DNA from: Perkinsus marinus ATCC 50983 | Lineage: Eukaryota > Perkinsozoa > Perkinsida > Perkinsidae | Assembly: GCF_000006405.1 (NCBI RefSeq) | Contig: NW_003215522.1 | Location: forward strand, 50,880 to 114,879 | Reading direction: 5' to 3' | Length of the DNA: 64,000 nucleotides | Shown here: piece after piece, positions 1 to 64,000 of the stretch | How positions within the stretch are numbered: the first letter of the stretch is position 1 | Layout: every line of letters starts with the position of its first letter | Made by a program: the position numbers and the translations under genes | The notes under the pieces: model-generated | Databases searched by the model: none | Told to the model about the DNA's origin: nothing | The model's input: only the letters and a program-made list of their open reading frames with translations

Positions 1-2374
1 GCTGTTTTCGCGGCGGACGCCTATGCAAGGCTGACAGGCAACATCGTAGGTGGGTGCTCCTCCTCCCAGTTGGCCCCTCCCTGTCTCCTAGGGCGTCTGT
101 GCGGTGACTGCTGGGCCTGGTCTCACGAACGCTGTCACTGCTATCGTGAACGCTAGGATGGCCGAAGTCCCAATAGTAGCCCATGACTCACTACAACGAT
201 TCTTTTGACAGCCTTTTCATGATGCTAGATGGTCTTGGCCGGGGCCACGTCTATGATCCTGAAAGGTAGAGGGAGCCTTCAGGATATCGACCAGGGAGCA
301 CTGGTGAGGGTCCTCTCGAGATGACTCGGGTGGTCTTCCTGGTAGGTCAAATCAGCTGTGAAGAGCCAAACGACGGTGAAAAGTGTGAAGGAAATAATAC
401 CAGCTGTATTACGTGCATCTGCGGTTGCTGGGAGGTGCTCAGGGGCACGACCCTAAGGGGCCAAGTGTCGACTCCGATTCAGTTACAGTCCTGCCCCCGG
501 GCCGGTGTTCCTAGAGTTCCCACTAGACGTACTGTGGCCGAGGTCCATGACTGAGAATAGTAGTGCTGCTGCCACCATCGCATTTCCAGCGTTAGCTCCC
601 CTCAGTGTTAAGCTCTGGTGGGTACCTTTCCCAGGCCCGAGGCCTCACTGCATCGCTGCAACGGTGGTATCTCAACAACTACATCGACTCGATATTCGGG
701 AGCTACTTTGAAGGCTGCTCGCCAGAGGTTGTTCTCCCACCGCGAAGCTCTCATGAACTGGTCCAAGCGGCAAGGCCAGTGCCGAGCCGTGGTGCAGTGG
801 AGGCAACTGTAAAGATGTTGAACGTGGCTAAGCGACCGGTATGTTAGGTCAGATTTGAGGCGTCTCGTATAGACTATTTCAGGTCATTTTGGTAGGCTCC
901 CAAGCAGCCCAGGACGTATCTCATATCGAGCAACTACGCGAGGCTCTTATTTTCTTAGAGGTGCTCATGCTGCTCATACCACGCCTTGGACACTTCAGTG
1001 TGGTCAGGTCCCAGTGTGGGTCTCGGGGATGTGTCGAGGGCTCTTTGGCAGGAGTGGCAACAGTCCGCAGATGTTGCATATGCGAGGGAAAGCACTGAAA
1101 GATGCCGACTTAGTCATCATAGCAGGTGGATCCCATACCGTCCTAGTCGTTGCTTCCAACTACCCCTCAGGCGCTCCGTTGGACTTCCGTCTCAACTATG
1201 GGCGAAGCATTGCTAAAGGGGCCGCCCTCGTCGTCTGCAACAGCAACAGGGACCTCTTGAGGAAGAATAGGGACATGCGAGCTGCCAAGCTGTGAGGCCC
1301 CTGGTCTGGCCATCGAATGATTCCTCACAGGTATGTTCACGGTTGCCCGAGTCAGTTCCTCCGCGAGGTAGCCCTGATGGTGACACGGCAGAGTCGGAAG
1401 CCATTCTGGACCAAATGGACGGCGACCTGTCATCAGCGTGAAGCGACGCGAGAGAAGGAGATAGCCTCATCGAGTGGCCTCGTCCAGATGTGTATGGGCT
1501 CCTATCACCTAACTTTAGACGACTCGCCCTCGGGCCAAGGGGACCGTGTACATCCAGTGAGGTTACTAAAGGCTGTGGACGCGTTCTTGCAAAGGTGTGG
1601 TACGGAAGCAGTTATTGTGGCGGATGGCGGCGACTTTGTTGGGACAGCCTCGTAAGGGCCCCATCACTGGTCGCTTCTTTATTCACTCAGTCATCGCAGA
1701 TACTGCGTCAAGCCGGTTCGAGCTCTGGGCTGGCTCGACCCGGGAGTCTTCGGAACCCTGGGAGTTGGTGGCGGCTTTGCAGTAGCTGCTGGTGTACTAG
1801 CAGGTAGTACGTGTCGATGCTAACTGGCCTCATTGGCAGCTGTTTGCTGCTCAGGAGAGTCTGCAGTAGAGCCTGTATGGATCCTCTGGGGTGACGGCAG
1901 CGTGGCTTGGTCTCTGGCCGAGTTCGAGACGATGAAACGACATAAGATACCCTGCGTAGCTATCGTTGGGAATGATGGCAAATGGAATCAAATGTGAGGG
2001 CGTTTCCTTTCCTTCTATGAAGCAACACTGAGGGCAGGTATCGAGACCAAGTGCGGCTGTTGAAAGATCCTATCGCAACAGTGCTAGGTGGGCTACTGTA
2101 CCCAAGCTGCAGGACGCTGGCTCGTCCTCAGGCGCCCACGTTGACTACCACGTAGCAGCCGAAGGTTACGGTGGCAATGTAGGTTTTCTTCTCGAGAAGG
2201 AATCCGATATAGAAGATGTTCTGAGTATGGCCCGTACGGTGAGCGTGATGGAAGCCTCTCACTTCAGTTGGCGAGCATGGATGTGTTCAGGCCGCATTGC
2301 AGTGTCGTGGCCCAGTACTTATTAATGCTATGTTGTCCAGCAGTGATTTCAGAGAGGGCAGCATCTCTTTATAG
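1..2374 (+). CDS. ILVBL/HACL2-like thiamine-diphosphate enzyme (5' truncated)
   Basis: This is the 3' part of a multi-exon ThDP-dependent enzyme of the acetolactate-synthase fold. It most resembles animal ILVBL (2-hydroxyacyl-CoA lyase 2), which cleaves 2-hydroxyacyl-CoAs during fatty-acid alpha-oxidation at the ER. Exon pieces read in order: [14 protein letters not shown], then [95 protein letters not shown], and finally the cofactor motif [19 protein letters not shown] with [12 protein letters not shown]. The tail [10 protein letters not shown] matches the ILVBL C-terminus. The first intron begins at base 46. The N-terminus, including the expected catalytic Glu, lies before base 1. Family is confident. 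The substrate (2-hydroxyacyl-CoA or pyruvate) is inferred. Internal exon edges were not all fixed. Confidence 0.85.
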
Positions 2375-3214
2375 ACCATGTTCATTTCGGAATCGTTTTT
2401 GATCTCTGGTGTGGAGTTAGTGAACGAGTGTATTCCCAACCCCTTCAACGAGCGCATATACTCGCGGGCAAGATTTGTGCGAAGCTCTGGGCTTGCGGCC
2501 GATCTCGTCTAGCACCGTCTGAAGCTAAGACCAAATGCAAGTGATTTCATGAACAACACTAATCGGAAATCATTCTGAGTGAAACTGAGTTGACACAAGC
2601 CCAATGGGCTTAGCTCGTGAAGATGTAAGGCACCTTTGCCTTCGCCACAGAGGAAATTATTGGTGTAGTTCCACCCATTGCCTCACTAGTAAGGTAAGCA
2701 TCTTGCTGATATGGAAGATGTTTTTCACTATTCAGTCACGAAGCTGTAAGGTAGCAGAATAAAGCTACCAACATGTAGTTACACGACGGGCACTATTACG
2801 CCTGCTTAAAAAGTCAGCTGAGTTGATTCCTCTGTGAGAAGGTGCATCACTGCTAGACCCGCTGTCGCTGGTGGCTTCGGAAGGCAAACACTGCAACTGC
2901 AATGCTACAATACTCGGCTTAGTCACACACTGATGAGTATCAGCCGCCACTCCCATTCTTTCCTGTTCGTAATTTTCTGGTAGGGCTACTTGATTGGGTG
3001 TCAGAGGGCCCGCCAATCGTCTCGCGGCTCATCCTCTGTGTTAATGTGCCTGACGTGTTACTCGCCGCATATCGTCATTCTGTTTTTGCCCGGTGGGTGA
3101 CCGAACGCTCTAAGGAAAGCCAACTTGCTTCCGAAGAAGTGACAACACAACTCAGCCCGCGAGTTCATACAAACATCATTAGTGTAAAGTTAATGAACAC
3201 ATGAGTATAATTTA
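2375..3214. other. Gap between convergent genes; no confident gene
   Basis: This stretch lies between the ThDP enzyme and the LITAF-like gene. A minus frame at about 2290-2500 is open and looks coding (it contains AREYMRSLKGLG), but it overlaps the well-supported 3' end of the ThDP enzyme. A second minus frame at 2765-3016 lacks an ATG. Neither resembles a family I know, so no gene is called. Confidence 0.4.
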
Positions 3215-3545
3215 TCATTCAGTGATGAAGACTTTCTTGCCAACTAATTCACCACAGGCTGCGCAGATGTGGTCAGCTTCCTGGCAGCTTTGACAGAAAA
3301 ATGGTAACCAGAAAAGCGGGAAGAAGATGAGAAGCAGGATGCAACAACAAATGTACGTGCCTGACCATTCGGAATCGTGATGACCGATCGGGATCGGGCC
3401 CACCGCAAGAGCTTCGATGCTCCACAATCGTCAAGCCATCATGACCACAACGCTTGCATGGCACTAAGTCAGGTGAGTGGCCGAGTTCGGGGGTGACTAC
3501 GGGGGCCAGGGGCTCGGCCGTACCATACGAACCTGAATTTGCCAT
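3215..3545 (-). CDS. LITAF-domain membrane-associated zinc-ribbon protein
   Basis: Two exons joined by a 43-nt GT-AG intron (3361-3403) give a 95-residue protein starting MANSGSYG. It has the split zinc ribbon of LITAF/SIMPLE proteins. A CKRC knuckle (LVPCKRCGHDG) comes first, then a hydrophobic Cys-rich stretch (ILLLIFFPLFWLPFF). The second knuckle is HICAACG, and the protein ends LVGKKVFITE. In this family the hydrophobic segment dips into the cytosolic face of endosomal or lysosomal membranes while Zn joins the two halves. Splicing out the intron restores the frame between the two halves, which supports the model. An in-frame ATG upstream at 3599 would add 18 residues; I chose the inner ATG because the intervening residues are not LITAF-like. 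Function in this organism is unknown. Confidence 0.75.
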
Positions 3546-3769
3546 GCTTAACGGTGATCTGAGAAGTAACGCGCTGGAGTATCCTCTGGAGTAACCCAAT
3601 TCATAATGGAGTCAACAACAATTAGCATGCTGATCGGGCATCGATCTAAGAGCAGGATACTACAAAGTGATGAGCATTTTCTCGTCGACCCTCGCCATCG
3701 GTGGCTTATGATCTGCCTGCTGGCATGAATGGCCACAGCCATACACACATGATGTCTTATCAGATTGTG

Positions 3770-3905
3770 ATGAGTACTACGATTCCGATATCACAGAAGG
3801 CACAATTTCGGTCGACCTGTTGGCAGTCTTTGCAACGACACGGTAACTAGGCCAGAGGGAAGAAGATCACGGTCAGAACGTCAACGGATATTGACGAACT
3901 TGCGA
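3770..3905 (-). pseudogene. Decayed second LITAF-like copy
   Basis: Minus-strand translation gives a LITAF-like hydrophobic stretch (VLTVIFFPLA), then a stop codon, then LPCRCKDCQQ and a degraded second knuckle (NCAFCDIG). This mirrors the intact neighbour's second half. No matching first CxxC knuckle was found upstream. It looks like a relic of a tandem duplication. An unrecognised intron removing the stop cannot be excluded. Confidence 0.45.
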
Positions 3906-5830
3906 TGGGATATACAGCACAATGATGAAGTCAATTGTACACCTACCAGCACTGACCTTGTAGTCGATCTTGGGAGGGGCCAGGGTATTGACAGAAGTGG
4001 TACTGGCAGCAACGGAACCGGGCGCGGTCACATACTGTCACAAACCGACAATAGAGATCTTTCGCAGTCGACTATCACCCCAATGCAGTAGTTGACAGTG
4101 TCAACTTGACACCTTCTGAGAGGCCGAGCCGAATACTCGCCGGTTGTTTCTGTATCGCCTCTACACGCGCTACTTTTTTCTTTTTCCGCCACTAATTTCT
4201 ACTTCGCGACACTTGGGTTACAGCTTGGCCTTGGATAACAGTTCGGGTTTCTGCTTTTCCCGTCGGGTTTCGGGTTTCCCTTTCTCCGCTTTCACCTACC
4301 CTTCCTCTTCTGGGGGAATTCGCAACTTTAGATTCTCGCCTGTGGTCCAGGCAAGGGTGGCGCGATGAGAATTTTGAGGCGCGCGCAGTAACCGCCTTTT
4401 TTCCATCATTGAGGAAACACGAGATTTGCAAGATATATTTGATTTTCTCGACATGTTGTTGCATCCCTACTTTTCCTTACAGCATTCGAAATTAGCAGAC
4501 CTTCACACTCGAGGAGGTATTCGCAAAGCTGAGACCTAACTGATGCTCACGCAATAGACAAGGTTAGTTGCGGGTGACACAATGACGGTTTCTCTTAGCG
4601 CATTGTGAAAAATTCTTGCGTACAGTTATGATGGAGTCACGGACCGGCCGGCATCTGTATTCTGTGTGTTGCTGCTGTGACGGCTGATCGCTCTCACTTG
4701 TGTTTCCTTGAGTCGTCTTCGTGAGCAACGTCGCCTCGACTAAACTATATTTTCAGCCTACCCTCCCACGCCACGGTGGAGATGATGTGCGAGTCAGCGT
4801 TTAGCTCTAAGACTCGCGATGGTCATCTCGCAGTACAGGCTCATCGACTTCACCACAGTTTTGCGGCCCTGTCGGTCCTCGATCTTTATTGGTACCGTCT
4901 TCGGTCCCAGGGTCACGGCCTGTGGCTTCCAAATTGGTGGTTCGGTCTAGCCTCCTTCCTCGGGGTTGTGGGAAATATGCGACTCCTTCAACTAAGTGCG
5001 GCTTATAGATACCGTCAGAGGTTCATTACGATAGCCTTTCTGAGCATTTGCCAGTAATTTGTAGTTGTCGGAGTAGCATAAAACGTGGCCTCCTATGGTG
5101 TCCGGAGAGATCACTAAGTTCGTCTGTCGTCCTCAAACCATTCCTTTCGGGTTGCACTGAGAGAATCTGGTCAGTGCCGTCATCTAACCCGCGAGCTGTT
5201 TGAACGGATCAGCGCGGAACCCATCTCGGGCACAGCGTTCAACTTTACAGTTAAATAGTCTATCACTGGTGAGCCCAAGTTCGTCGACAGGAGTATAATG
5301 GACTATGACGGCTCTGCTCCCTCACCCGAGTGGACGAGTGAATCAGAGGAAGGAAGATCTACTGAGAAGAGTGCTGTTCTATGTGGAATCGCTGCTATGA
5401 TAAAGCGATACTCAAATCATTTTCATCATCATCATCATCATCATCCCTAATTTCTCATCGTCTCACTACCATCAACTGTGCCTCCTATACGGATCATCGG
5501 ATCAAACTCGACTATTCTTATTCGAGGGGCATTCACAATGTCGGCGGCCATAGCATGCAGCTAGAGTACCGTACGTTGGAGTCTCGCAGTGAACTAACGG
5601 TTTGGGTTAGTCAAATTCCAATTCCTCACAGGGGACTATTCTTGGGAAGGGTTCGTGAATGCCGATCATCTACTGCAGCGTTTCTAGCTGTACTCGGCAC
5701 GCTCGATCAGGTGGGCTTTGCATAAGGCATGGTGGCGGTCGCAGGTGCTCGGTAAGTAAAGGGAGATTAACCCGCCATAGGAATGTAGCGTTCAGGTAGA
5801 GGGTTGCAATAAGACGGCGAGGCGACATGG
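3906..5830. other. Low-information region; possible unrecognised exons
   Basis: No recognisable family was seen. Open plus frames occur at 4776-5057 (hydrophobic, WLPNWWFGLASFLGVVG) and near 5308 (a Ser/Glu-rich peptide starting MDYDGSAPS). The second runs into a TCA-repeat tract at about 5427-5455. They may be exons of an uncharacterised gene, but I found no consistent splice chain. Confidence 0.3.
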
Positions 5831-5831
5831 A

Positions 5832-6086
5832 TTGTGTCAGGGGCATGGAGGTAGGCCAGACCATGTGAAGCCCAAGAAGAGCACAACTCCGAGGAGGATG
5901 AGCAAGAGCAGTGTTAGAAAAACCGGCGGCATTGACGTTACGAAGATTGCCGCCCCTATAGTGCCGCTCTCAATGAAGGAATGGGACGTGTGGTTTGAGA
6001 ACGATAAGCAGATGACGTTGCCCAAGGTGATAGAGGTTTGCGACAACGACTCGACCGGAGTCCGCGAATACGTTATACACGTGTAA
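5832..6086 (+). CDS. Hypothetical basic protein, possible terminal exon
   Basis: The open plus frame runs from about MCQGHGG to YVIHV*. It has a Lys/Arg-rich start (KPKKSTTPRR) and a hydrophilic body (KEWDVWFENDKQMTLPKV). Good acceptor-like AGs upstream (for example just before 5855) suggest it could be the last exon of a spliced gene. The opposite strand is also open and contains a membrane-like Leu run, so strand choice is uncertain. No family is recognised. Confidence 0.3.
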   Translation: MCQGHGGRPDHVKPKKSTTPRRMSKSSVRKTGGIDVTKIAAPIVPLSMKEWDVWFENDKQMTLPKVIEVCDNDSTGVREYVIHV

Positions 6087-7239
6087 CATGTTGTAGCATT
6101 GAAGTGTCTTGATGTCGCTTACTCGGCACCTCAAGTCTCGTATAAGCATTCTGTCGCTATTATCTGCATTGATGGACGTCTCGGTACTCTGTGGCTGCTG
6201 TCCTTGCCGTATGCTACTGAGAAATAATGTGAAGTCCCTAATTGATGCTCATCGGTGCATGCGTGTTGAGTTTGAGTGCCTCATCTCTCCTCAACGATCC
6301 GACTTGGTATCATATCTGTTTCAGTCTTCTGGAGCGCTACGTCGTCGTCGACATGGTTTGATGCACGTTTTTAGAATTTCCATTGAAGTGAGTGTCTCAT
6401 GATAGTATGATGAGGAACGTACTTCTTTTATGTTCATGAATCAACTGAGACATATTCCTTAAAGCCCATTCACTGATCTGAGCCATTCATAAAGAGGCGC
6501 TAGGGTAGCTGTGTGAGCAGGGACATTATTAGGTTTAAGTAGTGTCACCATATTGACAAACACGGAGCGTATAATAAGCACAGAACTTTACCGATGAGGA
6601 CTTCAATTTCATGATAACGGAGAACGAGTGCGCTAATATGGCCACTGACAATATCAGCACGTTACGACTTACAGTCGGTGAGATAACTGCGACCATGAAC
6701 GGGAACATCTCAAAGGAGTGTGGGAAAATATACACATGGGTCGGCGACACTACGGAAATTTTGCGGAAATTCTCGTTGGTTTCTGTACAGTTCTATCCTA
6801 ATTCGTGTATAACCTTTTATTATTAGTGAGGAAACTCCCAAGTTCAGCTGAGAAAAGCGAACATATATTCCTCCAACACTGTCTCAGGGCATCATGTGCA
6901 TGCCACTCGTGATGTTTCCTCCTAAAACACGTGGAATCGTCATATGCACGGAAAACAGGGGCGATGTTCAGCATGGTCACTCGGAGGTTGTGACCATATA
7001 TCACGAAATTGAGGCACCTATTCGCGAGACTAGAGTCCTTTCCTGAGGCACACCAGCACTGAACCGAAGTCCTTGTTCGAGCCTCTGGCCGAACTGACGT
7101 CCTTACCCGCGTATGGGGATTGTAGTCCTCCGCGGGCGTTAGCGGCCGCACTCACCAACTAGATTCCGGGATGGTATAATCGTGTCACCACGACCACAGT
7201 GATGGTGTCACCAATTAGCTCCTTCTGTTGGGTGGCTCC
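6087..7239. other. Intergenic region with one family C repeat
   Basis: No supportable gene. Short open frames at 6109-6402, 6535-6750 and 6798-7151 show no family features, and the last begins at a GTG. A reverse-oriented family C repeat lies at 6718-6882, just upstream of the mitochondrial carrier gene. Confidence 0.4.
6718..6882 (-). repeat. Family C interspersed repeat, copy 1
   Basis: Reverse-oriented copy of the ~200-bp family that starts around TTGGAATATATGTTCGC, passes a CTCAGCTGAG core and TCACTAATTATAG, and ends near GCATATTTTCCCACAC. It diverges from the other copies by scattered substitutions and small gaps. No coding capacity is seen. Confidence 0.7.
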
Positions 7240-8959
7240 ATGGCGGTCCAGATGGGAGACGATTCGACACTACCTACTACGAAACTCACTTCTGCGTCCT
7301 CTTTTATCGCTGGAGCCACTGCTGGTCTGGTATGCGATGCTACTGTTTTCCCAATGGACACCATACGCGTTCGGCAACAGGTGAAAAGATATCTGTTCAT
7401 CGTTCATTCAAAGTGTGCTGTCAGGCGAGACACTGGCCTGCGTCGTCCGCCATAGCAACAGAGAGTTTCGCTCGGCCGGACAGACCTGCAGTGTCAATGC
7501 CGCAACGTTACTCACTCATAAGCGAAGCTGTGGCCATCCTCAAACACGAGGTAAGATACGATACTGGTGTCTCAGGGTGAATACTTGAGTGCTGCAAAAC
7601 ATGTTCGCTTCCGTCAGCTGAGCTCAATATTTTCTCACTAGTCATAGGAGTTTATATACGAATTGGGAAAATATATACGATAAGTGTATACCAACACATG
7701 TGGTTGACCATGTGCAAATTATGCCACACCGGAAAAAGGGAGTAAAAGGTCAAACAGAGTTGAGTCCACAGAATGATGGTTGTGCTCATACCGGGAGTTT
7801 ATGAGTTATAACTCCCTCGACACTAGGTGCCGATTTTGATCTCATGTTAGGGGGCTCGGGGTTTCTATAAGGGCTTATCGGTCGTGATGCTCACGAGTTG
7901 CCCAGCCTTTGGGATTTACTACTCCGCATACGAGTTTTCCAAGTCCAAGTTGCGACCAGCCACAGTGAGTTCGATCGCAGTCACCCAGCTGGTCTGAAAA
8001 CTGCGGCTGTTGTAGGGTTGGTCCTCTGACGCCATACACCTAGCATCGGGCGCAATCGCCAATGTATTCGGCATGGTGATATGGACACCTCAGGAAGTCA
8101 TCAAATCACAAACGTAAGCTCTCAGTAGCAAGAACACATCCAGCTCTGAGAAATAACGTCCCCAATGGTTTGATAACAATGGGAAAATGTTCCTAATGTG
8201 ATGACATTCACATTGGGAAACTGATTGAATAATGTGTTCCTAGCCATGTGGGAAATTCAAAACGAGCTCCTCCCGGGAACATTATTGGTTCCTGGATGAT
8301 CATCTGCTCAGTAGCTGTTGTATGTGAATGGGTATGATACCGTTTCTCAGGCAAGTACAAGTGAAGACAGCAGTTAGCCCTCGCCATATCGTAATTGACA
8401 TCTATCGTGAGTACGGCATTCGAGGCTTCTATCGCGGGTACGTCTCTTCCTTCCTGGCTCATGTTCTCTCATTTCTGTCGTTCAGCGTGGTGATTGGCAG
8501 CTTGACGTGGACGCCACTGTCTGCTATATGGTTCATGACCTACGAGCGACTCAAGCCGCTCAATTTTGGCCGTGATGAGCTCGCGAGGGATGGAAGCGTC
8601 TCAGCTGCATGGCTCGCTCTCTCGGGATTCATCGCGGGAGTTGTTGCCTGTGAGTTGATGACTTTCTTTCCGTTTCCACTTAATGTCTCATTACAGGTAC
8701 CACGACTTCCCCAATCGATGTGGTCAAGACACAGTACCAAGTGGCTGGGAGAGGGATTGCATCATCATCATCAAGCCAGTTCACGTCGAGTCGATCCTCG
8801 AGCATTCGCGACATAGCCATAGCGCTGCTCCGGAATGAGGGTGTCCGTGGTTTTTTTAGAGGAGTGTGTGCGAAGTCTTTATGGTATGGAACGTTCATGG
8901 CTATCAATATCACTGTCTATGATCGTGTTCGACTATCTTTGCAAGGATTCCATACTTAG
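7240..8959 (+). CDS. Mitochondrial carrier family (SLC25) protein
   Basis: Seven exons (7240-7380, 7425-7550, 7851-7964, 8016-8113, 8351-8437, 8486-8649, 8697-8959) splice in phase to 330 codons plus stop, the usual SLC25 size. All three signature repeats are visible: FPMDTIRVRQQ in repeat 1, WTPQEVIKSQ in repeat 2 and SPIDVVKTQYQ in repeat 3. Each is followed by a GFY/FxG motif (RGFYKGLSVV, RGFYRG, RGFFRGVCAKSLWYG). The family exchanges metabolites across the inner mitochondrial membrane through six helices. I chose the ATG at 7240 because the longer frame begins at TTG. The substrate cannot be read from these motifs; a member near the SLC25A44 or SAM-carrier groups is possible. Introns 2 and 4 carry repeat copies. 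Confidence 0.88.
7588..7730 (+). repeat. Family C repeat, copy 2 (in carrier intron 2)
   Basis: A diverged copy inside the 300-nt intron 7551-7850. It shares the CTCAGCTGAGCTC-like start, the TATACGAATT middle and the GTTGACCATGTGCA end seen in other copies. Confidence 0.6.
8153..8300 (+). repeat. Family B repeat, copy 1 (in carrier intron 4)
   Basis: Begins ATAACGTCCCC, contains CCTAATGTGATGACATT and GGGAAACTGATTG, and ends near GGTTCCTGGATGAT. The same order of blocks recurs at 31135-31270 and 56024-56163. It fills most of the 237-nt intron 8114-8350. Confidence 0.75.
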
Positions 8960-10536
8960 CACCAATTATTTCTCGTCTCTGCCTTGAGTCCATCAGTCAA
9001 TTAGAAAATAAAATCATCGATAATATTGCTTTTACATATAGCGTACGCCGAGATGAAGAAATGCAGCTCGGAGCTCATAACGGCTGTGGGTTCGATCCCC
9101 GGCGCGGGCTTTTCTCGAACGTTCTTCGCTTACTAGTAGTCACGGCACGCGAGTTGCGTGACGCAACAGTTTCAACCAATGCACGATACAGGATGGTGAT
9201 GACAGTTCTCCATATTTTTTGCAGAATACATGAACTATGCTCCTCCGAAAGATATGTGTCTTGGAAGTTCAGCTAGTGTAGTCGTGGAGAGACAATCCGA
9301 ATAAACACAGAAAAAATGTGCGAAGTGACAGTACCTGGCAGGTACTGTCACGAACGAGCAGGTACTACCTGCTCGTTCGCTCACTCAGCAATTGAATATT
9401 TTACAGCTTATTCTGAACCCAAGGATGGGGATTGCACTGTAGTTCAGCTTCTCGTGTGCCTATCTGTCGCGGACCAGGACGCCGCCCGTTATATTTCGGC
9501 CGATTTTGCTGCAATGAACATGATATCTATTCTTTTGCTGCACCTTTCAAGCGCTGTAGATATACGACTCAAACGGGACTGTTTTAAACCTAACATCATT
9601 TAGCTACAGTCCATGTGATTCGCGTTTACTTCAATGATGTTTCCCTGACTCAGCGGGAAGTTAGCACTGTCGTTAACGAGCACTCACCACATGCTCAGGA
9701 GACAATAGCCACCTTCACCTACAAGTCTTCCGGAAGGATCCATTACCACTGCCACTGCAGTAAGCACTATTGATTTGGAAATGAACGGCCACTGAGAAAC
9801 ATGCGCCCTACAGCCTCGCAACGCAACTAGCCACTCAACAGATGTGCTTAAGAACAGCAGCCTGAGATGGTCGATACAGAAGCTACGCTATAGCCACCCA
9901 ATCACGGCACTTTCAACACGCCCAGCAAGGTTTCCAAATCTTACCAGCGGGGCCATGTTTGATTATAAAATTGAGAGCCGACCAGACTGATCGGGGTAGT
10001 GGGGGACTTTCAATACATATTCGAGTGCTGGTCATCTGATCGATCCCAGACCTAACTGAACTAACTCAACACCACCGATGATATAATAGAGCAACTCCAA
10101 CAAGGGCGGAACAATGACTTCGCAACGCCGCAGCGAAATAACAACTATCAATGGTATAGAAGATTCCGTGCATATTCCCAAGTACCATCACGACAACTGA
10201 TAATGGTGATACTCCTGATATTACGGCTAACAGTCACCACTGATCCTCACTCATTGCAAACAAAATATCAAAAACTACATGATGATACCGGGAAGATGTC
10301 CATTCTACCGTTCCACACCCGTGTGATGGATGACCCTAGATTTGGGGGAGCACTAGTTAAGACACCACTTAGGAGTCTACTCTCGAAGTCGGACAACAAG
10401 ACGGTATAAATGATACTCAGCTACCGCACATAACCAATCGAAACTACTAATGTTAAAGCATGCCACCAGTAACAGTGCCATTGGTGACAGCCTGCTAGAC
10501 TTCAGCATAAACTTAACAACAAAAAGGTGTTCAGGA
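8960..10536. other. Long intergenic stretch with paired hairpins
   Basis: No recognisable gene. An ATG frame at 9316-9603 (95 residues) is open, but it starts inside the paired perfect hairpins at 9325-9379, which argues against coding. A GGTTCGATCCCC string at about 9091 resembles a pol III B box but lacks a tRNA fold around it. Nothing identifiable was seen at 9604-10536. Confidence 0.45.
9325..9379. repeat. Two abutting perfect palindromes
   Basis: 9325-9351 is an inverted repeat with 13-bp arms (GTGACAGTACCTG) around one base. 9351-9379 is a second with 14-bp arms (CGAACGAGCAGGTA) around one base. They share the base at 9351 and both contain CAGGTA next to their centres. Function is unknown; they could be protein-binding sites, a structured transcript or a replication-slippage product. 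Confidence 0.8.
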
Positions 10537-12268
10537 CTATTGCTCCGGTTGCTCGTCATTCCCCCACTGCTCCTCGTCTTCCTCATCATCGGACCGCAGA
10601 CCCCCTCGTTCTCTCATTAGTTGTTGTTGCTGCTGCCGTTGCAAGGCCATTGCTGCCGCTCGATAATCATTCCCCAGTTGTGCCGCTATCATCGCTACCG
10701 CTACATTCTGATCCGCAATGGACGCTCCTTCCGGGACCACAAGAGGATCCGGCCTGAAGCCACCCTCTCAGGATATAATAATAAAGCGAGGCCACGGGGG
10801 CACGAATATAGTAAGTGCTCACTCCCAGTGTTGGAATATAGGATCGCTTCCTCAGCTGCACTTGGGAGTTCCCTCACTAATTATAGAAGTTTATACACGA
10901 ACTAGAGTAAAAGTATTCAGAAACCGCAAGAATTTTCCCCAAATTTTCTCGTATTTTCCATATTCGCATATTTCCATATAATTTCCTCGACCATTCCGTG
11001 TTGTCACCGACACGTAGTAAAGCATATGCATATTTTCCCAGACTGCGTCACCCAATACTACCTTGCAGGTGGCAACAGCGGTGGTGGTACATCGCGGCTA
11101 ATCCTAAAGACAGTTCTGCCCGCTTGTACTGTGAGGACTGGGGCTTTCGGAACCTCTTCCTCCCCTACTGGCTCGGCTAAAACGATTAAACAATAAATCG
11201 GCTATAGCAATAGATTTACTGCTGATCAAAACACGGCCCTATTAATGCGGGATCGACCCTCGGATGAATATTCAAAAACATGGGCAACGATACAGATCCA
11301 TACCATCGCCGAGCAGCGAATTCAGAAGAAAACTCACGTGGAGGAGCGGCTTCGATAACCCGTGGCCTTCGCAGAGCAACGAGGGTGCCAAACTTCGAGT
11401 TGTGATCCTCTAGTACGAACCGACCATCTTCCGTGAATGATACAGTTGCGTGCCAACGGGATATTGATACCTGACCGATGACCATTGCAGGTGGCTATTC
11501 AGATTGCCCCTCACATCCGCGATTCGCACGTCACTCTCATGGCCTCGTCCGAGACGGAGCATCTTCTTCCCAGCGAGGGATATGACATAGACTCCTCTAG
11601 CATGGACAGACGACTGATTGTCAGCACCTACAAGAACTACAATGCTTAATCACACAAGGGCAAGAGGGAGCAATGACCTTCAGTTTGGCCACCACCGATT
11701 GGGTCTACTCTCATCATATTCTCCAATACCATGTATGGCGCTCGAGTCTCCGGCATTGGGACCTAGGGGGAAAGAAAGGGGTCGCTCATCGTCCTCGAGA
11801 AATGCAGCCTACCAGCTGCTCCACATGGCCATCATGTAGTCTCACGTACAGTGGATAATTAGTTCGGCATAGTTCGCACGCTAGTTGTCGGAATAGGTAT
11901 CTAGGAGGAGCACAGGCATATACATATCGAGCTGATTAGCAATGCAGTTACGTGTGTGTCGACCCTTGCTGCTCAGAACCTGATGTAACAACATCACGCC
12001 AGAAATATGGGGAGAAGGAACTACCGGAGTGGAGACTAAGGCGACCCTCTACCCAGTGTCGTAGGCACCCTAAGTGAACATACCGAATCGAGCCCCGGCA
12101 AGCACAGGCTTCCACCAATGGATCTTCATCAGAACCGCTGGCCTAAAACAGGACTATAAGTGTGTTGGTAACTAGAAGTTATACCTCTAGCAGGCAAATC
12201 CTGCAAGGCTTTCCGTCGGCCTCAGGGGGAGCGCACGTAGCCATAGAAGTTTGAGATTCTGGACCCAT
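10537..12268 (-). CDS. RING-CH (MARCH-type) + FHA domain E3 ubiquitin ligase
   Basis: Eight exons (12268-12185, 12142-11952, 11900-11813, 11762-11678, 11627-11515, 11470-11338, 11176-11062, 10753-10537) join in phase to 341 residues. The N-terminal RING-CH finger reads CRICLLE, then ACACRGSIRYVHLGCLRHW, then ACELC. A linker PMPETRAPYMVLENMM leads to an FHA domain with LGRGHESDVRI, SISRWHA and the terminal SKFGT turn. The tail is acidic and Gln-rich. RING-CH proteins transfer ubiquitin and FHA domains bind phosphothreonine, so phosphorylation-dependent target choice is a reasonable inference. I recall the same order from ciliate-type proteins. A stop codon just upstream fixes the first ATG (MGPESQTSMA). 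No membrane helices are seen, unlike animal MARCH ligases. A family C repeat sits in the last intron. Confidence 0.88.
10827..11045 (+). repeat. Family C repeat, copy 3 (in RING-CH/FHA last intron)
   Basis: One of the longest copies, running from TGTTGGAATATAGG to GCATATTTTCCCAGACTG with the AATTATAGAAGTTTATACAC core. It lies wholly inside the intron 10754-11061 of the minus-strand gene, antisense to that gene. Confidence 0.75.
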
Positions 12269-13284
12269 CAAGTCGGGCCTCACCTGACCAGAGGTAACAA
12301 CAGGGAGAGGTCGCCAGGTGGACCTACTAGCTCTTCTGATTCATACCCACATAGTTGACGAACTCGCAGTTTGAAACGACCGAGTTTCACAACGTCACCT
12401 TCACTTATGCTATAGGGTCCGAGCTGAAGAATAGAGCACATGGCCGAGGAATCTTAGGTCGACACTTGAAAGATACAAAAGAGGTCCGAAAAGGGTACGT
12501 GAGGGCGGACGTGCGTACATCTTTGATAACCAACCACAGCTTCTTTGCCGACCATCGAGACCCTTCAGGTTGCTTCTCTGCTGGTTGTATGAGGTATCTG
12601 ATCGCAACGACCGAGCTCAAGCAAGGAAAGGATGATGTCAGTCATCTCAACTCGGAGAACGGAACCGAAGAGGAAGGAACTCAGTAAAAATGTGAATATG
12701 GCGTCGATTAGGAAAACTGTGACGCTCCCGGGCTACTACTTGGTGTCGAAATTGACACATTTCAGGAGGTAGTCCGTATGCTCAGCAGGCTCCACTAATT
12801 CTCCACAGTCCGACTCCATAGAAACCTCACCTAAGGTACCGTAACAATCTCAACTCTGCCAGTTGTTCCTCCTACCATTCCGTCTGATCAGCCGTGCATT
12901 GCCGACAACCTCGAAGTTGGTTTTCGCAATACTGCGGCTTTCATAATCGAACAGTTCATGAGAGTCTCTTGTCCATGTCGTGGCCTCAATATGGATGGGA
13001 GGCGGAGGAGGGCTTCGTGACATTGAGAGGAGTCAACAGCTGCAAACCCGAGGTGAACAGCAATTCTAACGGCATGGATGGGCCACACGAGCTCAGCGAG
13101 AACGAGAATCTCAAATTCGCAGCGAGAGGCTGCTCACTCCTTATAGAGGTCGTCCACTAAACCGATATGGGAACTCAGAATCGCTTCTTACACGTATAAT
13201 GCGGTGCTGGAATCGATCTGAATTATCGTGGAAATAAAGTACGAAATGATAACCGACTGAAGTTAGCTAGCGCTCGCCCTGAAA
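12269..13284. other. No confident gene; two open frames
   Basis: A plus frame at 12355-12687 (110 residues, Lys/Arg-rich then Glu-rich end) and a plus frame near 12870-13160 are open, but neither resembles a known family and both have open antisense frames. They could be exons of an uncharacterised gene. Confidence 0.3.
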
Positions 13285-13524
13285 TCACTCTTCCATTTTT
13301 GCCCTTGGGTGGATGTCATCCAGCAGCTCATGGGGAGCAGCGTAACGATATTCTTTAGGCTCTCTTCGCGATATTTCGGGGCGGATAACCGGAGAAACTC
13401 CTTCAACAGCAGTCCAGATTGTCGACCCTCTTCGTCTCAAATACGTGAACACAACTGGTGTGGTCAACACTGCGGTCCTCGGCAGCAGTGGAGCCCGGTA
13501 AGTAGCTCCCTTCTCAACGCGCAT
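13285..13524 (-). CDS. Hypothetical small protein, 79 residues
   Basis: ATG frame starting MRVEKGATYRAPLL, with a Val/Thr-rich middle (TAVLTTPVVFTYLRRRG) and a charged end (LLDDIHPRAKMEE*). It would be divergently transcribed from the AP2 gene 130 bp away. A plus frame across the same bases ends in a good donor (GTAAGTAGC at about 13500), so this could instead be antisense to a spliced plus exon. No family is recognised. Confidence 0.3.
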   Translation of the reverse strand: MRVEKGATYRAPLLPRTAVLTTPVVFTYLRRRGSTIWTAVEGVSPVIRPEISRREPKEYRYAAPHELLDDIHPRAKMEE

Positions 13525-13654
13525 TTTTGGCAGCGTTGAGGAAATGCAAGAATGCAAGATATCGGAGTGACCTCGGTTTGACTGAACTTGCGTGCTCCGT
13601 GGTGTGCGTTGTAGTGAACTACTCTTCGACCAGTTGTTCGACTTTCCCTGGCTT

Positions 13655-16075
13655 ATGTCAGAGAATTTACCAGAAATTCCGGCATTTGGCCCGGAACCAC
13701 GGGGTATGGGCCGTGCTGAGTCTACATGCTCGCCCTCCTCCTCCTCCTCGTCCCACTCGTCCGACTTGGGCCCTCATCTTACAACGATCTCTTCTCGGCC
13801 GGAGTCGGCCTCGCAGCTCTACCCGGTAACGAACACAGCACAGCCAGCTGGTATGATGGATGATGATGGTAGCTACGGCCAGCAGGAAAAATCTCCGCCC
13901 GAGCTGTTGGAGGCCATTGGTCCTGGCAAGGACGCGGTGAACTTAAAAAAAGGTGACGCCGCCGAGACTCCCGTGTTTATGTCGATGATGGGAGCTGCTA
14001 TGGCGGCGGCACAGCTCCAGAATATGAACCAACAGATCCAGATGCAACAGTACATGTTGTTACAGCAGCAGCAAGCACTCATTGCTCATGCCCAAACAAA
14101 GCGGAGGTCTGCAAGCACTCCACTAGAATCAGTTCCACCATCGAGTTCGCCACTCGCTGGTACTCAGTCTTCAACAGCCCAGTCCCGTCCGCCAACAGGT
14201 GGTATGTCTGGCCAGCTCACTGCAGCTCTGATCTCAGCTGGTGCCCGCTCGCCTGGAAACTCGGACAACAATGACGGCGTGAACCAGGCCCTCGATCTTG
14301 GGGTCACCACTCCTAGGATGGAGAAGTCCCCCGGCAGCAGTGATCATATAACTGGGTCCGATGTTGGCACTCTGCCGTTGGTGGCACTCGCGGACGACTG
14401 TTGCACTCTAGATGACGATGATGACGCCGTCGAGTTGAAGTACGGTGATCTCACTTTGGATGTGAGCCCGGACCAAGGACCATCTGTTAGAAGAGGGGGA
14501 GTGGACAGCATGCCAGGATATGGTACACAGGCTTGGCAGCAGTTCCAACAGCTACAATACAACCAATGGAGCTACGCGGCGGCGATGAGCAATCCGTGGT
14601 ACTCTCAGGGCTATCCCGGCCCGAGGGGTTATGGCCAGGGTGGCGAGATGATGACGATGAGAGGAGATACCGAGCGGAGTGGATCGGCAGCTGCTGCAGC
14701 TGAGGCGGTAGCTGGGATCAAGCGGAGGAAGAAGCCCTATGCAGCGCCCAAGGGGGTGTGGCGTAACAATGGAGGATATAATGCTACCATTTACGTTAAT
14801 AAGAAGCGTATCTACGGGCCTGTGCGACGGAACTTGGCCGACGCTGTGTCGGACCGGCGGATTATGGAGGACTCAGTAGATTCGGCCAGGAGTAAGATTG
14901 AGAGGTCGATCGAGGAAGAGCATAAGATCTTCGAGTCTGATCAAGCGAGGGAGTCGTTCATTGCAGAGGAATGCCATACGATGATAAGGGAAGTAGTTGC
15001 GAAACTGCGAGCGGAGCGAGGCAGCACTCACAACTCCACCAACCCGGTTTCTCCTGATCATCGGCCGCCTGTCCAGACTCCGTTGGTCTCGCAGCGTTAC
15101 AAAAGGCCGGGGATTGTACCGTCTCTGGCTCAAGCTGTGTATGGCACGGCGCCTGCTGTTGGTCGAGTTCCTGGAAATATGATGCCTCTCATGATGCCGC
15201 CTTACCCGTCTACAGCCTGGTCAAGGTCCGTTGGTAGTGCCAAGACTACTGGCAGCCCGCTGTTGCTCAAGACGAGGAAGCGAGATCGGTCGGAGGGTCC
15301 TGAGGAGGTTGCCACTACTGCTAAGGCGGATAGTATGCTGCCCAACACTGGATTGGCTCATAGTGTTATCTTCGGCGGTGGTGTGGGCACTACTAGTATT
15401 GAGATACCCACTGACCCTTCGGAGCTCACTGAAGGGGTCACAACGGAGCCTAAGCGGGCAAGGACCACCACGCCTGTAACAGCAACAACTTCATCATCAT
15501 CAACAACAACAACGTCGTATGTACCCTTATCGCCTTTGTTCAACCCTGGCTCGCCTCCACTGTCAAGCCGAATGTTCTCATCAGCTTTACCCAAGTATTT
15601 GCAGAGCCCCGCATTCCCTGCTACACAGCTTGCCTCTTCTAGAGGGGCACCCCCTCTCGGTTCTAATGTTGCTGACGGGTCGATCATGGATGGAGACATC
15701 CAACTGGAGGAAAGTGCTGTTGGGTCTTCAGGCCTCTACCCCAAGGGCATGCAGACATCTTTCGGGTTCCCTATGACCCCAACATTTTTGCCTTATCAGA
15801 CGACACCGGCTGGAACTACTCTTGCTAGCGCGAGTTCAGCTTCGTCAGCTACTACTACTGCTGCTGCCGGGGCTGTTGACTCGGCTACCCCCACCCCGGC
15901 ACCATCGACGTTGCGATCGTTGGCCTTCACTTCTCCTGGTCTTCTACCTGCCCCTTCTCATGCAGGGGCAACCACAGTAGCTGCTACTGCATCCTTCTGG
16001 ACACCGCACTTACATTATCTCAAGCATAGCCCAGCGTTCGCTAGTCAGAGTAGCGCCGCTGCTACTGAAGGTTAA
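13655..16075 (+). CDS. AP2-domain protein, probable transcription factor
   Basis: Intronless frame of 806 residues from the ATG of MSENLPEIPAFGPEP. The frame is open back to about 13592, but only through a GTG. Most of the protein is low-complexity Ser/Thr/Pro/Gln/Ala sequence (for example QQIQMQQYMLLQQQQ). At about residues 355-410 a basic entry (KRRKKPYAAPKGVW) leads into an AP2-like core: GVWRNNGGYNATIYVNKKR, then GPVRRNLADAV and a helix. AP2 domains bind DNA with a three-stranded sheet and are the main sequence-specific regulators in apicomplexans and relatives. The helix that follows (RSKIERSIEEEHKIF) is charged and may aid dimerisation. A single diverged AP2 unit and target unknown. Nuclear location is inferred from the domain and basic patches. 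Confidence 0.75.
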   Translation: MSENLPEIPAFGPEPRGMGRAESTCSPSSSSSSHSSDLGPHLTTISSRPESASQLYPVTNTAQPAGMMDDDGSYGQQEKSPPELLEAIGPGKDAVNLKKGDAAETPVFMSMMGAAMAAAQLQNMNQQIQMQQYMLLQQQQALIAHAQTKRRSASTPLESVPPSSSPLAGTQSSTAQSRPPTGGMSGQLTAALISAGARSPGNSDNNDGVNQALDLGVTTPRMEKSPGSSDHITGSDVGTLPLVALADDCCTLDDDDDAVELKYGDLTLDVSPDQGPSVRRGGVDSMPGYGTQAWQQFQQLQYNQWSYAAAMSNPWYSQGYPGPRGYGQGGEMMTMRGDTERSGSAAAAAEAVAGIKRRKKPYAAPKGVWRNNGGYNATIYVNKKRIYGPVRRNLADAVSDRRIMEDSVDSARSKIERSIEEEHKIFESDQARESFIAEECHTMIREVVAKLRAERGSTHNSTNPVSPDHRPPVQTPLVSQRYKRPGIVPSLAQAVYGTAPAVGRVPGNMMPLMMPPYPSTAWSRSVGSAKTTGSPLLLKTRKRDRSEGPEEVATTAKADSMLPNTGLAHSVIFGGGVGTTSIEIPTDPSELTEGVTTEPKRARTTTPVTATTSSSSTTTTSYVPLSPLFNPGSPPLSSRMFSSALPKYLQSPAFPATQLASSRGAPPLGSNVADGSIMDGDIQLEESAVGSSGLYPKGMQTSFGFPMTPTFLPYQTTPAGTTLASASSASSATTTAAAGAVDSATPTPAPSTLRSLAFTSPGLLPAPSHAGATTVAATASFWTPHLHYLKHSPAFASQSSAAATEG

Positions 16076-16277
16076 CTCGATGTCATCATTATCTTTTACT
16101 GTAGCCATATCTCTCAATACCAATATCGTTATCAGAATCATCGTCGTCATCGTCATCATCACTACGTCAGAACGTAAAATCTCTAACATTTCGTTTACTC
16201 GACGTGTTGTGTTGGTAGTTGGGAATCTTGGGTTAGAATGTGAAGATACGGATAAGGTCGGAATATGGTACATAACG

Positions 16278-17461
16278 ATGATGCGATTCATGTGTACGCA
16301 AAGAAGGCATAATCAAATGTTCAACAGCCCGGCCAAATATATAGTAGGGTCACGTGAGAGCCCTCCGCCCGACCCCAGTGGCCAGCGAGAACCCAATTTC
16401 TTTTCCTGCCCCTTACGGGAAGGTGATGTCATCAGAGGCGATGGCAAAGACTGTGACACATACACTATAATGAAGGTGTTGGGCCAAGGGGCTTATGGCC
16501 AGGTGCTGTCCCTCTCCACGGCACCCATAGCAAGATCCGTGACAGGTGTTTGTGGTTGGGTCATCTCGTCACAGAAGGGCCTACTGTCTCAAGCGAGTAC
16601 CCCTACGGGAGCTTAGCCATAGGCAGCGAGAGCAGGTGAAACAAGAGGTCCATCTTCTAGAGACCCTCAAGGGTCATCCTAATATCGTCTGGTAAGTACT
16701 GCTAATCCCTGCCGCCGCTGCCGCCCTGCCGCTCAGGCATAAAGAGTCCTTCGTCACACCAGATGAGGTCATCTGCATCGTGATGGAGTAGGTTTCACAA
16801 GGTATGGTGTATATCATTTACGCTCAGGTATTGCTCTTCGGGAGACCTAGGAGCTCACATAAAGTGCTTATGGGAGGGTGGAACGCCTCCCAGAAGGTTA
16901 GAGGACTTAGCCATTGATTGGCTCATTCAGATGTGCCTCGCACTGCAAGCTTTGCATTCGCGCCGGGTAGATGAGTGCTGCCTCTATCACCATCAGCAGC
17001 CATAGGTACTTCACCGCGATATGAAGACCGGGAATGTTTTCCTCCTACGTCCAGCTAGTGTGGGAGAGGGTAGCCTGGTTCTCAAGCTCGGGGACTTCGG
17101 TGTGAGCAAGGTAGGTTGGTAGTTGTGGTTACAATAGCAGAGCTTTTGTGTAGATGCTGGAGGATCATCCGGCGAACCCGATGCACTCTAAAGTGGCCTT
17201 GGCCTCTACCATGATAGGGACGCCGGTATACATGTCCCCTGAGATGTACAGGGGGAAGCCCTATGGCTTCGAGGCCGACATTTGGGGGCTCGGCTGTGTG
17301 CTGTACGAAGTGTTGCATGGCCGATACGCCTTTGAAGCTGACAGTCTGCAAGGACTGGCATTGAAGATCATGAAAGGCCGGCATGGGCCTGTCACCTGCA
17401 GTGAGGGCTTGAGAGAGCTCATAGTGTCAATGCTATGTGATAGACCCGAGGGGCGGCCGGC
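16278..17461 (+). CDS. NEK-type serine/threonine protein kinase (3' end lost in gap)
   Basis: A spliced kinase domain is legible up to the N run. Glycine loop LGQGAYGQ is followed by a 43-nt intron (16503-16545), then YCLKRVPLRELSHRQRE with the ATP-binding Lys, and HPNIVW. The hinge IVMEY|CSSGDLG spans an odd intron. Then come VLHRDMKTGNVFLL (catalytic loop), LGDFGVSK, GTPVYMSPEMY and DIWGLGCVLYE, so all catalytic residues are present. The hinge and the substrate-loop Lys pattern resemble NIMA-related kinases, which regulate cilia and mitosis. The start is uncertain; ATGs at 16080, 16278 and 16317 are in frame, and I chose 16278 as the first of a close pair without the hydrophobic leader. The non-kinase tail is missing. 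Confidence 0.8.
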
Positions 17462-17561
17462 NNNNNNNNNNNNNNNNNNNNNNNNNNNNNNNNNNNNNNN
17501 NNNNNNNNNNNNNNNNNNNNNNNNNNNNNNNNNNNNNNNNNNNNNNNNNNNNNNNNNNNNN
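17462..17561. other. Assembly gap (100 N)
   Basis: Exactly 100 undetermined bases, the conventional size for a scaffold gap of unknown length. It interrupts the NEK-type kinase gene near the end of its kinase domain. Confidence 0.99.
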
Positions 17562-18484
17562 GTCTCTCTGGCTATTTCGTTATCGTTTATCTATCGCATA
17601 ACCTCATACAACAGAGTGACCTCATACTCTTTAAGCGCGATGGTAAACTAATATTGTCCATGGGACGCACTCTCGAGACAGAAGTTACTCTTGAGTGTCT
17701 GACACTATTGAAATCGCGAATGCTGAAGAGGAGACCAGAGGAACTACTGGAGTTGCCCGAGAATATCAGATTCGTCGACCTTGAATAATGTTCGTGATTC
17801 ATCGATATTATATGCAATTTCATCTCAACCCGGGTTTAGTTTCATACGCATTCATCTCGTGAGAGTTCGACGGTTGGCCGATGGAATGGTCTGGGCAATC
17901 ACCAGTATCGCCAGCATATACAAAAAATCACAAGTACATTATCATCTCGAGTAAGAAGGCGGGTTTCGTGTATTCATCCCCCTACTATGGTAACAACACA
18001 CTCGCAGTGGATCAGAAGCGTCACAATAAGTCGGTCACATGGTTGTAAACATCACCACCTCCGAGAGTAATGTAAACGTTAGGTACAACTTCAGCGTCTC
18101 GCTTCATCTCACTCTCGCAGCTCAAGTGAGCGAATCGGTCAAGAATGACACTCATGCTCTCCTCCGAGTCCTCCAATCAAATGTTATGAATCTGTTATCC
18201 CCTAGAGTATTTCGCAGTTTCCCATCGCTCGGCTCTGTCGATTATGAGGTGGCGATAACCATTCGAAAAATGGAACCTCGGAGTGACATGCCTTTTGACA
18301 GCGTCGAGACTCAACGAAAATTATACAGATTTGACCTGAAAAACTCAATTGAAAAATTTGATAGACCAATGGCCGCTCTCATTTGGCCGAGTTGAAGTGG
18401 AGAGAATTTAATAACTCCTCAGAGGCGAACGATGGCATCCTGAGAAGGGAACCCTTCCTAAATGAGGAGGAGACACTGCCCGAC
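17562..18484. other. Post-gap region with one open frame
   Basis: The kinase frame does not visibly resume after the gap. An ATG frame at 18039-18395 (118 residues) is open and coding-like (TLAAQVSESVKNDTHALLRV, later DVETQ-like and KLYRFDLKNSIEKF) but matches no family I know. It may be an exon of an uncharacterised gene. Confidence 0.3.
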
Positions 18485-21275
18485 TCACGTGACATTTAGT
18501 TTAGCATTTGCCTTCATGGCCTGCGATATGCCTACACCAGCGTTAGCATTCTCGCTCCAGCACCTACCATACACGGACAGTATAGACTACGGCGGGCACC
18601 TCGATCAGTCTTGGAATATACGCTTTCCTCAGCTAAGGCAGAGAATTTCCGAACTAATCGAGGAAATTCACATACGAATTCGGATAGAAGCATACAGAAA
18701 CCAACTAGAATTTTCCAAGATTTCCCCGGAATTTTGTGCATATTTTTCCCATACTGCCCACAGACCTTCGAGCCATGCCATTGGTGACGTCCCAGTGGAG
18801 CATGGCCCTAGCTCGACGTTCAGCATCAGGAGTGCCATCCAGGATCAGACCGAAGCCGCCATTGATAACCTGCACGAGTCAGAACTGTTTTGCCAAAGTT
18901 CATCACAGCTTGCCTCTCCCCAGCCAACTCCTCCGCCGTTGTGGAGCGACACCCAAGTGGCCCCTCGACACGCATTGCCAACGAAGGTGTGGACGGCCAT
19001 GTCCGCAGTAAAGCGACTCCCATCAATGATGTTGGCAGTCTCCCGATAGGGTGAATCCGTCCCTGCCTTGGACATACCCCAACACATCCATGAACGAAAT
19101 ATCTCACCCGACACGTCATGATGATCTCGGCTGATCGCCACGGGGCCCTGCAGTATTCCGGAAGCCACCGCGTTGTTCATGGCCACTGCTATAGCTACCC
19201 TCCCTGGACAGTCTGCGTACAGGATACGAGCTTGGGAGCCTATCACATCCGGGACTCCATGATAGCGCATGCCTAAGGGAGCCTACCAACGACCAGCTTG
19301 TTCGGCCCGGCCGTTCTGATCCATGTTAGATTATCACGGTAGTGGCTGATGCTCTGTTTCGGGACGTCGCCACTCCTCAACAGACGCTCGAGCTCCTCCG
19401 CAGCGATACGATCCGTCGCCTCGAGATCAGCCGGGTTGTTCGAGAGGCAAACCCAACGATAAGGACCGAACCCCAGAGAGAAAACGTCACCCATAATGTC
19501 CTCAAAATAGGATGGATATCTGATGGAGGTCCACAAGGTTGCCACGCGATTGCCAACCCACCTGAACTGTCCGGTTAATTGGTCCTTCACGATGTCCGCT
19601 CCAGCTCGACTGGCTTGCAACAAGAAAGCATTGCCGTAGTCCCAGAAGCGCATGCCCTTGGCCGCCAACTTGTTCACCGCTGCCACATGCCGGACGAGGG
19701 ACTCCTCAACGAGGCCCTTGAAGCGAGCTGGATCGGTGGCCAGAATGTGGTTACCCTAAAACGGCAGAGCTGAAACTAATAGATACCTCCCGAAGCCGAC
19801 TCCCACTTCCTCATAGGTGACGCCCACGGGGTAGTAGCCACCGCCGAATGGATTATGCAGACTCGTTTGATCCGAGCCCAAGTCCGGAGTGAGATCAGCC
19901 TCCACCAAGGCCTCCCACAGATCGACCACGTTGCCGAGGTAACCCAGAGAGATACACTGCTTGGCGACCAGAGCCTCTCTGGCCAGCTGTATGATCTCCG
20001 AGGTGTTCTTCCGATACTCATCGAGCCAGCCTTGATTGACCCTAAGGGGTGATAAAGTGGCCGGCCCTTCACAACAGGCTTCTCACCGCTTCATCAGGGC
20101 CGCCTCGGACACCTCGGCCGTGATGGAGACTGCCTGGCAGATGCTGGCGGCCTTGGGTTGAGCGCCGCTCATGCCGCCGAGCCCTGCCGTTACGAACAAC
20201 TTGCCTGAACGGTAGTCCATGAGCCTCTATCAAGCCCGCCTTGATATGACCCTTGAGGTCCTCCACGTTGAGATAGAGTCTACCAGCGTTAAAGAGGGTG
20301 ATAGCCGTGCCATGGACGATACCCTGACTACCGATGTAGCAGTAGCTACCTGCAGTCATCTGTCCATACTGAGTGACTCCCATAGCAAACCTGAGGGGTA
20401 GGGGTCTCACGGCGGAGTTGATGATAGTAGACTGACATTTTATTATAGTTCTCGATAGTAGAATAGTTCGGGATGACCATACCATTAGTTATGATGACCC
20501 TAGGGGCGTCCGGATGGCTTGGGAACAGGCCCATGGGATGGCCCGAGTACCTGGTCCACCCAGTCTACGGCAGTGGGGCAAAGGGCAATGGGGTAATCTA
20601 CATAGCGAGAGTCTGGTCCTCCTCCATGATCTGCAAGTAGTGCATCGTGAGGTGGTACTGTGCCCAGTTCTGGAAGACTGTACCGTTGCCACCGTAGGTG
20701 ACCAGCTCGTGTGGGAACTGCGCAACCTCAGGATCAAGATTGTTCTGAATCATCAGCATGATCCCAGCGGCTTGGCGGCATCTGAACAACAAACACCTCA
20801 AGTGGACTCGAGATACTAGAGGTATATTCTCCAGAACCTACTTCGCGGGGTAGCTGTCTATGGACTGAGCGAAGACCCGCCCAACAGGTCGGAAGCGATA
20901 CCTGCTGTTGCATGTTGCTACATATGAAGTGTATACGGCTGGAGCAACTACATGTAGATGTGACCGTATTCATCAAGCTCTCGGGCAAACTCAAGAGCCA
21001 GCTCGGCATGGCATGCCGTTGGGAAGTATCTAAGGGCGTTCTTCACAGCGCGCCGACATTCCACTGAGTTGAGAGTGTGGGGCCTCCGAGGAGCGTGAGG
21101 GACCTGAACTCAACGTCCACATTGACGATGCAAAATTCTGCGTTACTGAAGAATCCCTGTTAAATTCGAATCTAGGGGGTAAAGGGTCAACCTGAAGGGC
21201 GGGAAAATCCAGGGCCATCTTGGGCTGCTTTCCAGGTCGCGTCTCGGTGGTAGCGACAGGAGGCTCGAGCGGCAT
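18485..21275 (-). CDS. Urocanate hydratase (urocanase)
   Basis: Multi-exon gene for the second enzyme of histidine breakdown, which hydrates urocanate to imidazolonepropionate using tightly bound NAD+. In order: a start exon [88 protein letters not shown] (NAD-binding region); [46 protein letters not shown]; and [17 protein letters not shown]. The last exon (18563-18485) gives [10 protein letters not shown] and ends AKLNVT*, matching animal UROC1-type C-termini, and it joins only when a ~200-nt intron holding a repeat is removed. The sequence is closer to the eukaryotic form than to bacterial HutU. No other histidine-degradation gene lies nearby. Location is probably cytosolic. Confidence 0.9.
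18608..18762 (+). repeat. Family C repeat, copy 4 (in last urocanase intron)
   Basis: Runs from TTGGAATATACGCTTTCC to the CATATTTTTCCCATACTG end, inside intron 18564-18765 of the minus-strand urocanase gene. Reading the exon through it would give an early stop and lose the conserved C-terminus. Confidence 0.75.
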
Positions 21276-22589
21276 AGGGGAAGTCTACTGGGGTCTCAGG
21301 GGCAGCACTAGAGAGGGAACGAAATACTTCTTTTTGGTATGCCGCAAGAAGAGTTCGGAATGATGCAGACTTTCATCGTAATAATGATAAACACCAGTTA
21401 GATCAGGAGAACATGGTAGTTCCTAAGGTGGATAACTTCCACGACTCGCGCCATGTGCGGGCCAGTTTGATGTCCGACGCCCTCGCCGGCCTGGTTAGAC
21501 TTGATGCAACCGATGTGCTAGCCACTTGATGAGCCCTTCGTTGCGTTATCCAGTTACCCCAAACGCTGCCAACTCCAACTAGAGGCTTCGGCAGAGAGTA
21601 AGGACAGGGATAGGGATCGTAGGGATCGATGTCCTCCTAGGGATCGTATCGATAGGAGACACTTAGTCGACAGCACTATGTGTCTGAATCCAGCTTTCAC
21701 CAGGCGTCAAACAAGACCGATAGTTCCAGCTAAACCTGCGCATCCTAGTTCTCTCACAGGGTGATGACGGTCCGCCCTAGTGGCATGAGATCGGATTAGA
21801 TCTATCTGTTGGGCTCCACATAACCCATTGAAGGTTGTTGACCTCCAGGTGAATAAGTTAGGCGGGCGGCACGAGGGTGGAAGACACATCCAAGCCAGCG
21901 TTGATACCATATACCGCTTCGTACTTCTCATCGAGGGCTTGGTCGAAGTCATGAAAGTACCGAGCAGTGGGGACGCTCATCCTCCACTTCGTCCCTGGAA
22001 GCAGCAGCAAAGAGGGTGATAGTCTTGGAATATATGTTCGCTTTCCTCAGCTGAGCTCAGGAGTTGCCTCACTAATTATAGAATTTTACATACAAATTTG
22101 GGCAAAATTTCCTCAGAATTTTCCTTAGAATTTCCACACGGTGAAGGGTGAACTCCGCAATGTCCTGAAACAGCTTCATCACAGAGATTAGCAGTCTAGC
22201 ACAGACACTTGATCAGCCGAGACCCGAGGTGAGAGACGCATGGGAGGTCCAACACGGAAAGAGCTGATGATCGAATCAATATCGATGGACGTGTGGCCGC
22301 AAGTGGCGAGTGAGTTCATTGGATCTGTCGGGGGAAGAAGCCACACCGATCTGCAAGGGGCGTACCGATCATGGGAGAAGGCGAACAAGGAGCCAACTCC
22401 TATTCGAGTCACCAGCAGAGACTCAACCCTCTCGGAATTGATGACACTAACACAATAGTACACCACCACGACGAAGTCATCACTCTTCATGGTATCGCCA
22501 TTTATCAAGTACAGACACTCCCACGCCTACTGGGGAGTATGTATACAATAATGAACAGCAATGTTGGGTATATATAGAATTTCACTTAC
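21276..22589. other. Intergenic region; possible small minus-strand gene
   Basis: A minus frame near 21870-22010 reads MSVPTARYFHDFDQALDEKY and could splice to IDLIRSHATRADRHH and a stop at about 21707, giving a short uncharacterised protein. A plus ATG frame at 22240-22458 (72 residues) is also open. A family C repeat occupies 22023-22140. None of these matches a known family. Confidence 0.3.
22023..22140 (+). repeat. Family C repeat, copy 5
   Basis: Copy starting TTGGAATATATGTTCGC with the GCTCAGGAGTTGCCTCAC block, truncated after GAATTTCCACAC. It lies between genes. Confidence 0.7.
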
Positions 22590-24494
22590 CTAACTCGCGT
22601 AACGATCACAGGCTTTCACTAGGAGGTCCTGAAGGGGTCCCAGCAGCCTCCTAAAGCTGCGCCTGAAGAGCACAACCATCGCCTATGGAAGGAAGATAGT
22701 CGCTGAAACCTGTCCAAAGCGAGAAGGTTAGCGTCCGTCTTGGCCTTCACACTGGCCGCCCTAGGCTCCCCACGGAGGAGGGCGAGCTCGCCAAAGTAGT
22801 CTCCAGCGACGTAAGACATGACCTGGTGCTCGATACAAGGCAGTTGCTCTATGCAAAATACTCCTACCACTTCTTGCTGAACTCCACCACGATCCTTCAA
22901 TGCCTCACAGTCACCGTTCTCAATGACGTAAAAAGTGTCACCAGGATCACCTGAGTAAATCTCATACCATGTGGGAAAAGTTGCACATTCTCGACGACGT
23001 GGGATTGTGAAAAAATAAAAAATTTTCAGGAAATTTTTGGGAAGTTCTGCTGAGTCTTTTTATTCGTACGAGCTCTGGTATAGAAATTAATGAAAATTTC
23101 CCAAAATTTCCTCGGAATTCCCGTAAACACGTAGTTGACCATGTGCATATTTTCCCACACTGGTCACATACACCATAGCACTCACCTTCTTTGACTATCA
23201 CATCCCCCGCAGCCACCGATACAGGCTTGAGGGCGTCAGCTATTTGACTCCTCTCATAGGCGTCCATCGAAGCCAACAGTGACACAGACTTCAGAAACGA
23301 CTCGTACCGTTCTCGCTTATTCGCCGCGGCATCCTGAGCATTCACAGAGTCGCTGAGTGGAAGCATAGTGACAGTCCACCTTGACAATGTGGTTGAATGT
23401 CTCCCTGTCCAGCCTCAGTAGAGTACATTCAGTCTTAGCCTCCACAGAAGCAGCACGAGGAACGTTGTAGAGGAGAGCGAGCTCGCCAAAGACGTCACCT
23501 GCCTCACAGACCTTGAGCATCCTCTCCTCATCTTCGCCCTGATAAGAGGACCTCATCAGAATGGAGATCAAGACGACCCACTGGGAATTTCTTATAGACC
23601 TCGAGCTCGCCACTTTCGACAACGAAGAGGAAGTCACCATCGTCGCCTTGGTTGATAACACGCTCCTTAGCAGGCAGTATCTCCTACACACAAGTCTTAC
23701 GCTCAAGTGGACCATGGAACAGAATGGACCTCTTTCATGGCATCGATGACAATAGCAAGATTATTGCTATCAAGAGCAGCGAAGAGGAAGGACTTGGACA
23801 GGACTTCCTTAATTCTGTCACCACCGAGCCATGCATTTGGAAGAGCTCAGACCTACAGTGTACCTGGCCTTCTGCTCATCCCCCTTGGGGTACACTGGAG
23901 GAGTGAACACCTTCTTGACGTTCCACTCGCCATAGGCCTCTGCACTGACCTGCCAAGACACGCTTGTAGGAAGGGCCAGAAAAGGGGCCCTAGTCTCACC
24001 GATGCCCGAGACTTGCCACGCTGGGCCTCACTCTGAACGAAGCTAGCGGGAATCTCATCTACATAGTCGTCGTCATCATCGTCAGAGTCCAACACGGAGT
24101 CGTTGTCCTGAGGAGGAGGGTGGGGTGGACTACGACCAAAGGCGATGCCGATGGTCAACATACTCCATCGGTGGTCCCAACGCCGTCGCCAACACTGTGC
24201 TTGAGCATGTCACGTAGGTTCTTGATTTCCTGTTTCAGCTGAGTGTTCTCGGCCTGGAGAGACTCCGAAGAGGAAGTCTCCTTCGAGCCATTGGACTTCC
24301 TTTCACGTAGGAACCTAGTAGAAGACCATAGGGAAGAGGTTGACCTCAGGGACGTACTTGATCATGAACTCTGTAGGGTCGTTGGGCATCTCAGTGAGGC
24401 ACTCGGTGACCATGTCCTCGAGCAGGGGATTGAGCTTCTGGACTATATAGTCTTTCTTGGACTGGGGAATTCGGAGGGAATCTAGCGAACTCAT
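22590..24494 (-). CDS. cAMP-dependent protein kinase regulatory subunit, RII-type
   Basis: Spliced gene with the full R-subunit layout. The N-terminal dimerisation/docking (RIIa) helices read [18 protein letters not shown] and [10 protein letters not shown] coiled linker follows ([18 protein letters not shown]), then an acidic run ([12 protein letters not shown]). The inhibitor site [13 protein letters not shown] has a phosphorylatable Ser, as in RII. Two cyclic-nucleotide-binding domains follow, with phosphate-binding cassettes [15 protein letters not shown] and [15 protein letters not shown], both keeping the Glu and Arg that grip cAMP. The C-terminus is [15 protein letters not shown], ending DRYAS*. 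The subunit would hold the catalytic kinase inactive until cAMP binds. The docking domain implies AKAP-type anchoring, unlike the short apicomplexan R subunits I recall (inference). The ATG at 24494 (MSSLDSL) is used; an upstream exon beyond the repeat is possible. Confidence 0.9.
22967..23163 (-). repeat. Family C repeat, copy 6 (in PKA-R intron)
   Basis: Long copy running from GTGTGGGAAAATATGCAC to CCCACATGG on the minus strand. It sits in the intron between the exon ending ...VIVKEGE and the exon starting [12 protein letters not shown], in the second cyclic-nucleotide domain. Confidence 0.75.
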
Positions 24495-25203
24495 TAGCGG
24501 CAATAACTGTCGACATACCACGCGGAGAGGAACTCCCGAGCCCATGGAGAGAGCCCAGTTGAAATATATGTTTGCTTTCCTCAGCTGGAATCAGCAGGAC
24601 TAGTTTCCTCAGTGAAAACGGAGAATAACATAAAAATTCGGGTAGAACTGCGCAAAAATGAAAAAAAATCCCAAAATTTCCTCAGATTTTTTCACCAAAA
24701 AATGTGATCAACTACGTGTATATTTTCCCACACTAGCAGACAGACACAGTAAGCCGTGCAGGGCAGTTCACAGCGCCATATGGACGCTTCGAATACTCCC
24801 AAAGGTAAACATGGGAGAAGACCTCGAAGTGAACAGTGTTCGAGGACGAGCTGTAGCAGTTTGGAATTTTCCTAAGTGCTGACTGCCGAATAGGCGAACA
24901 TGTGTTGGCTGCGGGCGCCGTACAACTATGAGGATGGAGTGATGGGAGCCAGGCGCACGAGACAATCTTGAGCACTCGAGACAGCGCATAATCGCTCCAT
25001 GAAAAGTGAGTTAAAACGTCACGAAAATTTTTCCGGGATAATCGTTGGTGTACCTGTGCAAAATCTGTCGTGACATGATTTGCTGCGATGGTCGAGAGTG
25101 TGGCTTCCTGGCGACTGACCTTTCCTAGGGTTAAAGCTCTACAGTAGAGTTTCTACTTGTGCCATGTCCATCAGCTGTTCTTAACGCGTCCTGCTGGGTA
25201 TTA
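24495..25203. other. Intergenic or 5' region with family C repeat
   Basis: Contains a family C copy at 24557-24735. A minus frame at 24733-24975 (HFEVFSHVYLWEYSKRPYG) is open and coding-like and could be an upstream exon of the PKA-R gene, but I found no start or splice chain that proves it. Confidence 0.35.
24557..24735 (+). repeat. Family C repeat, copy 7
   Basis: Runs from GAAATATATGTTTGCTTTCC to GTATATTTTCCCACACTAG. It lies just upstream of the PKA-R start codon, oriented against that gene. Confidence 0.7.
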
Positions 25204-25616
25204 ATGGCAACGAGTCACCAGCTAAAACGAGTGGAGGAAGAACTGTCAAATGCTGGGTAATGCGAGTTCATCTGAGGGGAAATATTCTGACTCCTACTTA
25301 GATGGAATGTGAGCTCTGCGGGCGCCTTGAAGTTCGGTTGTCATTTCCTGCTTTACGCTGGTGATAGGGATGATGTACATTCCCAGTACGGTGTGGTGGT
25401 CACCAGTCATGAGAGCCTCATCAACCATCTCGAGGTATGCAGCTGGCTCGAGGCACTCCTAGATCTCTCCACCGTATCGTTGTTCAGGTCATAGGCTTGA
25501 CTAGGCTGTGCCATGCAGTAGGGAAAGACCTTCTCATCGCTAGCGTCGGACCAGAGGCAGACGATCGGCCGATTCGATGGACCACATTGTCACGGTGGAA
25601 ACCGCACATCGATTGA
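25204..25616 (+). CDS. tRNA-splicing endonuclease catalytic-type subunit (minimal)
   Basis: Three exons (25204-25256, 25302-25434, 25488-25616) join in phase to 104 residues starting MATSHQLKRVEEEL. The whole protein is essentially the tRNA_int_endo fold: ALKFGCHFLLYAGD, then DVHSQYGVVV, then LTRLCHAVGKDLLIASV. The Tyr, His and Lys of the endonuclease triad are all in place, as in Sen2/Sen34 catalytic subunits and archaeal EndA. The enzyme cuts introns out of precursor tRNAs. The N-terminal domain found in yeast and human Sen34/Sen2 is absent, or encoded by exons not found upstream. Whether it pairs as Sen34 or Sen2 cannot be told. It ends 47-92 bp before the RBM25-like start. Confidence 0.75.
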
Positions 25617-25707
25617 TCAGTTTGGTTCACCCGCATTTGTTGCATTTCCTGTCCTGGGGAGGATGGGCGCTTCAGGGTCCCGTAGTCTTTTCCTCCTCTT
25701 CCGTATA

Positions 25708-28700
25708 ATGTTTTCCGGTCCACCTGGGGGAAAGGGCTTCGGCGGTAAGGGCTTCCCTGGTGGCAAGGGATTCGGCCCACCCCCGATGATGCCTCCAATG
25801 CCAGGTGGATGGGCTCCTATGTGGGCTGGCAAGGGTAAAGGCTTCGACCATCCCCCTATGCATGGGACTAACTGGGGTCCCCCGCCCCGCGGACCACCCC
25901 CGCCTTCGGGGATGATGATGCCCCCACCTCTACCGTCCCAAGGGCCTCCTATGATGGGCACGCCACCCATGCCTGGTGGAGGTCCTCCCATGCCTCCAGC
26001 GATGCCGATACCACCTGTTCGAGTACCATCAGAAGGGGTCATCAACACCCGCCCTACAGGGGGTTCAAGAAGACCCGCGTACAAATTGGGGACGAGCGGG
26101 GTCCGACGAGGCCTCCTCTTCGCCTTCCATCTCGACCCTAGAGCGGATATGGAGCTGCTCAATGAGATGTTCAGAGTGGCGGCGGCACCAGCTGACGATG
26201 AGAAGCAGACTACTTCTACTACTGCAGAACGCGAGGAGGCTATAGAGTCGATCAATGACCAGTTCATACAGCTTTGGAGGGTTCCGGGAGAGACCTTCGC
26301 TGTTGCGGAATACCGCTCGTGTGGGGCGGCATTCAAGGCACAGCGAGCCCTTAGTGGGATACGATTGTTTGGGCGAGAGATATACGCTAGGGTGGACAGG
26401 CGGACCCAAGACATGATGCACCACTGGAGGGGTGTCAGAGGCAGAGAGGTTGCTAATAGGATTGCCAAGGAGGGGTATGAGGTGCCTAGCAACCTTATGG
26501 ACTTGGTGGATGATGAGATATACCAGTTGGTAGTATTGGGCCATGGGGGGTATACATCTGATTGACATAGTTTTACAAGAGGAGTGGTATGTTCGGCTTG
26601 AGTGCAGCCACTGCTAGGGTTTATCGCCTGAGGGGGAAGTATGTCGAATACACCAACAATGGAGAAGCCTCTCTTTTGTTATCTCTTTCACTGAGCTCAG
26701 TATATCCTAGTCGTTACTTGGAACAATAGGAATATAGCCTTCAGTACTTGATGGTTGTCGTTGGAGTTTCACCCTAGTGATATGAAAAACACTAGTGAAA
26801 AATGTATTCCACGACTACTGCATATCACCGCGAATATCGCCTTTTTCACAGAGTATTTCACGTAAAACGGGTGAAACTCTACTGTTATTCCACTTACCTG
26901 GTGTCATCTCGCTCCCCTTAGGTTAACCGAGCTAAGGGTATATTATCGGACATTGCCCGGGCAGGGGAGGCTAGAATTCAGTCTGAGAAGTCGCAGGCTA
27001 ATGCCAGGGGGACTGAGAATTGGAAGGGCGCCCTTGCCAAGAAGGAGGAGAGGCGCATTGAGGCGGTATTGCTGGGAAAAGCCGAGCAGCAGGAGAAGCT
27101 GTCGAAGAATGAACAGCAGCTGGCTGATGTAGTAGCATGGAAAAATATGCATATGGTTAACTACATGTGTTGGTGACAAAGTGAAAATTTTTGGGAATAT
27201 ATGCACATAGTCAACTACATGTGTTAATAGTAATATAGAAACTCAACTTTGGGAAGTGATGGTCTGGTCATGTAAACTTTCACCGTTGATTTCCATAATG
27301 TAGTGAGAAAAAAATTCACAAGCTGAGTTTATGGAACTAAACATATATTCCCAAACTGCTCATTGGTTTCTGTACACTTCTACTCGAATTCGTATATAAA
27401 CTTGTATAGTTAGTGAGGAAACTCAGCTGAGGAAAGCGCATATATATTCCAACATTAGTACGGTGGCTCAAAACTGTATTCGGACGTGTTTGTTATCTGT
27501 GCAAGGTACGAGCTCAGTATCTAGAAGCTCGAGAGGCGGCAGATAAGGTTGATGTAGAGACGGAGAAACGTGAACGACACGAAAGGAAGCGGCGGAAAAG
27601 AGAGCATAAGAGTCGGAGTACGATGAGTATCCATGAGCTCATATCTTTGGTAGTGTATCTTTTACTAGGATTTTGCCATTGAGAAATCTTCGCTGTGCGT
27701 TATTAGGTACCGAGTGAACGGTCGGATATTTATCGTCATCCGATTGATTGGGATTATGTGTTGAGTCAGTCCACGACAGTCCAGCAGACTTTGTGGACGT
27801 GGGTGCGTCGGCAGGTAGGGAAAGGGTATCTTGAGGTCCACACAGGGTTGAAAGATTCATTTGAAGAAGGCTCTCTTTCGGGCTTTGTACGTGATGATAG
27901 TGTACTGGTTGTCCTACTTACTCGTCATGATACATCTGTTGGTGTCCGTATATTATTTACTTTTACAGTATGTTCGATTTTGATAGTAACGACAAAATGT
28001 TGTAACTTCGCTAATTCGACGATTAGGAATCTGAAACCTCGAACATTCAGAGGTGTGCGCTCGCCCTAACTCTGCAACGGTACGTGATCGATAATGATTA
28101 TACATATTGATATATTGCTTACTTATAGACCTCGAAATGTTCGAGGTTTCGAATTCTTAATGGTCGAATTAGCGAAGTTACAACATTTTGTCGTTTCGGA
28201 CTATCAAAATCGAACACACTGTAGAGATTATCTCCTCGTGTGGTAATCGAATATCTATGTTATATATGGACTATAGAGACTATCCATATATCCATAGAGA
28301 TACATGGATGCTATATATGATCCACTTGTTCACAATCGATACAGCGGAAAATCGCGGCAATTCACGACTGGTGATTCACCAGAGTTCTAACCCGCGGCTG
28401 TACCCTGATACTGGCAACTACGCCTGGTCCGAAGAGTGCTGCTCAAGAAGGAGATGATATATACGATAGAGAATATCCATAAATATTTCGATGCTATTGT
28501 CTATAGTATTAGTGTATATAGGTTATTGTAGTCTCATCATTTTTACGTGAAGCGACATGATTATCGGTGAAAAACTCGATATTCGCGGTGATATGCAGTA
28601 GTCGTGAAATATGTTTGTCACTAGTGTTTTTCATATCACTAGGGTGAAACTCCATTATACAACCTCCCTACAGTGTATACCTGTATTGGATATATATGAA

Positions 28701-29119
28701 AAGCACTAGTGAAAAACGTATTTCACGACTACTGCATAGTGCGAATTTCGCGTTTTTCACCGAGTTTTACGCCACTTTATGTGAAACGAGTGCAACTCCA
28801 TTAATACTTTTGTAGGTGTCGTCGTGGCTGGGCAGTCCTGATAGAGAGCTAACGGATTGGATAATGAGAATGATCAATCGACGAACTGATGCCCCAGATC
28901 TAGCAAGAGAGGTAGAAGTACATCTTCGGATAGTGATAGTCGTGATGGTGGATACGCTTGGCCGTATCTTCAAGCTAGTTCACGGGCTGCCGAGTTCAAT
29001 CCCCACTCGTTGCATTTTTTCTCTTCCCTTAGCTTCGCCTCGTTATCGACGAAGAAGCTGATGCCTTCGTGGAGCAGCTGTACCGGATATTAGTATTCGA
29101 GACCCTTCGCAAACAGTAG
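25708..29119 (+). CDS. RBM25-like splicing factor (RRM + PWI)
   Basis: Six exons (25708-26529, 26922-27128, 27506-27649, 27707-27814, 28816-28911, 29033-29119), every junction in phase, give 487 residues. The Gly/Pro/Met/Lys-rich N-terminus (MFSGPPGGKGFGGKG) precedes an RRM with WRVPGETFAVAEYRSC and GREIYARVDRRTQD, typical of RBM25. A charged middle follows (KRERHERKRRKREHKSR). The C-terminal PWI domain reads RHPIDWDYVL, TLWTWVRRQ, ELTDWIM and VIDEEADAFVEQLYRIL. RBM25/Snu71 factors bind RNA and U1-associated proteins to set splice-site choice. The protein is shorter than human RBM25 (~840 residues) because the RE/RD region is reduced. An in-frame ATG at 25663 is an alternative start. Five introns hold most of this window's repeats; one is 1,001 nt. 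Confidence 0.9.
26762..26881 (+). mobile_element. Family A palindromic MITE, copy 1 (RBM25 intron 1)
   Basis: Begins GGAGTTTCACCCTAGTGATA and ends ACGGGTGAAACTC, with partly self-complementary halves (TGAAAAACACTAGTG; TTTTTCACAGAG). Inside intron 26530-26921. Confidence 0.8.
27140..27462 (-). repeat. Family C repeat, copy 8 (rearranged, RBM25 intron 2)
   Basis: Two blocks at about 27140-27232 and 27330-27462 carry reverse family C pieces (AATATGCATATGGTTAACTAC; GAATTCGTATATAAACTTG; CTCAGCTGAGGAAAGC). The first part looks internally duplicated. It fills intron 27129-27505. Confidence 0.65.
27966..28221. mobile_element. Family D mariner-like MITE with ~95-bp inverted repeats
   Basis: Left arm 27966-28062 and right arm 28130-28221 are near-perfect inverted copies; both carry CGACAAAATGTTGTAACTTC and AAACCTCGAACATT. 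The ends start CAGTATG/CAGTGTG and are bounded by TA on both sides (27964-27965, 28222-28223), the target-site signature of Tc1/mariner elements. No transposase inside. It lies in the 1,001-nt RBM25 intron 27815-28815. Confidence 0.85.
28541..28654 (-). mobile_element. Family A MITE, copy 2 (RBM25 intron 4)
   Basis: Reverse-oriented copy ending ATCACTAGGGTGAAACTCC, with CGATATTCGCGGTGATATGC in the middle. Its other terminus is eroded. Confidence 0.75.
28686..28801 (+). mobile_element. Family A MITE, copy 3 (RBM25 intron 4)
   Basis: Forward copy with AGCACTAGTGAAAAACG and TTTTTCACCGAGTTTTACGC, ending GTGCAACTCC. Part of the 5' terminal repeat is deleted. Only about 30 bp separate it from copy 2, in opposite orientation. 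Confidence 0.75.
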
Positions 29120-29468
29120 GACCATATTAGATGACCGGCAGCATCCTCTTCTTCTTGTCAGCCCTTCAGCTTTTCTGTCCAACGTCTGTTGGTCTTCAGG
29201 TACTGTCCTAACAGCAAGGATTCTCATCAGAGTTGGGTGCCTCTCACAGAGAGGGTTGGGGGCACGGCAGAGGGCGACGAGAGCGAGTCTGATGAGGATC
29301 TTATGGATGACAATCGATCGTCTACAGATGATGTTGATATGACCGCTGCGGCATAAAAAAGTTGTGTACATCTACTTGCTACCATAACTTTCCCAAATCC
29401 ATGTGTTGAGCCTTTGAGGGGGACTCGACTTGCGCGTATCATGTTTGCTTGGTCGATCCTATTCTACG
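29120..29468. other. Spacer between RBM25-like and PP2C genes
   Basis: No gene supported. A minus frame at 29090-29371 is open without family features. The reading frame of the PP2C first exon is open back to about 29430 but begins with TTG there; the first ATG is at 29469. Confidence 0.4.
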
Positions 29469-31464
29469 ATGGATGAAGGTCAATCGGTTGCTGCTGCTGG
29501 TGTGGTAGAGCGAGATGATCTTGATACCGGTCCCGACATGGAAAATACCGTCAAAGTCGGCAGCCTGTCAGAGAGGCCTGAGCAGCCCTTATGTTGCGGC
29601 CTATCTCAAGAGGAGACCTTAGCCTCTTCACTGAAGGGGCATATGAAGAGATCCGTCACTAGGAGTTTCGACACTACGACGACTTACTCGGTACGTTCAG
29701 GCCGCCACAGCTGAGGGCGGTTTAGTTTTATATCGGTTTTTGTATCAGTTTCTCGACAGCGAGTCTTCTGATGCAAATCTGTTCCACGAGTTGTCACTGG
29801 GCGAATATGTCGAGGAAACTGGAGAAGAAATTACGCAAGGGTTTTACCTCTGGGGTTCCTCTCATCAGATCCCACTTGAGGAAGGGAAAATGTGGAAAAA
29901 TGTAAAACAGCTATCGCTGTGTGTGTTTGAATAGCAGCAGTTTGTTGTTTTTGCCAGGGCGAAGATTCTTGCTTTGTCAGCCCCGTTGGGGCGGGGGTAG
30001 CCGACGGTGTCGGTGAATGGGGCGAAGTCCTGAAGATCAATCCTAAGAAGTTCGCCGATGAACTAATGGGAAATGCGGAAACACTGCTTGGAGGAGATCG
30101 ACAGGAGAGCGCCGACTTGTAAGGGGACGATGTATTATATTATTATATACCTATTCAATGGAGTTTCGCCACCCTAGTGATATGAAAAACACTTTTCACG
30201 ACTACTGTATATCACGGGTTTTTCACAGAGGATTACGCCACTTCACGAAAAACGGGTAAACTCCAATCTATTGTTATATTATTAGTCACTCGGGCATCAA
30301 CTCCTTATAATTACCATTTTATACCATATTTATTATTTCTATGATGGATCATATGATATGAATTGATAGGTAATTTTTTATTAGGGACCACCACTACTAT
30401 CCCTTCAGATCTCCCAGTTCCCGGGCCTCTCGTATACTGGCAGAAGCTCATCAACGGACTAAGTCGTTTGGTAGCTCTACTGCCTTAGTCGCTGTGGTAG
30501 AGGGAAGCAAGCTGGGTATTGCCAACGTGGGAGATAGCGCTGCTATGGTCTTCAGACGTGAGAGTAGTGGTGAGTGTCGGCCTCGCATTGTTGGTCGAAT
30601 GCACGAATAGGTTGTTCAGATGTCGACCGCGAAGCAGTCTTGTGGACCAGCGAGAAGCAGCATACTTTTAATATGCCTTATCAGCTCAGCCGAGTTCCGG
30701 AGCTCCACGAGTGTGATACGCTCGCGAACAAGTTTCCAGAGTTGGTTGATGCTGTGAGGAGGAAGGCCGACGGTGAGTCGCTCACTTTAAAACGAGACGG
30801 GGTGAGCTCGGCTGTTTTTAGCAGTTACTTGTCTATGAAGTTCCGTTTTCTCGTCAGGTGGCTCGGGAAGAATGCGAGCTCCGTGAGGGCGATCTCGTTG
30901 TTTTGTGCACTGACGGTGTGACGGACAATCTGTGGCCTAGTAGAATCAGCAGTATTCTGTCACAAGCTGTGTCCCCTGTGGAGGCCCGTAATTTCGGCTG
31001 TTCACCAACACCGCCGGAAAAAATAGCGTCGATTTTGACTAATGCAGCTCTTGAAAAAAGCAAAATGACGAGGAGGTGAGAATTGTCATTGATTGGTGAA
31101 GAGTCCTGCTAGGGACCTATCCAGAGTTTGGAAGATAACGTTGCCCAGAGTTTGATCACAATGGGCAAAATGCTACTAATGTGATGACATTTATATGGAA
31201 AACTGATTGTTAGAATTGGAAAATTTGAAATGAGTTTTCCCCGAGAAAAGTGATAGGTTTCTGGATGCTTCCCAGAGTGCTGCTCCTAGGTATAAGAGCC
31301 CGTTTGCCGCAGCCTTCCGTGCACACTATGGCACATTCTACGCTGGTGGCAAGCCTGATGATATCACTGTTGTGGCGGCGTGGGTGATGAGCTCCTCTTG
31401 CCTATTCGACCGGCAAGGCACCTTTAGCAGTCTCACGACGTCCAAGTCGAGCGAGAGCCTCTGA
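29469..31464 (+). CDS. PTC7-type PP2C protein phosphatase
   Basis: Spliced Mn/Mg-dependent Ser/Thr phosphatase closest to the PPTC7/PTC7 branch. A Ser/Thr-rich leader (MDEGQSVAAAG) precedes FYLWGSSHQIPLEEGK, then GEDSCFV and GVADGVGEW (metal-site Asp), SFGSSTALVAVVEGSKLGI, ANVGDSAAMV, KQHTFNMPYQLS (the PTC7 signature), LVVLCTDGVTDNLWPS and GGKPDDITVVAAWV near the end. The metal-coordinating Asps in DGVGEW, DGVTDN and PDD are all present. PTC7 proteins act on mitochondrial targets such as coenzyme Q enzymes. The leader here is not clearly a mitochondrial presequence, so location is open. Introns carry a family A copy (30159-30266) and a family B copy (31135-31270). Confidence 0.87.
30159..30266 (+). 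mobile_element. Family A MITE, copy 4 (PP2C intron)
   Basis: Starts TGGAGTTTCGCCACCCTAG, contains CGACTACTGTATATCACGGG and ends GGGTAAACTCC. It has an internal deletion relative to copy 1. Inside the intron between the ...RQESADL exon and the exon carrying the GSSTA motif. Confidence 0.8.
31135..31270 (+). repeat. Family B repeat, copy 2 (PP2C last intron)
   Basis: Begins ATAACGTTGCCCAGAGTTTG, contains CTAATGTGATGACATTTATA, and ends GGTTTCTGGATGCTTCC. It occupies most of the last intron (to 31276). Confidence 0.75.
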
Positions 31465-31492
31465 GTCATGCGATAGCATCACACTCACTCAA

Positions 31493-31526
<34 letters not shown>

Positions 31527-33275
31527 GTGTTACATTTCTATGTTCGTTGCATTGTCTCATAGACTCAGTGTACCATTGTCCCATTGCTACTATTACTACG
31601 CTATAGCCGTATTATAGTTGCAGGAATTTACCTTACCCATGCGGCGGGCTTGCGACTTCAGTAGTAGTAGGACGACGATCCCGTATATTGGGTAGCACAG
31701 CCGATGTATACTTCCTAGACATATCGTGCTGGCGTTCTTCATTTTGCTATCGTTGAGCTATATAGACATCACCTACTACTTAATGAGTACTCCTATTGCC
31801 TCCACTCCGACTGTTTGTCTGTACTAGCATCGTCTCTGAGGTCTCCAGCCAAGATTGCCTCTAATGTTGCTGCTCCTCTTACTGATACTGTCTTCGACTA
31901 TCCCAGAGCTCCTCATGGTTTCATTGCCACGATATGGCGTGGCCTGCTGTTATTTATAATATTGTAGCCTTTTCTCATTCTGTTCCCTCACTTCTTAAAA
32001 TTTTTTCAAAGACTCAGTTCGTGATTCCCAATACTCAGCAGAGTCGGCGCACTGTGATGGTATCCAATACGATATTCGATATCAATTTTGTCCCAGCTGT
32101 CAAAAGCTATTCTTGACAGCTCAGTGTTTGCCAGGCCCTGACTGCCGTCACATTATAACGTGTCTCACACGTTCTACGGGCATCTCTTCGGCGCCAGCGC
32201 GTTAATCCCGGCGACTCGGTTTTCCTCATAATAGGCAAGTCTAACGGCAATGTCGAAAGCAAGAGATGCATCCTCGTATCAGCAGCCAGCACACGGGACC
32301 AGTCGTATTTCGTCGTAGTGGGTATTGCTCTACACCTCTCTCCACAAGTTGCTTGTCGTGTTAAGTGCCTCAAGTCGCATGGGTGTTGTTGGTTTAGGGA
32401 ATTTTCCGCGTAGCTCTACCAAACTGTTGAGCTCCTTCGTTGGCTCTACGGTGTTTTTTCACCACGTGAAAATTTATAATCTCTTCTGCACATACTGGAG
32501 ACGGAGGCTAGATTCAAGCTGATCGCCGGTGTTCGCTCTCATAGGCTTTGGAGCTCTGTATTGCTCTCCACCCGTTCCTGCTCGTATTAGGCTTAGTGAG
32601 TGTCATCACGTGCAAGTCACCCTAGCCTGGTCTCGCCCGACTGGGTATCTTAAGTCTGTTACTGGCATATGATCGGTTCTGTATATGTTCCTCATGTTTG
32701 CCGCACCCATTTACAGTTCTCGGGCTTCCGGCTAACAATGACCTCTTAGTACCATAACTTTGATAATTTTGTTTCCGAATAGTTTACATGCAGACAGTGT
32801 TTAATAACAACTTGTTCAAACACGTCCAACGATGATATTCAGAACAGATAATCACGGTTCGGCAGTAACATCGAGCTCTCTCTCTGCGTGTATGAGGAGC
32901 GGATTCCAGCCCGCATAGGATAGCGCACACGTGGCGGGTTGACATGAATTTTCATGCAACAGTTTGTCCAGCTGTCGGCTTGCTGGTTTAACCTCGTTGA
33001 CGATCTCAGGAAGATAAGTGTCGAGTACACGTTGAAGATCCCTGATTCCTTCAGGCTTGAGCGACTTGAACTGATTCGAGCAGCAAGTCGTACTCAGACG
33101 AGTAGTTCAACTTCATTGCGATTGGCATTGGTCTAAGAAGCCATGGTAGACACAACAGTGGAGTTTCTCCAGTAGACAAGTACAGCGAAACACAGTGGTT
33201 AGCTGAACGTCGAGCTAAGAAACAGAGATTGTGTTTTCGGGAAAACCTACAAGTGTATTCATATCTAGTACTAGC
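31465..33275. other. Long region without confident gene; coding-like fragment
   Basis: A microsatellite of CAT units lies at about 31491-31527. From about 32155 to 32400 a plus frame is open without any ATG and reads QRVNPGDSVFLIIGKSNG then ESKRCILVSAASTRDQ, a beta-rich pattern. It may be a fragment of a mobile element or an exon of an unknown gene. Another open piece (SPAKIASNVAAPLTD) lies near 31850. No complete gene can be built. Confidence 0.35.
31491..31527. repeat. Trinucleotide microsatellite (CAT)n
   Basis: About 12 uninterrupted CAT units, 3' of the PP2C gene. Confidence 0.9.
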
Positions 33276-35102
33276 ATGCCCAGGCAGGGAGAGAACCCGC
33301 CTCCTCGTATGAACGAGTCTCACAAGAGATTCCTCCAGCCTCCAACTCTCCAGCAGTCAGTTCGAAGTTACCCTTTAACAACACCGTCAGCCTACCCTAA
33401 GTAGGAGCTGGAGCATCCGGTCATGCATTGATTACGGCAGATCGCCTCAAGCAGACTTACTCTCTAACCGTAGTGGGGGAGTATCCTCGCCCCGAGTGAG
33501 GTGGAAGGCCGCGACGAGTATGTTCCTGTTACCCCATTGAAGGCACCTGTCCACATCGTCTTAGATAAGCCCCCCGTGTCCCGCGGTCTGAACGCTGGGA
33601 TGAACACGAGCCGGAGGGCTGCCTATCATCTCATGAGGGAGCGGCTCAAGCTCTGCGGCGGACGAGTCGGCAAAGGCATGGCCACAACTCGCAATAGGAA
33701 AGTGGTGGGTAGCAATCGCGCATGTCATTATTGACATTCATGGACAGCCTTGCAAAGAGTGCCTTTGTAGGTGACTTCGTTCGGTACAGCGCCGCGTTTT
33801 GAATATAGCAGAAGTAATTTCGGTAGAACTCTTCGAAGGAGTTCCTCATCGTTGGTCGAAAATGAACGGCGTCACGAGGGTTCCTACATGTATCAGACGA
33901 TGGAACGCCAGAGCCGGACGCCTCCAAATAGCAGTGTCGAGTACGAACACTGAGTGTGGTGACTGTAACCGCCCCTACCCTTCAGACGAACTGTCTCCCG
34001 CTCGTCGTGGTCCGATAACAGTTCGAGTCACAGCCTCGCCGAGATCGCGTTTACTGCAACGAAGCATGAAGAGTCCGAAATATCACGGTCGAGTCCGATC
34101 TGCGCCGTGAGTCAACACAACAGTGTTCTGACAGCACGCTTGATCCTCGCCGTCTTGGAATTTCCTCTTGCCTCGACTTGCCGGCTCGGATAGGCTCGAG
34201 CGAAAGAGGTATCAGTGGCAGGCACAGCTCAATCGCATGTCGACCTTACGAACTACGGCCCTTCATGGTCAGCAGGCGATTGCTGGGACCCAGAGGTGAG
34301 CTGGACGCTACGACTGTTCCTCCGAGGAAGTACTTAGGCAATTCACTTACGGTGATGAAGTGGCTCTCACGAAGACTCCTTACAAGCAGAAGGAACGTGT
34401 AGCTTGCAGAATCTGATCGGTCATCACTGACCCGTCTCCTGTCAGGTGAACTCGGCGGATTCTACTGAAGACCTCCGCCCGAATGCGCTACCGAGGTTGA
34501 GTACAAAAGAATTCTCACGCCGAGCCCACACAGCGGAACAAGGAGCCACGCCGGCCACGACATGCTCAACACCATTCAAGGCGCTTCACATGTCAACGCC
34601 TCCATCCCCGCAGACACCACTTAGTTTTCAAATTTCGGGGAGGAGGGAGAAAGTAGAGGTAGCTGCTTGTGACTCCTTAACGGGCGATGGCTTCACCCGC
34701 CAGGCTCTCGCCTCTTGTGCATCTCGAGTGAGCCGGGGCCATCGCGGAATAGAACGCAACGTGCGTCTGCAGATGAGCCAGCCTCTGTCAACACTTAAAC
34801 ACGGCGGTCGGGTGTGGCAGCAATTCTCGCCTGGTCCGCTCAGTTGCGAGTGGTCTTGCCCTCTCGCTCCATGCTGTCGATCGCCAACTATAAGCGACTC
34901 AATTTCGATTAAGAATCCACGTGCCGTTGGGGACCCACTACTCTCTGCTCAAAAGCCAAGATTCATCCCGAGATACCGGCCTATCTCGCCTCATCTTCCT
35001 CATATGTTTGAGCGCCAGCGTTTGTGTCCGGCCCCATGTCCGATGTACAGGGCAGATCGTGTGACTGTAAAAACTCATAGAGTTATTCATCAGGCATTCT
35101 GA
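33276..35102 (+). CDS. Hypothetical basic Ser/Pro-rich protein (spliced model)
   Basis: A run of coding-like plus-strand segments starts at the ATG of MPRQGENPPPRMNESHKRF. It continues through SPQADLLSNRSGGVSSP, RRAAYHLMRERLKLCGGR, GRTLRRSSSSLVENERRHEG and a long final frame (about 34446-35102) with RPNALPRLSTKEFSRRAH and KPRFIPRYRPISPHL, ending HRVIHQAF*. Composition is Arg/Ser/Pro-rich throughout, and intron-like GT..AG gaps separate the segments. Not all junctions could be placed in phase, so the model may merge two genes. No domain is recognised; a cytoskeletal or DNA-associated role would be speculation. Confidence 0.4.
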
Positions 35103-35409
35103 TTCATCGATTCATTTATAGTTTCATCCATGTGCATCAACACATGTATTACATATCCTTTTCTACGAAGATGGTACACGTGTTCCCAAGTGTTTAGATG
35201 TAGAACACGAACTGTGAGTCAAAAATACAGCGTATCCTGTGCCGATCACATACGAGGCACGCCTCATCGCACTAGTCTCGCTTGGCCATGCGTAGTTGCA
35301 TCTACCGGACTACGGAGTATGAACAACGTTCATTTTCGTACCGAACGTCGACACATTACCGCGATGCACACGCTTAGAAAGTCTCTAGTAGCGACAGGTC
35401 ATCCCTTTT

Positions 35410-35775
35410 ATGCCTTATTATGGTTTTCCAGCCAATGTATTCGTTCAGCAGGGGAGCTTTGCAGCAGCTGCTAGTAGTGTTATCGATGAGGATGAGCCCC
35501 ATTACTCCACTACACCGCGTTTCAACGTGTCGAATGATTGCGTGAATTTATCCCCCGAACCAACTCGACTACTTGAACGCAACAATCCTTTTCTGCCTTC
35601 GACCTCAATAACTGCCGGCCCTAACTGCTATAGAGTCAGCCTTCCCCTCCAGAGCTGCATTCTCGGCTTCAGCAGTATAGAGCTTTTAGTCCATTCTCGA
35701 CCCATTACTCCTGAATGGTTCGCTGTATCCCACTTCTCCATCATTGTCACAGTGGAGACTAGCACCCAATTTTGA
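35410..35775 (+). CDS. Hypothetical protein, 121 residues
   Basis: ATG frame starting MPYYGFPANVFVQQGSFAAA, with an acidic turn (SVIDEDEPHYS) and a Pro/Ser/Asn-rich body. It could be a separate small gene or an exon of the neighbouring basic protein. The last third is hydrophobic and may be out-of-frame read-through past an intron. No family is recognised. Confidence 0.35.
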   Translation: MPYYGFPANVFVQQGSFAAAASSVIDEDEPHYSTTPRFNVSNDCVNLSPEPTRLLERNNPFLPSTSITAGPNCYRVSLPLQSCILGFSSIELLVHSRPITPEWFAVSHFSIIVTVETSTQF

Positions 35776-35805
35776 CGTACTCAAACACGACATCGTGAAC
35801 TGTTA

Positions 35806-37628
35806 TCATCGAAACGATCCGAAACGGCTTCCGCGATGGAGCCACATGCTCTCATACCGATAATGTGCCTGGACGGCAACAGCCCAGAGACACATCACAT
35901 GGGACTGCGAATCTAAAGGCCGAAGAACTCTGATACGTTCGACCGCCTCAAGCAACAAATCGTCCTCTAGAATGCATCCCTTCACGCTGGCCGACCAAAG
36001 GACAAGTGATAGATCCTGCGCAGTTCCGCGCAGTATAGCAGGTCTCAAGTCGACCATTTCATAACCAGGGTGCTTGGCGACATAGGAAGCCATAGTGGCA
36101 ATAAGGCGTTCCGATGCTGGGGCTATAGTAGATGCCAAGTGCCATAACTCTTGGGGAACCTTGGTCCCGACCACGTCACTGGCCCAGATGAGCTTCGTCA
36201 TAGTTTGTGGATTTACGCTGTTGACAGCAAGCACTCGTACGCATGCCTTCAAGCATAGGCCGTTCGAATGGTACCCGGACTTTGCGATGGCGTATGCTAT
36301 TCCACACTGAGAGCGAGCGAAAAACGGCTGTGATAGCAATTCGAGACTCTGCTCATTCTCAGTTTTGAATATACAGAAATCTCCACACTACTGCCTCTGG
36401 GTACAAGAACTTACTGTTGCTCGCGCATCGTAGACTCCAGGATTGTTACACACCACTGCTATGACCTTTGGAGCAAGGACACTGTCCAGGGCTTGCATTC
36501 GAACCAGGGCGTGCAACATCCTCGATAACCCTTGACCGGTGAAACTGCGAAGGGAGTACAGCAAGTCAACACGAACTGCACCCGCTAGAGCTCACTATGT
36601 CAGATTGATCTTCGTGAAGACGGCCAGGGCCTTGCCTGCCTCGGCCGCCCATTTGGGTCGCGAGTGGAGCCGCTCTTCCGGGAAGAGACACGCCAAGGCA
36701 GCGGCTACTTCAACCACGTTGCGTGCAGTGAATTCGTTATCCAGCTTGGGAGCTATCGCGTGACGCCACACCGCACCCCTATGAGATGAAACCGTCCCGT
36801 GCAGAAATACTCAAGACGAATGCACCCACATTTGCGCTGGTGCAATACCCAAAGAATGCGGAGATGATACTGCCGAGCAGAGCAATGCCACCTCCGGCGG
36901 CCGAAGCCTCTTAGCGATGTCCCCCCTCCCCATATAGGAGCAGAGCTCCATCCAACAAGCCTAGTGGGGAGCTAACGGTCTTGCTATCATGATATGCTAC
37001 CCACCTCAAGCTCCCTCTCTTCAGAGGGAACTATATAGGACTTGATTCGGGACAGCGACCAAAGGATACATGCAGCATCACCGGTGGAGATCTTAACAGC
37101 TTCAACACGAACTCGTATAGCGTGGTCGAGCACAAGCGTGCTGAAACGGCAGTGAACTACATGGGAAAGTCATTGTCAACTATTCTACGCTATTCGTCGC
37201 CTCCTATCGCGATCGGGAACATCGGCGAGAAGCTTCGTCAAGGCGTACACTGCATCCGAGATGACCCTGCCGCTCACCAAACTGTGGCTGGGACGACCCC
37301 ACTTGGCCGTCTCGAATTCCAGCAGCTTGCTCCCGAGCTGAATGACTACATCAACGTCAGTAGAACCTAGACATGATACAAGAGCACCGGCTTCACTACG
37401 CCTCGAAATTGTGATTACTAACTCACGCTGGGCTCGCAGTTGGTTCATCGCCAAATTTATATTACTGACCGACATGACCTGGAGGTGGCTTCGAGCGATC
37501 TCCGCGGGGTCGCAACCGTTTTTGAGTCGCTGTTGCAGCTCGCTATGCTTGGTCAGCTGCCATGCTGCTGGCCTTATGTTGATGGTGGATAATAGCTCTC
37601 TGGACGGGCGTAATATGTGAATCGACAT
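35806..37628 (-). CDS. FASTK/RAP-like organellar helical-repeat protein
   Basis: Spliced minus-strand gene starting MSIHILRPSRELLSTINI, an Arg/Ser-rich leader typical of mitochondrial targeting. After an intron (donor GTGAGTTAG at about 37430) come helical segments: SDAVYALTKLLADV, VVEVAAALACLF, GLSRMLHALVRMQALD, AKGMAYAIAKSG-like (AYAIAKSGYHS), LIWASDVVGTKVPQELW and CLWAVAVQAHYR. Regular alpha-helical repeats with Trp/Ala pairs of this kind are typical of the large organellar RNA-binding families (FASTK/RAP, heptatricopeptide) expanded in apicomplexans and their relatives. They act in rRNA or mRNA processing in the mitochondrion or plastid. I did not see the C-terminal RAP domain itself; the gene may continue past 35806 through an unrecognised intron. 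Some exon edges are approximate. Confidence 0.55.
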
Positions 37629-38278
37629 TCACTGATGGCTGAGACAGTGCTGGTGGTGGCAACAGTATTCCCAAAAGCTTCCAACTGCTAATCAACGACC
37701 AACACCTCTACCTCGCCGAACTAGCCGCCTCGTTATTCCCCAGCACACAAATGGGAACGGACACGCAAGTTGTATAGCCCATTCAAAGGATCAGTGACAA
37801 GCCTGTAGAGATTCGCTTAGCTGACGACCCAGGTGGTCACAGTTGGTACACAGTGTACACCCTCGATCAACCGAGCGGACTAGTGAAATCGAAGGAAACA
37901 AATATTCATAGCAATTGCGAGTAAAAGGAAGCCTCACTTCCCTGGCAGAGATATGCTACTGGTGAAGACTCAAGTATGTACCGAAATGTACCCCTTACAA
38001 AAACTCGCCGCGCAGCTCGTGAAACACTCCATTGACCATCGGCGCACAATCGCATCGGAAATCTGACCCCGCAGAGAGTGCCAAAGCGATCGCTAAATTC
38101 CACAGTTGAACACCCCACAGAGGTCAACGCGGAAAGTATATATTTTTTGAAAGTGAGTGATAGTAGGGCATGCATGGGGGGCGGACTCCAAAAATTATTG
38201 CGATGATGATAATGAGAAGTATCGCGTATAACAGCAGTCAATACTCCAGTGGAAGCCCTCAAAAAGAGCTAGATAACC
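37629..38278. other. Spacer without supported gene
   Basis: Short frames on both strands only; none shows family features. Confidence 0.4.
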
Positions 38279-40284
38279 TCAGTCTGGACAGGGCGACTGA
38301 ACATGTGCGACGACTGGTCGTAGACTAGACTGTGATGCGGAGATAGGTACCCACTTATCTTTGGTGCCGTCGTTTTCACTATACTCCTCGCTACGGTGCT
38401 TCAGCTTATTCTCGAATGCCTTCAAACGCTTGGACTCGTCCTTCTTCAACGCCTGACACAGCCATCGAGCTCCGAACCAACTTCGCTGCATGGACCACTC
38501 CACCGCGATGAAGCATGATATAAGTTTAAGACGAACACAAGCTGCCGGTCGTCGTCGTCGGCATACCTCGGCGAGCTTGTCCAGTTGATCAGCAGCCTGA
38601 GCTTCAATCTTGAGCTGTTCCAACTCCATCATCATCTCAAAGAACTGCTCTCGGTTCTTCCGGACCGCCCTAAAAGCCCACCAGTTCGACTCTCCCGTTG
38701 TATCCACCACTCGACACACCCACATTTCAGAATTGTCATCGCTGCTATCTTCCTCCTCGCATTCATAACTATCATCTTCCTCCTCCTCCTCCTCGCTACT
38801 GCTCCCTTCATAGTCCTCATCCTCTTCGCTGGCATCCTCTGCATCTTCTTCATCGTCCTCGTCAGCCTTCAACTTTGCCAGTTCTTCACGGATGAATGTC
38901 GCCTGGGTCAGTATTATGTTCCCTGCACGAAACCTACCACTCTTGACTACGTCGGCTTCTGCTTGGGCCCTTTCGGCTCTCGTCTGCAACCTCGTCAGCT
39001 CTTCCTCGATGAAACGCGCCTGACAAAATGAATTTCGCAAAAAAGATTACACGACCACAGGTCTCGCGCTAAACGCCCGAGTCGAACAGCAATGAGAGCT
39101 CCTCGATAACGAACGAGTCTCACGTCATCATCGACAAGCCTCAGATCCAACTCCAGCTGTTCCTTCTCGTTTTGAAGCTGACAAACACCAAATGTGATGC
39201 TGAGTCACAATAATCTCACTTGTCTCAAAGAGATCTCTTTGTCCAGCAATTCCTCTCTTAAGGAATGAACCAGCTTCTTGGCTTCATCGATGAGGCCACT
39301 TCTGCTGCGATTCAAATCGCGAAGAGTGTCGATCTCAACTGGAGCGCAACTTCAACCACGCTCAACCTCGACGTGTTCCTACGTTTGATACAATCGTATC
39401 TCTCCTCGCTACGGCGGGCTTCCTCCAGGAGCTCTTTGAGCTCGGTATTGAGCTTGTTGGCGACCTTGTCCTCAACCTCTTCCTTCTTTTTCTCACAGGG
39501 TCTGAAGATATGCCTACTTACCCCGATTGGCTTTTAATTACTTCTTAGAATTGATGCCTTCCGGTTCCGAATTATGGGATGAAGCCGCGGACGCACCTGC
39601 ATGTGACAATACTCCAGATAGCCTCAGTCGAGTCCTAGGCTTACCAGGAACTCCCACAACACCCGTCTTGTCCTCTTCAGTCTTAGTCATTGGCTCAGCT
39701 TCAGAGTGAGCAGTCGAAGGCTTCGGTGAAGTGGCCTTAACAACGGTTTGGTCGGAGAGTCCCTGGCCTGAACGAAGGACTATTTGAGCTCAATACCAAA
39801 AGCGGGGAATCTGGCGCAGCTATTCTGCAGCCTGCGTGGCTCACTTCTCTGCGTGTCTGCGCCTTGACTCCCCACCACGGTGGTCACGGAGCCCATCGAA
39901 TCCACTCGGCTGGTCAATCTTGGGGGTAGGTATGTCGAGAATGGCGTACGAGGGATGACCAACGAAGGAGCTGGGAACACTGAAAGGTGACGCCAAAGCT
40001 GAGCGGAGGAGAGTGGGGGTAACGACACTCACGAGATGGCCAGAATACGGCAGGCTCGGAGCCAGCACTGGGGGTAGGTGGTATCGAACCGCTAACTGTG
40101 ACGGGATATGGCTGGGCAGGCTGGGGGAACATGGCTGAGACAAGTCGATGAAAGACTGCGGAGGATCTGCGGCTTCGAAGGAAGCACATGGAGGCAACCC
40201 AAATGCATTTCGCCGCACTCGTGAGTTGAGCAGCAGGGGTGGAGCCACACGAGGGAAGTACGTTGACAAACCACCGGTCGGCAT
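38279..40284 (-). CDS. Hypothetical protein: Pro/Ser-rich, coiled coil, acidic stretch
   Basis: Spliced minus-strand gene. The N-terminal part (MPTGGLSTYFPRVAPPLLL) is Pro/Ser-rich. After an intron (GTGAGTGTC donor near 40035) it continues HLSVFPAPSLVIPRTPFST. The middle is a long coiled coil (KLNTELKELLEEARRSEERY; REELLDKEISLRQ; QNEKEQLELDLRLVDDD; RFIEEELTRLQTRAERAQ). An acidic block follows (residues of the type EEEEEEDDSYECEEEDSS), then EQFFEMMMELEQLKIEAQ and a basic end (KRLKAFENKLKHRSEEY). The layout suggests a structural or scaffold protein. No catalytic or binding domain is seen. The start could lie further upstream, joined to the exons at 40470-40980. Confidence 0.55.
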
Positions 40285-40469
40285 TGCAGACTATTACGAA
40301 TAGTCAAAATCGATGCATTGATACGAGCTACAGCGAAGGAGGCGAAACTCGGTGATAGTGACATGAAATCAGACAAGAACGATACCACACGAGGAAGAGA
40401 TTCGTCGATGCTGTAGAACCTCAGAAAGCAATAACAAGTTGAATCATGGATAGCGCGCTCCGCATCCCA

Positions 40470-40980
40470 AGAAGGTTCACGAGAAACTCCACAATGACGA
40501 ACAGAATGCTCGGAAGTCACGAGCTCTAAGCGCGCCTCGAATATTTACGGGTCGGGCTGGGACCGTGTTGGCTGAGCCAGGGTAAGTGAACCTGGAAACG
40601 AACTGAGCAACTCGATTCACACCCTCCTCGTTAGCATGGTTGAATAGGAACATTCGCTCGCCCATAAAAAGAAACGCATCCTACGATGTGAGGAAGATTC
40701 GTGTGAGCTCATCGGAGAGGTGGCGGAGACCGGCTAACATTTGAGTACGGAGCACGTCCACTACGGAGGCACTACGGAAGCAGTGCCCTCCCATACTTCT
40801 TCGCGAATCGCGAATCGCGAATAGCCATTCTTATTTCGGCCTAGCAGTAGAGTATCTGAGGCCTACCGTAAACCGTTGGCAAGACACTTACTTCTTTCGA
40901 GAGTAGAGTAGCCACGACCATGAGGGAATTCGTATCGTCAGACCTCATTGATTGTGACGGTAGGAGCTGATGCACGTGAG
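40470..40980 (-). CDS. Uncharacterised exon chain
   Basis: Coding-like minus segments appear in order: MRSDDTNSLMVVATLLSKE with a GTAAGTG donor, AEIRMAIRDSRFAKKYGR, DVLRTQMLAGLRHLSDELTR, and DAFLFMGERMFLFNHANEEG followed by VNRVAQFVSRFTYPGSA. Splice signals are plausible but not all phases were checked. It may be the 5' part of the coiled-coil gene or a separate gene. A small 8-bp tandem repeat (TCGCGAAT) lies within it at about 40803-40824. Confidence 0.35.
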
Positions 40981-41746
40981 TTGGACTCTGCTAGATATTA
41001 CCTGTAGTCGTCAAATTTGTTGGAAATCATACAAGCCGCTGGGACAAGTTCATGATTTCAGCGCAACCCACATCGCTCGGCCTTTTACGGTTAGAAGCAG
41101 GTCTGCGTTTCAGGCACTCCATGAAAAGCAAGGAATCCCTTACACTTCCTAATGATGAAAATTACAAAGAATTTCTTCAGAGGCACGGTCAGTCAGGGCA
41201 GAGTTAGGGTTCTTGCAGACCAGCCAAGAATTCAAGATATTGCGCCCTTTTGCAAGACTAACTAGGAGACGACCTCGAGCCCTCTTCGGTTGATCTGTAC
41301 GTTTAGTAGAAGGACAGTCGCTTCCTCCTACACTAGTCTGTGAAGCGAGCAGCCGCGCCTCTCTCCTTAAGGGATATCATCATCGTGGAGGTTGCTGATG
41401 TATGATGGTCCTGTCTGGCATCCAATGGTGTTCTGAATGCTGGTTCAGACCCACGTACGGACATGCTTAGAATAGACTGGATAAGACCTGGGATGCGTAT
41501 TCTCCATTCAGCGTCTCCCATGGTCACGGAATGACAGTAGTTCCTTTCCTTCTCTTTCCGGACCGACCCTAGTAGTTCCTTTCACCGAGCTTATGAGGAA
41601 TCTCATGGTCGTGGGGTCATCAACGAGTGGGGTCTCTTGCGTTGCGTCGGGGAACTGTCGGCGACTGACCCGTCCTAGACACGCTCCTGGTCCGCTGGAT
41701 GTAGGCCTCCTGTTGATATCATCAGAATCGGCTGCTGTCTCGTACT
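40981..41746. other. Spacer upstream of the ankyrin gene
   Basis: Short frames only (for example minus 41333-41527) with no family features. Confidence 0.4.
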
Positions 41747-43528
41747 ATGGCGCATGCTTATCTCTTGCGTAGTGAATTCACCCTGTTTTCCCATGTCCTG
41801 TCGAGCGTAGGTGTCCTCATGGGCCACGTTCCATCACAACCAGAAGTCCCCCGTCCAGCCCTCCGAGAGCGGCGGTTCCCATCCAGTGTGTATGGCACGC
41901 TGCGATACGGTAGTGTGGAGGAGGTCGGGCAGTTGTTGGAGGAGGACCCGGCTGGTATGGCTGAGTACGAGGGCGCTTCGGGCCTCACTCCTGTCATCCT
42001 TGCTGCCAAGTTGGGTCGAGTTGATGTCCTCGAGAAGTTGCTGAGGTGTGGTATGCCTGTGGGCTCTCACAGTGCCATCACTACGCCCCTCCTGGAGGCA
42101 TTGGGCCGGGCTAGATGTGACTGTGTTGATTTGTTACTCAGGAGCTCCCCTACTCTGGTGACAGTCGCCAGCTTATCTGGTGTGACGCCTCTGATGTCAG
42201 CTGTCGCGGGAGGATGCATGCACTGCATTGAAGAGGTCTTGATACGGCTCGGGCCAGTGCATCCCTCTGCCTCGGCGGGAGTCCTATCGGAGGGGCGAAC
42301 TAGCGTCTCTCCTATGCAGATCGCTGTAGCGACTAGTAGGAAGGATGTGGTGCAGCGGCTGTTGGACAGCGGGATAGGCCCGGATGAGGGCAGCGTTGAG
42401 GAATGTGTAAGATTGCAAAATGACAACATACTGTATTTACTGTTGGAGTCTCTCCCTGAGGGTCCCAACGCTGTACTGGATGCGGCTCTGGTGGAGGCTT
42501 GTAGGGGCTGCTCGAACGCTGGTCTTGTAGCTCGCCTCCTGAGCGAGCACGGAGCTCGAGTCAGCCCTAAGGCACTTCAAGCGGCCACTGACCCGGGGAT
42601 AGTGGCGATTTTGATGAGCAACTGCCAGGCGTTGAGATTTAGTGACAGTGAATGGATCGGAATATTGGGGGCGCATGTGAGCCATTCGAGGGTGCTGGAG
42701 ACGCTCTGGTCGTCCACTTGGATTCCACAACGGGCAAGGCTGAAGGCACTCGAGATCGCGGTGGCCCAAGACGCCCCCAGTGCTATTGTGAGGGTCATGG
42801 AGAAGACCAGTAACGGTGTTCTGCTGCCCAGGGACGATCTTGAGGAGGCCCTACTGGTTCGGTCAGCCCAGTGCGGCTCCACCAGATGTCTGTATTATTT
42901 ACTGCGTGATTATGCTACTATTTCCATCTCCCTACCGAAGATAAGACTGAAGGTGGTACCGAATACGTACGTGGATGCTCTTGAGAGGGCTTCTGTCAAT
43001 GCCCATCACACTGTGTTAGATATGCTGCTCAACAACGGCTGTATGGTAACTGAGACCGCCCTAGTGGCTGCCACTCTAGGTGGCTCAGAACTGTGTCTGC
43101 AGCGGCTACTCTTCTCGGCCGACATCAAAGGGTTGAAGGAAAGTCTCGGGTGGTGGTACGACTCCCTGCTCATTGCGGCCTACACAGGGCACGTGGGTTG
43201 TGCACGCGTGCTGCTTTCCTTATGGCCGGACAAGGCAGCAGAGAGGATACGTTTGAGCGACGGAGGAGGCGTTCGGGCAACGCCGTTGAGCGTCGCAGCG
43301 CTGAGAGGTCACGTTGGGATGGTCCACCTGTTGGGTGAGTATTGCAACACTAAGCAGATGGTCAATGCTTTGGAGGTCGCAGCGTTCATGGGATATCCCA
43401 GAGTCTGCGAGGAGGTGCTGAAGGCCCTCCCTCAGCCGTTACCAGGCTGGGCGTTGCCTCGGAAGACTAAGCACGAGGGCATCAGCCTATGGTTGCAAGA
43501 TTGCACTAAGGCGGAGATCATCAGCTGA
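41747..43528 (+). CDS. Ankyrin-repeat protein
   Basis: Intronless frame of 593 residues from an ATG (MAHAYLLRSEF). Most of the protein is ankyrin-like helix pairs: GLTPVILAAKLGRVDVLEKLL, then TPLLEALGRARCDCVDLLLR, GVTPLMSAVAGGCMHCIEEV, SPMQIAVATSRKDVVQRLL, and near the end LLIAAYTGHVGCARVLL and TPLSVAALRGHVGMVHLL. Ankyrin arrays bind other proteins. No enzymatic domain, membrane segment or clear signal peptide is present, although the first ~25 residues are fairly hydrophobic. Lack of introns contrasts with most neighbours. The partner is unknown. One ORF covers the whole array without frameshift. Confidence 0.85.
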   Translation: MAHAYLLRSEFTLFSHVLSSVGVLMGHVPSQPEVPRPALRERRFPSSVYGTLRYGSVEEVGQLLEEDPAGMAEYEGASGLTPVILAAKLGRVDVLEKLLRCGMPVGSHSAITTPLLEALGRARCDCVDLLLRSSPTLVTVASLSGVTPLMSAVAGGCMHCIEEVLIRLGPVHPSASAGVLSEGRTSVSPMQIAVATSRKDVVQRLLDSGIGPDEGSVEECVRLQNDNILYLLLESLPEGPNAVLDAALVEACRGCSNAGLVARLLSEHGARVSPKALQAATDPGIVAILMSNCQALRFSDSEWIGILGAHVSHSRVLETLWSSTWIPQRARLKALEIAVAQDAPSAIVRVMEKTSNGVLLPRDDLEEALLVRSAQCGSTRCLYYLLRDYATISISLPKIRLKVVPNTYVDALERASVNAHHTVLDMLLNNGCMVTETALVAATLGGSELCLQRLLFSADIKGLKESLGWWYDSLLIAAYTGHVGCARVLLSLWPDKAAERIRLSDGGGVRATPLSVAALRGHVGMVHLLGEYCNTKQMVNALEVAAFMGYPRVCEEVLKALPQPLPGWALPRKTKHEGISLWLQDCTKAEIIS

Positions 43529-45038
43529 TCATCTATAGTAGTACTATTATCATCTCCGTCTGTTGAGTTCCTACGTGATGGATCAGGCGTATTGGAATGG
43601 TGTAGTTTTCTTGAATTTCTCCAGCATTTCCCGACTTTGGTAGGCCCCTCCTTTACAATACGGAGCACTCACAGTGGAACTCGTGAAAACCGACAGGCTT
43701 TCCGGTTACCTAGTCATTTGGCCGTGAAGGGAGGTCCTACTTGTCTGGCATCGCCCGTCTTGCGCCCTCGGAAGCCCCTCTCTAACGGACATGAAAAGTT
43801 GGAGATTGGCCAGAAACGTGATATGCAGGGAGATGAGAAGGCTCTGTACCGCTCGTGTGAGACGCAACGTGTTTCTCGGCCAACAACGCCTCACTATGTA
43901 GAGCATCTCTACCGATTCAAGTGATCTGGTTCTCGAATACTGGCTGGGGTTGTATTGGATGGTTCCTTTCGTGATTGTCGCAAATGGTATGGTATCGAAT
44001 CTCCAGCGGCGATCGTCTGGTCGATATATTACAACTAACACACAAGAGCATCATTCTAGAGTAGTTGAGTGGTTCGGAAGCATCATAAACGTTGCTATTC
44101 CAGCGTCGAATAGTCTAGTTGCATGCTTGCATGTGCTTTCATGGACTGGTCGAACTAAGCTCGCACAGCTTTATATTGGAAAGACAAACGGCACTTGACT
44201 CGCTAAAAGGCATGATGACTAACACTAGTTGAATACCAATACGGATAGTCGCGTCACATCGCTTCGCTACCGATTCACAATTCAGAGATGGAACCGAGAG
44301 GCAAGTGAGTCTTCCCCGCATTCTGCATATCATGCTGTGTTCAAGGGCAGATGGAGTATTTCTATTGGTCCTAATCCTTCTACTCTCGGGAGTAAGTAGG
44401 GAAGAGGGTGAGGACACGCATTGTCGACACAGATTCACTGAGTGTCACTCAGAATATGTGTCCCTGAGTATTTTCCCCTCTTCGGTACTCGTAGAGTACC
44501 AAACCATTCTACCAGATTATGAGGCCAGGGTTGGAGTATTTGGAATATATTCTCGGTAACTAAGGCGGTGCAATCTCGTGGGTGCTCACGAGATTCGCCT
44601 CCGTTTATCTTCTTAACCTTCCCTTGAAGAGGCGATGCAGCCGAACTACTCAAGCTACCGGCTCGTTGCCTTCGGTAGTTACTACACTGATAGGCGAAGT
44701 GCTGCTTCGTTGTAGAAGGAAACCACTGAACTTGACGACTGAAACTCAATCTACCCCTACATCTACAGTATTGATGCTGTATCCACTACGTCAAGTGGGA
44801 TGGTTCAATAACATTCTTGTTGAAATCACAAGTTTTTCTCATGCAGAGAAATCATTCCCTCTGTTGCCCGTGCACCCAACTGACAAACTCAAAGCATGAT
44901 CTACAAGTAGTATGATGAAGCATAAAGTAATCACCCAAATCCGACAGTAGTTAGGTTATTGTCTAACCTCGAGACTACCTAGAGTCTCGTTATTTGGAAA
45001 ATACAACAAATTCAGGATAATACAAATGAATAAATCAT
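43529..45038. other. Gene-poor stretch; possible small secreted ORF
   Basis: No recognisable gene. An ATG frame at 44332-44559 (75 residues) has a hydrophobic core after a short basic start (DGVFLLVLILLLSGVS) followed by an acidic, Cys-containing tail. It could be a small secreted protein, but it has no homologue I know and the antisense strand is open as well. Confidence 0.3.
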
Positions 45039-45950
45039 TTAATGGGCAATCTTTGCCTGAGTGGTAGCAATGAAGTTGCTGACCACACGGATGGAGTACT
45101 CGTTGTACTTGGCGAGTTGTCTTTTAGTAGAGGTAATCTGATCACCCTCCAACCTGTTAACCAAGGTCACACATACGCAAGCAGCGGGGATCTTGGCACG
45201 CTGGCAGAAGCCCATGAGGGCGACACTCTCCATCTCGATGTTGCGGACACCAGCATCATGTAGGCGATGGAGGAAGTTAATCTTATCCTCCTCAGTATAC
45301 CAGGGGGTAAGAGCACCATCAGTTCGTCCCTGACCCTCGAAGAAATCATCAGCAGCCATGGTCTTGCCCTTCACAACAGGAATATCCTCAGGGGCGCTGG
45401 CGATGATATCATCGACAAACTGCATATCGAGAACATCGGTAGGGATCTCGAAGACCTTACCGAGCTGCACAGTCCTCCAGCAGGGTTTGATCTCGTCGTT
45501 GATGGCCTGAGTGGTGCATACAACGGTTCCGGGAGCAACACCACAGCCACCAGAAGTACCAAGACGGATCCACCTGACGGTATCGATGATACCAACACGA
45601 TTACAGAGCTTGGCAACTTCGTTCATGAGGATATGAAGAGAGGGACCACCCATACCGTGAGATACGGAGATCACAGACCCACACTTGAACATGCTGTAAC
45701 GCTCGGTCTTACCAAGACGCATAACAGTAGGCTTTGGGAGACCCTGCTCCACAAAGGCGTTGGCCATGACCTCAGCGAAGGTCTCAGCACGGGCAGGAGA
45801 GCCCATCATGACGAAGTACTTGACATCACCGAAAAGGGCCTGGAGGTCCATATCGGTATCGAGGCCGAGATGATAGTAATGGTCACAAGACAACGCTTGG
45901 GCATAGGGGGAGATGTTGTGTCTGGAGGCAGGGGTGGAAGTGGTCGACAT
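45039..45950 (-). CDS. Uridine phosphorylase (paralogue 1)
   Basis: Intronless, 303 residues, start MSTTSTPASRHN. It belongs to the nucleoside phosphorylase I family, nearest the eukaryotic UPP1/UPP2 type. Key motifs: YHLGLDTDMDL, KYFVMMGSPARAETFAE (phosphate-site Arg region), VSVSHGMGGPS-type loop (ISVSHGMGGPSLHIL), WIRLGTSGGCGV, GKTMAADDFFEGQGR and NIEMESVALMGFC with the ribose-binding Glu-Met-Glu. The enzyme splits uridine and phosphate into uracil and ribose-1-phosphate for pyrimidine salvage, probably in the cytosol. It lies head-to-tail with a close paralogue about 490 bp upstream. Both lack introns, so duplication probably followed intron loss or retroposition. Confidence 0.9.
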   Translation of the reverse strand: MSTTSTPASRHNISPYAQALSCDHYYHLGLDTDMDLQALFGDVKYFVMMGSPARAETFAEVMANAFVEQGLPKPTVMRLGKTERYSMFKCGSVISVSHGMGGPSLHILMNEVAKLCNRVGIIDTVRWIRLGTSGGCGVAPGTVVCTTQAINDEIKPCWRTVQLGKVFEIPTDVLDMQFVDDIIASAPEDIPVVKGKTMAADDFFEGQGRTDGALTPWYTEEDKINFLHRLHDAGVRNIEMESVALMGFCQRAKIPAACVCVTLVNRLEGDQITSTKRQLAKYNEYSIRVVSNFIATTQAKIAH

Positions 45951-46439
45951 ATTGCTGGGATTCCAAAGACCAGTTGAGCTAATAACTCACGATTGATATG
46001 TATCTATACTGTATGACGAATGAAGACCTCCTAAGCTTAGCACTACAGCGGAGCAAATATTTCCTTCCTGTCTTCCTCTTTGTGTCGCGCATCTTCCATT
46101 GCATTCGTAGCCTATATACTCGAGCCTTCGTTCAGACGTTCTTTCATGTGTTGTCACTCAAGAGTTCTGTAAGTTATCAACCACCGAATTAACTTCGTGC
46201 TCGTTTGATAGTAAATGCTGAAATGCTCTCATCATCGTTGGCAAGATACCTCAATAATTGACACATAAACTCTCGCAACTCAAACACGACCGAAGCAATA
46301 GATAATCAAAGATAAATTCTATTCAATATTCAACGCCGTGTTATCAACATAAGCAACTTAGCAATGGAGAGAAATCCGACTATTATAATCCCCGTGTACG
46401 ACGAAGACAGGTTATCAAGATTATGGCCTACCGGAGAGA
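45951..46439. other. Spacer between uridine phosphorylase paralogues
   Basis: AT-richer spacer holding the promoter of paralogue 1 and the 3' end of paralogue 2. A plus frame at 45998-46192 is hydrophobic but not supported. Confidence 0.5.
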
Positions 46440-47399
46440 TTAACATCCGGACTTTTTGAGTTCACTTGCGATGAAGTTGGTCACGACATCAGTCGAGTGC
46501 TCATTGAAGCGAGCAAGTTCACGTTTGGTGGCTGTAATCTGATCACCCTTTAGACGATCAACGATGGTGACACAGACACATGCTCCCGTGATATTAGCAC
46601 GATTACAGAAGCCCATCATGGCAACACTTTCCATCTCAATGTTGCGAACACCAGCGTCGTACAAGCGCTTCATGAAGGCCATCTTGTCATCCTCGTTGTA
46701 CCAGGTCTCGAGTGCCCCATCGAGACGGCCTTGTCCTTCGTAGAAATCATTAGCTGCCATAGTCTTCCCTTTAACAGCATTGATGTTGTCGGGCACAGAT
46801 TCCAATATAGCGTCCACGAACTTCATATCCACACAATCGGTGGGGATCTTGACGACTTTGCCAAGCTGGACACACCTCCAGTATGGTTCCACCTCATCAT
46901 TCATGGCTTGGGTTGTTACCACCACAGTGCCAGGAGGTACTCCGCATCCACCAGAAGTACCCATACGGATCCACTTCACGGAGTCTACGATACCCGCGCG
47001 GTCACAAAGCTTAGCAAGTTCATTGAGGAGGATGTGGATTGAGGGACCACCCATCCCGTGGGAGACGGAGACAACAGGTCCAACCTTATACATGCTGTAG
47101 CGCTCTGTCTTACCTAGACGTTCAACTACAGGTTTGGGCATTCCTTTAGAGACTAATGCATTCCCCATAGCTTCGGCGAAGTACTCGGCTCTCTGGGCTG
47201 ACCCCATGAGTACAAAGAATTTAACATTACCGAAGGTAGCATGTAGATCCATGTCTGTGTCCAAGCCGAGATGATAGAAGACGTCTGTTTTTAGTCCTCT
47301 AGAGTAAGCGGCCATTCTACTGGAAGTAGATGAGTCGAGAGACATCGGCGTCTCCCCGGCTTGAGTGCCAGTTTTGTCCACACGAGGTTCTCCAGACAT
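46440..47399 (-). CDS. Uridine phosphorylase (paralogue 2)
   Basis: Intronless, 319 residues from the ATG of MSGEPRVDKTGTQAGE. It shares all motifs of paralogue 1: YHLGLDTDMDLHATFG, KFFVLMGSAQRAEYFAE, VSVSHGMGGPSIHIL, WIRMGTSGGCGV, GKTMAANDFYEGQGR and NIEMESVAMMGFC. The main differences are a ~16-residue longer, Ser/Thr-rich N-terminus and a different C-terminal end (ASELKKSGC). The frame stays open to 47483 with an Arg-rich hydrophobic stretch (FRRLFSIRNWLRTFPAQLL) but only from a GTG, so a targeting exon upstream is possible. Pyrimidine salvage is the expected role. Paralogues may differ in location or in uridine versus deoxyuridine preference (inference). Confidence 0.9.
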   Translation of the reverse strand: MSGEPRVDKTGTQAGETPMSLDSSTSSRMAAYSRGLKTDVFYHLGLDTDMDLHATFGNVKFFVLMGSAQRAEYFAEAMGNALVSKGMPKPVVERLGKTERYSMYKVGPVVSVSHGMGGPSIHILLNELAKLCDRAGIVDSVKWIRMGTSGGCGVPPGTVVVTTQAMNDEVEPYWRCVQLGKVVKIPTDCVDMKFVDAILESVPDNINAVKGKTMAANDFYEGQGRLDGALETWYNEDDKMAFMKRLYDAGVRNIEMESVAMMGFCNRANITGACVCVTIVDRLKGDQITATKRELARFNEHSTDVVTNFIASELKKSGC

Positions 47400-47699
47400 T
47401 GAAGTGATGGTCTGGAAAAGAAGCTGAGCAGGGAAAGTACGCAACCAGTTGCGAATTGAGAAAAGTCTCCGGAACACGAGCACTGGTCAAGTGTATTCAG
47501 CTCGAAAGCTCGTCGTTTCGCGATCGGGTCAAATGTAACACCTGACACCATGAGCAACTATCGAATGGAAGAGAACCAGGCACTATACACATACAGGATG
47601 ATCGGGAATAAAAGGTCCACCCCTCGAAGTTTCTTAACACATGTGAATATCTTCCAAACTCAGATACCATCTCGGAGATCTTGATTAGCTCTCTCCAAT

Positions 47700-48685
47700 G
47701 GCGGTTTAATCGAATTCAGACTCTTTATACTCGACAAGTTATGACGATATGTAGAGAGCCGTGAATAGAAAGAAGTGCTGGCAGATTCCAATTCTGCACT
47801 GTATGGCTCAACTTTCTGCAGCATTCGCAAAGAGATGGCATAGCCGCCCCAATCAGGTTTACCATTCCATGGCCAAATGATGAAATATCGGTGCATATCA
47901 CAAAGTGGGAATCACGATGGCATAGCCGCCCCAATCAGGTTTACCATTCCATGGCCAAATGATGAAATATCGGTGCATATCACAGAGTGGGAAGCACGAT
48001 GGCATAGCCGCCCCAATCAGGTTTACCGTTCCAAAGCCAAATGATGAAATATCGGAGCATATCACAAAGTGGGAAGCATGATGGCATAGCCGCCCCAATC
48101 AGGTTTACCATTCCATGGCCAAATGATGAAATATCGGTGCATATCACAAAGTGGGAAGCATGATGGCATAGCCGCCCCAATCAGGTTTACCATTCCATGG
48201 CCAAATGATGAAATATCGGTGCATATCGCAAAGTGGGAATCACGATGGCATAGCCGCCCCAATCAGGTTTACCATTCCATGGGCAAATGATGAAATATCG
48301 GAGCATATCACAAAGTGGGAATCACGATGGCATAGCCGCCCCAATCAGGTTTACCATTCCATGGGCAAATGATGAAATATCGGAGCATATCACAAAGTGG
48401 GAAGCACGATGGCATAGCCGCCCCAATCAGGTTTACCGTTCCATGGCCACATGACGAAATATCGGTGCATATCACAAAGTGGGAAGCACGATGGCATAGC
48501 CGCCCCAATCAGGTTTACCGTTCCATGGCCACATGACGAAATATCGGTGCATATCGCTAAGTTGGACCATGGATAGACGGAAACACTGCAGAAATGGAAT
48601 CTGCCGGCACTTCTCCCTATACCCAGCTTTCTATATATCGTCATAGCTTGTCGAGTATGAAGAGTTTGGAATTGATTCAACTACC
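47700..48685. mobile_element. Foldback-type element: inverted repeats around an 82-bp satellite
   Basis: Left arm (about 47700-47825) and right arm (about 48565-48685) are inverted copies. Both contain ATACTCGACAAG (right arm on the reverse strand, with one change), ATGACGATAT and GGCAGATTCCA. Between them lie about nine tandem copies of an 82-bp unit. There is no coding capacity: the unit is not a multiple of three and frames close within each ~66 codons. Structure resembles foldback or Helitron-independent TIR elements with internal tandem arrays. No clear target-site duplication was seen. Confidence 0.8.
47834..48562. repeat. 82-bp tandem repeat array, ~8.9 copies
   Basis: Unit starts GATGGCATAGCCGCCCCAAT and ends CACAAAGTGGGAA(T/G)CAC. 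Starts recur every 82 bp (47834, 47916, 47998, 48080, 48162, 48244, 48326, 48408, 48490). Copies differ only at a few positions (CCATGG/CCAAAG; GGTGC/GGAGC; GCCAA/GGCAA), so homogenisation is recent. Confidence 0.95.
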
Positions 48686-49029
48686 ACTCGTCGAGATTTT
48701 CAAAACGGTACTTGAGTTCGTCTGATATTGCCCTGTGCTAGGAAATTGCGAAGGGTGGGCGCTTTTTTCGATCATCCTGTCGGAGTTTTAAGTGGGCCAG
48801 GATAAGACCTCATGCGGCGGATGATGTTGAGAACATAGCTGCATTGTGACCCTAGATAAGGTATGTGCCATTCAGTGGCCTCTGAGTTAGTAACATAACG
48901 TTCATGATCAGCTCGACAATAAAAGATGACCCAAACCCTCTATTGTGCATCTACTATAGAGACCTATTAGGCATCAGACGCGAGATGACTGGTGTCCCAA
49001 ACGCGACACCAGTCTTTACATGGCACGAG
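48686..49029. other. Spacer between the foldback element and the transporter gene
   Basis: No gene or repeat seen. Confidence 0.5.
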
Positions 49030-50433
49030 TTATTCAACTCCCACAGAGCGTTCTCCACTGGTTCGAAGTGCCGTGCGGACTACGTGAGAAACCGGTAACA
49101 GGCCCATCGTAAACACCAAGCCACAGAGCCAAAATTGACTGCGACAGCTCACACCCACTGCTGGAGTATCGAGGGCCCATCCAAGTGCCGCACCCAGTGA
49201 CTGAGCAGCCTTATAGAAGCCCGTATACTTCGCAGAGACATTGGCATTACCTGAAGCAAGGACACCTAGTAACCAGTAGCAATATGCTTGTAGTATGGAC
49301 TCTAGGAAACCATAGGCGACCAAGAGTGATATGATACTCAGTGAGCCTCCAGGGTTCGATATGACATCCAGTGCTGCACCACGACGGATGAAGCGCAACG
49401 AAAACTCCTCCACGATCGCTCCATAGGAGTAGACGCAAATACCACCAATGATGAGTCCCAAGAGAGCTAGCTTAGCTCTGGCCCGCACGCATAAATCGGT
49501 TCGATCTAGAAACCTGCCAACGACCACCGCGCCGAGCATCTGTGATACCCAATATGAAGCTGAGTTAAAGCCGCGGGAGCGAGCGGTGAACGACGAGGCG
49601 TTCACACAATTAAAGACGTATGGATAATAGAAGTTCGTGCCCAAGAATAAGGGCATCAGGAGAACCATAGCGCCTTCCTTCACCACTGTTACTGTGTCTC
49701 GTAATTCCTTCCCCACCGGCTTGGCAGGGTACACTGTGACGGGTACGCCGTCAGAGCGCATGACTCTATCTGGGGGAGCAATCATGAACCATCCAATGGC
49801 CGAACCAGAGACCATAACACAGACGAAAACAAGATAGGTCCAACCGTTGGAGGCAGTAGCCTCTTCTCCATCGTAGTTGATTATGAATTGCAGTAGGCCG
49901 CCGAGGAAACCCCCCAGGTTGAAGATAAGCCAGAACTCCCCTATGAATCGACCCCGCTCCTCTGGCGCGGCATACGCTACCATCACAGCCCCCTGTGCAG
50001 TCCACAGAGAGGCCGCGCCGATCCCAAGCAATGCCCCCGCCAAGACGAAAACGCAGTAGCTCTCCAGTGTATCTTTCTCCCTGGCGACGTACGCTGCAGC
50101 TGCGTACAGACAATACGTCGCGGAGCCCGCCACTATAAGCTTCCGTACACCCAGCATGTTGAAGAGAGACCCTCCGAAGAAGCCCGCCACGGCAAAGCAC
50201 AGATAGAGAGCCACATTAGCAGCATCAGCAGCAACGGTTGACTTCATCCCGGCTCCACCGAGACCTATAGGCATAAAGACCTCAGGGTACTATAGCCTGG
50301 GTGACTCACCCTGTAGAGCATTGAAGAAGCCCGGACAAGCAAAGCAGATAACCGATATTACTCGACACTGTTGGCGAGCATTCACCCACTCCTTGCTGCC
50401 GAGGGGAACGGCAACCATAGCAGCCGCTGGCAT
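49030..50433 (-). CDS. UNC93-like major-facilitator membrane protein
   Basis: Two exons (50433-50310, 50264-49030) with a 45-nt intron give 452 residues starting MPAAAMVAVPLG. The first helix motif CFACPGFFNALQGLGGAGM is the UNC93/DUF895 hallmark. Around eleven hydrophobic helices follow, including VALYLCFAVAGFFGGSLF, LLGIGAASLWTAQGAVMVAY, the charged turn EERGRFIGEFW, ASYWVSQMLGAVVVG and LGLIIGGICVYSYG. UNC93-type proteins are MFS relatives that act as transporters, K+-channel regulators or chaperones of other membrane proteins. The substrate is unknown. The end is polar and likely cytosolic (RTSGERSVGVE). The longer frame upstream begins with TTG, hence the ATG at 50433. Confidence 0.85.
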
Positions 50434-50812
50434 AAACCTCAACAGTCTTCCGTAACCACTCCCATTGAAAAGTCTAACAACTTTGCTTAGAAACAAAGAG
50501 AAACAGGTCGAACAGGAATAAGCGAGGGTCCATATGAATGGCCAAGCCGGACCAGAGGAAGGCTTGTACCTAAATTACCCGAACTTGGACAGCTGTGAGC
50601 CGCGCGGATTCAACCCCGCGCACAGCGAAGAATTCTCGAATTGGCATCTACCCACGTGAAAATGAGGGGAGCTGTGATGCCCAAAGAGCTTAGTGGAACC
50701 TCAACAACGCAAAAACATGTAACATAGTATGATCTACACGGTAACTGTGAAACTGTTCAACACCGAGCGCTTCTTCTAATAGGTCGCTCCAAAGCGGAAA
50801 GAGTCCTTGTCG
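50434..50812. other. Spacer with a GC-rich hairpin
   Basis: No gene. 50592-50626 forms a hairpin with GCTGTG/CACAGC outer arms and a GCGCGG/CCGCGC inner stem around ATTCAACC, resembling a tRNA T-arm but without a tRNA around it. Confidence 0.5.
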
Positions 50813-51121
50813 TTACAGTACTTCTTCTTCCGGCCCAAGCGGTTTGTCGTCGCGTTCGCAGGATTCACTAAAAACATCTGAGCTCACTCCCATGGCGAGA
50901 GCGCTCCCTGCCTTACGTGGGTTGAAGGGGTACTCCTGCTTCCCTCTGCCTATCTCCCTGAACATTCCCTTGATGCCGTCAGTGAAACCCTCCGTTATCA
51001 AGCAGGGTGTCTAAGACGTGGATTCAATGCGGCGAATACCTCCCACTACTGAGCTTACCTGATAGAAATCAAGCCACACAATTGCCCATGCATGAGCAAC
51101 GCGAACTGGGAGAGCGGACAT
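50813..51121 (-). CDS. Small uncharacterised protein, 86 residues
   Basis: Two exons (51121-51059, 51010-50813) with a 48-nt GT-AG intron join in phase. The sequence begins MSALPVRVAHAWAIVWLDFY (amphipathic and aromatic), continues ITEGFTDGIKGMFREIGRGK and YPFNPRKAGSALAMG, and ends acidic (DDKPLGPEEEVL*). The consistent splice, natural start and mixed composition support a real gene. Size and N-terminus would suit a small organellar membrane-complex subunit, but that is only a guess; I do not recognise the family. Confidence 0.5.
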
Positions 51122-52104
51122 GGTACTATTACACCAACAAAAACTAATCAACCGTAGATGATCATAACAGCACCCAACGGTCGGATTAAGAGCGTCTCCG
51201 ACTTTCTGACCAGATGCGTGTGTGAGTCCGAGACCTCAGGAGACTGGTTGGTATGATGGATATTCAATTCCTCCTCTGGGAAACTATCGGACCGTAATAC
51301 GCAGACGGCGTCACGGTCTCTCTCTATTATAGACACACACCACCCAACGGCCCTTGGGAATCAGCCCGTAGTAGACTAGCAGTAATGAGCTCTTCTACAG
51401 TTCATGGCCCATATGCGAGCGGCCTCGAGCTGCATGAAATGGAGACGACTGTGCTGTCATGTATACGCGTCCACATTCTCAGTGTAAAACGCGCGCGCCC
51501 AGAACGAGTTCCGTGCTGTTAGGATTCCCAACGCAAGAGCACTCCCCTGCCACGCTTGTTGATACAAACTGTGCTCGAAGCAGCCTGGCGGAGTTAACTC
51601 AAACATGACGCTATCATCCAACACTAATTTTAAGCGGGATCTTGTTTTTGTGAGAATTTCTCACACATTCCGGCTTGGTTTCGAGAGCCGCAGGCACTGT
51701 CCTCCTCACAGTCTGTGTATCTTTCTCGAAACCCACCCTTTTATCCATATCCATATACCCCTCTTCAAGGGAGTCTTTCGGAGAAGAGCACCAGAAGGAT
51801 CGGCATCCTCCGCCAAGGTTGTCTCACTTACGTCGCTTTACTTCAACAGTACCATCCTTGCCGTTGTACTTGAGACTGGAATTATCTCAAGTACACACAC
51901 CTTGCTACGACTACTCACTTGATCGAACAACATGACCCTCGAAGCATGTACAAACTGAAATCACAACAGGAAGGGTAGAAAATCACCCATGGTCACCAAC
52001 GAAGGCATCAGCTACCAACCTCGAGGAGGTCTTGTCTCCTCTGATTAGCTCATCGCCACAGCCTTCTCAACGCTCGTCTTAGTCATTTTGCTCCCACCCT
52101 TTGC
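51122..52104. other. Region with unassigned open frames
   Basis: A minus frame at 51148-51336 (HLVRKSETLLIRPLGAVMI) starts at GTG and may be a last exon of an unknown gene. A plus frame at 51605-51922 is open but shows no family features. No confident gene. Confidence 0.3.
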
Positions 52105-54079
52105 CTAAGTGAGGCTTTTGGACTTCCGCGTCACTGGTGCTCCCGTTTTCTCGTCCGCGGCATCTTTCCTGACCCATACATGCCCAATTAGCGACGAATT
52201 CCAGAGCTGGGAGCTGTACTCCTCAGCTGCCTTCACCTGCGTAGCTTTTGCGAACCTCGCTGTCAAACCATTGTCAGCCTTCTTCTTGTCCCTGATAACA
52301 ACCCGTTGCTCTAAAAGATACCCCATCCACTTCTCATTGTGCCATCATATGCTGGAACATCGCACTCGAGCTCATGTGATAATCTCATCGCGTCAGACCG
52401 GACGAGTCCTCCCAATTAACAATGACCATGCCCGTGTCGCGTTCCCTGATAGCGCCCAGAAGTCCATCTACAGCGCAGTGTATAGTCGACGGCCGATTTC
52501 GGCCTGAGTCGCCCACCTCCAGATCGTGACTGTGCTAAGCATGGAGTATTTCTGGGCGTGGGCGAAGAAGCATTTTCATGCAGTGTCGGGACCCATGCCT
52601 TGGAACTCGAAAGTAATGTCGCCAACCTGCATTGACTAGCCTTCCTGGATGGCCCGATGGTATCACCGCGAAGCCGCCCTGCAGGATAATGGACATCCAA
52701 ATGACCAACGCTAGATGGGGCCCATCTGATGGGCCCCGCTCTCCCAAGAAGGATGCTCTCCTGTCACTCAACGCCGTACTTCTGCGATACTCTGCGATCA
52801 TGCGGCACCAGTCTGGTCAACTAGGAATGTGCCAGTCTCTAAGTTAGCGTTCGTGGCAGTGTCGTTCTGACTCTGTGTGAAGTTGTCCAGGGTCTGCAGC
52901 CAGGCAGATTCCCTATCAGAGATTCCCGGATGGTTCCGAGGCCCACATGTCGCGATATGCCCAACGCACATCTACAAAGAGCCTTGGAGGGACCAACCCA
53001 TTGTCGACTCACGTAAGGGTACTGCCAGATCTCCACCTGCTCCTGTGGTACAGAGCTGGCAGCCCACTGCGTGTGGCACCACACTTCCCGGATTACTATC
53101 GATGATAATATGAAGTGTTGTACCATGGACCGGCACGCGCCCTTGACGATGGTCACAACCTGAAAGGCTTCTCAACCCCTCGACACCCCTCCCGAGCTCC
53201 CACGCTGGTTATGAGGTCGTCGGCTGTCTCTCGAGTAGTGATGAGCCGGAGCCTGTCCCCACCGTCCAAGACCATCACCTTGCCCGTGGTGGCCTCCACC
53301 CCAATTGAGGTTGGTGTGTCGAAAAGCGCCATGAGGCCGGTGCCATCACGATGGCCTCTTTCACCACTACAGTGTTGACATCAACGAGCAACGCTGCTGA
53401 CGATCCCACCTCCTCCCAGCTAGCGTTATGGTCCGCCTATCCCCAACACTCACGCGACGAATGCAATGGTTGCCGGTGTCGGCCACTAAAAGGAACTTCC
53501 CAGTGGATGCCCCAGCTCTGAGTATTCGAGGTCGAGGAACAGCGGAGAGGGCGGATCCGAGCACCCGTCTGTTCTCTCCCACACTGCTAGACTCAGCGGT
53601 GCATTGAACATGGCGACTCCGTTACTGCCGTCCAAATAGCCAGAACGTCCCCAGCGACCAGCAACGACCTTGTAGTGAGCGGGCCAGTCCAGATACCTGG
53701 TTCCTGATCACATGGATTGCCCATGGCGGAACACTATACCGGGAAGATTTGGGGACTTTAAGAACCGCATGGAACTCCTTGCCGACCATCCAAACGTCGC
53801 CGTCGGAGTCCACGGTCGCCTGTTGCGAGAAGTTGAAGACCTCGTAAGCCTTGGTCCCATAGGCCGTCTCGAGCACGCGAGTTCCAGTGTAGCCGTAACC
53901 GCTATACATCGCGTTAGTGAACCCTAGAGAGAGTATGAGTAATAATTCTCGCAAGGAATGGCAAGACCTGTGGGGGGCAGTCCGGAAGAGTCTGGTAGAG
54001 TGTAGGAACTGGTTGTTTGGGAATCACCTTTGGAAATGCATGCCAATAAGCATATAAGCTGTAGGTTTCCCTGGGACAT
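52105..54079 (-). CDS. Secreted NHL-repeat (beta-propeller) protein
   Basis: Spliced minus-strand gene. Start MSQGNLQLICLLACISKGDS is a signal-peptide-like leader, and its exon joins in phase through a short intron to GFTNAMYSGYGYTGT. Propeller-type segments follow: NFSQQATVDSDGDVWMVG, GSNGVAMFNAPLSLAV, KFLLVADTGNHCIRRVSV (a textbook NHL strand pair), FDTPTSIGVEATTGKVMVLD and RLRLITTRETADDLIT. The end reads QVKAAEEYSSQLWNSSL and VRKDAADEKTGAPVTRK. NHL propellers bind proteins, peptides or glycans; with a signal peptide this one would be secreted or face the endomembrane lumen. In a parasite that makes it an extracellular candidate (inference). Several internal exon edges, and whether the 52105-52330 piece belongs to this gene, are uncertain. 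Confidence 0.65.
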
Positions 54080-54507
54080 CGAAAAGCCTCAACTGGAGGT
54101 TGTACTCGCCATTGCGATTCGGATAACGTCAAAGTTCAGCGTCGATCTCGATTAGCTTGGGAGTAGATCTACCAACTTCATATTCTACTGTGTTCACGTG
54201 ACAACCACAGACGCCCCCGAAGACGGTTATTCCGAGAGATGGAATTCTAATAGGTTAATTTGTCTTGGCTTCCACGATACATGGCTGGTCAGCCGAGGGT
54301 AAATACCCCGTTAATGTCGACAGCGGGGCGAGTTCAGATTGCCTTTCGCGGCTCACTAGAACGTGGATCGGAATGGACTGCAATAGCAACAGGAAGCTCA
54401 GGTGACAGGTGAGCGCCTGTGCGAGATCGTTCGAGCTCAACTTGAGAAATGGTGAACAAATTCAGTAACACCCGAACTCCTGTTTTCCATCGGTACTCTA
54501 CGTCATG
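54080..54507. other. Divergent intergenic region
   Basis: Lies between the minus-strand NHL gene and a plus-strand candidate; probably shared promoter sequence. Only short frames are present. Confidence 0.4.
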
Positions 54508-55263
54508 AGGATACAAACTCTGTGGTTTTGCGCCTGCCCTATCTGGTGTGTCCAATGTCTGGGAAGAAGCAGAAGCCTTTCAGTATCCACTGATTAGAAG
54601 ACCGCGAACGGCACAGAATGCGCGTTCTTCCGTGCTTCGTTCGCCAACACCGAGTACTTCTTCGATGCGAGTTATGAGGAGGAAGGTCCGATCAAATTGA
54701 ATGTCACCGTCTACGACTTTCCAGAAGCCTCGGTTCCAAGCCCCGTAGGGTCCTGCGTGTGCGACAAGGAAACTTCTACCAGATCATTCACGGAGAGCAA
54801 CCCCTGCACCTGCGAACTCGATGTGGATGATGGGGAGTTATCTCTTTATGGCAGAATCGCTCTCAGCAACGCAAGGGTGAAATATGCGGAGGCGTTCGTT
54901 TTCAACCATCGCACCCAGGACGGAGCGAACATTTTCCACACCTGTTCGCTCAGAGAGCCGTGGATCTGCCGCGTATCTTGGGCTAATAAGACTCGCCTCG
55001 GCAGTCCCGGGGTGAAGAAGTGGGCTGATTGCAATAAGAGAAAGGAACGCTCTCTAAGCGTTCCCTCTAGTGCTCGGCAGGAGGACCCTGTACCAGGGTG
55101 CATGGTGGACGTCGGGGACAACCTCATCAATGACGTTGGGAAAGCCCACAACCAACAGTGCCAAGCCACTGTTTCGGCCGGTATACTCGCTGCTAGCGAA
55201 TACACAATCGTTCACCTATACCCAGCCCGAGGAGATTCACAAGATCCGCAAGGAAGAGTATAG
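54508..55263 (+). CDS. Hypothetical Cys-containing protein, probably secreted
   Basis: The main exon is open from about 54600 and reads NGTECAFFRASFANTEYFFD, then LNVTVYDFPEASVPSPVG, SCVCDKETSTRSF, NPCTCELDVDDGELSLYG, VKYAEAFVFNHRTQDGANIF and PVPGCMVDVGDNLINDVG. Paired Cys and N-glycosylation sites (NGT, NVT, NKT) suggest an extracellular protein. A plausible leader MRIQTLWFCACPIW begins at 54508 but I could not join it in phase. The end is also uncertain: a different frame (YTQPEEIHKIRKEEYRN) runs to 55279 and may be the true tail after a short intron. No family is recognised. Confidence 0.45.
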
Positions 55264-55340
55264 AAATACCACCAAGTAAAACCTTTGCATGCAACACCAC
55301 GACAATGAAGAGAAAAACTCCAAACGATAACTCATGGGCG

Positions 55341-57417
55341 TCAACTTCCAAACACAGCGAGGATTCTCTCACATGCTTCCTTGATATCATCTGCCGTGCC
55401 GTAACCAGATATCCGCAGAAAGCCTTCTCCTGCCGGACCGAAGCCAACCCCTGGTATCGTGACAATCTGCAACGGTTAGATGTGTACAATAAAGCCCCCC
55501 GGAAGACTCACCTGGCAGTCTCGCAGTAGCTTGTCGAACGCCGTCCACGAATTCCCACCAAACTTGGCGAAAACGAAGGGCGCATCAACACCGCCATAAC
55601 AGGGTATTGCGCATTTGGCCAGAGTCTCACGAATCATCTACGGTGAGTTCAAGTAATATCTGTGTGTTCTCTTTCTTCTCACTTTCATATTCGCCATATA
55701 GTACTCCACCCTCTCCATCACCACCGACAGGTTGTTCAGCACAGCAATGCCTCCAGCGACGGACAAAGCCGAGGCGCCTGAATTGGTCGAAAGGTTTCGC
55801 TCAAAAATTGTCCCCAACGCTGGATGGTCGCAATACGTCTCGCATTTAGTAGAGATGGCTCCTACTGTGTCAGTCCAGGTCCCAATAGACTATACCTACC
55901 TTGAAACACAGTGGTGGAGATCCTTCGCCAGTCAGTGAGGAACGGCGTCCCGTCCGTGAAACGCAGGTCCTCCGGCACAACAGTCCAGCCCAGACGAACC
56001 TACAATGCTGAGCTCCACCGGCAAATCATCCAGAAATCTATAGTGCTCCCGAGGGGAACTCATTTCCAATTTTCTAAATGGCTAGGAACACAATCTTCAA
56101 TAAGTTTCCCATGTCACATTAGGAACATTTTATCCATTTCCTATCAAACTCTGGGGACGTTATCTCTCAAAACTAGACGAGTCTCTCAACTCCGCCACAC
56201 GTCAGTAGACCCATGAGATGCCAAGCCATGTTCCCCGGCGTTCACACTTACTCCTGTGAAACTGGCCAATTTGCTGAACGAATTGGTTTCGATACAACAT
56301 TTTCGCGCGCCCTCGATTTCGTAGATAGAACGTGGTACGTCAGACGATGGACTGATGTAACTGTCGCTGAGGAGATGCGTTACAGCTCTTGAACTAGACT
56401 TGATACCTTCCATAGGCGGCATCGTAGATGATCAACTTCCCATGTTTCACAGCAAAGCGGACCTGCGTGTCACCATGGCGTCACCACGGGTCAGATTTGC
56501 ATCGTACCAGCTCCTCTAACTGATCTCTCCCAGTGGATACACCAGTCGGGTTGTTGGGATTGCAGTAGTAGATTATATCAGCACCAGCATGACCATCGGT
56601 ACCCAGGGTCAAAGTCAAGTCCGGGAAGAAGTCGTTTTCCACAGTACAGGGCATGTACCTACAACGGGCGTTCCCATACAGTGACTGCCAACCAGAGCCT
56701 CACACTATGTCTTCATAATGACCCTGACTCTCCATCTCACCAGAGACCCTTCCAGAGAGCACCGCAGAGTCCGCATACACCTAATACGACGTCGTACACG
56801 AGCCCATCACCTCTGCCTTTCCTTACTGGATACGCCGGGTCTTGCACTGCGACCCTCATGGATGGGTCGAAGAGTAGCTGGAGCCGACCTATGTCCGGCT
56901 TGCTACCATCGTTACCTTCAGCACAAACACTCAAGTGTGGGCGAGGAGGAGAAAGGGGGTTACAGAATATCTCGTGGACCCCAACGCGGCATCGACTGCC
57001 ATAATACTTATCCGAGATCAGCTGCCGTAAAATTGGCTCATACTGCGAGTCGTAGCCCACGAATCCGGCAGGCTGAAAGGCAACGAACAATTCTGTGATC
57101 CACAATAGCATCCTGAGTTACTGTTTGCATGTTCCTAGAGAATTCAGCCATGGAGTCTGCGAGTACTGGAGGGAGTGGTAGCGGCGTGTCCCCCTTACCT
57201 AAGGGGGAGTACCTTATACGATTACCGACTGAGCCCTACCCAAGCTGATGATGCGTCTGCTGTCGCGCCCATTGTCACTGGTGATGTACTCCTGCACCTT
57301 GTCCTTCACCACAGCGAAGAGGTACCCTCCAGAAGGCATCCTCGCTGTAGAGGCACGCCTCGTTATCTTTAAGCCAGTGTCGCTGACCATGACATGAAAA
57401 CTGTCTCCACTCAGCAT
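55341..57417 (-). CDS. dapL: LL-diaminopimelate aminotransferase (DapL)
   Basis: Multi-exon PLP enzyme that converts tetrahydrodipicolinate directly to LL-diaminopimelate in lysine synthesis, the route of plants, algae and some bacteria. Segments in order: [15 protein letters not shown], then [16 protein letters not shown] and [79 protein letters not shown] with the PLP-binding Lys; [43 protein letters not shown]; and [18 protein letters not shown], ending LAVFGS*. Matches to plant and Chlamydia-type DapL run throughout. A plastid role is expected from relatives; no clear transit peptide precedes the chosen ATG, so an upstream exon is possible. One intron contains a family B repeat. Confidence 0.88.
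56024..56163 (-). repeat. Family B repeat, copy 3 (in DapL intron)
   Basis: Reverse copy with CCAATTTTCTAAATGGCTAG, GTTTCCCATGTCACATTAGG and CAAACTCTGGGGACGTTAT. It lies in the intron between the [11 protein letters not shown] and VRLGWTVV exons. Confidence 0.8.
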
Positions 57418-58232
57418 TCTGTATCAACCACCGTTTCCAGATGTGTCACTAACACCCTTGTCGAGATCATCGGCCGAACGACAACAGTGGTTGTTGTACT
57501 ACATACACTTTTTCAATCTCAAATCCAGCAATGGACAACTTTAAAAATAAAAATAGATTTTTTCACACTGTGAAGACATTCTTTTAAATCAGATTTCATT
57601 TTTCCACTGTGTGCTTGCATTTGTGGAATTAGAGTGTTCGATACGCTCAGTATGTCGAGCGAAAATCCAAGGCTGTCAGCTCCGTAAATCGACTATGTGC
57701 ATGCGTGCAAGCAAGCCACGTCACCGTTGTGCTCATCGCTTGAGGATTTTGTGTCCATCATTGTAGTGCTCCCTCCCTTGGGGTCGCCTGGTAGGAGTCT
57801 TCCCTCTCGGGCTGACACAAGTTCTTTTCCCAATGTTACGCAAAGTTGCGGACGGGGGATAAGATGAAGCTGCTCACTACCGAGGCGACACTTTAGTCAA
57901 AACCCAAAGATCCCAAGTAGAACCAACGATAGCAGTAATCAGCAACGAAAGCAAATGCCGTGTTCGCCTCGGAGGTGTAGACTCTCGCAGGCAAGCGTTT
58001 CTCCTACGAACCACCACGTCATGTAGCACATGTCACTTAGGCATTTCCCATACGAGTTCACTCACCGCACTCGTCACTATTAACTGTAAACCAACAAGAC
58101 GAGTCAAACATCATCACCATATGCGTTCACAGATAAAGAGGCATGCACGATCATGGACAAAGACTTAACAGGGACGAACGCATTCTTCATTATCTCAATG
58201 CATTATAGAGATAAGTCATCGTCTACCAGCAC
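57418..58232. other. Intergenic region between DapL and the P-ATPase
   Basis: AT-rich part at 57530-57600 and no open frame of note. It holds the DapL promoter side and the 3' flank of the ATPase gene. Confidence 0.5.
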
Positions 58233-61200
58233 TTAGTAATATGTTGTCTTATACACCCACTTGCCGAATCTGGTCTGAGAGGCTCCCGTTATCGCCTTCA
58301 AATTTGGAGCGCCTTGTCTCAGGAAGTACTTGCGGACCTCATCAAAACAGTAGTTGAAGACAGCGAAGGGCATGGCCGGTACGCATACATGCCACCCTTC
58401 CAGAGGCCGAGTATTGAAGACCACCCACATGAAAGGAGCGAATACGACCAGCGCCGCCACAGAGGACTCCACCACTAAGGCGAAGTTCTGGAACCAGTTG
58501 GACACGCCTTGCATGGTCAGCGACAGAGTACGGCATTTGCAGAAGAACAAAGTGGCATACTGTGCGACCACAATACCCAGGAAGAAGGCGCTTTGGGCGT
58601 ACTTGAGGGCCTCAGTACTGTGACACACCGGGACTCCTCCGTCATTGCTGGTCGAGTCCTCGCCGACTGCCTCAATGAGAGGACTGCGAGTCCAATACAT
58701 GCACTCCATGTCCAGAGTAGCCTCGTCAATCTTCTTCTGGCCGTCCACACTCCAGACCCCATAGGGCACGAACAGAGTGTAGGTCAGACCCTCCAAGACA
58801 ATACTGGCCCGAGGCATGGCATCACAGGCCGGCCTGTTGAACTTGTCGCGAGCATAGACAACTCCCACGCTCTGATCATAGGACCACTTCCCACCGAGAA
58901 GGGCGTCCATCTGGGACTCGGCGGGCATCTGGGACGCCGGAGTTCCCGTTTTCTCATGACAGTACTGTTGGAGATTGTACAATGTGAAGATCGGTCCGCT
59001 GCATTTCTCAAAGACTGGCAGCGAGTCTATGGTCGCAACAGAGGCATCGTCAGGGGCGCGAAGGCCGACTCTCCCACAGATGTGCAATTTGCTTGAGTCA
59101 TTGTCATCCCAATTAAGCTTCTTCTCATCGACCTCAGGGAAAACCGTAGGGGTCATATCGTCCAAATCGAACTCATAAACAACCTTATTGGTGAGACCGA
59201 TGAGCCCGGAGGGTTTGAAGCCGTAGTCGTACATGACCTGGAAGTAGGTGTAGAAGCCCGCCGCTGCCTGCATATACCCTATGATAAGGTAAGAGTATAT
59301 GACCAACTTGTTGGTCACAAGCCTGTCCCTTTGCGGGTCCCTAGGCTTCCTACACATAATGTCGAGCTCAGCGGTCTCATATGCGAAGGAGATCGCAGGA
59401 AGAATGTCCGTGCCCAGATCGACTGCCAGGATGAGGACAGTCGAGAGAGGCAGAGGAATTTGGAGGATAACGAAGGCCAGGAAAGGAGTGATCTCGGGAA
59501 TGTTGGACGTGAGCGTGTAAGCGATAGACTTCTTCAGATTGTCAAAGATGAGCCTTCCTTCTTCGATAGCATTAACGATCGATGAAAAGTCGTCATTAGC
59601 CAGAATCATGTCAGCGGCTTGCATGGCCACCTACAGCGCGACCATTCGGCCTCCTACCGCTGAGTTGCCCTTCCTACCTGCGTTCCTGCGATACCCATAG
59701 CAACGCCAATATTCGCCGCTTTCAGTGCAGGGGCATCATTCACGCCATCGCCGGTCATGGCCGTCACCTTTCCGAGCTCCTTCTGAGTCTCGGCGATTCT
59801 GAGCTTCTGGGTCGGTGTTGTCCTCGCGAAAACAATGTCCTGTATAATGCATCAACTAAAACAACCGACGGACGCGCCGACTCACCCTGTAGTGTGACAA
59901 CACGAACTTCAAATCCTCGTCCGTCATCCCCTTCAACTGATCGCCATGAATGACGACAGCATTGACATCTTCCAGAGGCACCTGCACGGACGATCCCTCT
60001 CAGTGACTCGACTCCCCCATCCCCTCACGTCCTTGATGTCACAGTTTCGCTCCGCCGCAATTTCATCGGCCGTCTTAGATTTAATAATACCAACCTGCTT
60101 AGCGATGGCTTTCGCTGTGGCCGGCTGATCTCCTGTGACCATAATAACCTAACAAAAAGCGTTATCGAGGAAGTGATACCCCCAAGCCCGACGACTTCAC
60201 CTGAATGCCAGCCCCATGGCATTTGGCAACTGCTTGTGGCACGCCCGACCTCGGCGGGTCCACCAGAGAGATGACTCCCAAGAAGGTGAGGCCCTCCAAA
60301 GGGAAGTTGAAGTCCTCAGTGTTCCACTTGAATTCCTCATGATACCTGAGGGGACTCTCAAGAGACCAGCATCATTTCATCTGAAACCAACTTGTCGGGG
60401 TTCAGCTCCAGCTCGGCAAACCCCAGGACGCGCTCGCCCAAACTAGCCAGATGCAGATTAGCCTCGGAGAAAGCCTAGTCGACATACATTCCCGCAGAGA
60501 AAAATTAGCGGAAGCACCACCTTCTTGTGTTTTGGTGTGATCGGGACCCGTTTGCCGTTCTCAATAATGTGAGAGCAGCGGTCAAAGACTTGCTCAGGGG
60601 CGCCCTTCATGAACTGAAAAGGAACAATGGCGTTTTACCCGTTTGACGTGAAGTGGCGTAATACTCGGTGAAAAACGCGATATTCGCGGCCTGTAGTAGT
60701 CGCGAAATATATTTTTCACTAGTGTTTTTCATATCACTAGGGTGAAACTCCAAAGAATTAAAAACCCAAATATGCACCCAACGAGTATCTCACTTCGATG
60801 ATCCCAGCCTTGTCCGGATTGACGCACAGACTAGCAGCAAACTTGTATTTCGAGTTGAACGGTACGCGTCCTGGAAGCGGTAATACATACAGCTTGAGAG
60901 CCTCTATAATGAAAAAGCTACCAGGGTGCTCAGTGCCGTCTCCAGAGATCCTATAAGTTGATCGGAGATCCTTCACAACGTCCTCTCCAGCCAGCACAGT
61001 GAACTTGAATATTCCATGGTCGCTAGCATTGCCGTTCACACACGTGCGGTCCCACACGGGCTTCTCCATATTCTCTGGCGAGCTCTCAAAAGAGGCATCA
61101 TTGCATACCTGAGGGCATGCCGTCAAGTAGGCCCTCTAGGGCCCGGCCGACTCACAGCTGCGCAGCGATGGAGGATCTTGAACGAGGGCGACTCCATCTT

Positions 61201-63106
61201 GGCCTTGTCGAAGGTCCTCGGCGCGATGTCGTGGACTTGGTCATAGCACCACACGTGGCTGCCGGTCATCCGATTCTCCGTGAGAGTACCCGTCTTGTCA
61301 GAGCATATGCAGGAGCATGAGCCCAGGGTCTCAACCGTCTCCAGATTCTTCACCAACACCTACCATGGACAGGCTCCACGTCCTTATCGAAACCAACTCG
61401 GCCCCACGTTCTTGCTTCTCATCCTGATAGCAGTAAGTGTCAAACTGACGGTTACAGTAGTAAGGAGACCCTCGGGGACGTTAGCGACGATCACGCCGAT
61501 CGCGAAGACCAAGTTAGGCACGAACCTTTCCATAAAGTTGCCATCACGGATAATCTGATCGAGGAGCTCTCACATACAGACACGTCACTAAAATGCTCAC
61601 CATTCCCGCTGTGAAGAAGCATATACCGAGGACGATAGCAATGCCCGAGACGATGTGGATGAAATGGTCAATCTCCTTAGTAAGGGTAGTCTCCTCGGCC
61701 TCAGTGTGTGTGACCAGAGTCGCGATTCTTCCAATAACTGTGAAGTCTCCAATGTTCACCACCATGGCTTCAGCTTCTCCTGAGTTGACGAGCCTCAGGA
61801 AAGGTAATCCTCCTCCTCCTTTTACCATTCACGGCTAGGGTCCCGAAGAAGGCGAGATTTTGGGCTTCTAGAGGATGCTCGATGGTGTTGTCGACAGTCT
61901 TAGAGATCTCATCAGGTTCACCAGTCAAGGAGGATTGCTCCACTTTGAAATTCACAGATTTGAGGACGCGCACGTCAGCCGGCACCTGTGATAATAGTGG
62001 CACTTCTAAGGTCCAAACGGTACCTTCTCGCCAGCAGTGATCTTCACTATGTCACCGCGGCATAGCTGAGTGGATTCAATCTGAGGTTCTTATTGATAGT
62101 AGTAGTAGAGGGGAAACTATTTTACGACCTTTTTGAGTTGGCCGTCCCTTAGGACGGTCGCGGTATCAGCTGACATGCTCTGGAGAGCTTCCATGGCCGC
62201 ACTGGATCGGGCGTTCTGATAGTATCTGTAGCGGGCATAGGAGGAGGAGGGGACGAAGAGACGAAGGAGTGGTACGAGAAGCAGCCGGTGAGGAAGTTGA
62301 CAATGGCGAGCACGATGCCTAGATATAAATTCTCGGAGTTGTCTGTGTCCAGCCCGTAACTGAATCGAGAGGTCGATGCCGCGACATACCACACATGTTA
62401 CGCAATGAAGCATAGTATGGCGCCAGTCCATAGCAACAGGGCAAAGGCATTGGTCATCTCTTTGAGGAAGAGGAGCCACCAAGGCGTCTTGGCAGGTGGT
62501 GTGAGCTTGTTCAGTCCGTCCTCAGCCTGGCGGCGTTCAACAGATTCTTCGGTGATGCCTGCTGATACGCTCGGCTTGCCCTTCGAGGTAAGCTAGACCC
62601 ACCTCGACTAGGCTCAGAGTCGTATCTCTCATACAGTACGCCGATATCAACCAGATGCTCGTCCATTTCCACCTCCTTGCGCGCCTCCTCTCGGTCCATT
62701 ATCTTACGATCTCCCTTGGGTTCCTCTGAGAAGTGATTTCATCAAGCTCACCCGTCCATAAATCTCGAGCAGGTGGCAACAGTCCCGAGACACAGAGTGA
62801 ACGACGTGATAGTCGCAGCTCTATTACGGTCCTTGGGGTCGATCCCCATCTTCTTGAGTTCGTTTCGCCTGGAAATTTCCCTAGAGATGAGTTCCCGACT
62901 AATCTTGTGTTGAATCTGTATCTCATTCAGTGCCTGTTCCTCCGAATTGGCCTTGGGCTGGTTGTGGTAGCCCTACAAGAAGCACATTGCCGTGCCCGGA
63001 GTCTACAACTAATTTAGTCGTTGTAGACTATCCCCTTGCTCACCCCAACATCGGACGAGAATCTCCTCTCGATCTCAAAATTCGCTTCAGCTTCAAAGCT
63101 GGCCAT
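58233..63106 (-). CDS. P-type ATPase, Na,K/H,K (P2C) type alpha subunit
   Basis: Large multi-exon gene starting [16 protein letters not shown]. It encodes a P-type cation pump with full P2C landmarks. Cation-ATPase N-domain: [19 protein letters not shown]. Actuator region: [20 protein letters not shown] and [12 protein letters not shown]. Then [20 protein letters not shown]; the phosphorylation site [14 protein letters not shown]; nucleotide-domain [11 protein letters not shown]; hinge [18 protein letters not shown]; membrane segments [14 protein letters not shown] and [15 protein letters not shown] that carry cation ligands; and the C-terminus [11 protein letters not shown], the Na,K-ATPase KETYY-type end. 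It would export Na+ (possibly in exchange for K+ or H+) at the plasma membrane; ion choice is not proven, and no beta subunit is seen. An unusually long, Cys-containing M7-M8 loop is present. A family A MITE sits in an intron. Confidence 0.9.
60629..60753 (-). mobile_element. Family A MITE, copy 5 (P-ATPase intron)
   Basis: Most complete copy, from GGCGTTTTACCCGTTTGACG to ATCACTAGGGTGAAACTCC, nearly palindromic. Removing it leaves an intron of about 60 nt between the ...DKAGIIE and [10 protein letters not shown] exons, the normal size here. Confidence 0.85.
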
Positions 63107-63672
63107 TTTAGTATGTCAACCTGAGTCTCTTTCTTAGATTTCCAGAGCGGAATTCAATTCGCCGTCGCAAATCGCGCGGGGGCGCGCGCTTTTTACATCC
63201 GACGCAACTTTATGGGATAAGCAGTTGTTGACGATCATTAGGACGCCCGGTTAGTCTTGGGACACTATCGGCTCTGAAGCACTGTGAATAAGGAGTAAGA
63301 GTCGATCCTGAGCTCCGGGATTAGTCAAATGAACATGGAATATGGTGCTGGACACACCCACGCACTTGGTGGGCGCGCGACCGGCGTGGTCTACCATGTC
63401 CGCAACACCGACTGAGTGCACACTTCGGTGATCAACAGTTCTCTCGTCGATTCTGAGCCGCAGAATCAGTACGCTAATCACCACAACGTAGCTTCTGAGT
63501 TGCATCAAGTTGATTTGGAAAACCAAGTCGAGATTCGCGCGAGGCCCCCAAGTCGTGGCGGCCAGACTCGCCTGGTGTTGGTATGAATTGCGCGGTTGCC
63601 AGACTTGAGGTAACAGCCTCCGCATGGTCTCCCCTACAGCCTTTGATACCCCTTTAACGTCGTTCTCTGCTA
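63107..63672. other. Divergent spacer; one unsupported antisense frame
   Basis: A minus frame at 63251-63709 (152 residues, beginning TTG) is open and overlaps the start of the next plus gene. It has no family features. A CG-rich palindrome-like stretch (CGCGCGGGGGCGCGCGC) lies at about 63174-63190. Confidence 0.4.
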
Positions 63673-64000
63673 ATGATGCCTTCAGCCTTCCCCTCGCGTT
63701 CTCTCTCAACGCGGATCATCATCCTGGTACTCTTCTCAAGCCTTGCCTCTTTCGCCATTGGAGCTACTACTGGCTCCTCAACAAGCAATGATCGTCATCA
63801 CTCTACTGATATGGACACCAACGTCGTGGTGGTTCCTCCTCTGCCTCTCATCGACGCCGCTAGGATGCTCATATTGGACGTGGTGCAGAGCATGTCAATG
63901 GAGTTCACCTTCGCTCTGGTCTTCGTGGCGAGCTTCCTAGCCTCGCGATACCTCAGAGCTCAGTCTATACCATCAGGTAGGGACCTCTGGTAGTATTCAT
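63673..64000 (+). CDS. Membrane or secreted protein, 5' part (runs off window)
   Basis: ATG frame starting MMPSAFPSRSLSTRIIILVL, with a signal-peptide-like core (ILVLFSSLASFAIGATTG), a His/Ser/Thr-rich spacer and a likely transmembrane helix (FTFALVFVASFLASRYL). Donor-like GTAGGG at about 63976 and GTAGTATTC at 63990 suggest the exon ends near the window edge. Product unknown. It is divergent from the P-ATPase gene, with about 570 bp between starts. Confidence 0.5.

What the first reader, a model, noticed from the sequence alone, without database searches (positions are those of the whole stretch)
47700..48685. Foldback element with a homogenised 82-bp satellite as its core
The tandem array is not free-standing. 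Its two flanks are inverted copies of each other over about 120 bp (shared ATACTCGACAAG, ATGACGATAT and GGCAGATTCCA blocks), so the whole ~986-bp unit can fold back. Nine nearly identical 82-bp units sit inside while the arms have diverged by roughly a fifth. This suggests ongoing unequal exchange or replication within an older element. It lies between a metabolic gene and a transporter. I know of no description of this exact arrangement in this lineage.
Basis: seen in the sequence. Interest (0 to 1): 0.8.

Follow-up and report, generated by a model that had tools for sequence, protein, structure and literature searches.

The report
Small jumping DNA with satellite core
In an oyster parasite, a small non-coding jumping DNA element carries a row of nearly identical 82-letter repeats in its middle, and because the same element sits at many places with different repeat numbers it shows how repeat DNA can arise and stay uniform inside a mobile element.

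Summary
The window carries an insertion at 47594-48779 (1,186 bp): left arm about 240 bp, nine 82-bp units, right arm about 213 bp, terminal CAGGATGATCG inverted repeats, TA outside the left end. The host is Perkinsus, almost certainly P. marinus ATCC 50983. The same 82-bp array with at least one arm was found on 9 other contigs, with 3 to 13 units; relatives with one unit exist. A paralogous locus lacks the element and reads continuously across the site, so this is an insertion, not a local inversion. Units are homogenised locus by locus; a duplicated or allelic locus pair carries 13 versus about 5 units. "Foldback" fits the shape, not the FB/Tetris family, whose repeats lie in the arms. Closest known kind: Tc1/mariner-type MITE with internal satellite (Xenopus miDNA4). 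No matching transposase was found. New point: the window's left arm is mainly right-type sequence, an arm-exchange mosaic.

The parts
47592..47593 (.). TA outside the left end (target dinucleotide); the matching right-hand pair 48780-48781 reads TC
   Evidence: one TA at the paralogous site C154 in a gapped alignment
47594..47833 (+). left arm, terminal CAGGATGATCG; about 47624-47801 is mainly right-type sequence (mosaic)
47834..48566 (+). array of nine 82-bp units starting at 47834, 47916, 47998, 48080, 48162, 48244, 48326, 48408, 48490
48567..48779 (-). right arm, inverted copy of the left arm, ending CGATCATCCTG
46440..47399 (-). neighbouring uridine phosphorylase gene (not part of the element); predicted start about 193 bp from the left end of the element
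49030..50274 (-). neighbouring MFS/UNC-93-like transporter gene (not part of the element)

Best explanation
A non-autonomous, non-coding DNA transposon family (a MITE) of Perkinsus, moved in trans into TA targets by a transposase of Tc1/mariner type. Shown: repeated termini, TA at most ends, dispersal over many contigs, a paralogous site without the element, no ORF of 100 aa or more inside. Inferred: the transposase and its type. The ancestral element had one 82-bp core between unequal inverted arms (inferred from single-unit copies). The core became tandem once (inferred from the same period and register in 10 of 10 arrays), and the array-bearing form was copied to new sites (inferred). At each site slippage, unequal exchange or conversion changes the unit number and keeps units alike (locus-specific likeness and one locus pair of unequal length are shown; which process acts is not). 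Long inverted arms let a strand fold back (predicted by folding). This, or recombination between copies, put right-arm sequence into the left arm of the window copy (mosaic shown, mechanism inferred). No host function is indicated.
For: Unit search: 53 matches on 11 contigs. TRF at 10 of the 11 sites: period 82 in 10 of 10, 3.0 to 12.9 copies. Self-BLAST arms on both sides of the array in 6 of 10; at least one arm at 10 of 10. Of 35 ends examined, 29 matched the terminus with at most 6 of 20 mismatches, and 21 of these 29 have TA outside (window background 4.8%); in 8 copies with both ends read, no 8-10 bp duplication, and TA on both sides in 4, two of which are one shared insertion. Terminal pattern 40 matches versus 11 for the reversed control. 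Empty site: C154 aligns at 77% over 624 columns across the insertion point. Nearest neighbour in the same locus for 63.4 of 77 units, permuted mean 8.0, maximum 16.0 of 500; divergence 5.2% within and 12.9% between loci. C244 and C233 share flanks (89% left, 97% right) and the insertion, with 13 versus about 5 units. Single-unit copy with TA at both ends on C40. DNA folds pair the arms (z -5.2 for the single-unit copy).
Against: No transposase with these termini was found: of 24 DDE_3 matches the surroundings of 11 were read (mostly 1.5 kb each side), 9 show inverted repeats with other termini and 2 show none; the other 13 were only seen not to coincide with arm or terminus matches. PF03184 gave nothing, but nothing rang in its control either. 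8 of the 29 scored ends lack TA, the window's right end among them. Four of 10 array loci have lost or truncated arms, and the most uniform array (C40) has no right arm. Untrimmed, edge units exceed inner ones in 8 of 8 arrays of 6 or more units, but this is inflated by arm-side bases: trimmed, it is clear in 5 (C249, C321, C244, C298, C137), slight in the window array and absent in C40 and C217. No two copies other than the C244/C233 pair are close to identical, so recent movement is not shown. C244/C233 could be alleles.
Confidence: 0.82

Rival explanations
1. Local inversion or inverted duplication of host DNA around a minisatellite.
For: At the window alone an inverted repeat around an array would look the same.
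Against: Same array and arm on 9 other contigs; paralogous site without it, continuous across the insertion point.
Confidence: 0.02
2. Foldback (FB/Tetris/Galileo) element, Mutator- or P-like.
For: Long inverted arms fold on each other, tandem repeats present.
Against: In Tetris the tandem repeats lie inside the inverted arms and TSDs are 8-10 bp (PMC4079207); here the array is central and no 8-10 bp duplication is seen in 8 of 8 copies with both ends read.
Confidence: 0.04
3. Helentron/HINE or Pearl-type element with central repeats, as in bivalves.
For: Central satellite-like repeats between two modules (PMC7492417 passages).
Against: HINEs have subterminal inverted repeats and a 3' palindrome; here the inverted repeats reach the very ends, which are mostly flanked by TA.
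Confidence: 0.03
4. Arrays were amplified during transposition (aberrant replication or gap repair), not by later exchange in place.
For: Each locus has its own variants, as expected if amplified at insertion; the edge-unit sign of later exchange is weak or absent in 3 of 8 arrays. Odds raised from 0.2 for that reason.
Against: The pair C244/C233 shares one insertion and unit variants but has 13 and about 5 units; edges are clearly diverged in 5 of 8 arrays.
Confidence: 0.25
5. The array is kept by selection, as transposase-binding repeats or as a regulatory element near the uridine phosphorylase start.
For: The element lies about 193 bp upstream of the predicted start.
Against: Single-unit and half-deleted copies exist; no Rfam match in the window at gathering scores. 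No expression data were available.
Confidence: 0.08

Closest known systems
miDNA4, Tc1/mariner MITE of Xenopus tropicalis (Scalvenzi and Pollet; original not seen, read in PMC12628747 under its heading 4, part 1 of 2, and in passages of PMC9659126)
   Same: Non-autonomous, TIRs, satellite monomer inside as one copy or as an array of varying number
   Different: Unrelated host lineage; no sequence comparison made; Tc1/mariner membership not proven here; no free satellite arrays found here
Tetris foldback transposon of Drosophila virilis (PMC4079207, abstract and part 1 of 2 of results and of discussion)
   Same: Long inverted arms, non-autonomous, tandem repeats that vary in number, autonomous partner not found
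   Different: Tetris repeats (about 220 bp) lie inside the TIRs, TSD 8-10 bp, also long satellite-like arrays
Pearl / Cg_HINE non-autonomous Helentrons of bivalves (PMC7492417, passages)
   Same: Short central satellite-like arrays between flanking modules, dispersed in the genome
   Different: Helentron superfamily, subterminal inverted repeats and 3' palindrome; here terminal inverted repeats and TA
Merlin families with internal tandem repeats in Symbiodinium (PMC8101967, passages)
   Same: DNA transposons of alveolates with internal tandem repeats
   Different: Transposase-coding Merlin families of another superfamily, not MITEs with a central array

Membership tests
MITE | No coding capacity | tested here: met
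   No ORF of 100 aa or more (ATG/GTG/TTG starts) listed between 47483 and 49030
MITE | Terminal inverted repeats, dispersed multicopy | tested here: met
MITE | Insertion shown by a site without the element | tested here: met
   Paralogous site C154, 77% over 624 columns; gaps lie just right of the junction, so the exact duplication is not read there
Tc1/mariner superfamily | TA target | tested here: met
   21 of 29 scored ends (35 examined, 6 dropped) have TA, background 4.8%; TA on both sides in 4 of 8 copies with both ends read. TA as duplication rather than part of the terminus rests on the gapped C154 alignment
Tc1/mariner superfamily | Autonomous DDE partner with the same termini | tested here: inconclusive
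   24 DDE_3 matches, surroundings of 11 read, none with these termini
FB/Tetris foldback | Tandem repeats inside the inverted arms | tested here: not met
   TRF and repeat search on the window show one central direct array and none in the arms
FB/Tetris foldback | 8-10 bp target duplication | tested here: not met
   0 of 8 copies with both ends read; at most 5 of 10 positions agree
Helentron/HINE (Pearl) | Subterminal rather than terminal inverted repeats, 3' palindrome | tested here: not met
   Inverted repeats are terminal; 3' palindrome not searched for
Satellite DNA | Long free-standing arrays outside the element | tested here: inconclusive
   10 of 10 arrays found keep at least one arm, but the genome search gives lower bounds and skips very common words

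The most novel reading that the evidence does not exclude
The family is a set of parallel satellite nurseries in one unicellular genome. The element core tandemises more than once (82-bp form at 10 sites, separate 41-bp and 179/220-bp forms at C12). Each insertion then runs its own concerted evolution. Fold-back pairing or exchange between copies repeatedly rewrites one arm with the other (window copy, C12, the C40 single-unit copy, C324), so that the birth of a satellite and of a symmetric foldback can be followed side by side.
Probability: 0.35. Interest if true: 0.6.

Novelty: new member of a known kind. Interest (0 to 1): 0.45.

Why it matters
How satellites arise from transposons is argued mostly from animals and plants in the papers seen here. 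One small alveolate genome holds single-unit, few-unit and 13-unit forms of one element at separate sites, a paralogous site without it, and one locus pair with two array lengths. The order tandemise, spread, homogenise can therefore be tested with strain data. It also sets the taxonomic frame: the window comes from an oyster parasite, and no description of such repeats in it was met in the searches made.

Tried and rejected
Local inversion: rejected by co-occurrence elsewhere and the site without the element. Fungal host with RIP: assumed at first from gene content, noted so in the notebook, dropped when the neighbouring proteins matched Perkinsus; RIP indices (the script stopped with an error part way) are not used. 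CACTA ends just outside the left arm: considered on reading, dropped because other copies end at TA-CAGG. Hypermutation of the arms: C244 and C233 arms differ by 10.5 and 13.7%, left-flank windows by 1.0 to 19.3%, right-flank windows (partly coding) by 0 to 5%; no claim made. Autonomous partner by terminal pattern at C237 and C301: no transposase-like frame seen and no long inverted ends in the 1.8 kb read. ATGG..ATAG microhomology as cause of the 82-bp junction (written as such in the notebook): on reading, the junction does not fit it exactly; left open, not tested. C323 was first counted as an array site: the contig ends about one unit after the arm and shows part of the unit inverted there, so it is not counted as an array. 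Introner-like origin (Amoebophrya, PMC7789003 passages): not tested; this copy lies between genes. The plasmid collection gave no match. No other Perkinsus genome DNA was searched.

Full report
What is there. The window lies on contig C91 of a 54.5-Mb, 347-contig genome. Tandem Repeats Finder gives an 82-bp array of 8.9 copies at 47834-48566. The flanks are inverted copies of each other: 104 nt at 82%, extending to 210 columns at 73%, with 12-nt perfect ends at 47593-47604 and 48769-48780. Single-base shuffles of one arm never approach the observed alignment score (147 against at most 29 in 1,000). The element proper is 47594-48779. A DNA fold of the whole element pairs the two arms over most of their length (no shuffle control at that length). 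The single-unit copy on C40 folds with z -5.2 against 100 shuffles.

Host. The neighbouring transporter (49030-50274, minus) is closest to Perkinsus olseni and P. chesapeaki proteins (75% and 67%). The listed P. marinus transporter is only 42% identical, presumably a paralog. The neighbouring uridine phosphorylase matches seven Perkinsus proteins at 67 to 90%. P0022, named as P. marinus ATCC 50983, sits on a contig of 371,774 bases, the length of C154 here, and is identical to C154 over the 89 of its 291 residues that the fetched stretch covers. The genome is therefore almost certainly that of P. marinus ATCC 50983. The element sits between two genes on the minus strand, about 193 bp from the predicted start of the phosphorylase.

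It is a family. Two units used as a probe give 53 matches on 11 contigs (lower bounds by the tool's note). At 10 of these sites TRF gives period 82 in 10 of 10, with 3.0 to 12.9 copies. At the eleventh, C323, the contig ends about one unit after the arm and shows part of the unit inverted, so no array can be claimed. Self-BLAST finds arms on both sides of the array at 6 of 10; with arm probes, 10 of 10 keep at least one arm (C40 lacks the right arm, C137 the left, C321 and C298 keep pieces). Arm probes also find nine loci with about one unit-like match, partial in several (eight with one probe match, L047 with two overlapping). One of these, on C40 (L059), has both ends with TA on each side. 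C12 carries another tandem form, with 41-bp and 179/220-bp repeats that include the terminus.

Ends and insertion. The terminus reads TA-CAGG(G/A)TGATCGARAAAA. A genome pattern search with 2 mismatches gives 40 matches against 11 for the reversed pattern. I examined 35 ends; 6 were dropped because the terminus was not found within 6 mismatches of 20, and 21 of the other 29 have TA outside it (TA background in the window 4.8%). The window's right end has TC instead. The C233 right end was dropped by the script but does carry TA. In the 8 copies with both ends read, none has an 8-10 bp duplication and 4 have TA on both sides; two of these four, C244 and C233, are one shared insertion. Joining the host flanks of the window copy and searching the genome finds C154, a paralogous phosphorylase locus. 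It aligns at 77% over 624 columns across the insertion point, with one TA there and no element. The alignment has gaps just right of the junction, so the exact duplication is not read from it. This rules out a local inversion.

Concerted evolution. The 77 scored units (one broken unit left out) fall into locus-specific groups: nearest neighbours are in the same locus for 63.4 of 77, ties shared (permuted mean 8.0, maximum 16.0 in 500). Mean divergence is 5.2% within and 12.9% between loci. The seven inner units of C40 are identical. Edge units are on average more diverged than inner ones in 8 of 8 arrays with 6 or more units, but part of this comes from edge units running into the arm or foreign DNA. 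With the ends of the units trimmed it is clear in 5 of 8 (C249, C321, C244, C298, C137), slight in the window array, and absent in C40 and C217. C244 and C233 carry the same insertion in homologous flanking DNA (89% left, 97% right), either a duplication or alleles. One has 13 units; the other has about 5, broken by foreign DNA. They share unit variants (two in all three intact C233 units, a third in one of them), so the array was there before they parted and changed length afterwards. The shared period and register of 10 of 10 arrays point to one founding tandem duplication; that is an inference, not a test.

Arms. Left arms and right arms form separate groups across loci. Mean identity is 75% left-left, 76% right-right and 64% left-right (tree). 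The two arms therefore differed before the family spread. The window copy was in neither reference set. At 30 columns that separate left from right types, its left arm has 22 right-type and 6 left-type letters, one other and one gap. Five of the six left-type letters lie in the first three or last seven columns. C12 and the C40 single-unit copy, also outside the sets, carry mostly right-type letters on their left side (25 of 28 and 8 of 10 typed letters), and the right arm of C324 is mixed (13 left, 9 right). Sequence has thus moved between arms. The window's left arm is 74% identical to its own right arm, 70% on average to the other right arms (up to 75%) and 63% on average to left arms (though 72% to that of C249). 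Self-conversion and exchange between copies cannot be told apart.

Mechanism. Best supported: a non-autonomous element moved by a Tc1/mariner-type enzyme, with a core that became tandem and then evolves by slippage, unequal exchange or conversion at each site. The enzyme is not shown. PF13358 (DDE_3) gives 24 matches in the genome. I read the surroundings of 11: 9 show inverted repeats with other termini, several of them long and perfect, and 2 show none. None of the other 13 coincides with an arm or terminus match. Fold-back is possible on paper, but the most uniform array, C40, has only one arm, so folding is not required for homogenisation.

Known kinds. The nearest is miDNA4 of Xenopus, a Tc1/mariner MITE with a satellite monomer inside as single copy or array; I saw it only through reviews (PMC12628747 heading 4, part 1 of 2; PMC9659126 passages). 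Tetris (PMC4079207, part 1 of 2 of results and of discussion) has its repeats inside the inverted arms and 8-10 bp duplications. Pearl and HINE elements of bivalves (PMC7492417 passages) are Helentrons. Merlin transposons with internal tandem repeats are reported in Symbiodinium, and in P. marinus two Merlin-related ORFs and remnants whose ends were not identified (PMC8101967 passages). Dada transposons are known in P. marinus (PMC3706591 passages). Searches with Perkinsus plus transposable elements (15 of 37 listed), miniature inverted-repeat (1 of 1), mariner (8 of 8), tandem repeats and transposon (11 of 11) or satellite DNA (3 of 3), and a wider protist search (10 of 10), showed no title or abstract opening that describes such an element in Perkinsus. 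The library holds only open-licence papers, and Repbase was not searchable.

Verdict. A real family of a known kind, not met in print in the searches named. The strongest points are the co-occurrence on 9 other contigs, the paralogous site without the element and the locus-by-locus likeness of units. The weakest are the missing transposase and the uneven edge signal.

Noticed in passing
L051 (C40:877206 region) and L052 (C129:277192 region): DDE_3 (Tc1/mariner-like) matches with open frames of 354 and 290 aa between 441-443-bp inverted repeats (100% and 98%) that contain 51-bp tandem repeats: tandem repeats in the arms of possibly autonomous elements in the same genome.
   Followed up: partly
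L070 668-2257 (C251): Tc1-like element with a 360-aa frame and 198-bp 100% identical inverted repeats, hence probably recent.
   Followed up: partly
L060 1669-2442 (C12): Rearranged relative with 41-bp and 179/220-bp tandem repeats and three successive copies of the right terminus.
   Followed up: partly
L014 3504-3826 (C321): A 20-bp repeat (about 16 copies) begins about 20 bp beyond the truncated left arm of an array-bearing copy.
   Followed up: no
L048 3989-5928 (C52 contig end): 115-bp array of about 17 copies running to the contig end, about 550 bp from a one-unit relative; possibly subtelomeric.
   Followed up: no
L071 and L072 (C237, C301): Two stretches both containing TACAGGGTGTCCGAGAAAA and sharing the same inverted-repeat pattern and similar frames: another repeat family whose start resembles the terminus studied here.
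   Followed up: partly
window 45039-45950 and 46440-47483, minus: Two phosphorylase-superfamily genes next to each other, with a further paralog at C154: a small gene family.
   Followed up: no
L019 2828-2914 (C323 contig end): Part of the 82-bp unit forms a near palindrome just before the contig ends.
   Followed up: no
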